From positions 2,577,501-2,641,500 of the forward strand of contig NZ_CP137624.1 of the NCBI RefSeq assembly GCF_033880585.1: a DNA stretch of 64,000 nucleotides. Direction: 5' to 3'. Below, piece after piece: positions 1-64,000 of this stretch. This DNA comes from Lysinibacillus louembei. GTDB lineage: Bacteria; Bacillota; Bacilli; Bacillales_A; Planococcaceae. A program made the translations under genes and the position numbers. The notes under the pieces are model-generated. The model ran no database searches. It worked only from the letters and a program-made list of their open reading frames with translations, and had not been told where the DNA came from. How positions within the stretch are numbered: the stretch's first letter is position 1; each line of letters opens with the position of its first letter.

Positions 1-288
1 CTTTACTACCAATTCTCAGGTCAAAGCGAAGAAGCTTTACGTGAGCAAATGGCTGCTGACGCTGCAAACCGTGTACGTGTATCATTGACGTTAGAAGCAA
101 TCGCTGCAGCTGAAGGTATCGAAGTATCAGAAGAAGATATTAAAGCAGAATTAGAAAAAATGGCTGCTCAATTCGGTATGACAACAGAGCAAATTACATC
201 TGCATTAGGTGGTACATCTGTTTTAGAGAACGATATTCGCACACAAAAAACAGTTGAGTTACTAGTTGAAAACGCAAAAATTTCTTAA
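1..288 (+). CDS. tig: Trigger factor, C-terminal fragment (5' end outside window)
   Basis: The frame is open from base 1 and stops with TAA at 286-288, so only the last 95 residues are present. They match the helical C-terminal chaperone domain of trigger factor (LYYQFSGQSEEALREQM, then EALREQ-type helices and the VELLVENAKI ending). Trigger factor is the ribosome-bound peptidyl-prolyl isomerase/chaperone that meets nascent chains. Position directly upstream of clpX is the conserved Bacillales order. A strong hairpin terminator follows, so clpX is probably transcribed separately. Confidence 0.93.
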   Translation, partial: LYYQFSGQSEEALREQMAADAANRVRVSLTLEAIAAAEGIEVSEEDIKAELEKMAAQFGMTTEQITSALGGTSVLENDIRTQKTVELLVENAKIS

Positions 289-310
289 TCGACTTATTTG
301 CTAAATATAG

Positions 311-346
311 ATAAAACAAGGTGCACAATTTTGCACCTTGTTTTAT
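311..346 (+). terminator. Rho-independent terminator after tig
   Basis: A perfect 15-bp inverted repeat (311-325 with 332-346) surrounds a 6-nt loop; the 3' arm ends in TTTTAT. It lies 23 bases after the tig stop codon and its outer A/T pairs could make it work in both directions. Confidence 0.85.
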
Positions 347-399
347 CACATATACATATAAAAACGTGATAACTGCTCATATATTTTTTAGGTATAACT

Positions 400-405
400 T
401 ATAAT
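400..405 (+). promoter_or_regulatory. Candidate -10 element for clpX
   Basis: TATAAT at 400-405 sits about 90 bases before the clpX start in an AT-rich stretch after the tig terminator. No good -35 hexamer is visible 17 bp upstream, so this is only a candidate sigma-A promoter. Confidence 0.35.
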
Positions 406-494
406 ATACATAAAGCAAGCATAAAGGCAGTCAATATATTTGATAAAGAACAAATAATCTTGTAAGATTGAAGCTTGAATAGGGGTGAAACAAA

Positions 495-1763
495 TTGTTC
501 AAATTTAATGATGAAAATGGCAATTTAAAATGCTCTTTCTGTGGGAAAACACAAGAACAAGTTCGCAGACTGGTAGCAGGACCAGGTGTATACATTTGTG
601 ATGAATGTATCGAACTTTGCTCTGAAATTGTTGTAGAAGAGCTTGGAGTAGAAGAGGAAATCGACTTCAAAGATATTCCGAAGCCTAAAGAAATTTTAGG
701 TATTTTGGATGAATATGTGATTGGGCAAGAACGCGCGAAAAAAGCTTTAGCTGTAGCGGTTTACAATCACTATAAACGCATTAACTCAAATGCTAAAATT
801 GACGATGTAGAGTTGTCAAAATCAAATATTGTATTAATCGGACCAACTGGTAGCGGTAAAACTTTATTAGCACAAACGTTAGCACGTATTTTAAACGTAC
901 CGTTTGCGATTGCGGATGCGACTTCTTTAACGGAAGCTGGCTATGTTGGGGAAGACGTAGAAAATATACTATTAAAGCTGATTCAAGCAGCGGATTACGA
1001 TATCGAGCGCGCTGAAAAAGGCATTATTTATATTGACGAAATCGACAAAGTGGCACGTAAATCAGAAAACCCATCGATTACACGTGATGTATCTGGTGAA
1101 GGTGTACAACAAGCCTTACTGAAAATTTTAGAAGGTACAGTAGCAAGCGTACCACCACAAGGCGGACGTAAACACCCACACCAAGAGTTTTTACAAATTG
1201 ATACATCCAACATCCTATTTATCGTAGGTGGTGCATTTGATGGCATCGAGCAAATTATTAAACGTCGCCAAGGCGAAAAAGTAATTGGTTTCGGTTCAAA
1301 TCCGAATAAAGTGGAAGAAACGGAAGGCTCATTGCTTTCACAATTGATTCCAGAGGACTTATTGAAATTTGGATTAATCCCAGAGTTTATCGGACGTTTA
1401 CCAGTATTAGCAAGCTTAGAGCAGCTAAACGTAGATGCGCTTGTACAAATTTTAACGGAGCCAAAAAATGCATTGGCAAAGCAATATCAAAAAATGCTTG
1501 AACTTGATAATGTAGAGCTAGAATTTGAAGAGAAGGCATTAGAGGAAATTGCGAAGCTAGCGATTGAGCGTAAAACAGGTGCGCGTGGCTTACGTTCTAT
1601 TATCGAAGCAACAATGCTTGATGTCATGTTTGAATTACCATCGCGTGACGATATTGTCAAATGTATCATTACGGCTGAAACAATCGTTGATAAAGCAGAG
1701 CCGAAATTGCTGTTAGCAGATGGCACTGAATTAAAAAAAAATAACGAAAAAACATCTGCTTAA
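495..1763 (+). CDS. clpX: ATP-dependent Clp protease ATP-binding subunit ClpX
   Basis: AAA+ unfoldase that feeds substrates to the ClpP peptidase. The 422-residue protein has the N-terminal zinc-binding domain (C13, C16, C35, C38), Walker A GPTGSGKT at 116-123, the GYVGED pore loop at 149-154 and Walker B IIYIDEID at 177-184; the length is normal for the family. The start is TTG at 495, preceded by AGGGGTG at 480-486; it gives the usual MFKF N-terminus. The neighbours (tig before, lon after) fit the standard Bacillales protein-quality-control block. Confidence 0.97.
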
Positions 1764-1983
1764 ACTATTAAAGTAACAACAGAAGCTGACATCAAACGTG
1801 CATCAGCACAAGTAGATGATCAGCTTTTCATTTACGTGAAATTTTTGTACATAAAAATGATTCGTATCCGATAACAAATAAAGATGTTAAATTAAACACA
1901 TACTATCAAAAGCGGGTTGTTACGGATTACTCCTGCGGTTACTGTCGCAGAAAATATTGATTATTAATGGAGGTGAATCCCGC
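1764..1983 (+). other. Intergenic region clpX-lon; possible gene remnant, lonB absent
   Basis: B. subtilis carries lonB between clpX and lonA; here only 220 bases separate them. The first 100 bases read in frame with clpX past its stop as protein-like sequence (TIKVTTEADIKRASAQVDDQ and onward), and an adjacent frame stays open to about 1960. This may be the tail of a decayed gene, but I recognise no family. No clear terminator hairpin is visible. The lon ribosome binding site lies at the end. Confidence 0.3.
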
Positions 1984-4302
1984 ATGAGTGAAATGAAAGA
2001 AAATATACCATTGTTACCTTTAAGAGGCTTACTTGTTTACCCTTCGATGGTGCTACATATTGATGTAGGGCGGGATCGTTCAGTGGCAGCATTAGAGCAT
2101 GCAATGATGAATGAAAGCTATATTTTTTTAATAGCGCAAAAGGATATGCGTGTTGAAGCACCAGAAAAAGCAGATTTATTTAAAATCGGAACACTAGCGA
2201 CTGTAAAGCAAATGCTAAAATTGCCAAATGGAACGCTACGCATTTTAGTAGAAGGCATTAGCCGAGGTGCGATTAAAAAATATAAAGACGATGTTGATTT
2301 TACCAAAGTAGATGTCGAATTATCGGAAGATCCAACGTTCAAAGACGCTGAAACAGAAGCTCTAATGCGCACTTTACTAATGTATTTTGAAAAATATGCA
2401 AAAATGTCAAAGAAAATTACAGAGGAAACGATTGAATCTGTACTTGATATTACGGAGCCGGGTCGATTAGCGGATGTTATCGCATCACATTTGCCATTAA
2501 AGGTACAAGAAAAACAGGAAATTTTAGCGATTTTTAATGTCAAAAAGCGTTTAGATAACTTAATTATTCGCTTACATGATGAACAGGAAATTTTAGATTT
2601 AGAAAAGAAAATTAATAACAAAGTAAAGCAAGCGATGGAACGCACGCAAAAAGAATACTACTTGCGTGAGCAAATGAAGGCGATTCAAACAGAGCTTGGT
2701 GACCGCGATGGCAAAATGGGTGAAATTACAGAATTGCGTAAGCGCATTGATGCAGCTGGGATGCCTGAATCGACAAGAAAAGTCGCTCTAAAAGAGCTTG
2801 ATCGTTATGAAAAGCTGCCAGCAGCGAGTGCTGAAAGCGGTGTGATTCGCAATTATGTAGAATGGCTTGTGTCCATCCCTTGGAGTGAAAAAACGACAGA
2901 TCGTTTAGATATTGCACATGCAGAGGAAATTTTAAATCGCGATCATGATGGGCTTGAAAAAGTGAAGGAACGCATTTTAGAATATTTATCTGTACGTCAG
3001 CTGACAAATACATTACGTGGTCCGATTTTATGTTTAGCTGGACCACCGGGTGTAGGGAAGACGAGTTTAGCACGTTCTATTGCTGAAAGCTTAGACCGTA
3101 AATTCGTCCGTGTTTCACTTGGCGGTGTGCGTGATGAATCTGAAATTCGTGGACATCGTCGCACATATGTCGGGGCAATGCCAGGACGTATTATTCAAGG
3201 AATGAAAAAAGCAGGAACAATTAATCCGGTCTTTTTATTAGATGAAATTGATAAAATGTCCAACGATTTCCGAGGTGACCCTTCAGCCGCTATGCTTGAA
3301 GTGTTAGACCCAGAGCAAAATAACACATTTAGCGATCACTATATTGAGGAAACATACGATTTATCCAATGTCTTATTTGTCGCAACAGCCAATGATTTGA
3401 GCACGATTCCTGCGCCATTGCTTGACCGTATGGAAATCATTACAATTGCAGGCTATACAGAGCTTGAAAAAACGATGATTGCAACGAATCACTTAGCACC
3501 AAAGCAAATGCAGGAACATGGCTTGAAAAAAGCACAGCTTGTGTTGAAGGAAGAAGCGATTATCGATTTAATTCGTTACTATACACGTGAAGCAGGTGTA
3601 CGTAGCTTAGAGCGTCAAATTGCAACAATTTGCCGTAAAGTAGCAAAAATTATCGTGTCAGGTGAGAAAAAGCGTGTAACAGTCAATTCCAAAACATTGG
3701 TTGAGCTGCTTGGTAAACACCGTTATCGTTACGGTCAAGCGGAGCAAGAAAATCAAATTGGTGTTGCAACAGGCTTGGCTTATACAACGGTTGGTGGCGA
3801 CACGCTGCAAATCGAGGTTTCTCTAACACCTGGAAAGGGTAAAATCCAATTGACAGGTAAGCTTGGCGATGTGATGAAAGAGTCGGCACAAACAGCTTTA
3901 ACTTTTGTGCGCTCTTTAACGAAGCAACTTGGCGTAGATGCTGACTTTTTTGAGCAGCACGATTTACACATCCATGTACCTGAAGGCGCTGTGCCAAAGG
4001 ATGGACCGTCAGCAGGCATTACAATGGCAACTGCAATTGTGTCAGCTATTACCAATAAGCCAATTAAGCGTGAAATCGGTATGACAGGTGAAATTACGCT
4101 ACGTGGTCGCGTATTGCCGATTGGTGGCTTAAAGGAAAAATCATTAAGCGCACATCGAGCAGGCTTGACAACGGTCATTTTACCGAAAGACAATGAGCGC
4201 GATATTGACGATATTCCAGAAGTCATTCGTGAACAGCTCACATTTAAACTTGTGTCACAAGCAGAGGAAGTACTTGCATTGGCACTTGACGGAGGTTTTT
4301 AA
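1984..4302 (+). CDS. lonA: ATP-dependent serine protease Lon (LonA type)
   Basis: Cytosolic AAA+ protease degrading misfolded and regulatory proteins. At 772 residues it has the LonA layout: N-terminal substrate-binding domain (from about IPLLPLRGLLVYP), a long coiled linker, Walker A GPPGVGKT at 353-360, and a C-terminal protease domain with the catalytic dyad Ser676 (GPSAG) and Lys719 (GGLKEKS). The frame is open upstream, but ATG at 1984 has a strong GGAGGTG at 1969-1975 with 8-nt spacing, so this start was chosen. engB follows after 3 nt, suggesting cotranscription. Confidence 0.97.
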   Translation: MSEMKENIPLLPLRGLLVYPSMVLHIDVGRDRSVAALEHAMMNESYIFLIAQKDMRVEAPEKADLFKIGTLATVKQMLKLPNGTLRILVEGISRGAIKKYKDDVDFTKVDVELSEDPTFKDAETEALMRTLLMYFEKYAKMSKKITEETIESVLDITEPGRLADVIASHLPLKVQEKQEILAIFNVKKRLDNLIIRLHDEQEILDLEKKINNKVKQAMERTQKEYYLREQMKAIQTELGDRDGKMGEITELRKRIDAAGMPESTRKVALKELDRYEKLPAASAESGVIRNYVEWLVSIPWSEKTTDRLDIAHAEEILNRDHDGLEKVKERILEYLSVRQLTNTLRGPILCLAGPPGVGKTSLARSIAESLDRKFVRVSLGGVRDESEIRGHRRTYVGAMPGRIIQGMKKAGTINPVFLLDEIDKMSNDFRGDPSAAMLEVLDPEQNNTFSDHYIEETYDLSNVLFVATANDLSTIPAPLLDRMEIITIAGYTELEKTMIATNHLAPKQMQEHGLKKAQLVLKEEAIIDLIRYYTREAGVRSLERQIATICRKVAKIIVSGEKKRVTVNSKTLVELLGKHRYRYGQAEQENQIGVATGLAYTTVGGDTLQIEVSLTPGKGKIQLTGKLGDVMKESAQTALTFVRSLTKQLGVDADFFEQHDLHIHVPEGAVPKDGPSAGITMATAIVSAITNKPIKREIGMTGEITLRGRVLPIGGLKEKSLSAHRAGLTTVILPKDNERDIDDIPEVIREQLTFKLVSQAEEVLALALDGGF

Positions 4303-4305
4303 TTA

Positions 4306-4887
4306 ATGAAAGTCCATAATGTCGAAATGGTCATTAGTGCCGTTAGACCAGAGCAATACCCAGAAGATGGACTGCCAGAATTTGCATTAGCAGGTCGCTC
4401 CAACGTCGGAAAATCATCGTTTATTAACCGAATGATTGGACGTAAAGCGATGGCGCGTATTTCCTCAAAGCCAGGGAAAACGCAAACATTGAACTTTTAT
4501 AAAATCGAAGAGCAACTATTTTTTGTCGATGTACCGGGCTATGGCTACGCAAAGGTATCAAAATCAGAGCGAGCAGCTTGGGGCAAAATGATTGAAAAAT
4601 ATTTTACTGGTCGAGAAATATTAAAAGCAGTTATGCTAATCGTCGATTTGCGTCATCCACCAACAGGGGATGATTGCATGATGTATGATTTTTTAAAGCA
4701 TTACAATATTCCATGTATCGTCGTTGCAACGAAGGCAGACAAAATCCCAAAAGGCAAGTGGGATAAACATAAAAAAATCGTAAAAGAAACACTTGATATG
4801 GACCCAGCAGACAAACTCATCGTCTTTTCCTCGGAAACAGGCTTAGGCTTTGAGCAAGCATGGGAAGAAATCGAGAGCTATATGTAA
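4306..4887 (+). CDS. engB: Ribosome biogenesis GTPase EngB (YsxC/YihA)
   Basis: Essential small GTPase needed late in assembly of the 50S ribosomal subunit. The 193-residue protein has G1 GRSNVGKS at 30-37, G3 DVPG at 75-78 inside the family signature [11 protein letters not shown], and G4 TKAD at 142-145. It starts 3 nt after the lon stop, the same lon-engB arrangement as in B. subtilis, and is followed by a terminator. Confidence 0.96.
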
Positions 4888-4898
4888 TAAAATTCAAT

Positions 4899-4935
4899 GG
4901 GGCTTGTCCGAACTTCGGATAAGTCCCTTATTTTA
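4899..4935 (+). terminator. Terminator after engB
   Basis: Arms 4899-4912 and 4914-4927 pair (GGGGCTTGTCCGAA against TTCGGATAAGTCCC, with G.U pairs), the innermost bases forming the loop. TTATTTTAGTTTT follows. It ends the lon-engB unit. Confidence 0.75.
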
Positions 4936-5120
4936 GTTTTGATGGGCGAATCACTACTTTGAGACTAAAAAAATAGCGTTGCACGCTTTCTCTTTTTTTA
5001 AAGTTTTTATAAGATAGCAACAAAATGCCCACTGATTGCCATATCACTTTATGTTAAAATGAAAAGAAAATACTAGAAAATCCATGTTTTTAGCCGATTA
5101 AAAAGAGGAGGGGGATGACC

Positions 5121-5594
5121 ATGTCTACAATAAAAATAACAACAGAGAATAGGTCGCGCGTCATCGACTTTTTTCAAGAGCATTGGGGTAGCCCAGAAAT
5201 GGTTATCTCTTCAGGTGTCTATGATTGTAGTAATCTTGACGGTTTTATCTTTGAAGAAAACAATCGAATTTTAGGATTAGTGACATATGTTTTTCATGAA
5301 AAGGAAGTCGAAGTTATTTCGTTAGACAGCATTGTAGAGGGGAAAGGAATTGGCTCTTGTTTAATGAAAGAGGTAGAACATTTCGTCCAGCAACAGGGTA
5401 TAGCAACGATTTCGTTAGTTACAACGAATGATAATTTAAATGCACTGAAGTTTTATCAAAAGCGAGGCTACAAACTCGATGCAATATTTCCAAATGCTGT
5501 TAAACAAGCAAGAAAAATAAAACCAAGCATTCCGTTAGTGGGCTATAATGGAATACCAATTACCGATGAAATTCGCCTAGTGAAAAAGCTATAA
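5121..5594 (+). CDS. GNAT-family N-acetyltransferase
   Basis: A 157-residue acetyl-CoA-dependent acetyltransferase of unknown substrate. The GNAT core is visible: ILGLVTYVF (beta-4), then VEVISLDSIVEGKGIGSCLM, in which EGKGIG is the pyrophosphate-binding Q/RxxGxG/A-type loop, and NDNLNALKFYQKRGY near the end. An ATG lies at 5115, but the AGGAGG box (5106-5111) nearly touches it, so ATG 5121 with 9-nt spacing is preferred. It stands between two transcription units; a YjfB-like gene follows 14 nt later and may be cotranscribed. Confidence 0.85.
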   Translation: MSTIKITTENRSRVIDFFQEHWGSPEMVISSGVYDCSNLDGFIFEENNRILGLVTYVFHEKEVEVISLDSIVEGKGIGSCLMKEVEHFVQQQGIATISLVTTNDNLNALKFYQKRGYKLDAIFPNAVKQARKIKPSIPLVGYNGIPITDEIRLVKKL

Positions 5595-5608
5595 GGGAGG
5601 TCAACATA

Positions 5609-5782
5609 ATGGATATCGCAGCATTAGCAATGAATATGAAGCAGGCACAATTGATGCAGCAAGTATCAATCGCTGTGACAAAGCAAGCAATGGAGTTTCA
5701 AGAGCAAAGCACAGAGCAGCTATTAGAAGTAATGGATGCACCACATCCAAGCTTAGGTCACGCCATTGATGTTTCTGTATAA
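5609..5782 (+). CDS. YjfB family small protein
   Basis: A 57-residue protein beginning MDIAALAMNMKQAQLMQQVS and ending with GHAIDVSV. This matches the YjfB family pattern (MDIaalS...Q...vs..vlk.am, then a PHLG-like segment and an I-D-V ending), a family often labelled putative motility protein; in B. subtilis yjfB is linked to motility sigma factor regulation. The start ATG 5609 has AAGGGAGG at 5593-5600. The real function is not established and no flagellar genes lie nearby. Confidence 0.75.
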   Translation: MDIAALAMNMKQAQLMQQVSIAVTKQAMEFQEQSTEQLLEVMDAPHPSLGHAIDVSV

Positions 5783-5847
5783 TAATGACGTCCATTGTGT
5801 GCAATGGACATTACATAGGGAATTTGCAACAAAGAGGAGGAAATACA

Positions 5848-7515
5848 TTGTTAAAAAAAGTAGCAACAATGTTCATTACGCTTGCTGTTTTAATGAGTCT
5901 ACTATTACCTAATCAGCAAGCTCAGGCAGCCACAACATATACATTTGTTTCAGCAACGTATAACGAAACAGTTGCCAAGGATGGTACAGTCACAAAAACG
6001 TTAAGCGGTGTTACATTGGAAAATAGCAGAGGCAGTCGTAGCACCTTTAATATGGACCGCAGCGCTAAGCTTTTCATTAATAATACGATGACGACAATCG
6101 AAGGCTTTAAGTCTGGCATGGAAGTAACGGTAAAAGTAAACTTGCGCCGTGTAACAGAAATGCGTGGTGTTTCAGCAATTGAAGAAGGAACAATTGCACC
6201 AAGCAGCAAGCAAAAATATGGTACAGTCACAAAAATTGATCCAAATGGCTTGTTCGTCACAATTAAAATGGATGGTGCAAAAGAGCAAGATTATTATGTC
6301 AATAAAAATACGAAATTTATTAAAGGCTCATCTACACATGATTTAAGTGCATTATATGAGGGAGACCGTGTAAAAGTAAAATTTTCAAGCCCTTCCACTT
6401 CCATTATTTCTGAAATGGAAATTATCGTAACAGGTGTTCAAGTAGCGAATGTGTATAAAGCCAAGCTACAAACAGTCAATACATCAGCGAATACCTTTGT
6501 TGTGCAAAATGCACATGCATTCACAAACTGGCTATTCGGCACTTCTGAAAAAACAGCGATGAATAAATTTACATTCGATAATAATACATCTATTTATGTT
6601 GGCAATGAAAAAATTACGAAAAATCAATTAAGAAACTATCAAAACAGTGAGCTTTATTATGTAACAACGAAGCAATTTGGCAAAGAAGTTGTCAAAAAGG
6701 TTGTTGTTTTACAAAATAATGAACGCACATACTACGAGCCATTAACAGCTGTCAATACGTCACTGAACTTCCTACAGCTAGGCTATGCAGGTCAATTATA
6801 CTTCCATGAAGGCTCGATTTTAATTCGCAATGGTCGTTTAGTAGAGCCATCTACATTAGCTGCATACGGCTCTGCCTACGTGGTAACAGATGGTGCGACA
6901 GCTAGTCGCTTTGCTCATGTTGTCAATATTACAAATGATAGCTTTACATCGCCAAACTTAAAGCAACAAGGTCTATATTTTGGTCAGCTAGAATTTGTTG
7001 ATATGGACAATTACTTAGTAGAGCTTGATGAGCTAGAAAAAATCGAAAATAATTATTGGGTGACACAGGAAGATACAACATTTGCTTACAGCAATAGCTC
7101 AAACATGGTATCAAATGTTCGCAATGGCGTGATTTCAATTGTGCCAAATATGGATTTAATTGAACATGAAGGCTCATATGGATACTTCTATGTGAAGGAT
7201 GGCCATATTCAAGCATTACATGTGCTGACTTCATCACAGAAAAAATCACAGCTAGTCTTAACAGGTCGCATTCAAGACTTCCGTACATTGACAAGCAATG
7301 GCAAGGAAACACGCTTAATGAATGTTAAAGATGTAAGTCAATGGATAAATAGCGAATGGATCGATAGTGGCTCATTGACGAATGTGATGCTTGATCAAGC
7401 GATGATTATTAAAAACGGTAAGGTTATTAAAGCATCAGAGTTAAAAGAATCAGATCGTGTCGTGTTATTCACAAATGCTCAATTTGATGCACATGTAATA
7501 TTAGTAAATGAATAG
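5848..7515 (+). CDS. Exported protein of unknown function
   Basis: A 555-residue protein with a clear Sec signal peptide (KK, hydrophobic ITLAVLMSLLL, then QQAQAA as a likely signal peptidase I site). The rest is beta-rich with repeated phrases about hydroxylated loops (VTKTLSGVTLEN, YGTVTKIDPNGLFVTIKMDG, KVIKASELKESDRVV), suggesting small barrel repeats, but I recognise no named family. The frame extends upstream to 5785; TTG 5848 is chosen because AGAGGAGG lies 7 nt before it and it places the signal peptide at the N-terminus. It is the first of three consecutive secreted-protein genes and probably acts in the cell envelope. Confidence 0.7.
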   Translation: MLKKVATMFITLAVLMSLLLPNQQAQAATTYTFVSATYNETVAKDGTVTKTLSGVTLENSRGSRSTFNMDRSAKLFINNTMTTIEGFKSGMEVTVKVNLRRVTEMRGVSAIEEGTIAPSSKQKYGTVTKIDPNGLFVTIKMDGAKEQDYYVNKNTKFIKGSSTHDLSALYEGDRVKVKFSSPSTSIISEMEIIVTGVQVANVYKAKLQTVNTSANTFVVQNAHAFTNWLFGTSEKTAMNKFTFDNNTSIYVGNEKITKNQLRNYQNSELYYVTTKQFGKEVVKKVVVLQNNERTYYEPLTAVNTSLNFLQLGYAGQLYFHEGSILIRNGRLVEPSTLAAYGSAYVVTDGATASRFAHVVNITNDSFTSPNLKQQGLYFGQLEFVDMDNYLVELDELEKIENNYWVTQEDTTFAYSNSSNMVSNVRNGVISIVPNMDLIEHEGSYGYFYVKDGHIQALHVLTSSQKKSQLVLTGRIQDFRTLTSNGKETRLMNVKDVSQWINSEWIDSGSLTNVMLDQAMIIKNGKVIKASELKESDRVVLFTNAQFDAHVILVNE

Positions 7516-7528
7516 TAGTGAGAAATAA

Positions 7529-7573
7529 AAATAGTGAAGGCTGTTCAAGTGCTGGACAGCCTCCTCGCTATTT
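7529..7573 (+). terminator. Hairpin between the first two surface-protein genes
   Basis: The inner arms AGGCTGTTC (7538-7546) and GGACAGCCT (7554-7562) are extended by AAATAGTGA (7529-7537) against TCGCTATTT (7565-7573). Only a weak T tract follows, and the next gene's RBS comes straight after, so it may be a terminator, an attenuator or an mRNA-stability element. Confidence 0.55.
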
Positions 7574-7592
7574 GAATAAAGGAGTGTAAAGC

Positions 7593-9029
7593 ATGAAGCA
7601 ACGTCAATGGTTAATCACAATCGTCTCCTTATTGCTATTTACAATTGTTTTTTATTCAGGAAAAGTTGAGGCAAACACAATTGATTTAAATGGTGGAGTT
7701 AAAAATGAGAATACATATGAAGAGTATGTATTTTTGACAGGTGTACCAATTAAATTTACTGGTACAAATAAAAATGTTTCTGTATCCGTATCGGAGAAAA
7801 AAGGACAATTGACAGAAACGTATAAGCTGACATTAACAGGAGCGAACGGCGAAAAATTAGCGCGCCAATTTACATATGCATACGATGTAACAAACTATGA
7901 TCAAATTGGACAAAGCACAGCAACAGGGGAAGTTACAAAGTATACAGAGAAAGTGACGATTGGCAATAAAACGTATACATTGACGGATTATCAGTTTTCT
8001 AAAAGTGCTGTTACTGATAAACGACCAGCATCCGATTATTTTTCAGGTAATGCACTTGCACGTAAAACATACTCAGTGAAAAACGGAAAAAATACGGACG
8101 AAATTACGATTCATGTGGATAGCCGCAATGAAGGCTACGAAAACTTCTGGGGTGCTACGGAAACACAAATTACAGAGTATGAAATGATATTTGAGGATGG
8201 CTCCATTGGTACAGTAAAAAATCGTGTATCTTCATCAAAGTCTCGCACATTAAACTATGAAGAAAATGCCTCGTCCTTATCAAGCTTTTATGGTGGCTAT
8301 GTTGTAAATAGCGCAGCTGATATTATTTCTGAGTATGACTATAAATTGCCGAAAAAATCGGGCACGGTATCATTAAATTTAAAAATGATGCCTCGTATAG
8401 AGCGATTAATTGTTCCGAAATTTAGAGATTTATCGAGCCATCAAGCGAAAGATGCGATTGAAAAACTATATTCTTTAGGTATTTTAGAGGATCAATCGAA
8501 TTTCTTTTCACCAAATACACCAATGCAACGCTATGACTTTACGATTGCCATTGGAAAAGCAATCGATTTACGTGTGTTGGAAGACACTGAAAAAAGAGGG
8601 AAAAAAGCACCTGCAAGCATTTTTAATGATGTGAAACGTACAACAAAGGACTATAACTATTTAGAATCCGCTGTCAAAAAAGGAGTTATTACAGGTATAA
8701 CACCTACGAAGTTCGATCCTGATGGCTTTTTAACACGCCAGCAGGCAGCTGCCATTTTAGTGCGTGCATTAGGTTTAGAAGGGAAAGCTCCAGACCCAGG
8801 CTATCAAACAAACTATCGTGATGATGCGAAAATTACAGACTATGCACGTGATGCAGTTTATGTTGTATCAGAGCTAGGCTTAATGACAGGCGATTCTGTC
8901 ACAGGAAATTTCAATCCAAAAGGAAAGCTAACACGAGCGCAAGCATCATTAATTATGATGCGTTTCCTTGAATATTTAGAAAATGATTTAAAACAAAACT
9001 ACCGTGATGATATTTTATTCTTTGATTAA
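7593..9029 (+). CDS. S-layer homology (SLH) domain protein, exported
   Basis: A 478-residue protein with a signal peptide (KQRQWLITIVSLLLFTIVF, cleavage near VEA-NT). The first ~260 residues are a beta-rich region I do not recognise. Three SLH repeats follow from about residue 270: KFRDLSSHQAKDAIEKLYSL, then FNDVKRTTKDYNYLESAV with GFLTRQQAAAILVRALG, then YRDDAKITDYARDAVYVVSE with GKLTRAQASLIMMRFL. SLH triplets bind pyruvylated secondary cell-wall polymer, so the protein is probably held non-covalently on the wall. It lies 12 nt before the VWA gene, likely one operon. Confidence 0.87.
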   Translation: MKQRQWLITIVSLLLFTIVFYSGKVEANTIDLNGGVKNENTYEEYVFLTGVPIKFTGTNKNVSVSVSEKKGQLTETYKLTLTGANGEKLARQFTYAYDVTNYDQIGQSTATGEVTKYTEKVTIGNKTYTLTDYQFSKSAVTDKRPASDYFSGNALARKTYSVKNGKNTDEITIHVDSRNEGYENFWGATETQITEYEMIFEDGSIGTVKNRVSSSKSRTLNYEENASSLSSFYGGYVVNSAADIISEYDYKLPKKSGTVSLNLKMMPRIERLIVPKFRDLSSHQAKDAIEKLYSLGILEDQSNFFSPNTPMQRYDFTIAIGKAIDLRVLEDTEKRGKKAPASIFNDVKRTTKDYNYLESAVKKGVITGITPTKFDPDGFLTRQQAAAILVRALGLEGKAPDPGYQTNYRDDAKITDYARDAVYVVSELGLMTGDSVTGNFNPKGKLTRAQASLIMMRFLEYLENDLKQNYRDDILFFD

Positions 9030-9041
9030 GGAGGGGGCTAC

Positions 9042-12002
9042 ATGGCTAACATGAAAAAAACATGGATTATCATCTTATGCTCAGCGTTACTTTTAGCAGG
9101 GTGGCTTCCATTAGCAGCTCCAGCGAATGCAGCGCCATCCATTTCGGATGTTGATAAAAATAGTGAAAAATATACAGCAGCGCAATGGGCCGTTGACCAA
9201 AAATTAGTTCAGCTTTCGGGAAGTAAGTTCCAGCCTAACGTTCTTGTAACAGAGCAGCAAATGCTACAAATGATTGCACAGCTTGATAAAAATTATCATT
9301 TCAGTTATGCACATGATATGGTGTACACATATTATGCCGATTTAAACATGCCGATTTATGGGGCAAATAATATGGGACGCCGCACTGCTAATGCAACGAG
9401 AGGGCAATTTGCTCGTCTATATGCGGCAATGAATAGCCTTGATTTATCAGAAGTGCAGGCAGTTCAATATTTATATACACATGAAATTACAAAAGGTTTA
9501 ACAGGTAAGAAAACGTTTGATGATTATGCAGCAACAAAGGCGATTACACGTGGTGACCTTGTGACATTTTTATATCGTGCAGCAAAAAGTGGTGGCATTG
9601 CAATTGAAGGCTTAAGCGCAGCACCGTCTGGTAAGGACGACAGCAAAGTAACATTGCCATTAAATTTTGTTAGCTCAAACGGTACAGTAGAATTAAAGCC
9701 ACCTTCAGATAAGAAGGAAAATGATAAATCTAATAATCCGAGCGCTTTTAAAGCCGTACAAAGCATTAATGTGGAAAAAGAGGAATTAGCAGCAAATGGC
9801 TTGGATGCAACAGCTATTCAAATACTATTAAAAGATAGCTATGGCAATGACATTCCATATGATACGACATTGCAATTTAAAGTAACATCAAAGGTTGGAG
9901 CTCGCATCGTCGAATCACCACCGACATCAGGCTCAAAGCCAGAGAAAAATGCAGGCAGTAGCACAACAACGATTTTCACTGATGGTGGTGAATTAAATGC
10001 ATACATTATTGCACCAACATTAACAAAATCAGAAAAAGATTTAATTACATTTGAGCTTGTTAATAATAATGAAACAAAATTTGCCAGCTATCGCAATCAG
10101 CGCATCGAAGTGGAATTGCGCTATGTACCAAAAGCGGAAGTGCGCATTTCCTACGAAGTATATGATCCAGACCAGCCAAATGGTGGTGGCAGTGTCACAC
10201 CAGGTCCAAAGCCATTACCAGCATTACCGGTAGGGAAAGTGGATGGCAGTACAGTACAAACAGTGCCATTTACACCGAATGGTATTATTGAAATCCGTGA
10301 CTATGATACAGATGAATTAACATTTGATGGATTTAAATGGGAAAACTATACGAATTCATCAGGTCAAATTGTTAATGGTCGTGTTCGAGACGATGCGATC
10401 CAATATGGAAATGCAGAGCTACGCATGGATAATCAGCTTATTTCTGTATGGTTATTTGAACAAATTATAGAGCGCATGATTGATGAGTATGGAAGAGTAA
10501 ATGCCTACTATACCATTAATAGCGAAGGTCGCGCGGTTTATAATTTACAAGATGTAATGGATGAGAGTTTTACAAGTCAATTTGAATCAAAAATCCATGC
10601 ATTAATTGTTCATTTACTAACGTATTTCCCTAGAAACACAAATGATTTAACGATGGTTCACTATGACAGTGTAAAAGCAGTTAAGGCAATCTTTGATTCT
10701 TTAAGCAAGGCAGATCAAGATTATTTAGCGAAAAACTATAAAGATACAGTCGGGAATTTAAGTGGCTATAATGCAAAGGTAGACAGCTTAAAGGAAAGCC
10801 AAGAAATTGTGGAGCGTCCTGAAGGAATGGAGCGCTACACGAAAGTGATTGTTAATTTAGTAGCACCGGGTGGACGTGTCATTACGGACTATAAAGGAAC
10901 AGCGGAAATTGAATTTAATGGACAACGTAAAGTTGTGTCATTCAATACAAACACGACAGATTATAATAAAGGAACGGGCTATGCAGGCTCAGCTGTTGGT
11001 TATTTTGATTCCATTGTCTATGGCTCATCAACAGCGACAGCAACATTGGTTTCATCTAATATTGATCCACGTTATCGCGAGATGTTTAGAGAGATCATTG
11101 GCGTGCCAACAAAGCAAAAAATCTTTACAAACTTTAAATTTACAAAAAACAAATGTACGCTTGCAACGGAAATAGCCTTCATTGTTGACCAATCGAGCTC
11201 AATGCGTAAACAAGATCCAAATAATTTTACAGCGGACAAAACAAAGCAGTTGATTCGTCAAATTGGTTCGAATAACAATATCGTTGTTCCGTTTGCTGCA
11301 AATCCAGGCTCAGTTGTAAAAGGTACAGCAACAAATATTGCCAATATGGAAGGCTTTATCTCCTATGATAAGCTGTCATCACGCAATACCAACATGGCAC
11401 AAGCAGTACAGGCAGCACTTAACAACTATACAACAGACGATAAAGTTGCCAAGTCGATGGTATTGATTACAGATGGTAAAACATCGAATGCGCAGGTAGA
11501 GCGCATTATTGATAGTGCGAAAAAAGCAAAAATACAAATTCATACGATTGCTGTTGGACCAGCGAAAGATGTTAACACAGCAATCTTGAAAAAAATTGCT
11601 TCTGAAACAGGTGGTCAAAGCTATCATGCGACAGATGCAGAACGTTTGCACAGTGCATATCAAGCAGTAATTGATGCGATTTTATGTCAAACATTCGTAT
11701 CAGATGCAAGCTGTGATACGAGCGCAGGTTTATTCAACGCTGCAACAGTCGATGTCACACGTTCAACAGTCATTATGACAGCTGAATTAAATGAAAACTG
11801 TACAAATGTAGCATCTGTACAAGTACGTTTTACCTCTGTTAACGGTGATGTCAACTACGACTTAATTGATCGTGGGCAAAATGTTTTCAAAGTAAGCCAA
11901 TCAATTCGCAAATTTAATCGTTTTGATTTGTATAATGAAGTCATCTTCCGTGCATTTGACCAAAATGGTAATTTAATCACAGATAAAGAAGTGAAGCTAT
12001 AA
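9042..12002 (+). CDS. Large exported VWA-domain surface protein
   Basis: A 986-residue protein with a signal peptide (MKKTWIIILCSALLLAGW, cleavage near ANAA-PS). Residues about 40-185 resemble degenerate SLH repeats (TAAQWAVDQKLVQLSG, ATRGQFARLYAAM, AITRGDLVTFLYRAA). An invasin/Ig-like module follows (INVEKEELAANGLDATAIQI) and then a proline linker. The VWA domain starts near 710 with the MIDAS motif DQSSS at 716-720, NTNM for the conserved Thr, and ITDGK. A beta-domain ends the chain. VWA-MIDAS domains bind protein ligands through a metal, so adhesion is a reasonable inference. RBS GGAGGGGG lies just before ATG 9042. Confidence 0.85.
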   Translation: MANMKKTWIIILCSALLLAGWLPLAAPANAAPSISDVDKNSEKYTAAQWAVDQKLVQLSGSKFQPNVLVTEQQMLQMIAQLDKNYHFSYAHDMVYTYYADLNMPIYGANNMGRRTANATRGQFARLYAAMNSLDLSEVQAVQYLYTHEITKGLTGKKTFDDYAATKAITRGDLVTFLYRAAKSGGIAIEGLSAAPSGKDDSKVTLPLNFVSSNGTVELKPPSDKKENDKSNNPSAFKAVQSINVEKEELAANGLDATAIQILLKDSYGNDIPYDTTLQFKVTSKVGARIVESPPTSGSKPEKNAGSSTTTIFTDGGELNAYIIAPTLTKSEKDLITFELVNNNETKFASYRNQRIEVELRYVPKAEVRISYEVYDPDQPNGGGSVTPGPKPLPALPVGKVDGSTVQTVPFTPNGIIEIRDYDTDELTFDGFKWENYTNSSGQIVNGRVRDDAIQYGNAELRMDNQLISVWLFEQIIERMIDEYGRVNAYYTINSEGRAVYNLQDVMDESFTSQFESKIHALIVHLLTYFPRNTNDLTMVHYDSVKAVKAIFDSLSKADQDYLAKNYKDTVGNLSGYNAKVDSLKESQEIVERPEGMERYTKVIVNLVAPGGRVITDYKGTAEIEFNGQRKVVSFNTNTTDYNKGTGYAGSAVGYFDSIVYGSSTATATLVSSNIDPRYREMFREIIGVPTKQKIFTNFKFTKNKCTLATEIAFIVDQSSSMRKQDPNNFTADKTKQLIRQIGSNNNIVVPFAANPGSVVKGTATNIANMEGFISYDKLSSRNTNMAQAVQAALNNYTTDDKVAKSMVLITDGKTSNAQVERIIDSAKKAKIQIHTIAVGPAKDVNTAILKKIASETGGQSYHATDAERLHSAYQAVIDAILCQTFVSDASCDTSAGLFNAATVDVTRSTVIMTAELNENCTNVASVQVRFTSVNGDVNYDLIDRGQNVFKVSQSIRKFNRFDLYNEVIFRAFDQNGNLITDKEVKL

Positions 12003-12008
12003 AAATAA

Positions 12009-12060
12009 GGCTGTCAGAAAGGTAGGCAAGTGCGCTACTTTTTGACAGCCATTTGTTTTG
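12009..12060 (+). terminator. Terminator after the surface-protein operon
   Basis: A long hairpin pairs GGCTGTCAGAAAGGTAG (12009-12025) with CTACTTTTTGACAGCC (12035-12050), then ATTTGTTTTG. It separates this operon from the convergent ABC ATPase gene and may serve both. It belongs to the look-alike hairpin family described in the findings. Confidence 0.8.
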
Positions 12061-12076
12061 TATAGTTAATATCTAT

Positions 12077-12745
12077 TCAATCTACCTGCACTAATTGTTT
12101 GTCAATTAGCTTGTATGTATAATCGCTAAGTTGCGCTGCTTCTTTATCACGTGTGGCCATAATAATCGTTTGTCCCTGATTTCGATAAAATGATAATAAA
12201 TTTAATACTTCATAACATGCCTTTGCATCTAAATAGGCTGTTGGCTCATCAATAATAAGGACACTCGGATTACCAAGGAGCGCACGAGCAATTGCTACGC
12301 GGTATTTTTCTTCTGACGATAAATCTTCAGGAAAGCATTCAAATAATTCAGCATGAATGCCAGCTTGCTGTAATAAGGTTAACGCTTTCGGATATAATGT
12401 TTTTCTCGGCTCATCATGAATAAATGGTAAAATCACATTATCCATTATGGAATAATGCGGTAGGAACTTAAAGTTTTGATAGACAAAGCCAATATGTTTT
12501 CGGCGATAATTACTTCGAGCTTTATCGCTTAATTGATAAATTTGTATATTATCATATAATACCTCTCCAATAGTTGGCGCTAGTAGTCCTGCGACACAAC
12601 CTAAAAATATTGTTTTTCCTGTACCGGCATCACCAATAATTGTGTACCATTTTCCTTTTTCAATCGTTAACGAGATATTATGTAAAATATTTGCCTGACT
12701 TGCTGGAGTAATAAAGGACTTGCAAAGGTTGCGAATTTCAATCAT
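12077..12745 (-). CDS. Orphan ABC transporter ATP-binding protein with altered motifs
   Basis: A 222-residue nucleotide-binding subunit resembling the FtsE/LolD/MacB class. Walker A is GDAGTGKT (38-45) in place of the usual GxSGSGKS/T; the Q-loop glutamine is Q90; the signature is DLSSEEKYRVA (141-151) instead of LSGGQ; Walker B and D-loop (VLIIDEPTAYLD, 162-173) are normal; the H-loop position reads ATRD, Arg199 in place of His. No permease gene is next to it. Transport ATPase activity may therefore be weak or lost; the role is unknown. RBS GAGGTAA precedes the start. It is divergent from the comX locus across a repeat-rich intergenic region. Confidence 0.8.
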   Translation of the reverse strand: MIEIRNLCKSFITPASQANILHNISLTIEKGKWYTIIGDAGTGKTIFLGCVAGLLAPTIGEVLYDNIQIYQLSDKARSNYRRKHIGFVYQNFKFLPHYSIMDNVILPFIHDEPRKTLYPKALTLLQQAGIHAELFECFPEDLSSEEKYRVAIARALLGNPSVLIIDEPTAYLDAKACYEVLNLLSFYRNQGQTIIMATRDKEAAQLSDYTYKLIDKQLVQVD

Positions 12746-12867
12746 GATATTTACCTCAATTGTAATGTGATTTTTGATAGAATTATTTTTCCTATCAAAT
12801 AGCTGCGTTTTGAAGGGTATATATTCTCCATGCTACTTTTAGCATAGCATGAATATTTAATTGATAA

Positions 12868-12949
12868 ACCGACAATATTCCGCCAGCATACCGACTTTAT
12901 ACCGACAGGCACCGACATTTTTCTGTCGGTAACCGACAATATCCCGCCA
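12868..12949. promoter_or_regulatory. ACCGAC repeat array, probable operator in the divergent ABC/comX region
   Basis: Six copies of ACCGAC(A) fall in 82 bp: direct copies at 12868, 12890, 12901, 12911 and 12932 and one inverted copy at 12924-12930. The copies at 12911 and 12924 form a 7-bp inverted repeat around TTTTC(T). The outer copies belong to an 18-bp near-identical direct repeat (ACCGACAATATTCCGCCA, 12868-12885, and 12932-12949 with one change). The 10-11 and 22-bp spacing is about one and two helical turns, as for same-face protein binding. A ComA-like regulator is the obvious candidate, but the sequence is not the B. subtilis ComA box (TTGCGGnnnnCCGCAA). Confidence 0.6.
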
Positions 12950-12981
12950 AATTGCCAAAAAATAAAAAATATCTATATACA

Positions 12982-13010
12982 TTGTCATAAAATTCGCTAA
13001 AATAATAAAT
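12982..13010 (+). promoter_or_regulatory. Candidate promoter upstream of the comX locus
   Basis: TTGTCA at 12982-12987 and ATAAAT at 13005-13010 are separated by 17 bp, with alternative AT-rich -10 matches nearby. The site lies just downstream of the ACCGAC array, the geometry expected of an activator-dependent promoter. The motif itself is weak. Confidence 0.35.
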
Positions 13011-13027
13011 GAGAAGAGGTTAACACA

Positions 13028-13270
13028 ATGCAAGAGAATATCAAGCTAGCATAGCCCTATTAAAAGCAGTGTAGGAAAAAAATAGTCGCTTTAGAAAATA
13101 GTTTTAATGAGTAATTAGTAGCATTGATGCATAAGTTTATGATATGGCAGCAACGATAAAGCTTTTTAATTTTAGCTTTTGATATTGTTGATGTTTTATT
13201 GCAATCTATCGAAAGCATATGACAGCTTCTCATATAAAAACATACTTACTAAAAATGATGAAATGAGGCG
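13028..13270 (+). pseudogene. Possible decayed comQ remnant
   Basis: comQ, the isoprenyltransferase that modifies and processes ComX, normally lies immediately upstream of comX. Here ATG 13028 has an RBS (AGAGG, 13015-13019) but stops after 8 codons. An overlapping frame reads AREYQASIALLKAV, stop, EKNSRFRK, and later RKHMTASHIKTYLLKMMK. The helix-like pieces with frameshifts and stops would suit the C-terminal part of an isoprenyl-synthase-fold protein after large deletions. There is no recognisable DDxxD motif. The identification rests mainly on position; it could equally be ordinary non-coding leader. Confidence 0.28.
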
Positions 13271-13278
13271 GATTAATT

Positions 13279-13437
13279 ATGATGAAAATGATTCAATTTT
13301 TACGCGACAACATGGATATTGCAAAATTATTACATGAAGGAAAAGTATCATTAGTAGGTGTTACAGCACAGGAGCAAGCAGCAATTATGGAAGCTTTTGA
13401 GAAGGAGATACATTCTGATACGATGTATTGGAAATAA
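13279..13437 (+). CDS. comX: ComX-like quorum-sensing pheromone precursor
   Basis: A 52-residue peptide with no signal peptide, starting at ATG 13279 (GAGGCGG at 13265-13271, 7-nt spacing). It lines up with B. subtilis ComX as I know it: an N-terminal FLRDNMDIAKLL segment (ComX YFLNYPEALKKL), then SLVGVTAQEQAAIMEAF (ComX CLIGFDVQETETIIKAY), and a tryptophan next to the C-terminus (W51 of 52). In ComX a near-terminal Trp is the isoprenylated residue of the mature pheromone. The stop is 3 nt before comP, so translation is coupled. No intact comQ adjoins it, so how it is modified is open. The mature peptide would be about 6-10 C-terminal residues (EIHSDTMYWK region). Confidence 0.82.
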   Translation: MMKMIQFLRDNMDIAKLLHEGKVSLVGVTAQEQAAIMEAFEKEIHSDTMYWK

Positions 13438-13440
13438 AAA

Positions 13441-15660
13441 ATGAAAAAGCACTATTTTATTTTTCTACTATATGTAGGGATTGCTATTTATTTATCTATT
13501 GTCGCTTATCATAAACCTTTAATTAAAATAGAGCTTCAGCAGCAAAATGAGCAATGGGCTGTTGAAGCTCCATATTATTCACAATGGGCAGCAGAGCAAG
13601 GCATTGAAGCAGGAGATATTATTTTAAATGTTGATAATATGCCCGTTAGTGAAATATCCTCAACTCTATATATTCATTCTATAAGAGCTGCAAATGAGCT
13701 GACGACTCAAAAGCAGGACGGTACAATAAGGAAGATTGAAATATTACATAAAGATTTGCCTGTGCAATTTTATTTACACGTTATCTTACCAATTATTTAT
13801 TTTGTTTTATCTTTAGGAGCAGGCTTTTATCTATACAAAAGACAAAAAGATATTGCCAGCATGAAATGGCTGATTCTCTTTATTTTAACAATCGCATTAG
13901 CTTATTTAAGCAGCACAGCTTCTAGTAAACTTAATCTTCTAGGTGGTATTATAACAAATGGAGGAATTCTTCTTGCTCCATTAGTATTATTGCAATTTTT
14001 GCAAAACTATTATCGTTATTTACATATTAAGTGGACATTTATACAGCGCATTGAAATGTTATACATATTACCAGTAATAGGTGCTGTACTAGGTGGTGTT
14101 GAAATAGTCTATCCATTTTTAAGAAATACTACTTCTTTAATTATATTAACAACATCATTCTTACTCTTCGCTTGTTCATTATGGATATTACTACACGGCT
14201 ATTATAAAACACGCATGATACAATTACGCTTATTAATTTTAAGCGTAATTTTGCCGTTTTTACCATTCTTATTGTTATTTGTCGTGCCTGAAGTAATTAG
14301 ACAACGCCCAATTCTAGAGGCAGAATACAGTATATTATTTGTTCTTTTAATTCCATTTTGTTTTATGTTTTTACGTGTGTCAGAGCGCTTATTTGATATT
14401 CATTACTATATTACACGAACAAGCTATTATTTAGTCGTGACATCTGCTTTAACGATATGGCTGTGGCTAGGGCTATATTTCTTAATGGACAATGTGCCAA
14501 ATGGAATACTTGTTGTTTTTTTATTTATTTTCATTTTGCTATTTTTCTATATAAAAGAAAAAGTAGATGCGAAATATCGAGATATATTATTTACGCCAAA
14601 GGGGAATACGATACGGCAGCTATCCAAAGTAATTGATCAAATGAGCATTGCTTATCGCGTAGAGGTGTTGCTTTCCATTTTAAAGGAGGAGGCAGCTAAG
14701 CATTTAGAAATTCAAAATATCAAGATTGTGAATAATGATGGAAGTAGCAGACCTGCTGAATGTGTTATGACAGATGAACAAATGCAGCAGCTGCATGCCG
14801 GAGAAATTATCAAGTTATCTAATGTATATGTAGCGCTTATTCATCAAGAGGCACGTATGCAAAGGCTATTACTTATTGAACATCAAGGAACAATCCGCTT
14901 AAAGGATGAAGAGCTTCTATGGCTAAAGCTTTTGTTGAAATATGCAGGAAGTGCTATTGAAAGCTTGAAAAAAATTGAAGAGCTATTGAGAGAATTGCAA
15001 AGCTTACAGCAAACAGCGGAGCAGGAGCCTATTTGGTTAAAGAAGCTCGTATGGCTAAAAGTAGAGCAGGAAAAATATTATGTAGCACAAGAGCTGCATG
15101 ATACAGTATTACAAAATTTAACACACCTCACACGTGAAATAGGCTTGTTAGTAGAAGATGAAACAGCCGTTTCAGCACAAGAGCTGTATGAGCAAATGCA
15201 TAATAATGTGCAGGATTTACGAGCCTATTGTGAGACATTGAAACCACCTGTATTAGACAAATTTGGTTTAACAGCAGCATTAAGTCAATTAGCCCAACAA
15301 GTAAGCAACAAAGCAAAATTCAAATTATGTACAACCTTTGAGCGTGTTTATTTACAGCATGAACAGCTACCTTTAGTCATTTATCGCATTGTACAGGAGC
15401 TGCTGAATAATGCCTTAAAGCATTCTGACGCAACAAAGGTAACACTTTCTTTACAGGAATTAGATGAAGGCTTTGAATTAATCTATGAGGATGATGGAAT
15501 GGGCTGTGAGCTGGAACAAATGCTACAAACGGACTCTCTAGGTATAAGAGGGATTAAAGAACGAGTAGAGGCATTTAATGGCTATTGTCGTATCGAGGCA
15601 AATGTAAATGAAGGTGTATTTATTCATATTATCATAGAAGGGTCTGTGGAAGATGATTAA
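13441..15660 (+). CDS. comP: ComP-like membrane sensor histidine kinase
   Basis: A 739-residue kinase with the ComP plan: TM1 (about 5-25), an exported PDZ-like loop (WAAEQGIEAGDIILNVDNMP), about seven to nine further TM segments to residue ~375, a GAF-like linker, and a HisKA_3/HATPase_c transmitter. The phospho-acceptor is His553 in AQELHDTVLQNL, preceded by PIWLKKLVW, which closely follows B. subtilis ComP (PIWLKKLMF). The N-box is NNALKHS at 656-662, the G-boxes EDDGMG and GIRGIKERV. It should bind the modified ComX outside the cell and phosphorylate the ComA-like regulator whose start overlaps its last 8 nt. Confidence 0.9.
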   Translation: MKKHYFIFLLYVGIAIYLSIVAYHKPLIKIELQQQNEQWAVEAPYYSQWAAEQGIEAGDIILNVDNMPVSEISSTLYIHSIRAANELTTQKQDGTIRKIEILHKDLPVQFYLHVILPIIYFVLSLGAGFYLYKRQKDIASMKWLILFILTIALAYLSSTASSKLNLLGGIITNGGILLAPLVLLQFLQNYYRYLHIKWTFIQRIEMLYILPVIGAVLGGVEIVYPFLRNTTSLIILTTSFLLFACSLWILLHGYYKTRMIQLRLLILSVILPFLPFLLLFVVPEVIRQRPILEAEYSILFVLLIPFCFMFLRVSERLFDIHYYITRTSYYLVVTSALTIWLWLGLYFLMDNVPNGILVVFLFIFILLFFYIKEKVDAKYRDILFTPKGNTIRQLSKVIDQMSIAYRVEVLLSILKEEAAKHLEIQNIKIVNNDGSSRPAECVMTDEQMQQLHAGEIIKLSNVYVALIHQEARMQRLLLIEHQGTIRLKDEELLWLKLLLKYAGSAIESLKKIEELLRELQSLQQTAEQEPIWLKKLVWLKVEQEKYYVAQELHDTVLQNLTHLTREIGLLVEDETAVSAQELYEQMHNNVQDLRAYCETLKPPVLDKFGLTAALSQLAQQVSNKAKFKLCTTFERVYLQHEQLPLVIYRIVQELLNNALKHSDATKVTLSLQELDEGFELIYEDDGMGCELEQMLQTDSLGIRGIKERVEAFNGYCRIEANVNEGVFIHIIIEGSVEDD

Positions 15661-16258
15661 GGTGCTTATTGTAGATGACCATCCAATCGTGCTGGAAGGG
15701 TCAAAGCGATTAATGGAATCAGCTGACGATATTCATATCGATACAGAATTACAGGCGACAAACGTCGTGCATCAATTAGCTGAAAATGACTATGATGTTT
15801 ATTTACTTGATGTGAATTTAGGGGAATCTGATGGTATTACTTTAGCGCAGCAAATTAAAGAGCACACAAAGGCACGTGTCATTTTATATACGGGGGATGA
15901 CCCGACAAATTATTATTCACTTATTGTTGAAAAGAGGGTGGATGGGGTCGTGTCAAAAATGGCAACGCGCTTTCAAGTAATTCAAACAATTCGCGCGGCA
16001 ATGCAAGGACTTATGTTAATACCAACAGATTTTCTCGATTACATTCATTTTAGTCGAGACGATATTGAATTGACAGCTAAGGAGAAAATGCTTCTTTCTT
16101 GGCTACAAGAAGGGTTAACAAATAAAGAAATGGCAGTAAAGCTGCATACATCTGTTCGTACAATTGAGCGTTATTGGTCACAGCTGTTTCAAGTGTTAGG
16201 TGCGACATCGCGCGAAGCGGTGCTTGACATTATTAAGGAGCAACGACTTTTAGAGTGA
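15653..16258 (+). CDS. comA: ComA-like response regulator (NarL/LuxR type)
   Basis: A 201-residue two-domain regulator. The receiver has the acidic pair VDDH (8-10 region), phospho-acceptor Asp53 in YLLDVNLG, the T/S position in LYTGDD and the conserved Lys in VVSKMA. The C-terminal LuxR-type helix-turn-helix runs from about 136 (ELTAKEKMLLSWLQEGLTNK, then TSVRTIERYWSQLFQVLG). In B. subtilis ComA~P activates srfA and competence. No srfA lies here, so its targets are unknown; the ACCGAC array upstream of the locus is a natural first candidate. Confidence 0.88.
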   Translation: MIKVLIVDDHPIVLEGSKRLMESADDIHIDTELQATNVVHQLAENDYDVYLLDVNLGESDGITLAQQIKEHTKARVILYTGDDPTNYYSLIVEKRVDGVVSKMATRFQVIQTIRAAMQGLMLIPTDFLDYIHFSRDDIELTAKEKMLLSWLQEGLTNKEMAVKLHTSVRTIERYWSQLFQVLGATSREAVLDIIKEQRLLE

Positions 16259-16302
16259 GAAGAGATTCAAAAATTTTATCATGTACCGGGGCATAACGAT
16301 AG

Positions 16303-16331
16303 TATAATAGAAGTAGTCACTATCAAGTGAC
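16303..16331 (+). promoter_or_regulatory. Candidate promoter with inverted-repeat operator after comA
   Basis: TATAAT at 16303-16308 is followed by a perfect inverted repeat GTCACT-ATCA-AGTGAC at 16316-16331, which would cover the start-site region. No strong -35 is seen. It lies between comA and a 33-codon ORF with a good RBS. Confidence 0.4.
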
Positions 16332-16401
16332 GTGCTATGCGGTTACATAAAAATGAAATGGCGCCAAAATAGATAAATCTATAAGGAAAGGAGTATAGGT
16401 G

Positions 16402-16503
16402 ATGCAGGAGAAGAATGAAGAAATGGAAAAACAATTTAACTTTCATTCATTAAAAATTATGCAACTTGAGCATGATTTTAAGCTGCATTTACTCGCACAT
16501 TAA
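16402..16503 (+). CDS. Small unrecognised ORF (33 residues) downstream of comA
   Basis: ATG 16402 has GGAAAGGAG at 16385-16393 with 8-nt spacing, and the frame ends with TAA at 16501. The peptide begins MQEKNEEMEKQFNFHSL and ends KLHLLAH; it is charged, probably one helix, and has no signal or TM segment. It has its own candidate promoter and a strong terminator, so it looks like a genuine transcription unit. I know no family for it; it could be a sporulation-type regulatory or signalling peptide. Function unknown. Confidence 0.5.
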   Translation: MQEKNEEMEKQFNFHSLKIMQLEHDFKLHLLAH

Positions 16504-16514
16504 AGCGAAAAATT

Positions 16515-16558
16515 AGCTGTTAAAGAAGGGGGAACAACTGCTTCTTTAGCAGCTTTTT
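16515..16558 (+). terminator. Terminator after the 33-codon ORF
   Basis: AGCTGTTAAAGAAG (16515-16528) pairs with CTTCTTTAGCAGCT (16541-16554) with one G.U pair, followed by TTTTT. It isolates the small ORF from hemA. Confidence 0.85.
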
Positions 16559-16675
16559 ATGTTAAGAGCATTGAAAAAGCGTAAAAAATTTGTTAAGCTT
16601 ACATTAGAATGATTCTAAAATAGTAATTGTGTTCATAGCATGTTCACAAACAAGTAATGAAATTGCGTATATTTA

Positions 16676-16684
16676 TGGTACAAT
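16676..16684 (+). promoter_or_regulatory. Extended -10 promoter for the hem operon
   Basis: TGGTACAAT at 16676-16684 is an extended -10 (TGn followed by TACAAT), 38 bases before the hemA start. No good -35 is seen, which is acceptable for an extended -10 promoter. Confidence 0.5.
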
Positions 16685-16722
16685 TAAAAATATGAATTAG
16701 AACGTGTGAGGTGTGGGGGTTC

Positions 16723-18060
16723 ATGCATACATTGGTCGTAGGCTTGAATTATAAAACAGCGCCAGTAGAAATTCGTGAAAAGCTATCGTTTATTGAGAGC
16801 GAAATACCGAATGCCATGGAGGCGCTACAACAACAAAAGAGCATTTTAGAAAATGTAATTGTATCAACATGTAATCGTACAGAAATTTACGCGGTTGTTG
16901 ATCAATTGCATACAGGACGTTATTATATTAAACGTTTTTTAGCAGAATGGTTTCATCTTTCAACTGAACAATTTGAAGCACATTTATTTATTCATGAAGA
17001 GCAAGAGGCAATTCAGCACTTATTTAAAGTAACAGCTGGGATTGATTCGATGATTCTTGGTGAAACGCAAATTTTAGGGCAAGTGAGAAAAAGCTTTTTA
17101 CAAGGGCAAGAGCTTGCGACAACGGGTACGATATTTAACCAATTGTTCAAGCAAGCCGTAACGTTTGCGAAGCGTGCACATAATGAAACAGCTATTGGAG
17201 AAAACGCTGTTTCTGTATCGTATGCGGCTGTGGAGCTTGCAAAGAAAATCTTTGGTTCATTAAAGAAAACCCATGTGGCGATTTTAGGCGCAGGGAAAAT
17301 GGGCGAGTTAGCGATTCAAAATTTATATGGCAATGGTGTAGGAAAAGTAACGGTTATTAACCGTACATTTGAAAAAGCACAAGATTTAGCAGTGAAGTTT
17401 GAAGGTCAGGCTAAATCGATGCAAGAATTGCAATGCATGTTGTTGGAAGCAGATATTTTAATTAGCTCGACAGGCTCAACAAATTATGTTATTGATTATG
17501 AGCTAATGCAATATGTGGCACGTATGCGCAAAGGGCAGCCATTATTTATGGTTGATATTGCTGTGCCGCGTGATTTAGATCCTCGCATTGCGGATTTACC
17601 AAATGTCTTCTTATATGATATCGATGATTTGCAAGGCATTGTGGAAGCGAATTTGGCAGAGCGTGAGAAGGCGGCTGCTGAAATTACGCATATGATTGGT
17701 TATGAAGTCACAGAGTTTAAAGCATGGTTAGCGACATTAGGTGTAGTACCTGTCATTTCGGCATTACGTAAAAAAGCGAGTCGCATTCAAGAGGAAACGA
17801 TGCTAAGCATTGAGAATAAAATGCCTGATTTAACAGAGCGTGAGCGCAAAATTTTAAGCAAGCATACAAAATCAATTATTAACCAGCTATTGAAAGAGCC
17901 AATTTTGCAAGCAAAGGAAATGGCGAATTCTTCAAAAGCGAATGAGCAATTGCAATTATTCCAAGCAATCTTTGGTATTGAAGATGATGTGCAGCATGAA
18001 ATGGTAACACCATATGAAAGCAAAGCACAGGTTCAGCCAAAGCTGGCATTCGAATCTTAA
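16723..18060 (+). CDS. hemA: Glutamyl-tRNA reductase
   Basis: NADPH-dependent reduction of glutamyl-tRNA to glutamate-1-semialdehyde, the first committed step of haem synthesis by the C5 pathway. The 445-residue protein has the catalytic Cys50 in [12 protein letters not shown], the [12 protein letters not shown] substrate motif and an NADPH Rossmann fold beginning [12 protein letters not shown], then a dimerisation helix. The frame opens earlier (GTG 16711), but ATG 16723 gives the standard [16 protein letters not shown] start with GAGGTG 9 nt upstream. It is first gene of hemAXCDBL. Confidence 0.96.
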
Positions 18061-18127
18061 CATCACCATTAGCGTGATGGAAAATGACAAAAATTTCGTA
18101 TCTGTATGCTAAAATAAAAGATAGGGA

Positions 18128-18173
18128 GGCTGTCGTGAAAGCAGGTTGACACTTGCCTTTTGCGACAGCCTTT
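18128..18173 (+). terminator. Hairpin between hemA and hemX
   Basis: GGCTGTCG (18128-18135) pairs with CGACAGCC (18163-18170), with further imperfect pairing inside (GAAAG-CAGG against GCCTTTTG), then TTTCG. It lies inside the hem gene cluster, so it may give partial termination and lower expression of the downstream genes, or mark a second promoter for hemX onward. Confidence 0.65.
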
Positions 18174-18276
18174 CGTCTATTTTCGAAACATGTTATGATG
18201 CTATTAAATGCTGACTAAAAGGGTGCTTTTCAACAGGAGCCTCTTTGAAACTTTGATGATAAAAGAAGGGATACGC

Positions 18277-19104
18277 ATGTCTGAAATGATAATGACGAGG
18301 ATTTATGAATCAATTGTGATACTTTATGCAATTGGACTCGTCTTCTACTTTATTGATTATTTTTATCGGCGTATTCAAGCACGACGTATCGCATTTTGGT
18401 TCGTGTCGATTGTCTGGATACTGCAAACAATTTACTTTATCTGGTTTATTTTAGAGATGAAACGATTCCCTGTATTGTCTTTATTTGAAGGCGTTTATTT
18501 TTATGCGTGGTTGCTCACATCGTTGTCTATTATTTTGCATTGTGTTGTGCGCGTAGATATGCCTGTATTTTTTATGAATATGCTAGGTTTTGTCTTCGTT
18601 ACCATTCATTTATTAGCACCAAACGATGTGGTTGAGCCTGTACGAACTTCGCTCATTTCAGAGGTATTAATTATTCATATTAGCTTTGCAATTGCCTCAT
18701 ATGCAGCGTTTACGTTATCGTTCGTTTTTTCGGTGCTCTATTTAGTGCTGTATCGCATTTTAAAGCAAAAAAAATTCAACCCGTTATGGTCACGCTTGCC
18801 GAATTTACAGCAAACGACGAGCTGGATGAGCTATTCGATGCTTGTAGGTATCCCTTTGCTATTCGTTAGCTTAGTGTTAGGATTAGAATGGGCGTTTTTA
18901 TCAATTGACAAGTTTTCCATTATTGATGCGAAAATTTTAGGGTCATTTTGTATTGCCATTATTTATTTGGTTATTTTATTATTACACCGCAGCAAGAAAA
19001 TGGTTAGTACAACATATGCATGGGCACAAATCTTTGTCTTTTTGCTCATTGTTATTAACTTCTTCTTAGGCAGTAAACTATCAACATTCCATTTATGGTA
19101 TTAA
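18277..19104 (+). CDS. hemX: HemX, membrane protein of the haem operon (CcsA-like)
   Basis: A 275-residue integral membrane protein with about eight hydrophobic segments ([44 protein letters not shown] and others). It is related to cytochrome c assembly CcsA-type proteins; in B. subtilis HemX lowers the amount of HemA. The open frame reaches back to 18208, but ATG 18277 with GAAGGG 6 nt before it yields the length of B. subtilis HemX (276). It overlaps nothing and leads into hemC. Confidence 0.87.
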
Positions 19105-19124
19105 GTGAAAGAGGTAGATTTTTA

Positions 19125-20054
19125 GTGAGAAAAATTATTGTTGGTTCACGTAAAAGTAAGCTTGCATTAACACAAACAAATTGGTTTATTAATGAATTGC
19201 GTGCTTCAGGTGCACCTTTCGAATTTGAAGTAAAGGAAATCGTAACAAAAGGTGACCGTATTTTAGATGTACAGCTGTCTAAAGTGGGCGGTAAAGGCTT
19301 ATTCGTTAAGGAAATCGAGCAAGCATTGTACGACAAAGAAATTGACTTTGCAGTGCATTCGATGAAGGATATGCCTGCTGTGTTGCCAGAAGGCTTAGTG
19401 ATTGGTTGTATTCCGCCACGTGAAGATGCACGTGATGCATTCATTTCAAAAGGGCATGTGAAATTTGCCGATTTACCAAAGGGTGCTGTTGTTGGCACAA
19501 GCTCATTGCGTCGCAGTGCACAGCTTTTACAAGTGCGACCAGATCTTGAAATTAAATGGATTCGTGGCAATGTTGATACGCGTTTAGCGAAGCTTGAAAC
19601 AGAGGAATATGATGCGATTATTTTAGCAGCAGCGGGCTTAAAGCGCCTTGGCTGGAGCGATGATGTAGTGACAGAGTATTTAGATATTGATATTTGTTTA
19701 CCAGCAGTTGCGCAAGGTTCATTAGGGATTGAATGTCGCGCAGACGATGTGGAGCTACTGGAGGCTCTTTCAAAGTTAACAGACGAGGCAACTTGGCAAG
19801 CAGCACATGCTGAGCGTACATTCCTTGCTGAAATGGACGGAGGCTGTCAAGTACCGATTGCAGGCTATGCCAAGGTTGATGGTGACAACATTACATTAAC
19901 AGGCTTAGTCGCTGCACCTGATGCTTCTGTTACATACAAGGAAACGATAACAGGAACAGATGCGGCAGAAATCGGCAAAGAAGTAGCAGCGTTACTAACG
20001 AAGCAAGGAGCATTTGAGCTGATTCAACGTGTGAAGGCTGAGCAAGATGCATAG
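19125..20054 (+). CDS. hemC: Porphobilinogen deaminase (hydroxymethylbilane synthase)
   Basis: Joins four porphobilinogen molecules into hydroxymethylbilane. The 309-residue protein has [13 protein letters not shown] at the start, the KDMP loop, the RRSAQ and RGNVDTRL arginine-rich motifs and Cys241 (EMDGGCQVP) for the dipyrromethane cofactor. GTG 19125 was chosen over an upstream open frame because it begins MRKIIVGSR, the family's normal start, after an AGAGG box. The last 8 nt overlap hemD. Confidence 0.96.
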
Positions 20055-20775
20055 TAATGCCCCGCTTACAGGGAAAACGATTTATGTAACAGGCACACAG
20101 AAGGTACAGACGATTGCGCAGCTTGTTGCACAGTATGGAGGAGAGGTGCAAGCCTTTCCTCTCATTGCAGTACAAACGTGTGAAAGTGAAGAAGATGCTG
20201 AATGGCTACAGCGTCTACCCGCGTATGACTGGCTCATTTTCACAAGCCAAAATGCGGTAACAAGCTTTATGCAAAAGGTCAAGCATGTATCAAATCGCAT
20301 TGCAGCTGTAGGGGCAAAAACAAAGGAAGCGCTAGAGCAGTATGGCTACACTGTGGATTTTGTCCCAAGCGTTTATAGTGCAGATGTGTTTGTGAAGGAG
20401 TTCCCACAAGTAATGGGAGAGGCGACTTGCCTTTTTTTACGAGGCAGCTTAGCAAAAACTACGATAAAAGATGCTTTATGCTGTGATGAATGGACGATTT
20501 ATGAAACAGTGCCTACGACAGCGCATGTACAAGCAATGAAGGAAAGCTTATTACAAGCAGCAGAGCCGATTGTCGTTTTTGCGAGTCCTTCAGCGGTGCA
20601 AGTATATGCTGAACATATTGTCCCAACAATTGGCTGGCAGGACATAACCGTTGCTTCCATCGGCCATATTACAACAGCCGCTTTACAAAAGTACGGTGCA
20701 ACTGTTACTGTACAGCCACAAACATACACAATGCAAGCAGTGATAGAGCAATTAATAGGAGGAATTACAAAGTGA
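20047..20775 (+). CDS. hemD: Uroporphyrinogen-III synthase
   Basis: Closes hydroxymethylbilane with D-ring inversion to uroporphyrinogen III. A weakly conserved family; the 242-residue chain has the two-domain pattern with IYVTGTQK at the start, [23 protein letters not shown] and the second-domain [15 protein letters not shown]. It overlaps hemC by 8 nt and hemB by 4 nt, so translation is coupled along the operon. Confidence 0.9.
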
Positions 20776-21752
20776 CACAATTACATTTCCAAAGACACCG
20801 CCGTTTACGCCAAAGCACAGGGATGCGTGCAATGGTAAAAGAAACGTATTTGCATAAGGAAGATTTCATTTATCCGATCTTTGTTGCGGAAGGGGAAAAT
20901 ATTAAAAATGAAGTGGCATCAATGCCAGGTGTTTTCCAGCTTTCTTTAGACAATTTAGGTGCTGAGCTAGATGAAATCGTAGCGCTAGGTATTCCAGCCG
21001 TTATTTTATTCGGCTTACCTGCTGAAAAGGATGCTATCGGCTCTGGTGCATATCACGATCATGGTATTATTCAAAAGGCAACACGTTATGCAAAGGAGCA
21101 TCATCCAGAGCTTCTTGTTGTGGCAGATACGTGCCTTTGTGAATATACAGACCATGGACACTGTGGCGTTGTAGAAGGCGAGCAAATTTTAAATGACCCA
21201 TCATTAAATTTACTAGCACAAACAGCGATTTCACAGGCGAAGGCTGGGGCTGATATTATTGCGCCATCGAATATGATGGATGGCTTCGTAGCGGCGATTC
21301 GCGCAGGATTAGATGAAGCAGGCTTTGCTCATATTCCGATTATGTCATATGCGGTGAAATATGCTTCTGGCTATTATGGCCCGTTCCGTGAGGCAGCAGA
21401 CGGTGCGCCAAAGTTCGGCGATCGTAAAACCTATCAAATGGACCCATCTAATCGTCTAGAGGCGATGCGTGAAGCAGCATCTGACGTGGAGGAAGGGGCA
21501 GATTTCTTAATCGTCAAGCCAGCTCTTGCATACATGGATATTATTCGTGATGTGAAAAATAACTTTGCTTTACCTGTTGTTGCTTACAATGTGTCAGGTG
21601 AATATGCGATGGTGAAAGCAGCTGCTATCAATGGCTGGATTGATGAAAAAGCAGTTGTAATGGAAACACTTCTTGGTATGAAGCGCGCAGGCGCAGATTT
21701 AATTATTACATACCATGCAAAAGATGCCGCACGTTGGTTGGAGGAGAAATAA
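20772..21752 (+). CDS. hemB: Delta-aminolevulinic acid dehydratase (porphobilinogen synthase)
   Basis: Condenses two 5-aminolevulinate molecules to porphobilinogen. The 326-residue protein has the zinc-type cysteine cluster [17 protein letters not shown], the PSNMMDG motif, the active-site lysine in [16 protein letters not shown] and the second lysine in [18 protein letters not shown] start overlaps the hemD stop, with AGGAGG about 10 nt upstream. Confidence 0.97.
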
Positions 21753-21753
21753 T

Positions 21754-23043
21754 ATGCGTTCATATGAAAAGTCAAAGCAAGCATTTAGCGAAGCCATTGA
21801 TTTAATGCCAGGTGGCGTCAACAGCCCTGTTCGCGCATTTAAATCAGTCAATATGAGTTCGATTTTTATGGAATCTGGTCAAGGTGCAATCATCCGTGAC
21901 ATTGATGGTAACGAATATATCGACTATGTATTATCATGGGGACCATTAATTTTAGGCCATACGCATCCTGAAGTTGTCGCGGCGATTAGTGAACAGGCAG
22001 CAAAAGGGGCTTCATTTGGTGCACCAACTTTATCTGAAAATAAATTGGCAAAGCTAGTGATGGAGCGTTTACCATCGATTGAAATGATTCGTTTCGTGTC
22101 ATCAGGTACGGAAGCAACAATGTCAGCATTACGCTTAGCACGTGGCTACACAGGACGTGACAAAATTTTAAAATTCGAAGGCTCTTATCATGGGCATGGT
22201 GATTCATTATTAATTAAGGCAGGCTCTGGTGTCGCAACACTTGGCTTACCAGATAGCCCGGGTGTACCAGCAGATGTTGCCAAGAATACATTAACAGTGG
22301 CGTACAATGATTTAGAATCAGCGAAATTAGTATTCGAAAAATTTGGCAACGAGTTAGCGGCTGTTATTTTAGAGCCTGTTGCAGGTAATATGGGCGTTGT
22401 ACCTCCCCAACCAGGCTTCTTAGAAGGCTTGCGCGAGCTAACAACAGCACATGGCACATTATTAATTTTTGATGAAGTTATGACAGGCTTCCGCGTAGAT
22501 TATGGCTGTGCGCAAAGCTATTACGGTATCACACCTGATTTAACTTGCTTAGGTAAAGTAATCGGTGGTGGTTTACCAGTAGGTGCTTTCGGTGGGAAGC
22601 GTGAAATTATGGAACAAATCGCTCCAGCAGGTCCGATTTACCAAGCGGGTACATTATCAGGAAATCCACTTGCGATGACAGCAGGCTATGAAACGTTAGT
22701 GCGCTTAAATAAAGAGTCATACGACTATTTCCGTAAGCTAGGTGATCAATTAGAAGAAGGCTTCCGCGTAGCAGCAACGAAGTATAATATTCCACATACA
22801 GTAAATCGTGCAGGCTCCATGATTGGCTTCTTCTTTACAAACGAGGAAGTGATCAATTTCGAAACAGCGAAAACATCTGATTTACAGTTATTTGCAGAAT
22901 ACTTCAAATTGATGGCAGAGGAAGGCATTTTCCTACCACCATCACAATTTGAAGGCATGTTTATTTCAACAGCACATACAGAGGAGCATATTGCTAAAAC
23001 GGTGGATGCTTTCCATAAAGTATTTGCGAGATTAGCAAGATAA
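21754..23043 (+). CDS. hemL: Glutamate-1-semialdehyde 2,1-aminomutase
   Basis: PLP enzyme turning glutamate-1-semialdehyde into 5-aminolevulinate. The 429-residue chain begins [20 protein letters not shown] and carries the PLP lysine Lys268 in [17 protein letters not shown] plus the DEVMTGFR aspartate motif. ATG 21754 lies 1 nt after the hemB stop with GGAGGAGA upstream; the longer open frame inside hemB is ignored. Last gene of the operon. Confidence 0.97.
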
Positions 23044-23093
23044 TCTAAAGCGAAAATATGCTTTTGTTGTGAAGTAGTAAATTTTTAAATGCC

Positions 23094-23133
23094 AAACCAC
23101 TTCTTATGAACTTACATAGGAAGTGGTTTTTAA
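23094..23133 (+). terminator. Terminator of the hem operon
   Basis: AAACCACTTCTTATG (23094-23108) pairs with CATAGGAAGTGGTTT (23115-23129) around a 6-nt loop, then TTTT. Confidence 0.85.
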
Positions 23134-23338
23134 TTTTTGATGCAGCCAATTTTTATGAATTGGGAAATAAATATGAGAAAAGTTATTTCAATCAAAGGGA
23201 GTGACCAACCTCTCCAACAGGTGTTATAGATTTTGAAGAGGTTTCCTATGTAAACTTAAAAAATCTTGCTGTAATTATGCTAATGCGTAATTGATTTATG
23301 CTGTTAAAATGGATCATCCATGTATGCTTCTTCCTTTG

Positions 23339-23545
23339 CTAAAAAACCCAAGCCTTCTTCAAGCGCAATATTCCTTGTTCAATTTGTTGAAAGGTTAGGT
23401 TGGCAAAGCCTATTAATATTTTTGGATTAGTAGGCGCCGTGCCGATATATAAGTGACTACAAGGATAAACTTTGACGTGTTCTTCAAGGGCAAGTGCGAT
23501 TAATTCCTCTTCACTATAAGTGCATTCAAGAAATAACGAATCCAT
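23339..23545 (-). pseudogene. MocR/PdxR-type regulator, C-terminal remnant
   Basis: The 68 residues match only the extreme C-terminus of GntR/MocR regulators, which carry an aminotransferase-like domain: YSEEELIALALEEHVKVYPCS, ILIGFANLTFQQIEQGILRL, KKAW. Intact members are about 450-480 residues, so the DNA-binding domain and most of the PLP-fold domain are missing. The 5' boundary abuts and overlaps the GNAT remnant on the other strand. The initial ATG is fortuitous and no RBS is seen. It should be non-functional. Confidence 0.72.
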
Positions 23546-23843
23546 TATTTTAGCAGCAAAAGTACAAAATGATTATGCGGGATTTGTCCAATTATTTCCG
23601 ATATTTTCATCTGTTGCGCTGAAGCGAGCATATATTTTGAATGATTTATTTGTTGTGGAAAAGTATCGCAGAAAGGGGGTTACGGAACAATTAATGCAAG
23701 CGGCTTTCCGATTTGCCGAGGAACAGAATGCTCGCTATGTAACACTAGAAACAGCTATCACAAATGTTACAGCACAAGCGTTATATGAGAAAGTGGGTAT
23801 GAAGGTGGAGGAGACAGTAAAACATTATATACGTTATTGGTAA
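23520..23843 (+). pseudogene. GNAT acetyltransferase, N-terminally truncated remnant
   Basis: The 107 residues hold the second half of a GNAT fold: YAGFVQLFPIFSSVALKRAY, ILNDLFVVEKYRRKGVTEQL (acetyl-CoA loop, RRKGVT), LETAITNVTAQALYEKVG. The first ~45 residues of the normal ~150 are absent. The only possible start, GTG 23520, has no RBS. Truncation lies where the MocR remnant ends on the opposite strand, as if one deletion removed the shared divergent promoter and both N-termini. Confidence 0.65.
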
Positions 23844-23896
23844 AGGGAATTTTTCTCTCCTGCAAAACATATAGTAGTCGATAGGGAGGGAGAGCG

Positions 23897-24619
23897 ATGA
23901 AAACAATTACTTGGGATATGGCAGAGCAATTTACATTTCCAGTTGGGCTTGGGGCATTAGAGGATGTTGTGATGGCACGTGTAACACCGCAATGGGAACA
24001 AAGCGAGGATGGGCAATCGATTCGGCTGACAGGCATTTATCATGTGGCGGCTTCTGTTGCCTTTAATCCTGCTGAGTCCATCCAGCAAGTACATGGCACA
24101 TATATTGAACATATTGATATTGAGCAATCGACGGGTTATTTTGAGTATGCGTTGCCATTAGAAGTGGATTTGCCCGCACATAAAGTTACAGGGCCAATCG
24201 ATTTAAAGGTGCAAAATCTAAAAGCGGTTCATGATGGGGCGAGCTGTCAGCTTGTTTGGCAAGTGACATGTGATTTTGCGGAAGATAAGGCAACGGTAGC
24301 TGTTGCTGAGCCAATTGCAGAGGTTGTTCAGCAAATCGAGGAGCCTCCTGTCGCAGTAGTTCAAGAAGAAGTGATATTACAAGTTGAAGAGCCTCTCACA
24401 GCAAAGATTCAGGAAGAGGTTGCTGTACAACCAGAGGAAGTAGCAATCCCTGTCTCTCATGAAGCAGCAGAGGTAGTCCACCATAAAGAATCTACTAGCC
24501 ATCTTGTATCGGTACATCAGGAGCAAGTTGTAGCTGAAACGTCATTACAGGATGATTTTTTAGCTGATTTAACAGAAACATACAGTGTGTTAAATGTTCG
24601 CTCAACTAGAATAGAGTAA
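23897..24619 (+). CDS. SpoVID-like spore coat assembly protein (tentative)
   Basis: A 240-residue protein in the place where B. subtilis has spoVID (after hemL, before valS). Residues 1-130 form a beta-rich domain (FPVGLGALEDVVMARVTPQW, IRLTGIYHVAASVAF, YFEYALPLEVDLP) resembling the SpoVID N-terminal domain. The rest is a low-complexity Val/Glu/Gln-rich repeat (EEPPVAVVQEEVILQVEEPL). It lacks the C-terminal LysM of B. subtilis SpoVID (575 residues), so it is a short form if it is one. RBS GGGAGGG precedes ATG 23897. SpoVID normally works with SafA, present at 51318. Confidence 0.5.
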   Translation: MKTITWDMAEQFTFPVGLGALEDVVMARVTPQWEQSEDGQSIRLTGIYHVAASVAFNPAESIQQVHGTYIEHIDIEQSTGYFEYALPLEVDLPAHKVTGPIDLKVQNLKAVHDGASCQLVWQVTCDFAEDKATVAVAEPIAEVVQQIEEPPVAVVQEEVILQVEEPLTAKIQEEVAVQPEEVAIPVSHEAAEVVHHKESTSHLVSVHQEQVVAETSLQDDFLADLTETYSVLNVRSTRIE

Positions 24620-24628
24620 AATACTTAT

Positions 24629-24672
24629 AAAGTTGCTAGGAAAATGGGGTGATTATTTTCCTAGCAACTTTT
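24629..24672. terminator. Bidirectional terminator
   Basis: A perfect 17-bp stem (24629-24645 with 24655-24671) with A/T ends on both sides, placed between two convergent genes. Confidence 0.88.
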
Positions 24673-24673
24673 C

Positions 24674-24868
24674 TTAAATCCAATCAGTTAATAATAAATA
24701 AGCAAGTAATCCTAAAATTGCTAGCAAAATTAAATCGCCTGTTGTGGGGACAATAAACACACGCACGCCTTGAAAGATGACAATAGGCAAAATAATCGTG
24801 CGACAATAAAAGCGTGTTTTGCGTAGCCATGGTGGTAGCAAATAAGGATTATAATTTTTTCGACGCAT
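24674..24868 (-). CDS. Small membrane protein, unrecognised
   Basis: A 64-residue basic, hydrophobic protein: MRRKNYNPYLLPPWLRK, then a probable TM segment (IILPIVIFQGVRVFIV) and a second (LILLAILGLLAYLLLTDWI). The start is placed at the inner ATG 24868 because GGAAGGATGG lies about 7 nt before it; an upstream ATG is too close. Convergent with the SpoVID-like gene and divergent from the valS leader. Function unknown. Confidence 0.6.
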   Translation of the reverse strand: MRRKNYNPYLLPPWLRKTRFYCRTIILPIVIFQGVRVFIVPTTGDLILLAILGLLAYLLLTDWI

Positions 24869-24949
24869 AAAAAACCATCCTTCCACTTGAAATTCAACGT
24901 TAAATTATATACAATATGTTCAAGTTAAATAGTTGATGCAATGAGTAGG

Positions 24950-25187
24950 AAGAGTAAAATGTCCTCGTTTGGTTAGAGAGGGAGCGGTAGCTGAAAAGCT
25001 CCTACAATACGAACATTTGAATGTAGCCTAGGAGCAGTTTTTGTGAACGATAAGTAGCAAAAGCCGGTTAAACACCGTTATCTGAATTGAGAGCCAATCC
25101 TTTTTGAGGATTGGAATAAAGGTGGTACCGCGAACAAATTATATGCACTCCTTCGTCCTTTTTATAGGCGAGAGGAGTGTTTTTTTA
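24950..25187 (+). ncRNA. Valine T-box riboswitch
   Basis: Leader of valS. The T-box core AAAGGTGGTACCGCG is at 25118-25132; its TGGT bulge (25122-25125) can pair with the ACCA end of uncharged tRNA-Val. A GTA valine codon at 25023-25025 lies where the Stem I specifier loop is expected. The terminator arms are 25146-25157 and 25167-25179, followed by seven T. Uncharged tRNA-Val would favour the antiterminator and switch valS on. The 5' limit is approximate. Confidence 0.88.
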
Positions 25188-25212
25188 TTTTTAATCTTAG
25201 GAGGAAGACAAC

Positions 25213-27858
25213 ATGACAGAACAGCTAACGATGTCAACAAAGTATGAGCCAAATGCCATTGAAGCAGGACGCTATGAGTGGTGGCTTAAAGGGAAATTTT
25301 TTGAAGCACAGCCAGCTAGCGATAAAGAGCCTTATTCAATTGTAATTCCACCACCAAACGTAACAGGTAAATTGCATTTAGGGCACGCATGGGATACGAC
25401 GTTGCAAGATATTTTGATTCGCATGAAGCGCATGCAAGGCTATGATGCTCTTTGGCTACCAGGAATGGATCATGCAGGAATTGCGACACAAGCAAAGGTA
25501 GAGCAAAAGCTACGTGAGCAAGGTGTGACACGCTATGACCTAGGACGCGAGAAATTCCTTGAAAAAACATGGGAATGGAAAGAGGAGTATGCAGGTCATA
25601 TTCGCGATCAATGGGCGAAGCTAGGCTTAGCATTAGACTATTCACGTGAGCGCTTCACATTAGATGAAGGTCTATCTGATGCTGTAAAGGAAGTATTCGT
25701 TCAGTTATATGAAAAAGGCTTAATTTATCGCGGTGAGCGCATTATTAACTGGGACCCAGCGGCGAAAACAGCGTTATCAGATATTGAAGTAATTTATCAA
25801 GATGTACAAGGTGCATTTTATCATATGAAATACCCGTTAGCAGATGGCTCAGGATATGTGGAAGTTGCAACAACGCGCCCTGAAACGATGCTAGGAGACT
25901 CAGGTGTAGCGGTGCATCCAGATGATGAACGCTATCAGCATTTAATCGGTAAAACGGTTATTTTACCAATCGTAGGACGTGAAATTCCAATCGTAGCAGA
26001 TGACTACGTAGATAAAGATTTTGGAACAGGTGTTGTAAAAATGACACCAGCGCATGACCCAAATGATTTTGAAGTAGGTAATCGCCATAATTTAGAGCGC
26101 ATTTTAGTAATGAATGAAGACGGCACAATGAATGAGCTAGCTGGCAAGTATAAAGACATGGATCGTTTCGAATGTCGCAAGCAAATCGTAGCGGATTTAC
26201 AGGAAGCAGGCGTACTATTCAAAATTGAAGAGCATATGCATTCTGTGGGTCACTCTGAGCGTTCAGGCGCTGTTGTAGAGCCATATTTATCAGCACAATG
26301 GTTTGTAAAAATGCAGCCGCTTGCCGATGCATCGCTTGAATTGCAAAAGGATGAAGCAGGCAAAGTCAACTTCGTACCAGCACGCTTTGAAAATACGTAC
26401 GCACGCTGGATGGAAAATATTCGTGACTGGTGTATTTCTCGTCAATTATGGTGGGGTCACCAAATTCCAGCATGGTACCATAATGAGACAGGCGAAATTT
26501 ACGTTGGCAAAGAAGCTCCAGCAGATAGCGAAAATTGGACACAGGATGAAGACGTTTTAGACACTTGGTTCTCATCTGCTTTATGGCCATTTTCAACAAT
26601 GGGCTGGCCAGACGCTGAAAATGAAGAATTTAAACGCTATTACCCAACAAGCACATTAGTAACCGGCTATGATATCATTTTCTTCTGGGTTTCTCGCATG
26701 ATTTTCCAAGGACTTGAATTTACAGGTGAACGCCCATTTAAAGATGTATTAATTCATGGTTTAGTGCGCGATGCAGAAGGACGCAAAATGTCCAAATCGC
26801 TAGGTAATGGTGTTGATCCAATGGATGTTATCGATCAATACGGTGCTGATTCATTGCGTTATTTCTTAGCGACAGGCTCATCGCCAGGGCAAGATTTACG
26901 TTATTCAACAGAAAAAGTAGAGGCAACTTGGAATTTTGCCAATAAAATTTGGAACGCCTCTCGCTTTGCCTTGATGAATATGGACGGCTTAACATATGAT
27001 GAAATCGATTTAACAGGCAATTTATCAGTTGCAGATAAATGGATTTTATCTCGCTTAAACAATACGATCGAACGTGTAACAGCATTATCAGATAAATATG
27101 AGTTCGGCGAAGTTGGACGCGAATTGTATAACTTCATTTGGGACGATTTCTGTTCTTGGTATATTGAAATGGCGAAGCTGCCACTATATGGTGAAGATGA
27201 AGCAGCGAAAAAGACAACTCGTTCGGTGCTAGCGCATGTATTAGATCAAACGATGCGTTTATTGCACCCATTCATGCCGTTTATTACAGAAGAAATTTGG
27301 CAGCACCTACCACATGAAGGTGAATCCATTACAGTAGCAGCATGGCCAACTGTCAACCAAGCATTTAGCTTCGAGCAAGATGAGCAAAGCATGAAGCTGC
27401 TTATGGATATTATACGTTCAGTGCGTAACATCCGTGCTGAGGTAAATACACCAATGAGCAAAAAAGTAGGGCTTTACGTATCGGCAAAAGATGCAGCGAC
27501 AGCAGCAGTGCTTGAGACAAACAAAGCGTACATCGAAAAATTCTGTAACCCAGAGCCTTTAATCATCGGTGAAAATGTGGAAGTACCAGGACAAACGATG
27601 TCGGCAGTTGTAACAGGCGCAGAAGTATTTTTACCGTTAGCTGGTTTAATCAACGTAGAGGAAGAAATCGCACGCTTAGAGAAAGAGCTAGAAAAATGGG
27701 CAAAAGAAGTGAAGCTTGTGACTGGCAAGCTATCAAACGAAAAATTCGTGTCGAAAGCACCAGAAGCATTAGTACAGGCAGAGCGTGAAAAATTAGCAGA
27801 TTACGAAGAAAAACACGCAACGGTTGAAAAGCGTTTAGCAGAACTAAAAAATATGTAA
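25213..27858 (+). CDS. valS: Valyl-tRNA synthetase
   Basis: Class I synthetase charging tRNA-Val, with an editing domain that removes threonine. The 881-residue protein has the HIGH-type motif HLGH in [18 protein letters not shown], the [11 protein letters not shown] and [10 protein letters not shown] editing region, the KMSKS motif in [11 protein letters not shown], and the C-terminal coiled-coil arm ([17 protein letters not shown]). RBS TTAGGAGGA precedes ATG 25213. It is controlled by the T-box just upstream. Confidence 0.98.
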
Positions 27859-27864
27859 AAATGA

Positions 27865-27896
27865 AGGGCGACTGATAAGCATTAGTCGCCCTTTTT
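27865..27896 (+). terminator. Terminator after valS
   Basis: AGGGCGACTGAT and ATTAGTCGCCCT pair around AAGC, followed by TTTTT. Confidence 0.88.
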
Positions 27897-27959
27897 CTGG
27901 AAACGTGGAATAAATCTCGAAAAGCATGGAATAAATCCAAAACAAATGGAGTGTAGGCA

Positions 27960-29216
27960 ATGTTTCAAACGATGCAGCAATGTACAGATTTTATTTTTCA
28001 ATTAAAGGCAAGCAGCTATAAAGGCGCGCCGTTGGAGGCAATGAGCAAAATATTGGCAGCGCTTGGACATCCAGAGCGTAAAACGAAATTTATTCATTTT
28101 GCAGGCTCTAATGGCAAAGGCTCAACATTAAATGCGACGAGAGAAATTTTAATGGCGCATGACTGGACTGTAGGCGCTTTTATTTCACCACATTTAGAGC
28201 GAGCAAATGAGCGCATTACGATTAATCAGCAAGAAATTTCAGACGAGCAGTTTTTACGCTATGCCAATGCGGTAGCACAGGCTGTCGAGGAGCAGTTAAA
28301 CGGGCAATTTCCAAGCTTTTTTGAAGTCGTGACATGTATTGCACTTCAGCATTTTGCAGAGGAAGAGGTCGATATTGCATTGCTTGAGACAGGTATTGGT
28401 GGAAGGCTTGATGCGACAAATGTTGTGATACCTGAAGTGAGTGTCATTACAACAATTTCGTTGGAGCATACGGATTTATTAGGTGATACACATGCACTAA
28501 TTGCGGCTGAAAAGGCAGGCATTATTAAAAAAGGTAAGCCTGTCGTTGTTGGTGTGGAGCATCCAGAGGCGAGAGAGACTATTCGCCAAATCGCACAGCA
28601 GCAGGAGGCACCAAGCTATTTATTGCATGAATCGTTTCAGGTTGAGCGCTTGGCAAATGGGGCATTTCATTATAAAGGGGATTGTAGCATTTCTAATATT
28701 CAACCAGCGATGGAAGGGATACATCAGCAAAATAACGCAGCCTTAGCGATTACAGCGAGCAAGCTAGTGTTAAGGGAGCTTAGAGAGGAAGCAGTGCGTG
28801 TGGCGTTACATCGTGCCAAGTGGCAAGGTCGCTTTGAGCGCTTTGGCACAAATCTTATTTTAGATGGTGCACATAATTCAGAAGGAACGGCTGCCTTAAT
28901 TCAAACATTGCAGCAAGTAGAGCCAAATAAAAAATACCATTTTCTCTATGCGGCATTGCAGGATAAAGATCATGCTGTGAGCATTCAAATAATGGAGCAA
29001 GTCGCGACTGCACTGTATTTCACAACAATTCAGATGCCGCGTGCGATGTCAGCCCAGGCTTTGGCAGCACAAAGTCCCAATTCACATATTGTAGAGGATT
29101 GGGCAAAATTTTTAGCGGAGCAACAATTGGCAGAGGACGAGTTGCTCATTATCACGGGCTCCCTCTACTTTATTGGTGAGGTACGTACATTTTTAACACA
29201 GCGAGGTGTGCAATGA
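27960..29216 (+). CDS. folC: Folylpolyglutamate synthase/dihydrofolate synthase family protein, copy 1
   Basis: Mur-ligase-type enzyme adding glutamate to folates. The 418-residue protein has the P-loop GSNGKGST, the family pattern ERITINQQEIS, ETGIGGRLDATNVV, SLEHTDLLG, AEKAGIIK and the C-domain LILDGAHNSEG. It is followed, with a 4-nt ATGA overlap, by a second full-length paralogue. Single folC is usual at this place, so which copy is the main folate enzyme cannot be told from sequence; copy 1 keeps the canonical GIGGRLDATN. Confidence 0.88.
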   Translation: MFQTMQQCTDFIFQLKASSYKGAPLEAMSKILAALGHPERKTKFIHFAGSNGKGSTLNATREILMAHDWTVGAFISPHLERANERITINQQEISDEQFLRYANAVAQAVEEQLNGQFPSFFEVVTCIALQHFAEEEVDIALLETGIGGRLDATNVVIPEVSVITTISLEHTDLLGDTHALIAAEKAGIIKKGKPVVVGVEHPEARETIRQIAQQQEAPSYLLHESFQVERLANGAFHYKGDCSISNIQPAMEGIHQQNNAALAITASKLVLRELREEAVRVALHRAKWQGRFERFGTNLILDGAHNSEGTAALIQTLQQVEPNKKYHFLYAALQDKDHAVSIQIMEQVATALYFTTIQMPRAMSAQALAAQSPNSHIVEDWAKFLAEQQLAEDELLIITGSLYFIGEVRTFLTQRGVQ

Positions 29217-30430
29217 TACCGAAATTGGATGAATATAAAAAACGTTGGCAATTGCCAAGTGACGATGTGATTAAGCCAGGCTTGCAACGCATGTTACAGG
29301 CATTGCAACAGCTTGGGCAGCCACAGCAATCATTGCAGGTCATTCATTTCGCAGGCACGAACGGCAAGGGCTCGACATTGACATTCGTTGAGCAAATGGC
29401 TAGAGAGCATGGCTTAACGGTGGGTAAATTTATGTCACCGTGTATTGTCGATGTACATGACCAAATTCAAATGAATGGACAACCTATTACGCAAGCACAA
29501 ATGGATGCAGGTTTCAAACAGATGGTGACAGCAGGGCTACAAAATTTATTAACAGATTTTGAGCTACTAACATGTGCAGCATTGCAGCATTTTCACAATG
29601 AGCAGGTGGACTTAGTATTGCTGGAGGCAGGTATGGGAGGGCGTGAGGATAGTACAAATATCGTGATGCCTATCGTTTCCGTTATTCCAAGCATTGCCCT
29701 AGAACATACCAATTTTTTAGGCACAACATTAGCACAGATTGCGGCACATAAGGCAGGCATTATTAAACAGGAAAGACCTGTTGTGATTGGGCGTTTGCCT
29801 AAAGAGGCATATGAAGTTGTCAAAGCTGAGGCTCAACATCAAAATGCGCCATTTTTTGCGCTTGGTGAAGCATTTGAAATTGATGGGACAACATATCATC
29901 ATAAAGCACGTCAGCTTGAAATTCGTAACTTGCAAAGAAGGCTTTTGGGCACGCATCAAGGGGAGAATATGGCAGTTGCGATTACCTCCTTTTTAGAGGC
30001 TGCCGCCACCCTTTCCATAGCAGTTGATATAGCTGCCATTGAACGTGCTGTCTATGCCGCACAAGTAGCTGGGCGCTTTGAGCAAGTATTGCCACATGTT
30101 TATTTCGACGGTGCACATAACCCAGCGAGCATTGCGGCACTTGTCCAAACAATTCAGCAGCAATTTCCGAATGAACAAGTGGAAATTGTGTTAGGAATGC
30201 TAGCAGATAAAGATGTCGCACAGGCGATACAGCTACTAGCAACTGTCGCTAGCAAATTTATTTTTGTCGATTTTGACAATCCACGTGCAATGAAGGCAAC
30301 GCAAATGCTTGAAATGCAGGCTGGCACAATCATGACATTGCCACAAGCTGCAAATTATTTAAAGCACGATTGCAAGACGAAAATTGTCACAGGCTCCTTA
30401 TATTTATTAAGCGAGCTACGAGCTTTGTAG
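29213..30430 (+). CDS. Folylpolyglutamate synthase family protein, copy 2
   Basis: A 405-residue paralogue of the gene before it, translationally coupled by ATGA overlap. The ligase motifs are kept: HFAGTNGKGST P-loop, EAGMGGREDSTNIV (where typical FolC has G.GGR.DaTN), SIALEHTNFLG, AHKAGIIK and YFDGAHNPAS. The N-terminal IKPGLQRMLQAL is closer to classic Bacillus FolC (GIKPGLKRM) than copy 1 is. Possibly the two share dihydrofolate synthase and polyglutamylation, or one has moved to another substrate. Confidence 0.82.
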   Translation: MIPKLDEYKKRWQLPSDDVIKPGLQRMLQALQQLGQPQQSLQVIHFAGTNGKGSTLTFVEQMAREHGLTVGKFMSPCIVDVHDQIQMNGQPITQAQMDAGFKQMVTAGLQNLLTDFELLTCAALQHFHNEQVDLVLLEAGMGGREDSTNIVMPIVSVIPSIALEHTNFLGTTLAQIAAHKAGIIKQERPVVIGRLPKEAYEVVKAEAQHQNAPFFALGEAFEIDGTTYHHKARQLEIRNLQRRLLGTHQGENMAVAITSFLEAAATLSIAVDIAAIERAVYAAQVAGRFEQVLPHVYFDGAHNPASIAALVQTIQQQFPNEQVEIVLGMLADKDVAQAIQLLATVASKFIFVDFDNPRAMKATQMLEMQAGTIMTLPQAANYLKHDCKTKIVTGSLYLLSELRAL

Positions 30431-30451
30431 AAAAATAGCGAAAACTTTTTT

Positions 30452-30482
30452 GGCGAGACTGACATAAGTCTTGCCTTTTTTC
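30452..30482 (+). terminator. Terminator after the folC pair
   Basis: GGCGAGACT (30452-30460) pairs with AGTCTTGCC (30467-30475), one G.U pair, followed by TTTTTTT. Confidence 0.85.
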
Positions 30483-30522
30483 ATAGCAAATTTGCTACGG
30501 TACTTATAAGGTGGTGAAAAGC

Positions 30523-31101
30523 ATGCGAAAAAATGAATGGATTCGAGCCGCGTTACTAGGAGTTGCCTCAGGATTAGTTGGTGTTGCGCTATTTGTCGTC
30601 GTGTTAAATTTTGTAGGTAAGGAGGAAGTGAAGGAGGAAGTTCTACCAGTCCAACAAGAGGTCATTGAAGAAGAGAATGCTTCTTTTTATGCGAGTCAGC
30701 ATGGGCTTTTTTCAAGTAAGGAAGGGGCACAGCAATTTATTGCAGAAAATCCCCTTTTGAATAAAGCAGCGATTATTGAAGTAAATCAACAATTTTTCGT
30801 TTGGTCAGCACTTGCGACAAATAAGCAACCAGAATCGTTAACGCCATCTGCTTTTTTTAAGCAATTGTCGGTTGTTGCTGGATGTACAGAGCCAACGCTA
30901 CAAAAATTACCTGAAATTTTAATGGATGAAAAGTATCTAAAAAATTATTTTGAACAAACGCCAAAAGAAGGGGAAGTGCCCGCTGATTGGGGAAAGATAC
31001 TTACAGCTGTATCAAGCCTTTCCAATGATATCAACGTCATGCGCTTACATCTTTTAGTCCATTATTATGGGGAAAATGACTGTTTGAAAATTGAGTTTTG
31101 A
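30523..31101 (+). CDS. SpoIIB-like membrane protein with SPOR-like domain (tentative)
   Basis: A 192-residue protein with a single N-terminal TM segment (ALLGVASGLVGVALFVVVLNFV) and an outside part. Residues about 55-95 (FYASQHGLFSSKEGAQQFI, then AAIIEVNQQFFVWSAL) look like a SPOR/sporulation-related peptidoglycan-binding repeat. It occupies the slot of spoIIB, between folC and maf, in B. subtilis, where SpoIIB helps dissolve septal wall at engulfment. ATG 30523 follows AAGGTGGTG; two upstream in-frame GTG codons are inside that box. comC, also expected here, is absent. Confidence 0.55.
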   Translation: MRKNEWIRAALLGVASGLVGVALFVVVLNFVGKEEVKEEVLPVQQEVIEEENASFYASQHGLFSSKEGAQQFIAENPLLNKAAIIEVNQQFFVWSALATNKQPESLTPSAFFKQLSVVAGCTEPTLQKLPEILMDEKYLKNYFEQTPKEGEVPADWGKILTAVSSLSNDINVMRLHLLVHYYGENDCLKIEF

Positions 31102-31199
31102 GTAGCTGTTTTTCGGGCAAAATTTAAATTTGGACATTTGATAAAATTGTTCAAAAATGACTTTCTCCGCTATGATAGAGCTAGTAGGAGGAGATTTGA

Positions 31200-31787
31200 A
31201 TGAATATTATTGCACAAACAGAATTTGTACTGGCGTCAGCATCACCAAGACGCAAGGAGCTATTAGCGCAGCTAGGTATAGCGTTTGAGGTCATAACAAG
31301 TAACGTAGAAGAAACAAGTGTACAAGCGCAATCTGTCGAACAGTATGTGCAGGAGGTTGCCCGTTTGAAAACACGAGATGTCGCTGCACAATGTGGGAAG
31401 AAAACGGTAATTGGCGCTGATACAATTGTTGTCTTTCAAGACCGTTTACTACATAAGCCTAAAAATCGTGCAGAAGCGATTACCCATTTACAGGCGTTAT
31501 CTGGCAATGCCCATCGCGTATTGACGGCAGTGGTCATTATTCAACCAGATGGTGAGGAAACGGTTTTTGTAGAAGAAACAGTTGTGAAATTTAAGCAGCT
31601 ATCCTTTGAGCTAATTGAAGCGTATGTTGATTCTGGTGATCCATTTGATAAAGCAGGAGGCTACGGTATCCAAACACATGGTGCTCTTTTTGTTGAACGA
31701 ATCGAAGGTGACTATAACAATGTCGTAGGGTTTCCGTTAGCCTCGTTATTTGAACAGCTCATTCATCTGCGCCTCCTAACATTTTAA
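31200..31787 (+). CDS. maf: Maf family nucleoside triphosphate pyrophosphatase
   Basis: House-cleaning pyrophosphatase acting on dTTP/UTP and modified nucleotides, linked to septum control. The 195-residue protein has the Maf start FVLASASPRRKELL, the GADTIVVF and PKNRAEAI motifs and FDKAGGYGIQ. The RBS AGGAGGAG precedes ATG 31200. It precedes radC as in other Bacillales. Confidence 0.94.
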   Translation: MNIIAQTEFVLASASPRRKELLAQLGIAFEVITSNVEETSVQAQSVEQYVQEVARLKTRDVAAQCGKKTVIGADTIVVFQDRLLHKPKNRAEAITHLQALSGNAHRVLTAVVIIQPDGEETVFVEETVVKFKQLSFELIEAYVDSGDPFDKAGGYGIQTHGALFVERIEGDYNNVVGFPLASLFEQLIHLRLLTF

Positions 31788-31810
31788 CGGAAAGGTTGTG
31801 AAGCCATCGT

Positions 31811-32450
31811 ATGTCAATGCTCCCAGAATTGAAAATTCGCGATGTCCATGAAGCAGATCGCCCTAGAGAACGCCTCATACGTCAAGGGGCAGAAAGCTTA
31901 TCGAATCAAGAATTACTGGCCATTCTATTACGGACAGGCACAAAAGAATCCTCAGTGCTCGCACTCGCCAACCGAGTACTGGTGGATTTTGAAAAACTCC
32001 ACGCATTAAAGCATGCCACATTTGAAGAAATAACATCCATTAAAGGTATCGGCGAAGCGAAAGCTGTACAATTATTAGCTGCCATTGAGCTAGGAAGGCG
32101 TCTCGCACAAAAGGAAATAGATTCCCGCTACACCATCCGCTCACCCGAAGATGCCGCTACTTTTTTAATGCCTGAAATGGAGCCTTTAACACAGGAACAT
32201 TTCGTGGCGCTTTTCCTCAATACGAAAAATCAAATTATCCACAAGCAAACCATTTTTATCGGCTCACTTAATGCCTCCATTGTGCATCCTAGAGAGCTTT
32301 ATCGAGAAGCAATTAAGCGTTCGGCTGCTTCTATTATTTGCGCACACAATCACCCTTCTGGAAGTGCAGCGCCGAGTCCAGAGGATATAGAAGTGACGCT
32401 TCGCTTACAAGAGGCTGGGGTCATTATTGGGATTGAACTTTTAGATCATG
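31811..32450 (+). CDS. radC: RadC-family protein, exon 1 (gene split by group II intron)
   Basis: The first 213 codons plus one base of radC. Visible are the N-terminal helix-hairpin-helix region (LRTGTKESSVLALANRVL, ITSIKGIGEAKAVQLLAAIELG) and the JAMM metalloprotease-type motif HNHPSGSAAPSPEDIEVT, which is intact. The reading frame ends in LLDH plus the G of the next codon; unspliced reading would add GARCS and stop at 32467. Joining base 32450 to 35151 restores LLDHVIIGNHQYISMKEQG and a 230-residue protein, the family's length. The cellular role of RadC is debated (MPN/JAMM hydrolase fold). Confidence 0.92.
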
Positions 32451-35150
32451 GTGCGCGTTGTTCCTAGACAATCTGCATAGTAATATGCAATAAAACTAGG
32501 CAAAGATATCTATCTTTGAACTTTACACTCGAATAGGTGGGTGAAATTCCAACTCATCGTTAAATGTTGGTAACGGTGCTCTGAGACTCCGACATGCATA
32601 ATCGGTTAACTACTTTTGTGTATGAAGCTCGGTAAAGACGCTGAAAAACGGACCTGCGAAGTGGTTAGTGAAGTAAGCGGGAGGCTATAAAACTGTCATG
32701 CTGACTCACCAGGAATCCTCGTATGTACGGCTCGTAAAGACAGAGGGAAACAAAATGAAGTTTCTCACTTCTGTAAAAGAAGTTTAATCGTGGATTTTGT
32801 ATTTGTGGTTGCAAAATCTACACTACTCCTACAAAGGAATAGTGTCTTGCGTCCTTCCAACAGTGGGCAAAAAGATGATTAACGGGTTAAAGAGGACAGC
32901 TAAAACAGTTATGAAAAGCTAAAGTGTAAGGAACAACGGAACCATAGAAGATGATGGTAAGAGGAGTTAACCTCAAAGCATCTAAATTGGAGGAAATGCC
33001 AATTGAATCTATGGGGCAGCAGCCCGTAGTAGTTTTGAAGTTTCTGTAATGGAAATGGAGCGAAGGGGCATAGTCAGTTTGATTATTAAAATTAAATCAA
33101 CTTGTTAGGGAAGCCGTTTGAGCATACCTGATTAAAACCTTGCATTCTCCCATAAGGAGGAATCGCAATGGAACAAAAATCTAACTATCTAAAATCAGAA
33201 CAAGAATTAAGAGTTAAACAGGACGAATTATACAATAAAACCATTGAAGGTTTACAACAAAATGGTCAAGCCCCAAGTCATAAGGATTTATTGGAATTGA
33301 TGGCAAGCGAAGCAACAATACTTACGGCTATCCACCGCATTAAAGCAAATAAAGGAAGTCGTACTGCTGGAAGTGACCATAAACTGATGAAGCCTGATAT
33401 CTTACAAGCGGATTACCCCAAAGTTATACAATCCGTACAAGAAAGCCTTCGATATTATCGTCCAAAACCAATAAAAAGAAAGTACATTCCAAAAGCCAAC
33501 TCCAAAGAATTACGTCCTTTAGGCATACCTAGCATTATAGACAGGGTTGTTCAAGAATGTGTAAGACTGATTACGGAACCTATTCTAGAAGCTCAATTTT
33601 TCCAACACTCATATGGATTTAGACCTATGCGTGATTCAAGCATGGCCTCTGTTCGAATAACGGATATTGTCCATATTACGGGTCACTATTGGGTAATTGA
33701 GGGAGACATTAGTAACTTCTTCGATTGCGTTAACCATACAGTTTTGATTAAAAAACTATGGAATATGGGAATCAGGGACAGACGTGTGCTAATGATTATT
33801 AAGGCAATGCTAAAAGCAGGAATCATGGGAGAATTGAAAGAAAACCCAATTGGAACACCTCAAGGGGGAATAATTTCCCCATTACTAGCGAATGTTTACC
33901 TTCATTCATTTGACCAATGGGTGACTAGAGAATGGGAAAATAAGAAAACACAATATCCGTACGCACACAAATATAAACAGTTTGATAGATTACGGAAAAC
34001 AACACATTTGAAAGAAACATACCTTGTGCGATATGCAGACGATTGGGTACTCATCACTAGCTCAAAACGTAATGCGGAAAAATGGAAGTACAGAATTACA
34101 AAATATTTAAAAGAGCGATTAAAACTAGCATTATCCGAACAAAAAACGCTCATAACAGATATTAGAAGACGACCAATAAAATTTCTCGGCTTTGAAATCA
34201 AGGCGATCAAAGGAAAAGCGAAAAATAACCACATACTCGTTAGTAAACCAAATCAAAAGCGATTGGAAGAAAAGGTAAAAGAGATTCATAAAACCATTAA
34301 GAAAATCAAAGGCGCAACCAAGAAAGATGATTTGATTCATTGGATCAATCTTATTAACTCCAAGATAAGAGGGCTCATTCAATACTATGAATGTACAACT
34401 CAAGTAAACGTGTATTTACACAAGTATGCAGACAAACTTCATTATGCGGCTTACTTAAAACTACAGAAACATGGTGGTTATAAGTTGCCTGCGAAACAAG
34501 TGGACAATTTACAGTCAGTACACGAGAAGTACAGTACTAAAATACCGGTAATAGAATATAACGATTTGAAAATTGGTGTAACTAGGTTGGATTTCTGCAC
34601 GTGGCAAAAAGCTAAAAACAAAAGTCCTAAAGAAACACCATACACCGAACAAGGACGACAGATTTATATGAATAGGACTGGTAAAAAACCTGTAAAAGTA
34701 AGAGCTGATGAGCTACTTAGTTTGAATTGGTCTAAGATAATCAGAATCGGACATAAAGAAAAATTATACAACTTTGAATATTTTATGAATCGTGCCTATA
34801 CTTTTAATCGAGATAAAGGAAGATGTCGAGTATGTAAAGAGGTGTTACAGGGGGATGATATCTATATACACCATATCAGCCCAAAACTACCTCTTGATGA
34901 AGTGAATCGTGTTCCAAATCTTGCTTCTATGCATGAAAGTTGTCACCAGATGATACACAGTTCGAAAGATTACTCATCGGTCGGGAAGAAAAAGTGGGAA
35001 AAAATTCTTGGTTTTAGAGAAAAGTTGAATTTAGTTTAATAATTAGATTGATGGAACGCCGTATGAGGTGAAAGTCTCACGTACGGTGTGAAGTGGGGGA
35101 AAAGAGTTCCTAGCGAGTAATGTCGAGGTTGTCTCTTACCTATCACTATT
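32451..35150 (+). mobile_element. Group II intron inserted in radC
   Basis: A 2700-bp element beginning GTGCGCG (bacterial group II 5' consensus GUGYG) and ending CACTAT (AY end). About 700 bases of structured RNA (domains I-III) precede the encoded protein. Domain V is recognisable at about 35053-35090 (CGCCGTATGAG, GTGAAAGT, CTCACGTACGGTG), followed by a domain VI stem to 35150. Excision joins radC exactly in frame. Encoding a protein with reverse transcriptase, maturase and HNH domains, it should be a mobile retroelement able to home to radC. Confidence 0.93.
33168..35039 (+). CDS. Group II intron reverse transcriptase/maturase with HNH endonuclease (LtrA-like)
   Basis: A 623-residue intron-encoded protein sited in domain IV. 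Reverse transcriptase blocks are visible: ELRPLGIPSIIDRVVQE, YGFRPMRDSS, EGDISNFFDCVNH, GTPQGGIISPLLANVYL and the catalytic YADD at 289-292. The maturase X domain covers about 370-470. The C-terminal HNH nuclease has CRVCK, IHHISP and ESCHQMIHS. All catalytic residues look intact, so splicing and target-primed insertion are plausible. AAGGAGG at 33153-33159 precedes ATG 33168. Confidence 0.95.
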   Translation: MEQKSNYLKSEQELRVKQDELYNKTIEGLQQNGQAPSHKDLLELMASEATILTAIHRIKANKGSRTAGSDHKLMKPDILQADYPKVIQSVQESLRYYRPKPIKRKYIPKANSKELRPLGIPSIIDRVVQECVRLITEPILEAQFFQHSYGFRPMRDSSMASVRITDIVHITGHYWVIEGDISNFFDCVNHTVLIKKLWNMGIRDRRVLMIIKAMLKAGIMGELKENPIGTPQGGIISPLLANVYLHSFDQWVTREWENKKTQYPYAHKYKQFDRLRKTTHLKETYLVRYADDWVLITSSKRNAEKWKYRITKYLKERLKLALSEQKTLITDIRRRPIKFLGFEIKAIKGKAKNNHILVSKPNQKRLEEKVKEIHKTIKKIKGATKKDDLIHWINLINSKIRGLIQYYECTTQVNVYLHKYADKLHYAAYLKLQKHGGYKLPAKQVDNLQSVHEKYSTKIPVIEYNDLKIGVTRLDFCTWQKAKNKSPKETPYTEQGRQIYMNRTGKKPVKVRADELLSLNWSKIIRIGHKEKLYNFEYFMNRAYTFNRDKGRCRVCKEVLQGDDIYIHHISPKLPLDEVNRVPNLASMHESCHQMIHSSKDYSSVGKKKWEKILGFREKLNLV

Positions 35151-35203
35151 AATTATTGGCAATCATCAATATATCAGCATGAAAGAACAAGGTTTAATGT
35201 AAA
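35151..35203 (+). CDS. radC: RadC-family protein, exon 2
   Basis: The last 53 bases of radC. Read with the G of exon 1, they give VIIGNHQYISMKEQGLM and TAA at 35201-35203; RadC proteins end with HxxIGxxxxxSxKExG-L/Y, so the match is clear. There is no start or RBS of its own; the product depends on intron splicing. Confidence 0.88.
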
Positions 35204-35212
35204 TAAAAACTA

Positions 35213-35260
35213 GCGTGAGGAAATTTCGTTTGATAAACGAACCTTTCTCGCGCTTTTTCG
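35213..35260 (+). terminator. Terminator after radC
   Basis: AGCGTGAGGAAA (35213-35224) pairs imperfectly with TTTCTCGCGCT (35245-35255); inside, TTCGTTT pairs with AAACGAA. TTTTTC follows. Confidence 0.75.
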
Positions 35261-35520
35261 TCATTATTTTGCAATGAAACTGTAAAAATAGTGGGTGATT
35301 TTTCATTTGTTTCCCGCTGTGAGAACGAATACAATAGAAAAGTGGGTAAAAGAAAAGATATTTATCAGGTTTTGCACGATATCACACTATAATTTTTAAC
35401 ATTTATCCGCTATAATTAAGCGTATCGTTTAGATAAGCTACATGCTGTAAATAATATGGTGACATAGCAGCTTCGTTAAAAAAATAAAAACACGCTTTAC
35501 GAGGAAAGGAAGTACAGAAA
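35260..35520 (+). promoter_or_regulatory. Upstream region of mreB
   Basis: A 260-base AT-rich non-coding stretch between radC and mreB. Two TATAAT hexamers are visible, at 35388-35393 and 35411-35416, neither with a good -35 at 17 bp. No ORF or other structure is seen. The mreB RBS (AGGAAAGGAAG) lies at the end. Confidence 0.4.
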
Positions 35521-36540
35521 TTGTTTGGAATTGGAAATAAGGATGTCGGGATTGACCTAGGCACAGCAAATACACTTGTTTTTGTTAAAGGAAAAGGAAT
35601 CGTTTTACGTGAGCCTTCAGTAGTGGCGAAAAATGTCAAAACAGGGGACATCGTGGCGGTAGGTAATGATGCGAAAAATATGATTGGACGTACACCAGGC
35701 TCTATCGTAGCGATTCGTCCAATGAAAGATGGCGTTATCGCAGATTTTGATATTACAACAGCAATGATTCAATATTATTTAAAGGAAGCATTAAAAAACT
35801 CAGGTTCAAATTGGAAAAAACCAAATGTAATGATTTGTGTGCCATATGGCATTACATCAGTTGAACAACGCGCAGTAATTGATGCATCGCGTCAAGCAGG
35901 AGCAAAGGATGCCTTTACGATTGAAGAGCCATTTGCAGCAGCAATCGGTGCGAATTTACCTGTTTGGGACCCAACAGGTTCAATGGTTGTTGATATCGGT
36001 GGTGGTACAACGGAGGTAGCCGTTATTTCACTTGGCGGTATTGTAACAAGCGAATCTGTTCGTATCGGCGGCGATGCGATGGACCAAGCAATCATTGGCT
36101 ATATTCGCAAAACATATAATTTAACGATTGGTGAGCGTACAGCTGAAGCAATTAAAATGGAAATTGGTAGTGCACGTGCAGAGGGCAATACAGCATCTAT
36201 GGACATTAGAGGACGCGATCTTGTAACAGGCTTACCTAAAACAATTGAAATTACTGCACAGGAAATTTCAGAGTCTTTACGTGAAGCGGTATCGGCAATT
36301 ATTGATGGTGTGAAGCGCACGTTAGAGCAAACGCCACCTGAATTATCAGCAGACGTAATGGAACGCGGAATCGTGTTAACAGGCGGTGGTGCTTTATTGC
36401 AGAACTTGGATAAAGTGATTAGCGCTGAAACAAATATGCCAGTATTTATTGCTGAAGATCCGTTAGATTGTGTGGCAATTGGGACAGGTAAGGCGTTAGA
36501 TAATATCGACTTAATTCGTGCACAGCAATTAAAAGGATAA
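35521..36540 (+). CDS. mreB: Rod shape-determining protein MreB
   Basis: Actin-like filament protein positioning the lateral wall synthesis machinery. The 339-residue chain has phosphate-1 motif [10 protein letters not shown], the connect-1 and phosphate-2 region ([16 protein letters not shown]) and the adenosine motif [15 protein letters not shown] start at 35521 (B. subtilis MreB also begins MFGIG) with AGGAAAGGAAG upstream. It heads mreBCD-minCD as in B. subtilis. Confidence 0.97.
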
Positions 36541-36552
36541 GGTGAGGAAACA

Positions 36553-37461
36553 ATGCCACATTTTTCAAATAAAAAAATTATCGTGTTGTTAGTTAGCACA
36601 GTTTTTCTAGTGGCATTGATTGGCTTCTCGTTAAGCAATCGTCATAATGCAACATTACCTCAACAAATTATTAAGGATACTGTTGGCTTTGCGCAATCAC
36701 TTGTTGCAAAGCCAACAAATTACATAACGGGTATTTATGGTAATATCGAAGCTTTGTTAAATACGTATGACGAAAATAAACGTTTAAAAAGCCGATTGGA
36801 GGATTTTGTTGTTTTGCAATCGGAAGTGGATGGATTAAAGTCAGAAAATAAAAAGCTTCGAGAGCTAATTGACAAGGAAGAAAGCTTGCGAGATTATCAG
36901 CCGATTCATGCAACTGTAATTGCACGAAACCCTGATCAATGGGAAGAAAAAATTATTTTAAATAAAGGCCAAGTGCATGGGATTGAAAAAAACATGGCAG
37001 TTATGACAGCGCAAGGGTTAATTGGTAAGATTATTGCTGTGACGCCATTTACATCTGAAGTGGAACTACTTTACACAAATAATGCGAATTATCGTGTATC
37101 CGCACTTGTGCAAGGCGAAAAAGAAGATATTTCTGGTGTAATTGAAGGATATGATGAAGAGCGTAACGAATTAATTTTAAAGCGCATCAATTCTAGCACA
37201 GAAATAAAAGCTGGCGAGCAAGTCGTATCATCAGGTCTAGGTGGAATTTTCCCGAAAGGTATTTTAATTGGGGAAGTGACAGAAGTAACGACGGAAGATT
37301 TCGGCTTAACGAAAATGGCTTATGTTAAACCAGCAGCAGAATTTTCAATGCTTGAAAATGTGATTATTGCGAAACGTGAAGCAACCGCAATTGATGGCTC
37401 AGATGGTCAAGGCACGAATGCTGATTTAACCAATTTGCCTGAGGAAGAGGGAGAGGAATAG
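36553..37461 (+). CDS. mreC: Rod shape-determining protein MreC
   Basis: A 302-residue bitopic protein: short cytoplasmic start, TM segment about 9-27 (IIVLLVSTVFLVALIGFSL), a coiled coil about 70-110 (LKSRLEDFVVLQSEVDGLKS), then beta-barrel domains (ARNPDQWEEKIILNKGQVHG, GLIGKIIAVTPFTSEVELL). MreC scaffolds penicillin-binding proteins outside the membrane together with MreD. The tail after ~285 is acidic and disordered. mreD starts right at its end. Confidence 0.94.
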   Translation: MPHFSNKKIIVLLVSTVFLVALIGFSLSNRHNATLPQQIIKDTVGFAQSLVAKPTNYITGIYGNIEALLNTYDENKRLKSRLEDFVVLQSEVDGLKSENKKLRELIDKEESLRDYQPIHATVIARNPDQWEEKIILNKGQVHGIEKNMAVMTAQGLIGKIIAVTPFTSEVELLYTNNANYRVSALVQGEKEDISGVIEGYDEERNELILKRINSSTEIKAGEQVVSSGLGGIFPKGILIGEVTEVTTEDFGLTKMAYVKPAAEFSMLENVIIAKREATAIDGSDGQGTNADLTNLPEEEGEE

Positions 37462-37989
37462 ATGTTTATTCGTTTACTCATTCCAACAGTTGCAGTATTA
37501 TTATTTTTATCAGAGTCGATGTTTGCGAAGTTTTCACCAATTATGCTTGGTGAACAACTCGTTTTTTTGGTGCCGCGCTTTTTAATTTTATATTTAATTT
37601 TCATTGCGATTTATTATAATCGTAAACGGGCGGTATTGTATGGTCTCGCTTTTGGCATATTGTATGATGTGTTTTACATTGATATTATTGGATTATACTC
37701 ATTTTTATACCCATTACTATGCTTTCTGGCGGGGTGGAGTGTGAAGTATGTTCATCAGCACTTAGTCATTACAACTGTATTGGCAGTAATGCTCGTTGCA
37801 GCGATGGAAGTCGTGCTGTACGAATTTTTCTTTTTAATAGATTTCACCCCAATGACATTCCAAACGTTTCTTCATAGTCGATTAATCCCGACAATTGTAG
37901 CCAACCTATTATTTTTAGCAATACTTGGTTGGGCATTTAAATATGTAATTAATCAACGAGTGTTACAACGTGCGCGCAATGGGGCTTAA
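37462..37989 (+). CDS. mreD: Rod shape-determining protein MreD
   Basis: A 175-residue membrane protein with five to six TM segments (LLIPTVAVLLFLSESMF, LVPRFLILYLIFIAIYY, LAFGILYDVFYIDIIGLYSF). The ATG directly abuts the mreC stop. MreD is the membrane member of the elongasome and the assignment rests on topology plus position. Confidence 0.92.
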   Translation: MFIRLLIPTVAVLLFLSESMFAKFSPIMLGEQLVFLVPRFLILYLIFIAIYYNRKRAVLYGLAFGILYDVFYIDIIGLYSFLYPLLCFLAGWSVKYVHQHLVITTVLAVMLVAAMEVVLYEFFFLIDFTPMTFQTFLHSRLIPTIVANLLFLAILGWAFKYVINQRVLQRARNGA

Positions 37990-38041
37990 TGTAATGATGT
38001 AATTATGGAATTGATAACGGAGTGTGAGGTGGCATATTATC

Positions 38042-38710
38042 ATGAAAAAACAACTCGTCCATATTAAAGGAACGAAGGACGGTTTAATACTTCGGCTTGA
38101 TGATCAATGTGCCTATGCAGAGCTTTTAGAGGAGCTAGCAGACAAAGCTTCTGAAGGTGGAATTGAAGGGAAGCTAGATGTGCAACTGCATTTAGGTACC
38201 CGTTACTGCACAAGTACACAAAAAAAAGAGCTGATTCAAATTGTGCAACAACAAGGAAATTTGATTGTATCTAAAGTACAGAGTGATGTACTAACAATTG
38301 AAGAGAGCAATCAAAAAATGCTACAAAAAAAGTGCGATACATATGTTGGCATTGTACGCTCAGGCCAAGTGCTACGAGCGACGGGCGATATTATCGTGCT
38401 TGGTGATGTCAATCCGAACGGGCGTATTGAAGCTGGCGGCAATATTTATGTCCTCGGAAGGCTAAAAGGTATTGCACATGCAGGAATAGAGGGCAATGAA
38501 AAGGCTGTTATTACGGCTTCTCATTTTGAACCAACACATGTGCTCATTGCAGATCGTGTAGAAGTAATGTCAAATGAAAAGCAAGCAGTCAAAGATAATG
38601 CCGAACAGCTATGTGCATATATTAATGAAAGTGGTACAATTTCTTATGATCGTATACAAAAGGTAAAGGAAATCCGTCCATCTTTTACAACATTTAAAGG
38701 GGGAAGCTAA
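38042..38710 (+). CDS. minC: Septum site-determining protein MinC
   Basis: Inhibitor of FtsZ ring assembly near poles. The 222-residue protein has the N-terminal domain (VHIKGTKDGLILRLDD) and the C-terminal beta-helix that binds MinD: VRSGQVLRATGDIIVLGDVN, PNGRIEAGGNIYVLGRLKG. ATG 38042 has GAGGTGG upstream; an in-frame GTG at 38024 overlaps that box and is not used. Confidence 0.95.
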   Translation: MKKQLVHIKGTKDGLILRLDDQCAYAELLEELADKASEGGIEGKLDVQLHLGTRYCTSTQKKELIQIVQQQGNLIVSKVQSDVLTIEESNQKMLQKKCDTYVGIVRSGQVLRATGDIIVLGDVNPNGRIEAGGNIYVLGRLKGIAHAGIEGNEKAVITASHFEPTHVLIADRVEVMSNEKQAVKDNAEQLCAYINESGTISYDRIQKVKEIRPSFTTFKGGS

Positions 38711-38711
38711 T

Positions 38712-39509
38712 GTGGGAGAAGCAATAGTAATCACTTCGGGAAAAGGCGGCGTAGGGAAAACGACATCGAGCGCTAACCTCGGCACTGCATTGGCTCTTCA
38801 AGGAAAAAAAGTATGCTTAGTAGATACAGATATTGGTTTGCGTAATTTAGATGTTGTGTTAGGTTTAGAAAATCGTATTATTTACGATTTAGTTGATGTC
38901 ATAGAAGGTCGCTGTAAAGTGCATCAGGCACTTGTAAAGGACAAGCGAGTCGATGATAAACTTTTTTTATTACCCGCAGCTCAAACAACAGATAAAAACG
39001 CTGTGACCCCTGAGCAAATGAAGAGCTTAATTAGTGAATTAAAAAGTGATTTTGATTATGTATTAATTGATTGTCCAGCAGGTATTGAGCAAGGCTATCG
39101 CAATGCCGTAGCTGGAGCAGACCGTGCCATCGTTGTGACAACACCAGAAATTTCAGCTGTGCGCGATGCAGACCGCATTATCGGTTTGTTAGAGCAAGAG
39201 GAAATAGAGGCACCGAAGTTAATTATTAACCGTGTGCGCCATCATTTAATGGCATCAGGCGATACGATGGATATTACAGAGGTGACAACGCATTTATCTA
39301 TTGATTTATTAGGTATTATTATTGATAGCGAGGATGTTATTAGCTCGTCTAATAAAGGGGAGCCAATCGTTATGGATCCAAATAATAAAGCATCTTTAGG
39401 CTATCGCAATATTGCGCGCCGTATTTTAGGTGAATCTGTACCATTAATGTCGATTGAACCAGAGGCAAAAGGCATGTTTGCGAAGTTTAAATCGTTGTTT
39501 ACAAAATAA
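38712..39509 (+). CDS. minD: Septum site-determining ATPase MinD
   Basis: ParA-type ATPase that recruits MinC to the membrane. The 265-residue chain has the deviant Walker A KGGVGKT at 11-17, DTDIGLRNLD, the DCPAG switch II and a C-terminal amphipathic membrane-targeting helix (GMFAKFKSLFTK). GTG 38712 starts one base after the minC stop; it gives the usual MGEAIVITSGKGG. Confidence 0.97.
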   Translation: MGEAIVITSGKGGVGKTTSSANLGTALALQGKKVCLVDTDIGLRNLDVVLGLENRIIYDLVDVIEGRCKVHQALVKDKRVDDKLFLLPAAQTTDKNAVTPEQMKSLISELKSDFDYVLIDCPAGIEQGYRNAVAGADRAIVVTTPEISAVRDADRIIGLLEQEEIEAPKLIINRVRHHLMASGDTMDITEVTTHLSIDLLGIIIDSEDVISSSNKGEPIVMDPNNKASLGYRNIARRILGESVPLMSIEPEAKGMFAKFKSLFTK

Positions 39510-39518
39510 CATGTGAAA

Positions 39519-39553
39519 GTCTGTCTAAAAGCGTGCTTTTGGATAGGCTTTTT
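39519..39553 (+). terminator. Terminator after minD
   Basis: GTCTGTCTAAAAGC (39519-39532) pairs with GCTTTTGGATAGGC (39535-39548) with several G.U pairs, followed by TTTTT. One of the look-alike hairpin family. Confidence 0.75.
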
Positions 39554-39684
39554 ATTTGTCATGTGAAAGTTATAATCTAACTAATACATAAGCTTACAAG
39601 CCATAAAATCCAATCAGTAATTTCCTACTAGGTGTAATTGATGAGTGTCACAGCATATACTATTAAAAACGATAGGATGGTGGC

Positions 39685-40221
39685 ATGAAAAGATGGCAGT
39701 GGGGGATTGCCTTGTTATGCTGCGCGGTTGTGTGGGGAACGACACAATTGCCTGAAACGAAAACGACGAAAGTGATTAAGCGGATTGTTTATAGCCAAGA
39801 CGATTTAACATTTATGCGCAATACTTTGCGCAATATTACCGTGTTTGAAGGGAAAAAGGTTGAAGTAGCTGATTACCCAGAGCGCAGGGAAATGCTGGCC
39901 TATACATCGATTCAGCCAAGTGGTAAAGGCTATTTAATGACATATGATGATGCAGTAAATCTTTTTGCATTGCAGAATGGTATTGTTGTTTTTACAGGCC
40001 ACACGAAAGAAACAGGACAAACTGTTTCTATTTTTTACGATGATAACACGACGGTCACATATGGTTTTATTGATAGTTTCTCCTTGTTACCATATACGGC
40101 AATTGGCGTTAATGAAATTGTTGCAACAAAGCAGGCTGGCGACTTATATATTCGCATAGAGAAAGATAACCAGGTGCTTGATTTAGAACAAACATTAACT
40201 TGGTTAAATGAGCAGATGTAG
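39685..40221 (+). CDS. spoIVFA: SpoIVFA-like sporulation protein
   Basis: A 178-residue protein in the spoIVFA slot (after minD, before spoIVFB). It has an N-terminal hydrophobic segment (WGIALLCCAVVWGT) and a C-terminal degenerate LytM/M23 fold (LFALQNGIVVFTGHTKETGQ, TVSIFYDDNTTVTYGFIDSF). B. subtilis SpoIVFA is larger (264) and also carries a LytM remnant; it tethers and inhibits the intramembrane protease SpoIVFB. The metal ligands of active LytM enzymes are not seen. Confidence 0.72.
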   Translation: MKRWQWGIALLCCAVVWGTTQLPETKTTKVIKRIVYSQDDLTFMRNTLRNITVFEGKKVEVADYPERREMLAYTSIQPSGKGYLMTYDDAVNLFALQNGIVVFTGHTKETGQTVSIFYDDNTTVTYGFIDSFSLLPYTAIGVNEIVATKQAGDLYIRIEKDNQVLDLEQTLTWLNEQM

Positions 40222-40831
40222 CATGTTGCGAATGACGATTCACCCTTTATTGCTGTTCGTGTTGTTGATGATGGTGTTAACTGGTAATATTGCGCTATAT
40301 AGCATTATTTTAAGCTCATTAATTATTCATGAAATCGGACATTTACTCGCTGCAAAAATGATGGATGTACCTGTGAAAAGCTGTGTCATTATGCCTTATG
40401 GTGGAGAAATTAAGCTACAGCAGGAAGGGACGTATTGGCAGCGGCTTATTATTGCAGTTGGCGGGCCTTTAGCAACTTTGCTTGGTATGGCCAGCAGTAT
40501 TTTGCTGCCACCACTTTTAGCGGAGCCTTTTTTTCAAGTGCAATTTTACTTATTATGTTTAAATCTATTGCCGTTTTTACCGCTTGATGGTGGAAAGATT
40601 ATTTGTTATACGCTGCTAACATTTTTTCCAAAAGCAAAAATTTATGAATTGTTTTTAGCGCTTTCATTATGTGCCTTCACCATTGTTGTATTCGTTACAT
40701 TATGGCTGCTACCACAGTCGCTTCCTGTACTCGTTGTGAGCTTGTTACTTTGGGGCAATATCATAGGAGAATGGAAGTATCGAAAATATCATATTGCCTA
40801 TGAGAAATTTGTCTTGAATAGGTTGACGTAG
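40208..40831 (+). CDS. spoIVFB: SpoIVFB intramembrane metalloprotease (site-2 protease family)
   Basis: Processes pro-sigma-K in the mother cell during sporulation. The 207-residue polytopic protein has the zinc motif HEIGH at 41-45 inside a TM segment, and the second motif NLLPFLPLDGGK containing the Asp ligand. It overlaps spoIVFA by 14 nt. An internal ATG at 40223, just after the spoIVFA stop, is an alternative start. Confidence 0.88.
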   Translation: MSRCSMLRMTIHPLLLFVLLMMVLTGNIALYSIILSSLIIHEIGHLLAAKMMDVPVKSCVIMPYGGEIKLQQEGTYWQRLIIAVGGPLATLLGMASSILLPPLLAEPFFQVQFYLLCLNLLPFLPLDGGKIICYTLLTFFPKAKIYELFLALSLCAFTIVVFVTLWLLPQSLPVLVVSLLLWGNIIGEWKYRKYHIAYEKFVLNRLT

Positions 40832-40866
40832 GTTTTTTCTTATGGTAGTATTTTAATGTTATTGTT

Positions 40867-40975
40867 TGTAGCACCCGCTACAACCGCACTGGCAAGGTGC
40901 CGAAGATTAGCATGAAATTTGCTAACACCTTGATAGTAACAGGCGAGTCTTAGTCTAAAGAGGAGGTGCATTTTA
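40867..40975 (+). ncRNA. Ribosomal protein L21 leader-like structured 5'UTR
   Basis: Stacked hairpins precede rplU: TGTAGC-ACCC-GCTACA (40867-40882), then a long stem CAAGGTG (40893-40899)/CACCTTG (40926-40932) extended inside by TTAGCA/TGCTAA. The rplU RBS AGGAGGTG follows. Firmicutes rplU mRNAs carry such an autoregulatory leader; assignment is by position and fold, not by a covariance search. Confidence 0.65.
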
Positions 40976-41284
40976 ATGTACGCAATTATCGAAACTGGTG
41001 GTAAACAAATCAAAGTTGAAGCAGGTCAAGAAATCTATGTTGAAAAACTAGGTGTAGCTGCTGACGAAATCGTAACATTTGACAAAGTTTTATTCGTAGG
41101 TGGAGAAACAGTTAAAGTTGGTGCTCCAACTGTTGCTGGTGCAACTGTTACAGCGAAAGTTGTAAAAGAAGGCCGCGCTAAAAAAATTACTGTTTTCAAA
41201 ATGAAAGCGAAGAAAAACTACCGTCGTAAACAAGGTCATCGTCAACCATACACGAAATTAGTTGTTGAAGCAATCAACGCTTAA
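40976..41284 (+). CDS. rplU: 50S ribosomal protein L21
   Basis: A 102-residue protein with the L21 pattern: [20 protein letters not shown] at the start, [25 protein letters not shown], and [19 protein letters not shown] near the end. First of the rplU-prp-rpmA unit conserved in Firmicutes. Confidence 0.98.
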
Positions 41285-41300
41285 TTTTAGGGGGAGCCGA

Positions 41301-41952
<652 letters not shown>

Positions 41953-41966
41953 GGGTTGCAAAATAG

Positions 41967-42007
41967 GGCTGACGCGTAAAGCTTTAACTTACGCGTCAGC
42001 CTTTTTT
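41967..42007 (+). terminator. Terminator after rpmA
   Basis: GGCTGACGCGTAA (41967-41979) pairs perfectly with TTACGCGTCAGCC (41989-42001), followed by TTTTTT. Confidence 0.92.
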
Positions 42008-42128
42008 CTGTCAATGGATGATTGAAATTTTCTTAAGTATTGAAAAGCTCAAATTTTTCTACGCTGTTTTAGGGAAAAAAGCTGCAAAACTTGCTATACT
42101 AATAACGATACTGATTGGAGTGTAGTAC

Positions 42129-42656
42129 ATGACAACAAAGCCATTAACGATTAATGACGTATTGCGTTTTGCGAATCATGATTTTTTGAATCAACTAAAT
42201 TTGATTCAAATGTATTTAGATTTACAGCGAATTGAAGAAGCGAAGCAAATCATTCAAAATATTGCAGATGATAGTAAAATGTTATCGAATATGAATAAAT
42301 TGCAGCTACCACGAACTTCAGAATGGATTCAAACGTTTGCTTGGCGCTTTCCAGCAATTGAATTAAAGCTTGATAGCGATGTAAAACAAGTTGTTAATCA
42401 CCCACAGCTTGATGAAGCGCTAGCACGATACTTGGAAAATACAGTTATCCATATTTATGATGGGCTTGATGCATATGCTGAGCATCAGCTTCACATTGTA
42501 ACAACATCAGATGCGACACAATTCCAGTTGAGTTTTCATTTAACTGGGCATTGGTCAGAGGCATCACTCATAAGCGAAATAGAACATATGTGCATTGATA
42601 TAATAGAAGTGACCGAAAACTCGTTACACTATGTATTAAGCGCAGGACTGGAGTGA
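42129..42656 (+). CDS. spo0B: Sporulation phosphotransferase Spo0B
   Basis: Relays phosphate from Spo0F to Spo0A at sporulation start. The 175-residue protein has the Spo0B helical-hairpin phosphorylation site His17 in [18 protein letters not shown] (B. subtilis HDWMNKLQLI), and a degenerate ATPase-like C-domain. It sits between rpmA and obg as in B. subtilis, its last bases overlapping the obg RBS. Confidence 0.88.
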
Positions 42657-42661
42657 AAACA

Positions 42662-43951
42662 ATGTTTGTCGATCACGTGAAAATTTATGTAAAAGGTGGA
42701 GATGGCGGAGATGGTATGGTTGCCTTCCGTCGTGAAAAATATGTACCAAATGGCGGTCCAGCTGGTGGAGATGGCGGTCATGGTGGAAATGTCGTATTCC
42801 AAGTTGATGAAGGCTTGCGTACATTAATGGACTTCCGCTATAAGCGCCATTTCAAGGCAGAGCGTGGGGAGCATGGCATGAGTAAAGGGATGCATGGTCG
42901 TAAAGCATCTGATTTAGTCATTAAGGTGCCACCAGGTACGGTTGTCATTAATGCGGAAACGAAGGCTGTAATTGCCGATTTAGTTGAAGAAGGACAAACA
43001 GCTGTTATTGCGAAAGCTGGTCGTGGTGGGCGAGGTAATTGCCGTTTTGCAACACCTGCAAACCCTGCACCAGAGCTTGCGGAAAAAGGCGAGCCAGGGC
43101 AAGAGCTAGATGTAATTTTGGAATTAAAAGTATTAGCCGACGTTGGGCTAGTAGGCTTCCCATCAGTTGGGAAATCAACATTGCTTTCTGTCGTTTCAGC
43201 AGCGAAGCCAAAAATCGGTGCCTATCATTTTACGACAATCGTACCGAATTTAGGTATGGTTGAAACAGACGATGGTCGTTCATTTGCGATGGCCGATTTA
43301 CCAGGCTTGATTGAAGGTGCGCATCAAGGTGTTGGTCTAGGGATGCAATTTTTACGCCATATTGAGCGCACAAGAGTTATCGTTCATGTCATTGATATGA
43401 GTGGCATGGAAGGTCGTGATCCATATGAGGATTATGTGACAATTAATGAAGAGCTACAGCAATACGATTTACGCTTAACAGAGCGTCCACAAATTGTTGT
43501 AGCAAATAAAATGGACATGCCTGATGCGGAGGAAAACTTACAAGCATTCCTTGAAAAAGTGGGTGACAGTGTAAAAGTATTCCCTGTTTCTGCGGTATCA
43601 CGTCAAGGCTTGAAAGCCGTGCTATTTGAAGTGGCAGATTTACTAGAAGTGACACCACAATTTGAGTTGCATGATATGACAGAAGAAGAGTCTGACGCAA
43701 CAGTGCTTTACAAATATGAAAAACAAGGTGAAGATTTCGACATTACACGCGATGATGATGGCGCATTTGTGCTATCAGGCTATTCGATTGAGCGTCTGTT
43801 TAAAATGACAGACTTTAGTCGTGAGGATGGTATTCGACGCTTTGCTCGTCAATTGCGTGCGATGGGCGTCGATGATGCGTTGCGTAAACGCGGTGCGGAA
43901 AATGGCGATACAGTTCGCTTAATGGAATTTGAATTTGACTTTGTAGATTAA
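42662..43951 (+). CDS. obg: GTPase Obg
   Basis: Essential GTPase tied to 50S assembly, stress response and sporulation. The 429-residue protein has the glycine-rich Obg fold ([31 protein letters not shown]), P-loop GFPSVGKS at 165-172, G3 DLPG and G4 NKMD, then the C-terminal OCT domain. ATG 42662 ([10 protein letters not shown]) with GGAGTG upstream is preferred over GTG 42653. Confidence 0.96.
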
Positions 43952-43969
43952 TGCTCGGGGGTAGGAAAG

Positions 43970-44425
43970 ATGAAAAACATAGCAAATCAGCGCTATTATT
44001 TAGTGCGTGAGGATGTTTTGACAGATGCGATGCAAAAAACATTAGAGGCAAAAGAATTATTACAAACGGGTGCTGTCGCCTCGATTTGGGATGCGGTCAA
44101 AGAAGTGGATTTATCACGTAGCGCATTTTATAAATATCGCGATGCTGTTTTTCCTTTCCATTCTATCGTACAAGAGCGCATATTGACATTGTTTTTGCAG
44201 CTACAGGACCGCAAAGGCTCCTTAGCTAAATTACTTGAAACGATTTCAGAGGCACACTGCAATGTATTAACGATACATCAAACGATACCGATTCAAGGGC
44301 GTGCAAACGTTACGTTGTCGCTAGATGTGACGAATATGGCGGTTGATTTAAATGAATTAGTTCAGCTATTAAAGCGCCTTGAATTTATCGAATCAGCGGA
44401 AGTCATTAGCTCAGGTGCGTTATAA
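43970..44425 (+). CDS. pheB: PheB, ACT-domain protein
   Basis: A 151-residue ACT-domain protein (DRKGSLAKLLETISEAHCNV, NVTLSLDVTNMAVDLNELVQ) preceded by an N-terminal helical part (EAKELLQTGAVASIWDAVKE). It lies between obg and pheA as in B. subtilis. The ACT domain suggests phenylalanine sensing, but the role of PheB is not firmly known. Confidence 0.88.
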   Translation: MKNIANQRYYLVREDVLTDAMQKTLEAKELLQTGAVASIWDAVKEVDLSRSAFYKYRDAVFPFHSIVQERILTLFLQLQDRKGSLAKLLETISEAHCNVLTIHQTIPIQGRANVTLSLDVTNMAVDLNELVQLLKRLEFIESAEVISSGAL

Positions 44426-44468
44426 AGAAAGGCTGTCATACGATATGTATGGCAGTATTTCTTTAAAT
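44424..44468 (+). terminator. Hairpin between pheB and pheA
   Basis: CTGTCATAC (44433-44441) pairs with GTATGGCAG (44447-44455), flanked by AAAGAAA (44424-44430) and TTTCTTT (44458-44464). Could terminate or attenuate transcription before pheA. Confidence 0.65.
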
Positions 44469-44511
44469 ACTGAAAACTGAAAATTTTGAAATAAAGAGAG
44501 GGAAATATTAA

Positions 44512-45381
44512 ATGTCAACACAAAATTGGGAAAAGCGTATCGCTTATTTAGGACCGGAAGCATCATTTACATATTTAGCGACAAAGGGCTTATTCCCAAA
44601 CGATTGGCTCATGCCACAAGCTTCGATTCCTGAATGTATTGAAGCTGTGGCAGAGGGGAAAGTGGAGCTTGCAGTTGTTCCTTTAGAAAATGCTTTAGAA
44701 GGCTCTGTGCCGTTAACAATTGATTACTTATTCCATGAGGCAGACTTATATGTAGTAGGGGAAGTAACATCGAAAATCCAGCAGCATTTAATGGTGCATC
44801 CAAAACAAGTGGAAAATTGGCAAAGCATTGAAGCGGTATACTCCCATCCACATGCGCTAGCACAATGTCATAAATATTTATTTTATCGCTTTAGCGGTGT
44901 GCCGTTGCACCAATATTCATCCACAGCTGCTGCTGCAAAGCTTATTGCAGATTCACCAGAGCAATGCATCGCGGCGATTGCCAATAGCGCGGCTGCGGAA
45001 AAATATGGCTTAACAATCGTAGAGAAAAACATTCACGATTTTCATTTCAACCATACACGCTTCTTCGTTTTATCAAAAGAAAATATTCGTTTGCCTAAAA
45101 TGGATAATGAAGTAGCAAAAACAACATTTATGGTGACATTGCCATCAGATGTATCCGGTGCACTTCATCAAGTGCTATCGGTATTTGCATGGCGCAAGCT
45201 GAATTTGAGTAAAATTGAATCACGCCCATTAAAAACAGGCTTAGGGGATTATTTCTTTATTGTTGATGTATTAGCGGATGAGGAAGAACCGATGATGAAA
45301 GGTGCGGTAGAGGAGCTGCATGCGCTCGGCTGTACCGTCAAATCTCTCGGTACATACTATAGTTACACAACACCAGAATGA
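44512..45381 (+). CDS. pheA: Prephenate dehydratase
   Basis: Converts prephenate to phenylpyruvate in phenylalanine synthesis. The 289-residue protein has YLGPEASFTYLAT, VPLENALEGSVPLTIDYLF, the catalytic TRF in HFNHTRFFVLS, and a C-terminal ACT domain (TLPSDVSGALHQVLSVFAW, LSKIESRPLKTGLGDYFF) with the ESRP feedback motif. RBS AGAGAGGG precedes ATG 44512. Confidence 0.96.
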   Translation: MSTQNWEKRIAYLGPEASFTYLATKGLFPNDWLMPQASIPECIEAVAEGKVELAVVPLENALEGSVPLTIDYLFHEADLYVVGEVTSKIQQHLMVHPKQVENWQSIEAVYSHPHALAQCHKYLFYRFSGVPLHQYSSTAAAAKLIADSPEQCIAAIANSAAAEKYGLTIVEKNIHDFHFNHTRFFVLSKENIRLPKMDNEVAKTTFMVTLPSDVSGALHQVLSVFAWRKLNLSKIESRPLKTGLGDYFFIVDVLADEEEPMMKGAVEELHALGCTVKSLGTYYSYTTPE

Positions 45382-45391
45382 GGTGAGGACA

Positions 45392-45775
45392 ATGGCAATT
45401 GTATTATTTGATGGACAATGTCATTTTTGTGATGCAAGTGTTCAATTTATTATTAAGCGAGACCCGCAAGCCTATTTTCAATTTGCATCATTGCAGAGTG
45501 ATGTAGGAAAAGAGCTATTAGCACGCTATCATGTACCGCCAACAGATAGTATCGTACTAGTCGAAAATGAAAGCTATTATGTACAATCAACAGCCGCCTT
45601 AAAAATTGCGCGACGACTGCAAGGTGGCTGGCGCTTTGCTTATCTATTTATCGTTGTACCTGCCAGTATTCGCAATATTGCATACAATCTCATTGCAAAA
45701 AATCGCTATAAATGGTTTGGGAAAAAAGAGTTATGCGAATTGCCATCAGCGGATGTGCGTCAGCGTTTTTTATAG
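45392..45775 (+). CDS. DCC-family (DUF393) thiol-disulfide oxidoreductase-like protein
   Basis: A 127-residue protein with the DCC signature VLFDGQCHFCDASVQFII (DxxCxxC) and the family's RDPQAYFQFASLQS and GKKELC segments. Predicted thioredoxin-like; no known substrate. ATG 45392 with GAGGTGAGG upstream is chosen; the open frame before it overlaps pheA. Confidence 0.82.
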   Translation: MAIVLFDGQCHFCDASVQFIIKRDPQAYFQFASLQSDVGKELLARYHVPPTDSIVLVENESYYVQSTAALKIARRLQGGWRFAYLFIVVPASIRNIAYNLIAKNRYKWFGKKELCELPSADVRQRFL

Positions 45776-45835
45776 GGGAAAGGTTAGGGAGCTTTCTACA
45801 AAATCATGTTAAGTAAATGCTTAATAAAAAAAGGG

Positions 45836-45863
45836 TGTTGGAAAAGATTTTTCTTTTCCAACA
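45836..45863 (-). terminator. Terminator of the GGDEF gene
   Basis: TGTTGGAAAAG (45836-45846) pairs with CTTTTCCAACA (45853-45863). Read on the minus strand it is followed by CCCTTTTTTTATT, so it mainly ends the minus-strand gene, though it may also stop the DCC gene. Confidence 0.82.
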
Positions 45864-45873
45864 TCGTTTGGCG

Positions 45874-47034
45874 TTAAAAGCTCATAGCATAAACTTGATT
45901 ACGTCCATTTTCCTTAGCGTGGTATAAAGCTTTATCTGCATTTTTATAGAGCCCATCTAGAGATATAGTTGTGATAACCTCCGTTGTAGCAACGCCTAAG
46001 CTTAGTGTGCATGCTGTTGAAATATATTGAAATGGGTGATGTAAAACGGCCATGCGCAAAGCTTCTGCTAGCTGCTTCGCATTGTCACGATTGCAATTAG
46101 GTACTAAAATAACAAATTCATCTCCACCATAGCGACCGAAAATGGAGTCTTTTGGCAGTGTATTGGTAATTAACTGCGAAATTTCCCTTAATATATAATC
46201 CCCAATATCATGCCCATATGTATCATTAATTCCTTTAAAGCGATCAATATCGAAAATAATAAAGGATAATTGTTTTTTTCTCTTTAATTCTGTAGCAATT
46301 AACGCATTTGCACGTTGAATAAAGGCACGTCTATTATAAATATTCGTTAATTCATCCAGCATCGCCATTCTTGTTAGCTCAATATCGGTTTGTTCCTTTG
46401 CAAGTAAAATAAAGCCAATGCTGCCAACTAACATCTCAATAAAACGTGTTAAAAAAGCAAGTGTTTGGTATCTGTTTTCTGCAAAAAGTGTGACATCTGT
46501 TGAGATAAATAAGGCATTGTATGCACGAAACATAAGTGATAGAGCGATAGCACTATATAAAATCAGCATAATATATTGTAAAATGGACGTTTTCCGATTT
46601 TGGTAAAAGGAGTAAACTGGAAATATAATAAGTGTGAAAATCGTAATAGAAATAACAGCAATGCGCACATTTTCAAAATTATAAAACAAAATAGCTGAAT
46701 AAAAGCTAAACAAACCTATTAATGTTACAATAAATACAGTTCTTTTGACAGTTGTTGTTAAGCATTTAAGCAGCATTAATAGTGCAATACATTCTATCAT
46801 TGTTCCAATAAGCAACGAGGTATTGCTTAAAAAAACAGAGAGGGTAAATGGTAGGATGTCACGTAATAATAGCATAGTGAATGCGATAACTTGTAGGAGT
46901 TTTCCTAAAACAAAAGTCCAAACAGTGCGATTATTATATTGATAACTATATGCAGAAATGAGTATAATGGTACAGATATTTCCAATAACTAGCAATGAGA
47001 TGACTGTTTTCATATCAAGCAGCAAAAGTGACAT
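45874..47034 (-). CDS. Membrane GGDEF protein (probable diguanylate cyclase)
   Basis: A 386-residue protein with about seven N-terminal TM segments (to ~210) and a C-terminal GGDEF domain: LDELTNIYNRRAF, FIIFDIDRFKGINDTYGHDIGD, catalytic FGRYGGDEFVILVP, ALYHAKENGRN. The catalytic site is intact, so it should make cyclic di-GMP. The RxxD inhibitory site expected five residues upstream is missing (PKDS there), so product inhibition may be absent. RBS AGGAGT lies 9 nt from the start. Divergent from the TetM-like gene. Confidence 0.88.
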   Translation of the reverse strand: MSLLLLDMKTVISLLVIGNICTIILISAYSYQYNNRTVWTFVLGKLLQVIAFTMLLLRDILPFTLSVFLSNTSLLIGTMIECIALLMLLKCLTTTVKRTVFIVTLIGLFSFYSAILFYNFENVRIAVISITIFTLIIFPVYSFYQNRKTSILQYIMLILYSAIALSLMFRAYNALFISTDVTLFAENRYQTLAFLTRFIEMLVGSIGFILLAKEQTDIELTRMAMLDELTNIYNRRAFIQRANALIATELKRKKQLSFIIFDIDRFKGINDTYGHDIGDYILREISQLITNTLPKDSIFGRYGGDEFVILVPNCNRDNAKQLAEALRMAVLHHPFQYISTACTLSLGVATTEVITTISLDGLYKNADKALYHAKENGRNQVYAMSF

Positions 47035-47132
47035 ACAAATGGACTCCTAACTGAAGTATCGAATAAATTGTTACTATTATACACAAAATGATGACTAAAG
47101 TCGATTGGGAATCTAATGGAAAAGGTGAAATG

Positions 47133-49064
47133 ATGTTTAAAACAATTGGGATTTTAGCACATGTAGATGCGGGAAAAACAACTTTTTCTGAGCAGCTACT
47201 TTACCATATGGACAGCATTAAAGAAAAAGGGCGTGTTGATAATCAAGATGCACATTTGGATTATCATGCACTGGAAAGGGCACGTGGCATTACAATTTTT
47301 GCAGAGCAAGGACGCTTTCAATATGAAGGAGATACATATACATTAATTGACACACCAGGCCATGTCGATTTTTCACCTGAAATGGAGCGCGCAATCCGTG
47401 TGATGGACTATGCCATTGTGATTGTTAGTGCTGTAGAGGGCATTCAAGGGCATACGGAAACGGTTTGGCAATTGCTGCAAAAATACAATGTGCCAACTTT
47501 TTTATTTATTAATAAAATTGATCGTGAGGGCGCAAATCCGCAGGAGGTGCTTGCGGCGATGCGTCAGGAGCTATCTGAGGAAATTTTATGGATAGAAGAG
47601 GATTATCATGAGGAGGCTGTAAAAGAATGGTTAGCAGAGCGTGATGAACAACTGCTCGACCTCTTTCTAGCTGGTGAATTGGATGAGGCAATGGTAAAGC
47701 AGCAACTTCAACAGCAAATTGCAGCACGCCAGCTTTTCGTCTGCATGACAGGCTCTGCATTAAAGGATGAAGGCGTGTACCCATTTTTCGAGCAGCTTGC
47801 AAAATTAACTATGACAAGCTTTGATGCAATAGCACCATTTCAAGCAGAGGTATTTAAAATTCGGCATGATGCTAGCGGACAGCGACTAACGTTTATGAAG
47901 GCATTGCAGGGGCGTTTACAAGTGCGAGATGCCTTTACATTTGATAAAAAGACAGAAAAAGTAACAGAAATTCGACAGTATAATGGTGCGAAATTTGAAA
48001 CGGTCACTTCGGTTGAGGCAGGCGAGGTTTTTGCTGTCAAGGGCTTGAGCCAAGCAGCTATTGGCCAGATTTTAGGTGGTACAGAGGACGCGGTTGCCTT
48101 TGAATTAGTGCCAACATTACAAGCAAAGGTCGTTTATCATGGCGCTTTACATATGAAGGAAGTGTGGCAACAGTTCCGCTTATTAAATGAGGAGGAGCCG
48201 TCATTACGTGCCATTTGGCAGGAGCAATTACAGGAAATCCATGTACATGTTATGGGGGTCATTCAGCTAGAGGTGCTTGTAGAAATTGCCAAAGAGCGCT
48301 TCGACCTAGCCATCACGTTTGCTGATCCGCAAATTATTTATAAAGAAACAATTGCTTCAACGGTGACAGGCTATGGACATTTCGAGCCGTTGAAGCATTA
48401 TGCAGAGGTACATTTATTGATGGAGCCCATCGCACGGGGAAATGGGATTCAATTTGTGAATGCTTGTCATGCTGATCATCTATCGATCGGCAATATGCGC
48501 TTAGTGGAGCAGCATTTATTTGAAAGAGAGCATCATGGTTTATTAACAGGCTCTGCCTTAACGGATATGAAATTTACGCTACTGACAGGGCGAGGGCATG
48601 TAGAATATACGTCAGGTGGTGATTTCCGAGAAGCGACCTTCCGTGCATTACGCCAAGGCTTGGAGCAGGCAGAAAATATTTTATTAGAGCCTTATTATGA
48701 TGTTAAAATGAAGGCAGCAAGCGATTTTATTGGGCGCATGATGCTTGATATACAGCAGGCACATGGAACCTTTGAGCCACCTGTGATGACAGAAACAACT
48801 GCAATGCTAGTTGGAAAAGTGCCTGTTGCAACATTTATGAATTACAGCGCGATTTTTGCAGCGTATACGAATGGTAAAGGTGTATTAAGCTTACAATTTG
48901 CAGGCTATGATGTATGCCATAACACAGAGGAAATTATTGCGCAGAAAAACTATGATAAAAACGCAGACCCACTTTATACGTCATCAAGTATTTTTTGTAA
49001 AAGGGGCAAAGGGGAAGTAATTCCTTGGGATGAAGCAGAGCAGGCAATGCATTGTTTGAAATGA
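47133..49064 (+). CDS. TetM-family translational GTPase (ribosomal-protection-like)
   Basis: A 643-residue EF-G-like GTPase the size of Tet(M)/Tet(O) (about 640), shorter than EF-G (about 690). Motifs: AHVDAGKT at 9-16, RGITIFAE, DTPGHVDF, NKID; then the domains for ribosome binding (VIQLEVLVEIAKERF, ESRHGLL-like EREHHGLLTGSALTDMKF). Start placed at ATG 47133 (MFKTIGILAHVDAGKTT) after AAAGGTG. Such proteins eject tetracycline from ribosomes, but chromosomal homologues without proven resistance are common, so the phenotype is uncertain. Confidence 0.8.
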   Translation: MFKTIGILAHVDAGKTTFSEQLLYHMDSIKEKGRVDNQDAHLDYHALERARGITIFAEQGRFQYEGDTYTLIDTPGHVDFSPEMERAIRVMDYAIVIVSAVEGIQGHTETVWQLLQKYNVPTFLFINKIDREGANPQEVLAAMRQELSEEILWIEEDYHEEAVKEWLAERDEQLLDLFLAGELDEAMVKQQLQQQIAARQLFVCMTGSALKDEGVYPFFEQLAKLTMTSFDAIAPFQAEVFKIRHDASGQRLTFMKALQGRLQVRDAFTFDKKTEKVTEIRQYNGAKFETVTSVEAGEVFAVKGLSQAAIGQILGGTEDAVAFELVPTLQAKVVYHGALHMKEVWQQFRLLNEEEPSLRAIWQEQLQEIHVHVMGVIQLEVLVEIAKERFDLAITFADPQIIYKETIASTVTGYGHFEPLKHYAEVHLLMEPIARGNGIQFVNACHADHLSIGNMRLVEQHLFEREHHGLLTGSALTDMKFTLLTGRGHVEYTSGGDFREATFRALRQGLEQAENILLEPYYDVKMKAASDFIGRMMLDIQQAHGTFEPPVMTETTAMLVGKVPVATFMNYSAIFAAYTNGKGVLSLQFAGYDVCHNTEEIIAQKNYDKNADPLYTSSSIFCKRGKGEVIPWDEAEQAMHCLK

Positions 49065-49068
49065 AACA

Positions 49069-49102
49069 AGCTAGAAAGCGACTGCTTTCTAGCTATTTTT
49101 TT
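49069..49102. terminator. Terminator between TetM-like and anti-sigma-like genes
   Basis: AGCTAGAAAGC (49069-49079) pairs perfectly with GCTTTCTAGCT (49084-49094), then ATTTTTTT. The genes on both sides converge here. Confidence 0.88.
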
Positions 49103-49961
49103 ATTCAGTATCCTGTAATGTGAGCGTTAGTGTATCATAGGAGTCACCAGTAATAACAAGCGTGTAGTAATCGCTGTAAGAGTTATCTAAAGAAAACGGC
49201 TGTGCGATTTTTCCTCGCTGTTTATTTCCTTTATCATCGTTATAGTCAAAGCTGACATCCAACGTAATCGCATGATGGAATGTATCCTCCGCACGGGGAA
49301 TTTTAAATGACAAGGAGCCATTATTCTCAATGTTGTTTTTTGGCACTGTGTAGTTCGCCCCACCGATTGTCAATTCAACATTTGATAGGTTAATTGCTGA
49401 TTGGTTGACAAATTGTAGCTCGTATTCCTTGCTTAAATAGCGGGAAGCGCTATATCGATTGCCATCTGGGTCTACAACGATACGCGGTGCAATTTTTTCA
49501 AATGTTAAAATCAGCTCTTTGTCGCTATAAACAAAGTAAGTTGTTCCTTCTGTTTTGACCGAAACATTATGATAATTCAGCTGTCCGGGTGGTACTTTAA
49601 AATGCTCTTTACCCTCCATCTCTTCCTCAGTGAAAAGCGACTTAGGAACGATGACTAGGTTGTTGTCATGAAAGTAAAAATATGAAATATGCTCACCATG
49701 CCGTTGGGTGTTGAATATTAGTCCATCTAAGTCACTATCTGAAATACGATAGCTTGCTGACTGTTCTTTTTGCAAATAAGTGGCACCAATTAATAGAAAA
49801 ATAATAGCTGATAAAGCGAGTACGATGCGCGGCATCCAGCGGGCTTGTTTTTTCTGCTTTGTTTTTGCATGAATCGTTGCACGTTCTCTATGGGTAAATT
49901 GTGCTTCTTGAAAAATATGTTGCTCCAATGCGGCGGGTAAATTTTTTAATTGCTTTTCCAT
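49101..49961 (-). CDS. Membrane partner of the ECF sigma factor (putative anti-sigma)
   Basis: A 286-residue protein with a basic cytoplasmic N-terminus (about 42 residues), one TM segment (RIVLALSAIIFLLIGATYL) and a large beta-rich exported part. This is the layout of anti-sigma factors, and it starts 1 nt after the upstream ECF sigma gene. No zinc anti-sigma HxxxCxxC motif is seen, and I do not recognise the outside domain, which may be a DUF4179-like sensor or similar. Function inferred from context. Confidence 0.6.
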   Translation of the reverse strand: MEKQLKNLPAALEQHIFQEAQFTHRERATIHAKTKQKKQARWMPRIVLALSAIIFLLIGATYLQKEQSASYRISDSDLDGLIFNTQRHGEHISYFYFHDNNLVIVPKSLFTEEEMEGKEHFKVPPGQLNYHNVSVKTEGTTYFVYSDKELILTFEKIAPRIVVDPDGNRYSASRYLSKEYELQFVNQSAINLSNVELTIGGANYTVPKNNIENNGSLSFKIPRAEDTFHHAITLDVSFDYNDDKGNKQRGKIAQPFSLDNSYSDYYTLVITGDSYDTLTLTLQDTE

Positions 49962-49962
49962 A

Positions 49963-50511
49963 TTAATCCCTTCCTTCTAACAAAGTTTTCAATTTCTCGC
50001 GAGCTCGCTTTAAACGTGTCTTTACTGTATTGTCACCACAGCGTAATATGGTTGCGACTTCATGAACAGATAATTCCTCATAGTAATAAAGCAAAATGAC
50101 TTCTCGATATTTAGTAGGCAATGTGAGTACAGCATGTGCTAATGCTTCATTTGTTTCTTGCTGGATTACAAAATGCTCCGCATGCAGTGAGGTAGGGAGC
50201 TGTTGATCAAAGCCGCTATCCTTCACAATGATTCGCTTAAACCATGCTGTACGGTAATAATCCTTTGCGCGATTAATGGCGATACGATAAATCCATGCTT
50301 TATATGATTGGATAGTATGTCTTTTGTTGTATTGCTCGTAACAGGTAAGGAAGACATCTTGCACAATTTCCTGTGCCTTGCCCCAATCCTGAACATAGCT
50401 AAAGGTAAGCTTTGTGAGTGGTAGTCCGTATGTATCCATTAATGTATCAAGCCATGCTTCGGGTGTATCCAATACCGTATCGAATGGGATATTTTCTGCT
50501 CGTGTCATCAT
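49963..50511 (-). CDS. ECF-type RNA polymerase sigma factor
   Basis: A 182-residue sigma-70 family factor. Region 2 is visible (LTFSYVQDWGKAQEIVQDVF, then YKAWIYRIAINRAKDYYR) and region 4 (VLTLPTKYREVILLYYYEEL, SVHEVATILRCGDNTVKTRL). The start is set at the inner ATG 50511 because AAAGGA lies 6 nt before it; an open frame reaches 50562. It pairs with the membrane protein gene just downstream; its regulon is unknown. Confidence 0.87.
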   Translation of the reverse strand: MMTRAENIPFDTVLDTPEAWLDTLMDTYGLPLTKLTFSYVQDWGKAQEIVQDVFLTCYEQYNKRHTIQSYKAWIYRIAINRAKDYYRTAWFKRIIVKDSGFDQQLPTSLHAEHFVIQQETNEALAHAVLTLPTKYREVILLYYYEELSVHEVATILRCGDNTVKTRLKRAREKLKTLLEGRD

Positions 50512-50615
50512 CTCACATCCTTTCTTGCCCCTAAGACGACGTAAAAATGGAATGCGTTTCAAAATTTAGAAATAAAATTACGTTCCAGATTGTATTTTGT
50601 GACCTTGGTCTAATG

Positions 50616-50645
50616 AAAAAGCTGTCGGAAAAAAATTCCGACAGC
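50616..50645 (-). terminator. Terminator of niaR
   Basis: GCTGTCGGAA (50621-50630) pairs with TTCCGACAGC (50636-50645). On the minus strand it is followed by TTTTT (complement of 50616-50620), 5 nt after the niaR stop. Confidence 0.85.
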
Positions 50646-50649
50646 CATT

Positions 50650-51177
50650 TTAATTTTCTACTAAATAGCCTTTTTTTCTCAATCGTTCCTCAGCTAAATC
50701 GAGCAAGCCTTCAGAAGATGCGCTAATGATGTGCATATGTGTGCCATCTGTGAGCGCGGATAAATAACTGGCATTAGCATCCTCGATACGCTTCACAAAA
50801 GCCTCTACTTCGGGGCGATTGGATACCATAATGGAGGCAGTAATTTCTCCATAAATTGCATGATCGACAATCACATTTTGAATCGTCACACCGCAATCAA
50901 CAATCGTATACATCTCGTCCAATGCTTGCTCAGCACTATGTGAACAAACGACTTTGCGCTCAATATAAGCTGCTTTTTCTAAAGGCATATATAAATAGCC
51001 CTGGCTTGTAGAAATGATTGGCTCATTGCGTGCCTTTAATAAGTTCATATCGTTGACAATCACTTGGCGTGATACATTGGCATGCTTTGCTAAATCTGTG
51101 CCTGTAATTGCTTTACCAGCTGTTTTTAATAATGACAATAGCTCGTATCGGCGTTCTTCGCCTAACATTTTTTTCAT
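50650..51177 (-). CDS. niaR: NiaR (YrxA) transcriptional repressor of NAD synthesis
   Basis: A 175-residue niacin-sensing repressor. It has an N-terminal winged-helix DNA-binding domain (RRYELLSLLKTAGKAITGTD, VSRQVIVNDMNLLKA) and the C-terminal 3H domain with conserved histidines (VVCSHSAEQ, VDHAIYGEITA, DGTHMHIIS), which binds nickel and nicotinic acid. ATG 51177 has GGAGGTG upstream; the longer frame to 51411 is ignored. The nadA/B/C-nifS genes that adjoin yrxA in B. subtilis are not here. Confidence 0.9.
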   Translation of the reverse strand: MKKMLGEERRYELLSLLKTAGKAITGTDLAKHANVSRQVIVNDMNLLKARNEPIISTSQGYLYMPLEKAAYIERKVVCSHSAEQALDEMYTIVDCGVTIQNVIVDHAIYGEITASIMVSNRPEVEAFVKRIEDANASYLSALTDGTHMHIISASSEGLLDLAEERLRKKGYLVEN

Positions 51178-51317
51178 GCTGTCACCTCCGAATGATTTTA
51201 TGTATATCAATAATTTGTCCAAACATAGTGTAACATGAGAGCGTCTTGATGCGCCTAAAAGATTTGTGTCCATTTTTTTATTTTCACATATGATAAAGCG
51301 AGAAAAGGAGGATGCCC

Positions 51318-52193
51318 ATGCGAGTTCATGTTGTCCAAAAAGGCGATACACTCTGGAAAATTGCAAAGCAATACAGCATTGGCTTTGATGAGCTAAAACG
51401 TTTAAATGCACATTTAGCTAATCCAGATTATATCGTGCCAGGAATGGAAATTTATTTGCCAGACGGTCATCACGTGAAGGAGAAACCAAAAGAACATATT
51501 AAGGAAAAGCCGATTGAAAAGCCACACAATGTTGTGCCACCACACACACCGGCACCGCAGCCACCGAAAGTGGAGCAACCAATCGCGCCACAGCCACACT
51601 GGCAGCCACCGCAGCCTGTATGGCCAGAGTTCAATTTATACATGCCTTGGCATATTGATATGATGCAAATGCAGCCGATGATGCCACCACCACAAATGCA
51701 ACAGCCAATCATGCCACCACCGCAGCCACCGATGATGCCGTTACCAGAAGTCCAAAAGCCACCAAAAGTGGAGCAACCAATCGTACCACGTCCTGAAATT
51801 CAACAACCGCCACAAGTACAGCAGCCAATCATGCCGTTACCAGAAGTTCAACAGCCTATGTTACCACCAATGCAACAGCCGATGTTTCCACAAATGATGC
51901 CATGTCAGCCAATGCCACCGATGTGTATGCCACCAATGCAGATGATGTGTTGTAGCCCAATGCCTATGCCATACGATATGATGATGTATCCACAAATGCA
52001 AATGCCAATGCAGCCATATCCAAACATGCCACAGTTTGTAGAAGGAGAGCAGCAAGCTTCGCCTATGATGGAACATGGAATGTGTACAGAAAACATAAGT
52101 GACGAAATGAATCAGCCTTACCCATATGCTCCATGCCCGCAAATGATGCCATTACCATGTCAGCCAATGCCATGCCCACCATGGCAATATTAA
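51318..52193 (+). CDS. safA: SafA-like spore coat morphogenetic protein (LysM)
   Basis: A 291-residue protein with one N-terminal LysM domain (VHVVQKGDTLWKIAKQYSIG, then LANPDYIVPGMEIYLP) closely following SafA's start, and a long Pro/Met/Gln-rich low-complexity tail (repeats of MPPPQ, QQPIMP, MQMP). SafA localises to the cortex-coat interface and needs SpoVID. ATG 51318 is chosen, since AAGGAGG abuts the earlier ATG 51312. A kinase-fold gene follows at once. Confidence 0.85.
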   Translation: MRVHVVQKGDTLWKIAKQYSIGFDELKRLNAHLANPDYIVPGMEIYLPDGHHVKEKPKEHIKEKPIEKPHNVVPPHTPAPQPPKVEQPIAPQPHWQPPQPVWPEFNLYMPWHIDMMQMQPMMPPPQMQQPIMPPPQPPMMPLPEVQKPPKVEQPIVPRPEIQQPPQVQQPIMPLPEVQQPMLPPMQQPMFPQMMPCQPMPPMCMPPMQMMCCSPMPMPYDMMMYPQMQMPMQPYPNMPQFVEGEQQASPMMEHGMCTENISDEMNQPYPYAPCPQMMPLPCQPMPCPPWQY

Positions 52194-52194
52194 T

Positions 52195-53019
52195 ATGTAC
52201 ATTAAGCACAATTGCTGGAAATGGCAAACGGCAGCAGGCGCATTTTTTGTTAAAAAATATGATGATATAGTGATTGAAAAAAAAGTTAAAAATATTCATC
52301 AAAAACTAGCTAATATCCATTTTCCTTATCATATTCCGATAGCGAACAACAACGATGGGCTTGTGATTCAAAAGTGGCATGAGGGGCGTAGCGCCCGCTT
52401 TCAAGAAAAGGAAGAGCGATTGGCGGCTGTTAATTGTTTACAGGCACTTCATGATACGAGCACAAGCATTAATTGGCAATTGGAGCCATTACCACGTCAA
52501 CACCTACCGCGAAAATGGCGTGCACGATTTGAGCGCTTTTTAATGCACGAACAGGCCTTAACACAGTATTTGAAAAATGACTATGAAACAATTATTCAAA
52601 TGGCATATAAAGGCTTACGCAATATGCAGCCAGTTCCAATGCAATTAGGGGAAGCAACCTTATTACATGGCGATGTAGTGCATCATAATTTTTTGAAAAC
52701 AGAGCACGGCATGCTGCTAATTGATTTTGATTTAGCGGTGCTTGGCTCTCCAATTGATGAGATGATTTTATGGATGCACCGAGCGCTCCCAAATGTCGAT
52801 TATGATGTAGCATTGCTTTTAAAGGAGCATCCTTATACAGAGATTTGTAAGACGCAGCTCTCTTATATTTACTATCCTAATGAGCTGTTGCGAGAATGGC
52901 TATATATTTTGCAGTTAGATAAGGAAGAGCGCGAGCCTTTTTTAGATTACTTAATACCGTTTACTAAAAAAGCATTACGACATTGGCCAAAATTAATTGC
53001 ACAAATCGAGCAATACTAG
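52195..53019 (+). CDS. CotS/YsxE-like kinase-fold spore protein (APH family)
   Basis: A 274-residue aminoglycoside-phosphotransferase-fold protein. Catalytic loop LLHGDVVHHNFL (HGDxxxxN) and metal-binding LIDFDLAVLGSP (DFD) are intact; the N-lobe has FFVKKYDD with a lysine candidate. ATG 52195 lies 1 nt after the safA stop, so it is coupled with a coat protein gene. In B. subtilis YsxE is beside spoVID; here a similar gene is beside safA. Substrate unknown. Confidence 0.72.
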   Translation: MYIKHNCWKWQTAAGAFFVKKYDDIVIEKKVKNIHQKLANIHFPYHIPIANNNDGLVIQKWHEGRSARFQEKEERLAAVNCLQALHDTSTSINWQLEPLPRQHLPRKWRARFERFLMHEQALTQYLKNDYETIIQMAYKGLRNMQPVPMQLGEATLLHGDVVHHNFLKTEHGMLLIDFDLAVLGSPIDEMILWMHRALPNVDYDVALLLKEHPYTEICKTQLSYIYYPNELLREWLYILQLDKEEREPFLDYLIPFTKKALRHWPKLIAQIEQY

Positions 53020-53023
53020 AAAG

Positions 53024-53061
53024 ATGTCTGAAAAGCATTGTGCGTGCTTTTCAGACATTTG
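53024..53061 (+). terminator. Terminator after the safA operon
   Basis: ATGTCTGAAAAGC (53024-53036) pairs perfectly with GCTTTTCAGACAT (53046-53058); only a short T run follows. Confidence 0.72.
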
Positions 53062-53093
53062 CTAGTTCGTTGTACAGAAATGCCGAACAAATA

Positions 53094-53102
53094 TGCTATA
53101 AT
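53094..53102 (+). promoter_or_regulatory. Extended -10 promoter for ruvA
   Basis: TGCTATAAT (TGn plus perfect TATAAT) lies 27 bases before the ruvA start. A TTGTAC hexamer is seen upstream but its spacing (21 bp) is too long for a normal -35. Confidence 0.6.
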
Positions 53103-53128
53103 GAATGCATGATTGTGAGGGATGAAAG

Positions 53129-53749
53129 ATGTATGATTATTTAAAAGGACAGGTGACGCGTATAACGCCTGAATACATCGTCATAGAGCAGCAAGGAATT
53201 GGCTGGCGATTGTTTACACCGAATCCATTTGCCTTTCAAAAAACAGCGAATGAGCAACAAGTTTTTTTACATATGCATGTGCGTGAGGATGCGCAATTTT
53301 TATATGGATTTACAAGCTTAGATCAGCGTGAATTATTCCGCAAGCTCATCCAAGTTTCAGGAATCGGACCAAAGGGCGCCTTGGCGATTTTAGCGACAGG
53401 CAACCCTGTCCAAGTTATTCAAGCGATTGAAATGGAGGACGAGTCCTTTTTAGTGAAATTCCCAGGTGTAGGGAAAAAAACGGCACGCCAAATGATTTTA
53501 GATTTAAAAGGAAAGCTTGGAGCGCTGTTAGACAATGTGGAGCTCCCGAGCGCAGAGAAAGAGCTGCCATTATTCGGCGTTAATCCGTATAAGCATGAGC
53601 TAGAAGAGGCACTATTAGCATTAACAGCACTTGGCTATGCAGAGCGTGAGTTAGCAAAGATACAGCCTCAGCTTGAAGCGGATGAGACATTAATGACGAC
53701 GGATGCTTATATGAAGCAGGCGTTACAGCTACTATTGAAATTAAAGTAG
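53129..53749 (+). CDS. ruvA: Holliday junction DNA helicase subunit RuvA
   Basis: Tetrameric Holliday-junction-binding protein. The 206-residue chain has the N-terminal OB fold (YDYLKGQVTRITPEYIVIEQ), two helix-hairpin-helix motifs (LIQVSGIGPKGALAILATG, FLVKFPGVGKKTARQMILDL) and the C-terminal RuvB-binding domain (EEALLALTALGYAERELAKI). ruvB begins 12 nt later. Confidence 0.96.
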   Translation: MYDYLKGQVTRITPEYIVIEQQGIGWRLFTPNPFAFQKTANEQQVFLHMHVREDAQFLYGFTSLDQRELFRKLIQVSGIGPKGALAILATGNPVQVIQAIEMEDESFLVKFPGVGKKTARQMILDLKGKLGALLDNVELPSAEKELPLFGVNPYKHELEEALLALTALGYAERELAKIQPQLEADETLMTTDAYMKQALQLLLKLK

Positions 53750-53761
53750 GAGGAATTAACA

Positions 53762-54763
53762 ATGGCAGATCGAGTGATTTCGAGCGAAGCGAATGCGGCG
53801 GAGGAACAGCTCGAGTATTCTTTACGCCCGCAGTCACTTGCACAATATATTGGGCAGCATCAAGTGAAGGATAACTTGAAAATTTTCATAGAAGCGGCGA
53901 AGCAGCGACAGGAATGCTTAGACCATGTGCTACTTTACGGACCACCAGGGCTTGGGAAAACGACATTAGCTACAGTTATTGCCAATGAGATGGGTGTACA
54001 AGTGCGTATGACAAGTGGACCAGCGATTGAGCGACCAGGTGATTTAGCGGCAATTGTGAGCAGCCTAGAGCCTGGCGATGTATTATTTATTGATGAAATT
54101 CATCGCCTGCCACGTGCGATTGAGGAAGTGCTGTATCCTGCGATGGAGGATTTTTGCTTAGATATCGTTGTCGGCAAAGGACCAGAAGCACGCTCCATTC
54201 GCTTGGACTTGCCCCCGTTTACATTAGTTGGTGCGACAACGCGTGCAGGTGCATTATCAGCCCCATTACGCGATCGCTTTGGTGTCCTATTGCGTCTTGA
54301 ATTTTACGATGAGGACGCATTAGCTCAAATTGTCATGCGCAGTGGGCAACTTTTCGATGTGGAAATGGACGAAACTGCCGCCTATGAAATTGCTCGTCGC
54401 TCAAGAGGAACACCTCGTATAGCGAATCGTTTATTAAAGCGAGTACGTGATTATGCACAGGTCATTGGTAACGGGCAAATTTCGCTGTCGCTTGCACAGC
54501 AGGCACTTGAATTACTGCAAGTCGATCCGCTCGGCTTAGACCATATTGACCATAAGCTGATGCTTGCAATGCTAGAGCGTTTCCGTGGCGGTCCTGTTGG
54601 TTTAGATACGATTGCAGCATCTATCGGCGAGGAGCGCGTGACGATTGAAGATGTGTACGAGCCGTATTTACTGCAAATTGGCTTTGTCCAACGAACGCCA
54701 CGAGGGCGTATTGCAACAGCACTTGCATATGAACATTTTGGCATAGCGCCACAACAATCTTAA
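53762..54763 (+). CDS. ruvB: Holliday junction branch-migration ATPase RuvB
   Basis: AAA+ motor of the RuvAB complex. The 333-residue protein has Walker A GPPGLGKT at 60-67, Walker B FIDEIHR, the arginine finger region ([18 protein letters not shown]) and the C-terminal winged helix ([13 protein letters not shown]). AGGAGG precedes ATG 53762. Confidence 0.98.
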
Positions 54764-54779
54764 ATAAAGGACGTTTGTT

Positions 54780-55817
54780 ATGAAAGTAGAAGATTTTGAT
54801 TTTGATTTACCAGAACAATTAATTGCCCAAACACCGCTATTAGACCGCACTGCAAGTCGTCTATTAGTCGTTAACCCCCATTCTACGGAGCTAGAGCATC
54901 ATCAATTTGCGCGTATTGTAGATGAATTGCATGCAGGGGATTGCCTTGTCTTGAATGATACGCGCGTATTACCTGCACGCTTAATGGGTGTCAAGGAGGA
55001 TACAGGTGCAAATATTGAGCTATTGCTATTAAAGCAAACGAATGACGATGAATGGGAAACGTTAGTGAAGCCTGCTAAACGTGTGAAAATCGGTACGATT
55101 GTGACGTTTGGTGAAGGCTTATTACGTGCGGAGTGCATTGGGGAGCTTGACCATGGTGGACGCATTTTTAAATTCCAATACGAAGGTATTTTTTATGAAA
55201 TTTTAGAGCGCTTAGGGGAAATGCCTTTACCGCCATATATTCGTGAAAAGCTTGACGATCAGGAGCGCTACCAAACGGTGTATGCAAAGGAGCGCGGCTC
55301 AGCCGCTGCACCAACAGCAGGCCTGCATTTTACAGAGCCATTGCTAGAGGCGATTCGTGCAAAAGGTGTAGATATTGCTTTCGTCACATTGCATGTTGGT
55401 TTAGGTACATTCCGCCCTGTTAGCGTTGAATCAATTGAAGATCATGATATGCATTCCGAATTTTATAGCGTATCTGAAGAAACGGCTGCTATTATTAACC
55501 GCACAAAAGCGAATGGTGGCAAAGTGATTGCTGTCGGTACGACATCGACACGTACACTCGAAACGGTTGCCTCAAAGCACGATGGGAAAATCGTTGCAGA
55601 GCAAGGCTGGACAGCTATTTTCATTTATCCTGGCTACGAATTTAAGGCGGTGGACGGCTTGATTACGAACTTCCATTTGCCAAAATCGACCTTGGTGATG
55701 CTAGTGAGCGCTTTAGCAGGTAAGGAAACGATTTTGCATGCCTATAAAGAGGCTGTAGACGAAAAATATCGCTTCTTTAGCTTCGGCGATGCGATGTTTA
55801 TCCGTCCAGTAAAATAA
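54780..55817 (+). CDS. queA: S-adenosylmethionine:tRNA ribosyltransferase-isomerase
   Basis: Adds the epoxycyclopentanediol precursor to preQ1 in tRNA, making epoxyqueuosine. The 345-residue protein begins [20 protein letters not shown], with [37 protein letters not shown] and [10 protein letters not shown], all typical. Sits between ruvB and tgt as in B. subtilis. Confidence 0.97.
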
Positions 55818-55877
55818 ATTGCTATTTATAGCAACACATTATAAAATAAATTTTTGTGTGCATCGTCACATAGTTAA

Positions 55878-57068
<1,191 letters not shown>

Positions 57069-57179
57069 GCGAAAAAGTGACGAAAGTAGAAAATTTCAGA
57101 AAAAAATAGTTTTCTAATCGCTTTTTTAGTATCGTTTATACTATACTTAAAAAGTGAGATTTTGAAAGGGGGAAATACT

Positions 57180-57443
57180 TTGAGTGGCACATTAATGCAA
57201 CTAGTACCAATTTTAATCATGTTCGTTGCGATGTGGTTTATTTTAATCCGTCCAGCACAAAAAAGACAAAAAGCGACGGCAGAAATGCAAAACAGCATTA
57301 AACGCGGTGATCGCGTTGTGACAATTGGTGGCTTACATGGTGAAGTAGATGCGATTGAAGATGCATTTGTATATTTAATCATTGCAGATAACGTACGTGT
57401 GAAATTTGAAAGACAAGCAATTGGTCGCGTTGTAGTAGACTAA
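57180..57443 (+). CDS. yajC: Preprotein translocase accessory subunit YajC
   Basis: An 87-residue single-TM protein (QLVPILIMFVAMWFILIRPA) with the YajC cytoplasmic domain (RGDRVVTIGGLHGEVDAIED). It associates with SecDF. TTG 57180 is chosen because AAAGGGGGA lies 5-7 nt upstream; the B. subtilis protein is 89 residues. Confidence 0.93.
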   Translation: MSGTLMQLVPILIMFVAMWFILIRPAQKRQKATAEMQNSIKRGDRVVTIGGLHGEVDAIEDAFVYLIIADNVRVKFERQAIGRVVVD

Positions 57444-57455
57444 TTGACTAGAAGC

Positions 57456-57498
57456 TGTTAGAAAAGTAGGAAATGCTACTTTTCTAGCAGTTTTTTTA
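57456..57498 (+). terminator. Terminator after yajC
   Basis: CTGTTAGAAAAGTAG (57456-57470) pairs perfectly with CTACTTTTCTAGCAG (57477-57491) bar one G.U, followed by TTTTTTT. Confidence 0.9.
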
Positions 57499-57613
57499 TT
57501 TACTAGAGCCTCACAAAGCTAAAGGTTTTTTCTACTCCACTATATATTGCTTATTTTGTTAGGGAAATGGTATGATTTTTTTAAATCCTCTTAGCATAAA
57601 GGAGAGAAAAAGT

Positions 57614-58423
57614 ATGAAGCGAATTATTATTGTAATGATAGCACTTTTATTGGTAGTATTAGGTACCGTCTATCCAAGTGACAAAATCGAAGCTACGGGC
57701 AAAACGATGTATGTCAATGCTAAAAGCGATATTATTTTACGTGACAAACCGGCAAAAGACGCTAAGCAATTGAGTACAGTAAAAAATAAAACAGCGGTCA
57801 CAGTTTTAGGTACAACAAAGGAATGGTCACATATTCAAGTTGGTAAGCAAAAAGGCTATGTATATTCTTCGGCTTTATCTGCGAAAAATCCGAATAAAAA
57901 AGAAGCGCCTGTTGTGACAGGTGGATTATATCCTAAAGTAGGACTTGAACTTGTATATATTCCAGATATTTTAGGGAATGTTAAGAGCAAGTACTATACT
58001 CTTGGCGAGGACAAACCTCAATATGCCTCAGATAAAACATTCAGTTCTAACGTTGGTTTATATTCGAATGTTGGTGATAGTTACGCGGACATCTCGATTG
58101 TAGATGTTGTTCGGAAAGGCTCAACGGCAAAAGAACTATGGATTGGTACAGGAACGGTACCGTGGTATATTTATATGTATCCAATGAAAGAGGGAACATA
58201 TACATATGGATGGTCGGTAAATATAGGGGAAGAAAGGGAATTAGATAAAATTTTTGTAGAAAGTACATCGAAGACAATAACTGTAAAAGCAGGTACTTTC
58301 CATAATGTTGTTATTTTAAAGCATCCAAATAATTACCGCCACTATTTTGTGAAGGGAGTAGGGCTTATTAAATCAACAGATGGAAAAGGTAATATTATTG
58401 CAGAGTTAATTTCAATTAAATAA
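57614..58423 (+). CDS. Exported protein with SH3-type domain
   Basis: A 269-residue protein with a signal peptide or N-terminal anchor (RIIIVMIALLLVVLGTVY), then a bacterial SH3 domain (YVNAKSDIILRDKPAKDAKQ, TAVTVLGTTKEWSHIQVG, KGYVYSSAL) and an unrecognised C-terminal beta domain of about 150 residues (VSRKGSTAKELWIGTGTVPW-like region, TITVKAGTFHNVVILKH). It may bind cell-wall material. ATG 57614 follows AAGGAGAG. It is an insert relative to the B. subtilis yajC-yrzE-yrbG order. Confidence 0.7.
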   Translation: MKRIIIVMIALLLVVLGTVYPSDKIEATGKTMYVNAKSDIILRDKPAKDAKQLSTVKNKTAVTVLGTTKEWSHIQVGKQKGYVYSSALSAKNPNKKEAPVVTGGLYPKVGLELVYIPDILGNVKSKYYTLGEDKPQYASDKTFSSNVGLYSNVGDSYADISIVDVVRKGSTAKELWIGTGTVPWYIYMYPMKEGTYTYGWSVNIGEERELDKIFVESTSKTITVKAGTFHNVVILKHPNNYRHYFVKGVGLIKSTDGKGNIIAELISIK

Positions 58424-58452
58424 ACGTTATCAAAATGGTTAGAAAATAGTAT

Positions 58453-58495
58453 AAAAACCCTCTTTCTGCTCACAATAAGCAAAAAGAGGGTTTTT
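58453..58495 (+). terminator. Hairpin overlapping the YetF-like gene's RBS
   Basis: AAAAACCCTCTTT (58453-58465) pairs with AAAGAGGGTTTTT (58483-58495), a textbook terminator. The RBS AGAGGG of the next gene lies in its 3' arm, so folding would also hide the ribosome site. Confidence 0.82.
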
Positions 58496-58499
58496 GCGT

Positions 58500-59147
58500 A
58501 TGGAAGAGTATTTATTAATTATTGCGCGAACAATTTTTCTTTATTTCCTTGTGCTGTTTGTCTTTCGCATTATGGGCAAGCGTGAATTAGGTGAATTAAG
58601 TATTTTGGATGTAGCGGTATATGTACTAATTGCGGAAGTTGCTGCCCTGGCTCTTGAAGACGTGGATAAGCCATTTTTTAAATCTGTTTTACCAATTATA
58701 TTACTGTTTGCTATTCAATATATAAATGCCATTTTTATTTTAAAAAATAAGCGCTTGCGTGATGTAATTGACGGAGATCCAACGATTGTTGTACGCGATG
58801 GGGTGATTTTAGAAAATGCGATGGTGAAGCAGCGTTATAATTTAGATGATTTATTTCAGCAAATGCGCGAGCAAGGCATCAGCTCTGTGCAATCGATTGC
58901 CTTTGCTTTTTTAGAGCAATCAGGAAAGCTATCCATTTATATGAAAGATGGACCAGCCTTCGTTTTGCCAATTATTGTCGATGGTTATTTGGATAAAAAG
59001 CACTTACGTTTAATTGGCAAAACAGAAGAGTGGCTGGAGGATGAGCTACGTGCACAAGGCGTTTATTCGGTAAAGCGTGTTTTTTATGCCTCTTATGAGG
59101 GAGGACAATTGTATGTGCAATTAAAGTCGCGAAAAAATAGCTCGTAA
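58500..59147 (+). CDS. YetF/YrbG-like DUF421 membrane protein
   Basis: A 215-residue protein with three TM segments (LLIIARTIFLYFLVLFVF, ILDVAVYVLIAEVAALAL, SVLPIILLFAIQYINAIFIL) and the DUF421 cytoplasmic domain (RDVIDGDPTIVVRDGVILEN, RYNLDDLFQQMREQGI). It matches B. subtilis YrbG by position (yajC region, before spoVB). Its start is within a terminator-like hairpin. The last 27 bases overlap the convergent spoVB. Confidence 0.87.
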   Translation: MEEYLLIIARTIFLYFLVLFVFRIMGKRELGELSILDVAVYVLIAEVAALALEDVDKPFFKSVLPIILLFAIQYINAIFILKNKRLRDVIDGDPTIVVRDGVILENAMVKQRYNLDDLFQQMREQGISSVQSIAFAFLEQSGKLSIYMKDGPAFVLPIIVDGYLDKKHLRLIGKTEEWLEDELRAQGVYSVKRVFYASYEGGQLYVQLKSRKNSS

Positions 59148-60614
59148 ATAACGCAAATCTGTCCAGCGAATTTGGCGCATAATGATAAGTAAAAATGTCA
59201 CCATGAGCAATGTGATCGCATTATCAATCCAAAAATGCCCTGTCAATGAAATAAATGATTGAAACGTCGCGACGACGATAAATATCCCATAAGGTACAAC
59301 AAAAATTTGATAGCCGACACCGATGCGAGGATGCTGACGCAATGTAGCGATATGTAAAAATGATGTAATTAATACACCAAAGCCAATCGCAATAATTGCT
59401 CCCTTTTCTTGGATAAATGGCTGGGAGGCGAGCGCAAATAAAATAAAGAGCTTGGCTAAACCGCCATAGACAGAATTCATCATCGCGGCACGTGCCTCAT
59501 CAACAGCCTGTAAAATGGAGTGCAAAGGACTTTGCACATAATAAAAGTAAAAAATAGGTGCCAAAATTTTCATAAAGCCCCGATTTTCCTCTAAGTGAAA
59601 AAGCTTCATTGCAAGCTCGTCACCATAAATGAAAAAATATGTGGCGGCGAAGCAGCCGATAATAGAAGAAAGGCGCAAGGAAACAGCGACACGCTCGGTT
59701 AGTACCGCGGTATTATTGCGTGCAACAGCATCGCTAACGGCTGGAATCAGGACGATAGCTAACGCATTTGGTATGAACGATGGAAATAGCAGTAATGGAA
59801 TATGCACACCTGAAATAACACCATACAGCGTAGTGGCGGCAGTGGCGGCAAGCCCTGAAACGGTTAATGCTTTTAAAAAAATAATCGGCTCTAAAAACCA
59901 TGTAAAGGTGCCAAACATTTTACTACCAGCAGAAGGCAGGGCAATGCGAAATAGTGGTGCAGCGGGATAACTATTTGTCTTTTGACTATATTTCTCCTTA
60001 GCATAATGAAAGGCTAAAAATAGCAAGGAGAAAATTTCACCGAGCAATGTAATAAGCATAGCACCTGCTGCGGTAAGACTCGCATCTGTATGAACAAAGT
60101 AGGGCAAAAGCAGCGTAACGAGCGCGATGCGTAATACTTGCTCAAGTAATTGTGCCCAAGCGGTAGGTGTAATTTTTGCTAAGCCTTGCAAATACGCTTT
60201 AATTAAGCTTGCATAAACAACGATTGGCACCGTTAGCAGTGATACCTTTAATGTAAGGGCAATCGCTTCATTTTGCAGCAATGTGCGCGCTAGCCATGGC
60301 AATGAAAAATAAAGAGGCGGCAATAAGATGATAATGGCAATTGTGGAAATAAAAATAGCCTTTGCCATAACGGCTTGTACATCGGCATCGCGCTTTTTTG
60401 CTCGAAGCTCTGCTGTCAGCTTTGCTACAGCAATTGGCAAGCCGAGCTGGGCGATAGAAATGAAAAAAATAAAGGTTGGATAAGCGGTCATATAAATACC
60501 AACTGCCTCTTCTCCTGCAACACGCATAAATTGCATGCGATAAAGAAAGCCGAAGCATTTCGATAAAAAAATGACAACGATTAAAAAAATTGTACCTTTG
60601 ATAAATGATGCCAC
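59121..60614 (-). CDS. spoVB: SpoVB-like flippase (stage V sporulation, MOP/PST family)
   Basis: A 497-residue polytopic protein with about 14 TM segments of the polysaccharide-transport/MurJ superfamily (FIKGTIFLIVVIFLSKCFGF, GEEAVGIYMTAYPTFIFFIS). SpoVB is needed for spore cortex synthesis. GTG 60614 is preferred, as AAGGG lies 9 nt before it whereas ATG 60623 touches that box. Position beside comN and yrbG matches B. subtilis spoVB. Confidence 0.85.
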   Translation of the reverse strand: MASFIKGTIFLIVVIFLSKCFGFLYRMQFMRVAGEEAVGIYMTAYPTFIFFISIAQLGLPIAVAKLTAELRAKKRDADVQAVMAKAIFISTIAIIILLPPLYFSLPWLARTLLQNEAIALTLKVSLLTVPIVVYASLIKAYLQGLAKITPTAWAQLLEQVLRIALVTLLLPYFVHTDASLTAAGAMLITLLGEIFSLLFLAFHYAKEKYSQKTNSYPAAPLFRIALPSAGSKMFGTFTWFLEPIIFLKALTVSGLAATAATTLYGVISGVHIPLLLFPSFIPNALAIVLIPAVSDAVARNNTAVLTERVAVSLRLSSIIGCFAATYFFIYGDELAMKLFHLEENRGFMKILAPIFYFYYVQSPLHSILQAVDEARAAMMNSVYGGLAKLFILFALASQPFIQEKGAIIAIGFGVLITSFLHIATLRQHPRIGVGYQIFVVPYGIFIVVATFQSFISLTGHFWIDNAITLLMVTFLLIIMRQIRWTDLRYLRAIFSRL

Positions 60615-60708
60615 TAGCGCCATCCCTTCTCAATTTATCTTTTTTGATATACACTATTTGTATGCAGGACGAGTAGTGATTACAACTTTCAAACAGAGGT
60701 GGGCTATG

Positions 60709-61011
60709 ATGACGATTCGTTATAACGAGCTTTTTGACCATGTGTATGTTGTGCTTCAAAGCAAGATAGAAGAATTTCGTTTTCTTCAATATCGATCACT
60801 AACAGAGGAGGAGCTTTGGAATTATTGCATCGATCGGAAATGGCGTAAAAAAGAAATTGAAAGCTTACCTATTGCAGAGATAGTAGCAACAGTTTTTGAT
60901 TTAACACCATCGGAAGTATTAAATTATCATCGATTCGTATCTCATCAAGCATTGGATTTACAAAGCGAGCTAGCTGCCGTGCTATTTCACGCAAAAAGTA
61001 ATAGTCTGTGA
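60709..61011 (+). CDS. comN: ComN-like post-transcriptional regulator (YrzD)
   Basis: A 100-residue helical protein (FDHVYVVLQSKIEEFRFLQY, LTEEELWNYCIDRKWRKKEI, VFDLTPSEVLNYHRFVSHQA) of the ComN family, which in B. subtilis influences comE transcripts and late competence genes. ATG 60709 with AGAGGTGG upstream at 6 nt is preferred to ATG 60706; the frame is open further upstream without an RBS. Divergent from spoVB. Confidence 0.8.
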   Translation: MTIRYNELFDHVYVVLQSKIEEFRFLQYRSLTEEELWNYCIDRKWRKKEIESLPIAEIVATVFDLTPSEVLNYHRFVSHQALDLQSELAAVLFHAKSNSL

Positions 61012-61382
61012 ACAATAATAAAAAGATAGGCTAGATGAAGAAAAATGTGTTATTCAATATTTGACAGCTAGCCAATCGTGTTTCATAATAAGCATATTGT
61101 GTGCATTCGTTTTTTAGAATGGCTTTTTAAGGCTGCATCATGTAGCCGCTACATAAGTGAACGGAGAACATGGCGCATAGGCGCTTTTTCTCATGGTTTA
61201 ATGAATGTCCAAATATTAACTGAACCAAGAGAAAGGCCCCAGCGGATGTCACGGATTTTGATGAGAAGGCCTGCATGATGCAGGTCAGTTAAGAGCTTGC
61301 TCGAAAAAATCCAGACGCAATTATGCCAAGGCGTAATTGATTATGCACAAATTCGTGCGTTAAGTTTAGAGGAGGATTTACA
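61012..61382 (+). other. 371-bp region upstream of secDF, unexplained
   Basis: No convincing gene. A 67-codon open frame (61078-61278) has no RBS. From about 61237 a second frame reads ADVTDFDEKACMMQVS, stop, ELARKNPDAIMPRRN, stop, which looks like degraded coding sequence. Small hairpins are present, for example GCCTGCATGATGCAGGTC near 61270 and the GGCTAG/CTAGCC pair at about 61031-61075. It may be a decayed insertion or a structured leader; I cannot identify it. The secDF RBS AGAGGAGG ends the region. Confidence 0.35.
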
Positions 61383-63647
61383 ATGAAATTAGCAAACCGT
61401 ATTATTACCTTTACACTAATTGTTTTATTGCTATTTACAGGTATGGGTACAACGGTTCAAGGAGTTTTAGACAAAGTAAAACTCGGCTTGGATTTACAAG
61501 GTGGCTTTGAAGTATTATACAAAGTGGAAACATTGGATGGATCAAAGGTGACACCGAATGTGTTAACTGATACGAACGAAGCGTTAAACCGACGTGTCAA
61601 TGCCTTTGGTGTGAGTGAGCCTTCCATTGCAGTAGAAGGGGAAAACCGTATTCGTGTACAGCTAGCTGGCTTAGATGACCAATCATCTGCTCGTGAGCTT
61701 TTATCAAGTACGGCAAACTTAACATTCCGCGATGTGGACGATAATATTTTATTGGACGGCACGGATTTAAAAGAAAATGGTGCAAACGCAACATTTGGCG
61801 ATCGTAACCAGCCGATTGTGACATTAACATTGAAGGATGCATCGAAATTTGCAGAAGCAACTCAAAAAGTGCTAGAAAAAGGACCAGGTAAAAATCTACT
61901 GGTTGTTTGGCTAGACTTTGAAGAAGGTGTAGACTCTTATGAAGCAGAAGCAGGGAAGGAAAATCCTAAATTTGCCTCTGCTGCAACAGTAGATCAAGTA
62001 TTAAATACAACAAATGTAATGATTCAAGGGAACTTCTCAGTAGATGAGACGAAAACTCTTGCATCCATTTTAAACTCAGGCTCATTGCCTGTAAAATTAA
62101 CAGAAATTTACTCAACTTCTGTTGGGGCACAATTCGGTGAAAAAGCATTAACAAGCACGGTATTTGCAGGTGTAGTTGGGGTACTCGTTATTTTCGTATT
62201 CATGCTGCTGTATTACCGTTTACCAGGTATCATTGCGATTGTGACATTAACGGTCTTTACGTATCTTGTCCTCGTTGTCTTCAATGGTATTAATGCGGTA
62301 TTAACGCTACCAGGGATTGCCGCAGTTGTGCTTGGGATTGGGATGGCTGTTGATGCCAACATTTTAACGGCCGAGCGTATTCGGGAAGAGCTGCGCGTTG
62401 GTCATGATGCGAAAGATGCATTCCGACTCGGCTCGAAGCAATCGCTATCTGCGATTGTCGATGCACAATTAACAACATTGCTTGTAGCCATCGTTTTATT
62501 CTATTTCGGGACAAGCTCTGTTAAAGGCTTTGCGACAACATTAATTATTACGATTTTATTAAGCTTCGTGACAGCTGTTTGGGGCTCTCGCATGCTGTTA
62601 GGCTTACTTGTTAATAGCGGCTACTTTGATAACCCTGCTTGGTACGGCATTGCAAAATCGAAGCAGCATAAATTAGAAGAGGGCTATAAAGCGCTTGATT
62701 TAACAACGAAATTTGATCGCCTTGACTTTGTAGGGCATCGTCGTAAGTTTTATGCTTTCTCAGTAATTATTTTAGTTGTAGGTATCGCCATTATCGGTAT
62801 TTTCCGCTTAAATTTAGGCATCGATTTCTCAAGTGGTACACGTGTGGAAGTTTTAGCAGACCGTGCGGTTACGCAAGAGGAAATGGTGGCATATTTCGAT
62901 AAAATTGGCATTGCCAATGAAGATGTTGTGATTTCGGGTGAAGAGCAAAATACTGCAGTCGCTCGTTATAAAGTAGAATTTTCACAGCAGGAAATTTTAG
63001 ATTTAAAGGCAAAAATCAAAGAGGACTTTGGACATGAGCCAAGTGTAAGTGCGGTGTCCTCAACAGTTGGAGAAGAGCTTGTGAAAAATGCCATTAAAGC
63101 ATTAATCATTTCGACAATTGGTATCATTATTTATGTAGCGATTCGCTTTGAGTGGCGCATGGGTATCGGTACGATTATTTCCTTACTGCATGACGTATTC
63201 TTCATTGTGGCGATTTTCAGCTTGCTGCGTCTAGAGGTAGAAATTACATTTATTGCCGCGGTGTTAACGATTGTTGGTTATTCCATTAACGATACGATTG
63301 TGACATTTGACCGTATTCGTGAAAATGTTGACCATGCAGGGAAGATTGAGACGAAAGAAGAGCTGGCGAATATCGTCAACAGATCGCTTCGTCAAACAAT
63401 GGGACGCTCTGTCAATACAGTTTTAACGGTAATTATCGTTGTTGTGGCATTGATTTTCTTAGGAGCACCATCGATTCAAAACTTCTCTATCGCCTTATTA
63501 ATCGGTCTTGTGACAGGTATGTATTCATCTATCTGTATCGCAGCGCAAATCTGGTATTCATTAAAAGTACGTGAAATGAATAAAACAGGCGGCGCTGTCG
63601 TGAAAAAAGAGAAAAAACAATGGGGTACAGACGAGCCTGTTGTATAA
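61383..63647 (+). CDS. secDF: Protein translocase subunit SecDF (fused)
   Basis: RND-type motor using the proton gradient to help protein export through SecYEG. The 754-residue protein is a SecD-SecF fusion as in B. subtilis (737). The SecD half has LGLDLQGGFEVLYKV, P1 domain and GIGMAVDANILTAERI; the SecF half starts near 445 with FYAFSVIILVVGIAIIGIF, LGIDFSSGTRVEV and IVGYSINDTIVTFDRIREN. Works with YajC, encoded upstream. Confidence 0.96.
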   Translation: MKLANRIITFTLIVLLLFTGMGTTVQGVLDKVKLGLDLQGGFEVLYKVETLDGSKVTPNVLTDTNEALNRRVNAFGVSEPSIAVEGENRIRVQLAGLDDQSSARELLSSTANLTFRDVDDNILLDGTDLKENGANATFGDRNQPIVTLTLKDASKFAEATQKVLEKGPGKNLLVVWLDFEEGVDSYEAEAGKENPKFASAATVDQVLNTTNVMIQGNFSVDETKTLASILNSGSLPVKLTEIYSTSVGAQFGEKALTSTVFAGVVGVLVIFVFMLLYYRLPGIIAIVTLTVFTYLVLVVFNGINAVLTLPGIAAVVLGIGMAVDANILTAERIREELRVGHDAKDAFRLGSKQSLSAIVDAQLTTLLVAIVLFYFGTSSVKGFATTLIITILLSFVTAVWGSRMLLGLLVNSGYFDNPAWYGIAKSKQHKLEEGYKALDLTTKFDRLDFVGHRRKFYAFSVIILVVGIAIIGIFRLNLGIDFSSGTRVEVLADRAVTQEEMVAYFDKIGIANEDVVISGEEQNTAVARYKVEFSQQEILDLKAKIKEDFGHEPSVSAVSSTVGEELVKNAIKALIISTIGIIIYVAIRFEWRMGIGTIISLLHDVFFIVAIFSLLRLEVEITFIAAVLTIVGYSINDTIVTFDRIRENVDHAGKIETKEELANIVNRSLRQTMGRSVNTVLTVIIVVVALIFLGAPSIQNFSIALLIGLVTGMYSSICIAAQIWYSLKVREMNKTGGAVVKKEKKQWGTDEPVV

Positions 63648-63653
63648 GCTATT

Positions 63654-63701
63654 GGCTGTTGAAAAAGTGGATGTATATCTGTCTTTCTCAACAGCCTTTT
63701 T
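63654..63701 (+). terminator. Terminator after secDF
   Basis: GGCTGTTGAAAAAG (63654-63667) pairs with CTTTCTCAACAGCC (63683-63696), one mismatch, followed by TTTTT. Confidence 0.85.
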
Positions 63702-63730
63702 GTTTTTTCTAAAATAGAAGGGAGCTTCAT

Positions 63731-64000
63731 ATGGCGCATATTACATTGAATCCGGATAAGTTTCAAATAAATGCAGTAGACATTATGCTGCCGATTGCGA
63801 TTACTCAGCTAGAGGAGATTTTAGGACCTGCACATTTGACGATAAAAAAATACAATCACGTCTACACATGGTCAAGCTTGGGGATTTGTGCCTTTTCTAA
63901 AAATGGTCAGATTGTCGAAAGCCTAAATGTATATTTTACGCTAGAAACATACGATTATGCACCAAATCATCCATTTGATGGGCAATTCCTCATAAATGAT
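63731..64000 (+). CDS. Unrecognised protein, N-terminal part (continues past window)
   Basis: ATG 63731 has AAGGGAG 7 nt before it, and the frame stays open for 90 codons to the window end. The fragment begins MAHITLNPDKFQINAVDIML, includes LEEILGPAHL and VYTWSSLGICAFSKNG, and has no signal or TM segment. The pattern (short strand-helix repeats, a YxWxxLGI phrase) resembles small DUF/immunity-type proteins, but I do not identify the family. Confidence 0.6.
   Translation, partial: MAHITLNPDKFQINAVDIMLPIAITQLEEILGPAHLTIKKYNHVYTWSSLGICAFSKNGQIVESLNVYFTLETYDYAPNHPFDGQFLIND

Follow-up and report, generated by a model that had tools for sequence, protein, structure and literature searches.

In Bacillus subtilis, comQ, comX, comP and comA form one cassette that provides each strain with one matched signal and receptor, and comQ, the gene for the Trp-prenyltransferase, normally adjoins comX. 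The window (the whole 64,000-nucleotide stretch analysed here) carries a comX, a comP and a comA preceded by the remains of a comQ (Table 1), which raises the question of whether a pheromone that has lost its neighbouring modifying enzyme can still belong to a working quorum-sensing system. We use the suffix A for the genes of this locus and B for those of a second com locus found elsewhere in the genome. Our assessment is that the window holds a genuine ComX-ComP-ComA operon that lost its own comQ, and that ComX-A is probably prenylated in trans by ComQ-B.

Table 1. Features of the com locus in the window
Feature	Position	Strand	Evidence
CCG(A/C)CA half-site array, mostly 11 bases apart, around dyad TGTCGGTAACCGACA; candidate com operator	12869..12949	+	conservation, pattern searches
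comQ-A remnant	13076..13266 (limits approximate)	+	tblastn, blastn, nonsense codon
comX-A, 52-aa pheromone precursor, Trp51 beside C-terminus	13279..13437	+	Pfam PF05952 match, conservation at locus
comP-A, receptor histidine kinase, 739 aa	13441..15660	+	HisKA_3 + HATPase_c, kinase tree, hydropathy
comA-A, response regulator, 201 aa, Response_reg + GerE (LuxR-type)	15653..16258	+	Pfam domains

A ComX pheromone gene followed by receptor and regulator genes

Residues 2-51 of the 52-residue protein match the Pfam ComX family PF05952 with 39.9 bits (E = 3.8e-10; cut-off 25), and its tryptophan lies near the C-terminus, as expected of the ComX of a comQXPA system. This match and the conservation of the gene rule out a chance open reading frame. 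A search of NCBIfam at E 10 returned no family for the protein. In the whole window genome (G000), ComX-A is the one ComX above the Pfam cut-off, the sole other match scoring 11.5 bits (E = 1.16). A comX over the cut-off is present at this locus in all five Metasolibacillus genomes examined, two of which, G000 and G066, belong to one species. Between G000 and G067, 127 nonsynonymous sites carry 15.7 changes and 29 synonymous sites carry 13.3 (dN/dS 0.19; dS 0.73), and purifying selection was significant in a one-sided binomial test (p = 0.001), which has low power with 29 changes in 52 codons. The sequence-only reading had named this frame as a ComX on the strength of an alignment along its length and of W51, and had placed it directly before genes for a ComP-like kinase and a ComA-like regulator; both proposals hold, and the gene shows the conservation and purifying selection whose absence had been named as contrary evidence. 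On the sequence evidence, the 52-residue frame is a genuine pheromone gene of the ComX type, accompanied by a receptor and a regulator of its own.

ComP-A has the HisKA_3 and HATPase_c domains above the Pfam cut-off, together with the PIWLKKL...ELHDTVLQ block. A simple hydropathy scan gave ten segments, the first at residues 3-29, followed by a loop to residue 104 and nine more segments, in keeping with the multi-pass HisKA_3 kinase of a comQXPA system. The ComP-like kinase proposed earlier is borne out in these respects, the PDZ-like loop only below threshold, as every PDZ match in the first loop fell under the Pfam cut-off. We built a kinase tree from kinase domains of the comX loci surveyed below, in which B. 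subtilis ComP is absent; a comP longer than 600 aa was present at 100 of the 108 loci, and two of these were left out because they had no recognisable H box. The 98 remaining ComPs were separated from six HisKA_3 paralogs of the window genome with support 0.983, and on this separation we rejected the view that ComP-A is a non-ComP HisKA_3 kinase, the grouping that had been named beforehand as contrary evidence. Within the ComPs, ComP-A fell in a clade (support 1.0) with the three other comQ-less ComPs of the genus and with that of G068, whose locus is a full comQXPA. A 97% identical ComP is found in NZ_JAMBIZ010000027.1, a Metasolibacillus MAG. Adjoining comP-A, as a comA should, is a gene for a regulator with Response_reg and GerE domains, and its start overlaps the end of comP-A by 8 bases; a PDB sequence search with this ComA gave nine sequences, all of them other two-component regulators. 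The dN/dS values between G000 and G067 were 0.16 for comP-A and 0.054 for comA-A.

The locus had also been taken to represent a distinct pherotype outside the Bacillus core, to be recognised by hypervariability of comX and the N-terminal part of comP. The sensor end of ComP is indeed variable, with 18 of the 23 differences between two genomes of one species lying in residues 1-120. The ComX C-terminal end, EIHSDTMYWK, is identical in the same two genomes, so the pattern is not that of a new pherotype, in which signal and receptor change together. A com locus outside the Bacillus core is not new in kind: comQXPA-like loci outside B. subtilis, Lysinibacillus among them, and their variability were described in 2014 (Dogsa et al., PMC4008528).

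The comQ next to comX-A has decayed

The upstream comQ that adjoins comX in a comQXPA system is represented here by a remnant that contains a nonsense codon and has lost large parts of the gene. One piece, at 13076-13198, matches ComQ residues 13-83 (tblastn E = 7e-5); a second, at 13219-13263, matches residues 282-296 with E = 0.80, which is weak alone but in place directly before comX, and the old stop codon is at 13264-13266. In a blastn comparison with the intact locus of G068, identity was 81.8% over 13133-13198. The sequence-only reading overlooked the missing comQ, a point that matters for whether this locus could function.

In G068, an intact comQ-A heads a comQ-comX-comP-comA cluster that stands before hemA (the names hemA, glmU, prs, radC and mreB are presumed from the protein sequences). 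The gene is reduced to pieces in the other four genomes of the genus, namely the window genome, G065, G066 and G067. G000, G066 and G067 have a CAA-to-TAA change at 13112-13114 that neither G065 nor G068 shows. The most likely history is therefore one loss of comQ-A that preceded the split of G067 and a separate loss in G065. The reading frames of comX-A, comP-A and comA-A stay open despite the decay of comQ-A.

The remaining ComQ lies at a second, eroded com locus

A search with a ComQ alignment found one ComQ in the window genome, which is a single contig of 3.96 Mb. Its gene, comQ-B (G000:C1:918209-919114), is about 1.67 Mb from the window's locus and has no comX, comP or comA beside it. 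This second com locus, in a glmU-prs neighbourhood, is present in all five Metasolibacillus genomes, and comQ-B is intact in every one of them. The rest of the locus is in varying condition. All four com genes are found in G065 and G068, the comX-B of G065 scoring only 23.1 bits, under the cut-off. G067 has a damaged comX-B (18.8 bits, start codon not found) and a comP-B shortened at its start; and in G066, comX-B is intact, comP-B split and comA-B cut short. The lesions in G066, a MAG, and in G067, a draft assembly, could partly be assembly errors. In the single-contig G000, similarity to the relatives stops about 40 bases past comQ-B, and the first codons of comX-B remain.

Damage at both loci could also be read as the decay of the whole system, leaving a relic or a receptor that merely listens, with no active pheromone and with ComP-A answering the signals of neighbours. 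The loss of comQ-A, the damage to locus B in G066 and G067 and its near-complete deletion in G000 fit this reading. We nevertheless regard it as unlikely, for comX-A remained intact long after comQ-A was lost, as the dS between G000 and G067 indicates, and under purifying selection, for which the test is weak in so short a gene; moreover, the upstream region and the start of comX are similar across the five Metasolibacillus genomes.

Signs of selection were also seen on comQ-B. G000 and G066 differ by 6 nonsynonymous and 19 synonymous changes (dN/dS 0.07), and by branch the nonsynonymous and synonymous counts were 3 + 9 for G000, 2 + 4 for G066 and 2 + 5 unassigned. Purifying selection on the G000 branch was significant (p = 5e-5), although some of the 12 polarised changes on this branch may be older than the deletion of comXPA-B. 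The dS between the two genomes was ten times higher for comQ-B than for hemA (0.118 vs 0.011), hinting that the comQ-B locus may have recombined. The gene could have been kept for another reason.

Pfam detected three polyprenyl synthetases in the window genome, ComQ-B among them. ComQ-B carries the pair of motifs (DDxxD with NDxxx or GDxxx) that a comQXPA system needs somewhere in the genome, as DDLQD at 84 and NDIHD at 203. The existence of the two further synthetases allows for the possibility that one of them modifies ComX-A and that ComQ-B is kept for a different substrate. We find this very improbable: both have DDILD at the second site, where ComQ needs NDxxx or GDxxx according to a review (PMC5331326), making them unsuitable for Trp prenylation, and the genome encodes no further ComX over the cut-off that could serve as that substrate. 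The review also states that the ComQ of strain RO-E-2 accepts a Trp second to fourth from the C-terminus, speaks of broad ComQ substrate tolerance, and notes that no consensus seems to exist for ComX recognition by ComQ (PMC5331326). ComQ-B shares only about 40% identity with the ComQ-A that is intact in G068, so cross-recognition between the two systems is not a given.

comX without a neighbouring comQ recurs in the family

We searched 261 genomes of the family with PF05952, an order-level search giving the same 261, and obtained matches at E 0.01 in 64 of them. Four matches (G002, G006, G180 and G211; 18.1-20.9 bits), lying within frames of 507-509 codons, were dropped, which left 60 genomes with 108 comX loci. 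Nine of the loci kept were under the Pfam cut-off, eight with comQ beside them and one (G039:C87) without. The ComQ alignment (5 rows, E 1e-25) found the same 60 genomes as the ComX search, with partial matches in G193 and G252; this 60/60 co-occurrence overstates the evidence, since genomes within a genus are not independent.

Of the 108 comX genes, 70 had a same-strand comQ no more than 2.5 kb upstream, the tandem second comX of G060 among them. The other 38, in 31 genomes, had no neighbouring comQ, and each of the 60 genomes still keeps a comQ. These 38 comprise four Metasolibacillus comXPA loci, one comXPA in G039 and 33 comX-comP pairs in genus g8. The Trp is second or third from the end in all 38 comQ-less ComX proteins and in 65 of the 70 linked ones; in the other five, the last Trp is fourth, sixth or tenth from the end. 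We also found eight comQ matches with no comX detected nearby. Five have comP and comA beside them, and their comX is therefore probably just undetected; one is a short piece on another contig (G252:C21). The remaining two, in G000 and G043, are counted as comQ truly without comX. In G043, comQ is followed directly by comA at the canonical site, and the sole detected comX lies elsewhere with a comP.

comX-comP satellites in genus g8

The core locus of genus g8 shares its neighbours with the com genes of the L. fusiformis plasmid pMGMM7, whose comX is 98% identical to the core comX of G032; from this we infer that g8 is very probably Lysinibacillus. The 33 comX-comP pairs without comQ and comA, which we call satellites, occur in 26 g8 genomes, with up to five per genome, and have 31 different 11-residue C-terminal ends. 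We searched at least 2.4 kb before and at least 4.4 kb after each satellite comX with 54 ComA queries taken from linked loci, of which g8 contributed 35, and found no ComA match at E 0.01 near any of the 33. The same search matched at 38 of the 40 linked g8 loci, the two exceptions being the second loci of G047 and G053, where comQ-comX was seen with neither comP nor comA.

Of the 33 satellites, 29 have a ComP longer than 600 aa, in every case with the H box AQELHDTxLQEQ. In the other four ComP is broken, in two cases (G038) by inserted ORFs that are presumably transposases. Compared with the core ComP of the same genome, mean identity was 43% over the first 120 residues and 74% over a 75-residue stretch at the H box (28 satellites plus G039, 29 rows in all). 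In the satellite ComX proteins, the three columns before the Trp and the two after it have a conservation of only 0.42-0.50.

These columns bear on a further explanation for the window, in which ComX-A works unprenylated, the locus having switched to an unmodified peptide signal after comQ was lost. The retention of comX-A, comP-A and comA-A although comQ-A has gone is what such a switch would leave behind. We hold it to be quite improbable, as all 38 comQ-less ComX proteins keep a Trp whose flanking positions are only weakly conserved in the satellites, comQ-B is kept alone in G000, and none of the 60 genomes with a comX has dispensed with comQ. Taken together with the satellites, prenylation in trans by a distant ComQ may extend beyond the window: we give an even chance to the proposal that one ComQ, plus one ComA in the Lysinibacillus-like genomes, serves several pheromone-receptor pairs per cell.

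A candidate operator upstream of the locus

A stretch like the half-site array of Table 1 is found upstream of the com operon in all five Metasolibacillus genomes, and G066 has a second copy ahead of a divergent gene whose product is small and looks secreted. Allowing up to two mismatches, a search of the window genome found the dyad at a single place (reversed control, 1 match), and the tandem half-site pattern has five genome matches, two of them at the com locus (reversed control, 1). We propose the array as the predicted operator of ComA-A. No regulon could be built from the CCG(A/C)CA patterns; the array stands out at the locus, but the controls matched once each. A different dyad, ahead of comQ-B, is common in the genome (18 matches at up to one mismatch; reversed control, 1), and the genes near three other sites of this type had no common theme. 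A promoter scan gave 6 sites vs 4.8 expected, and Rfam had no match at gathering score over 12000-17000.

Discussion

The com genes of the window genome appear to form one quorum-sensing system split between two places. ComX-A would be made at the window's locus and its Trp51 prenylated in trans by ComQ-B, the sole remaining ComQ, encoded at an otherwise deleted com locus. The processed pheromone would then exit the cell and bind the membrane part of ComP-A, which would phosphorylate ComA-A; this regulator may act on promoters with CCG(A/C)CA half-sites, its own included.

The system resembles the B. subtilis comQXPA in having ComX-ComP-ComA in this order on one strand, a Trp near the ComX C-terminus, a HisKA_3 kinase and a variable ComP sensor end. 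It differs in that the comQ of the locus is a remnant and the single intact comQ, about 1.67 Mb away, has no comX beside it. The sections of Dogsa et al. available to us describe loci of the same kind that are not B. subtilis-like, and report that comP and comA overlap in six of the 14 species in that clade and that two Lysinibacillus species have a pair of com loci in each genome (PMC4008528). The arrangements in these sections have four genes, some with an unusual comX; a comX locus lacking comQ is not among them, nor is a comX-comP pair that lacks both comQ and comA (PMC4008528). On plasmid pMGMM7 of L. fusiformis MGMM7 (NZ_CP130332), the com genes are likewise split over two places on one replicon; as annotated, the division there is comQ-comX vs comP-comA, about 70 kb apart, unlike that of comQ vs comXPA in the window genome. 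Among the matches listed in the open-licence PMC literature, none described comQ-less comX or comX-comP satellites; subscription journals and preprints were outside the scope of this search, so it is no proof of novelty.

Complementary gene loss between two com loci appears to have separated the modifying enzyme of the window genome from its substrate. If the sharing proposed for the g8 genomes is true, the satellites would allow a strain to produce and sense several pherotypes via a common modifying enzyme and regulator, and the window's comXPA with its distant comQ would represent this sharing in a two-locus form. Should ComQ act in trans, a single enzyme can serve several pheromones, strains can gain signal-receptor pairs with no additional comQ, and such systems are undercounted by surveys requiring four adjacent genes. 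The window genome, with comXPA apart from comQ, and G043, with comX-comP apart from comQ-comA, provide natural test cases for the recognition of ComX by ComQ.

Surroundings of the com genes

The ABC ATPase beside the com locus of the window matched TIGR03608, the model of a bacteriocin export ATPase, below its cut-off, and the LolD and FtsE models were also matched below cut-off. On the corresponding side of the com locus in G068, a genome of the window's genus, the permease is 811 aa long with a sub-threshold FtsX match, and the small protein looks secreted. Elsewhere in the window, the product of a further ORF resembles a group II intron reverse transcriptase, and this ORF is possibly part of an intron within radC.

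A dyad similar to that ahead of comQ-B, the sole intact comQ of the source genome, was found in most genomes of the window's genus. At no more than 1 mismatch, the dyad ahead of comQ-B had 18 matches in the source genome, compared with 1 in the reversed control.

Features located in the window, elsewhere in its genome (G000) and in other genomes
Feature	Position	Context
Dyad AATTGCRTRATTCC	G000:C1:919220-919262 (L049)	ahead of comQ-B
ABC ATPase ORF	window 12077-12745	divergent; adjoins comXPA
G068 counterpart side of com locus	L056 3553-8251	two ABC ATPase-like ORFs, permease, small protein
Reverse transcriptase-like ORF	window 33168-35039	after radC-like ORF, before mreB-like ORF
G043 canonical com locus	G043:C3:57500-68500 (L164)	comQ followed directly by comA
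Satellite examples, genus g8	L076, L077, L084, L086, L087, L090, L095, L101 and similar	

Divided com loci and comX-comP satellites

The canonical com locus of G043, one of the surveyed genomes, lacks its middle genes, comX and comP; the only comX detected in that genome is paired with a comP on a different contig. The second com loci of G053 (L158) and G047 (L159) consist of comQ-comX, with neither comP nor comA seen within the stretch examined.

Plasmid pMGMM7 of Lysinibacillus fusiformis (NZ_CP130332.1; L183, L184) carries comQ-comX at 76-77 kb and, separately, comP-comA at 146.6-149.4 kb, where a search for a comX adjoining comP found none. CP031730.1 (L185), labelled a Stenotrophomonas rhizophila plasmid, was seen to contain a comQXPA region whose neighbours match those found in Lysinibacillus. 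CP065518.1, a second record labelled as a plasmid of that species, presumably carries such a region too. Both records are probably mislabelled or contaminant sequence.

Genus g8, very probably Lysinibacillus, holds 33 satellite pairs of comX and comP that lack both comQ and comA; they are spread over 26 genomes, with up to five in G038. Such satellites possibly provide several pherotypes in one cell, served by one common ComQ and one common ComA.
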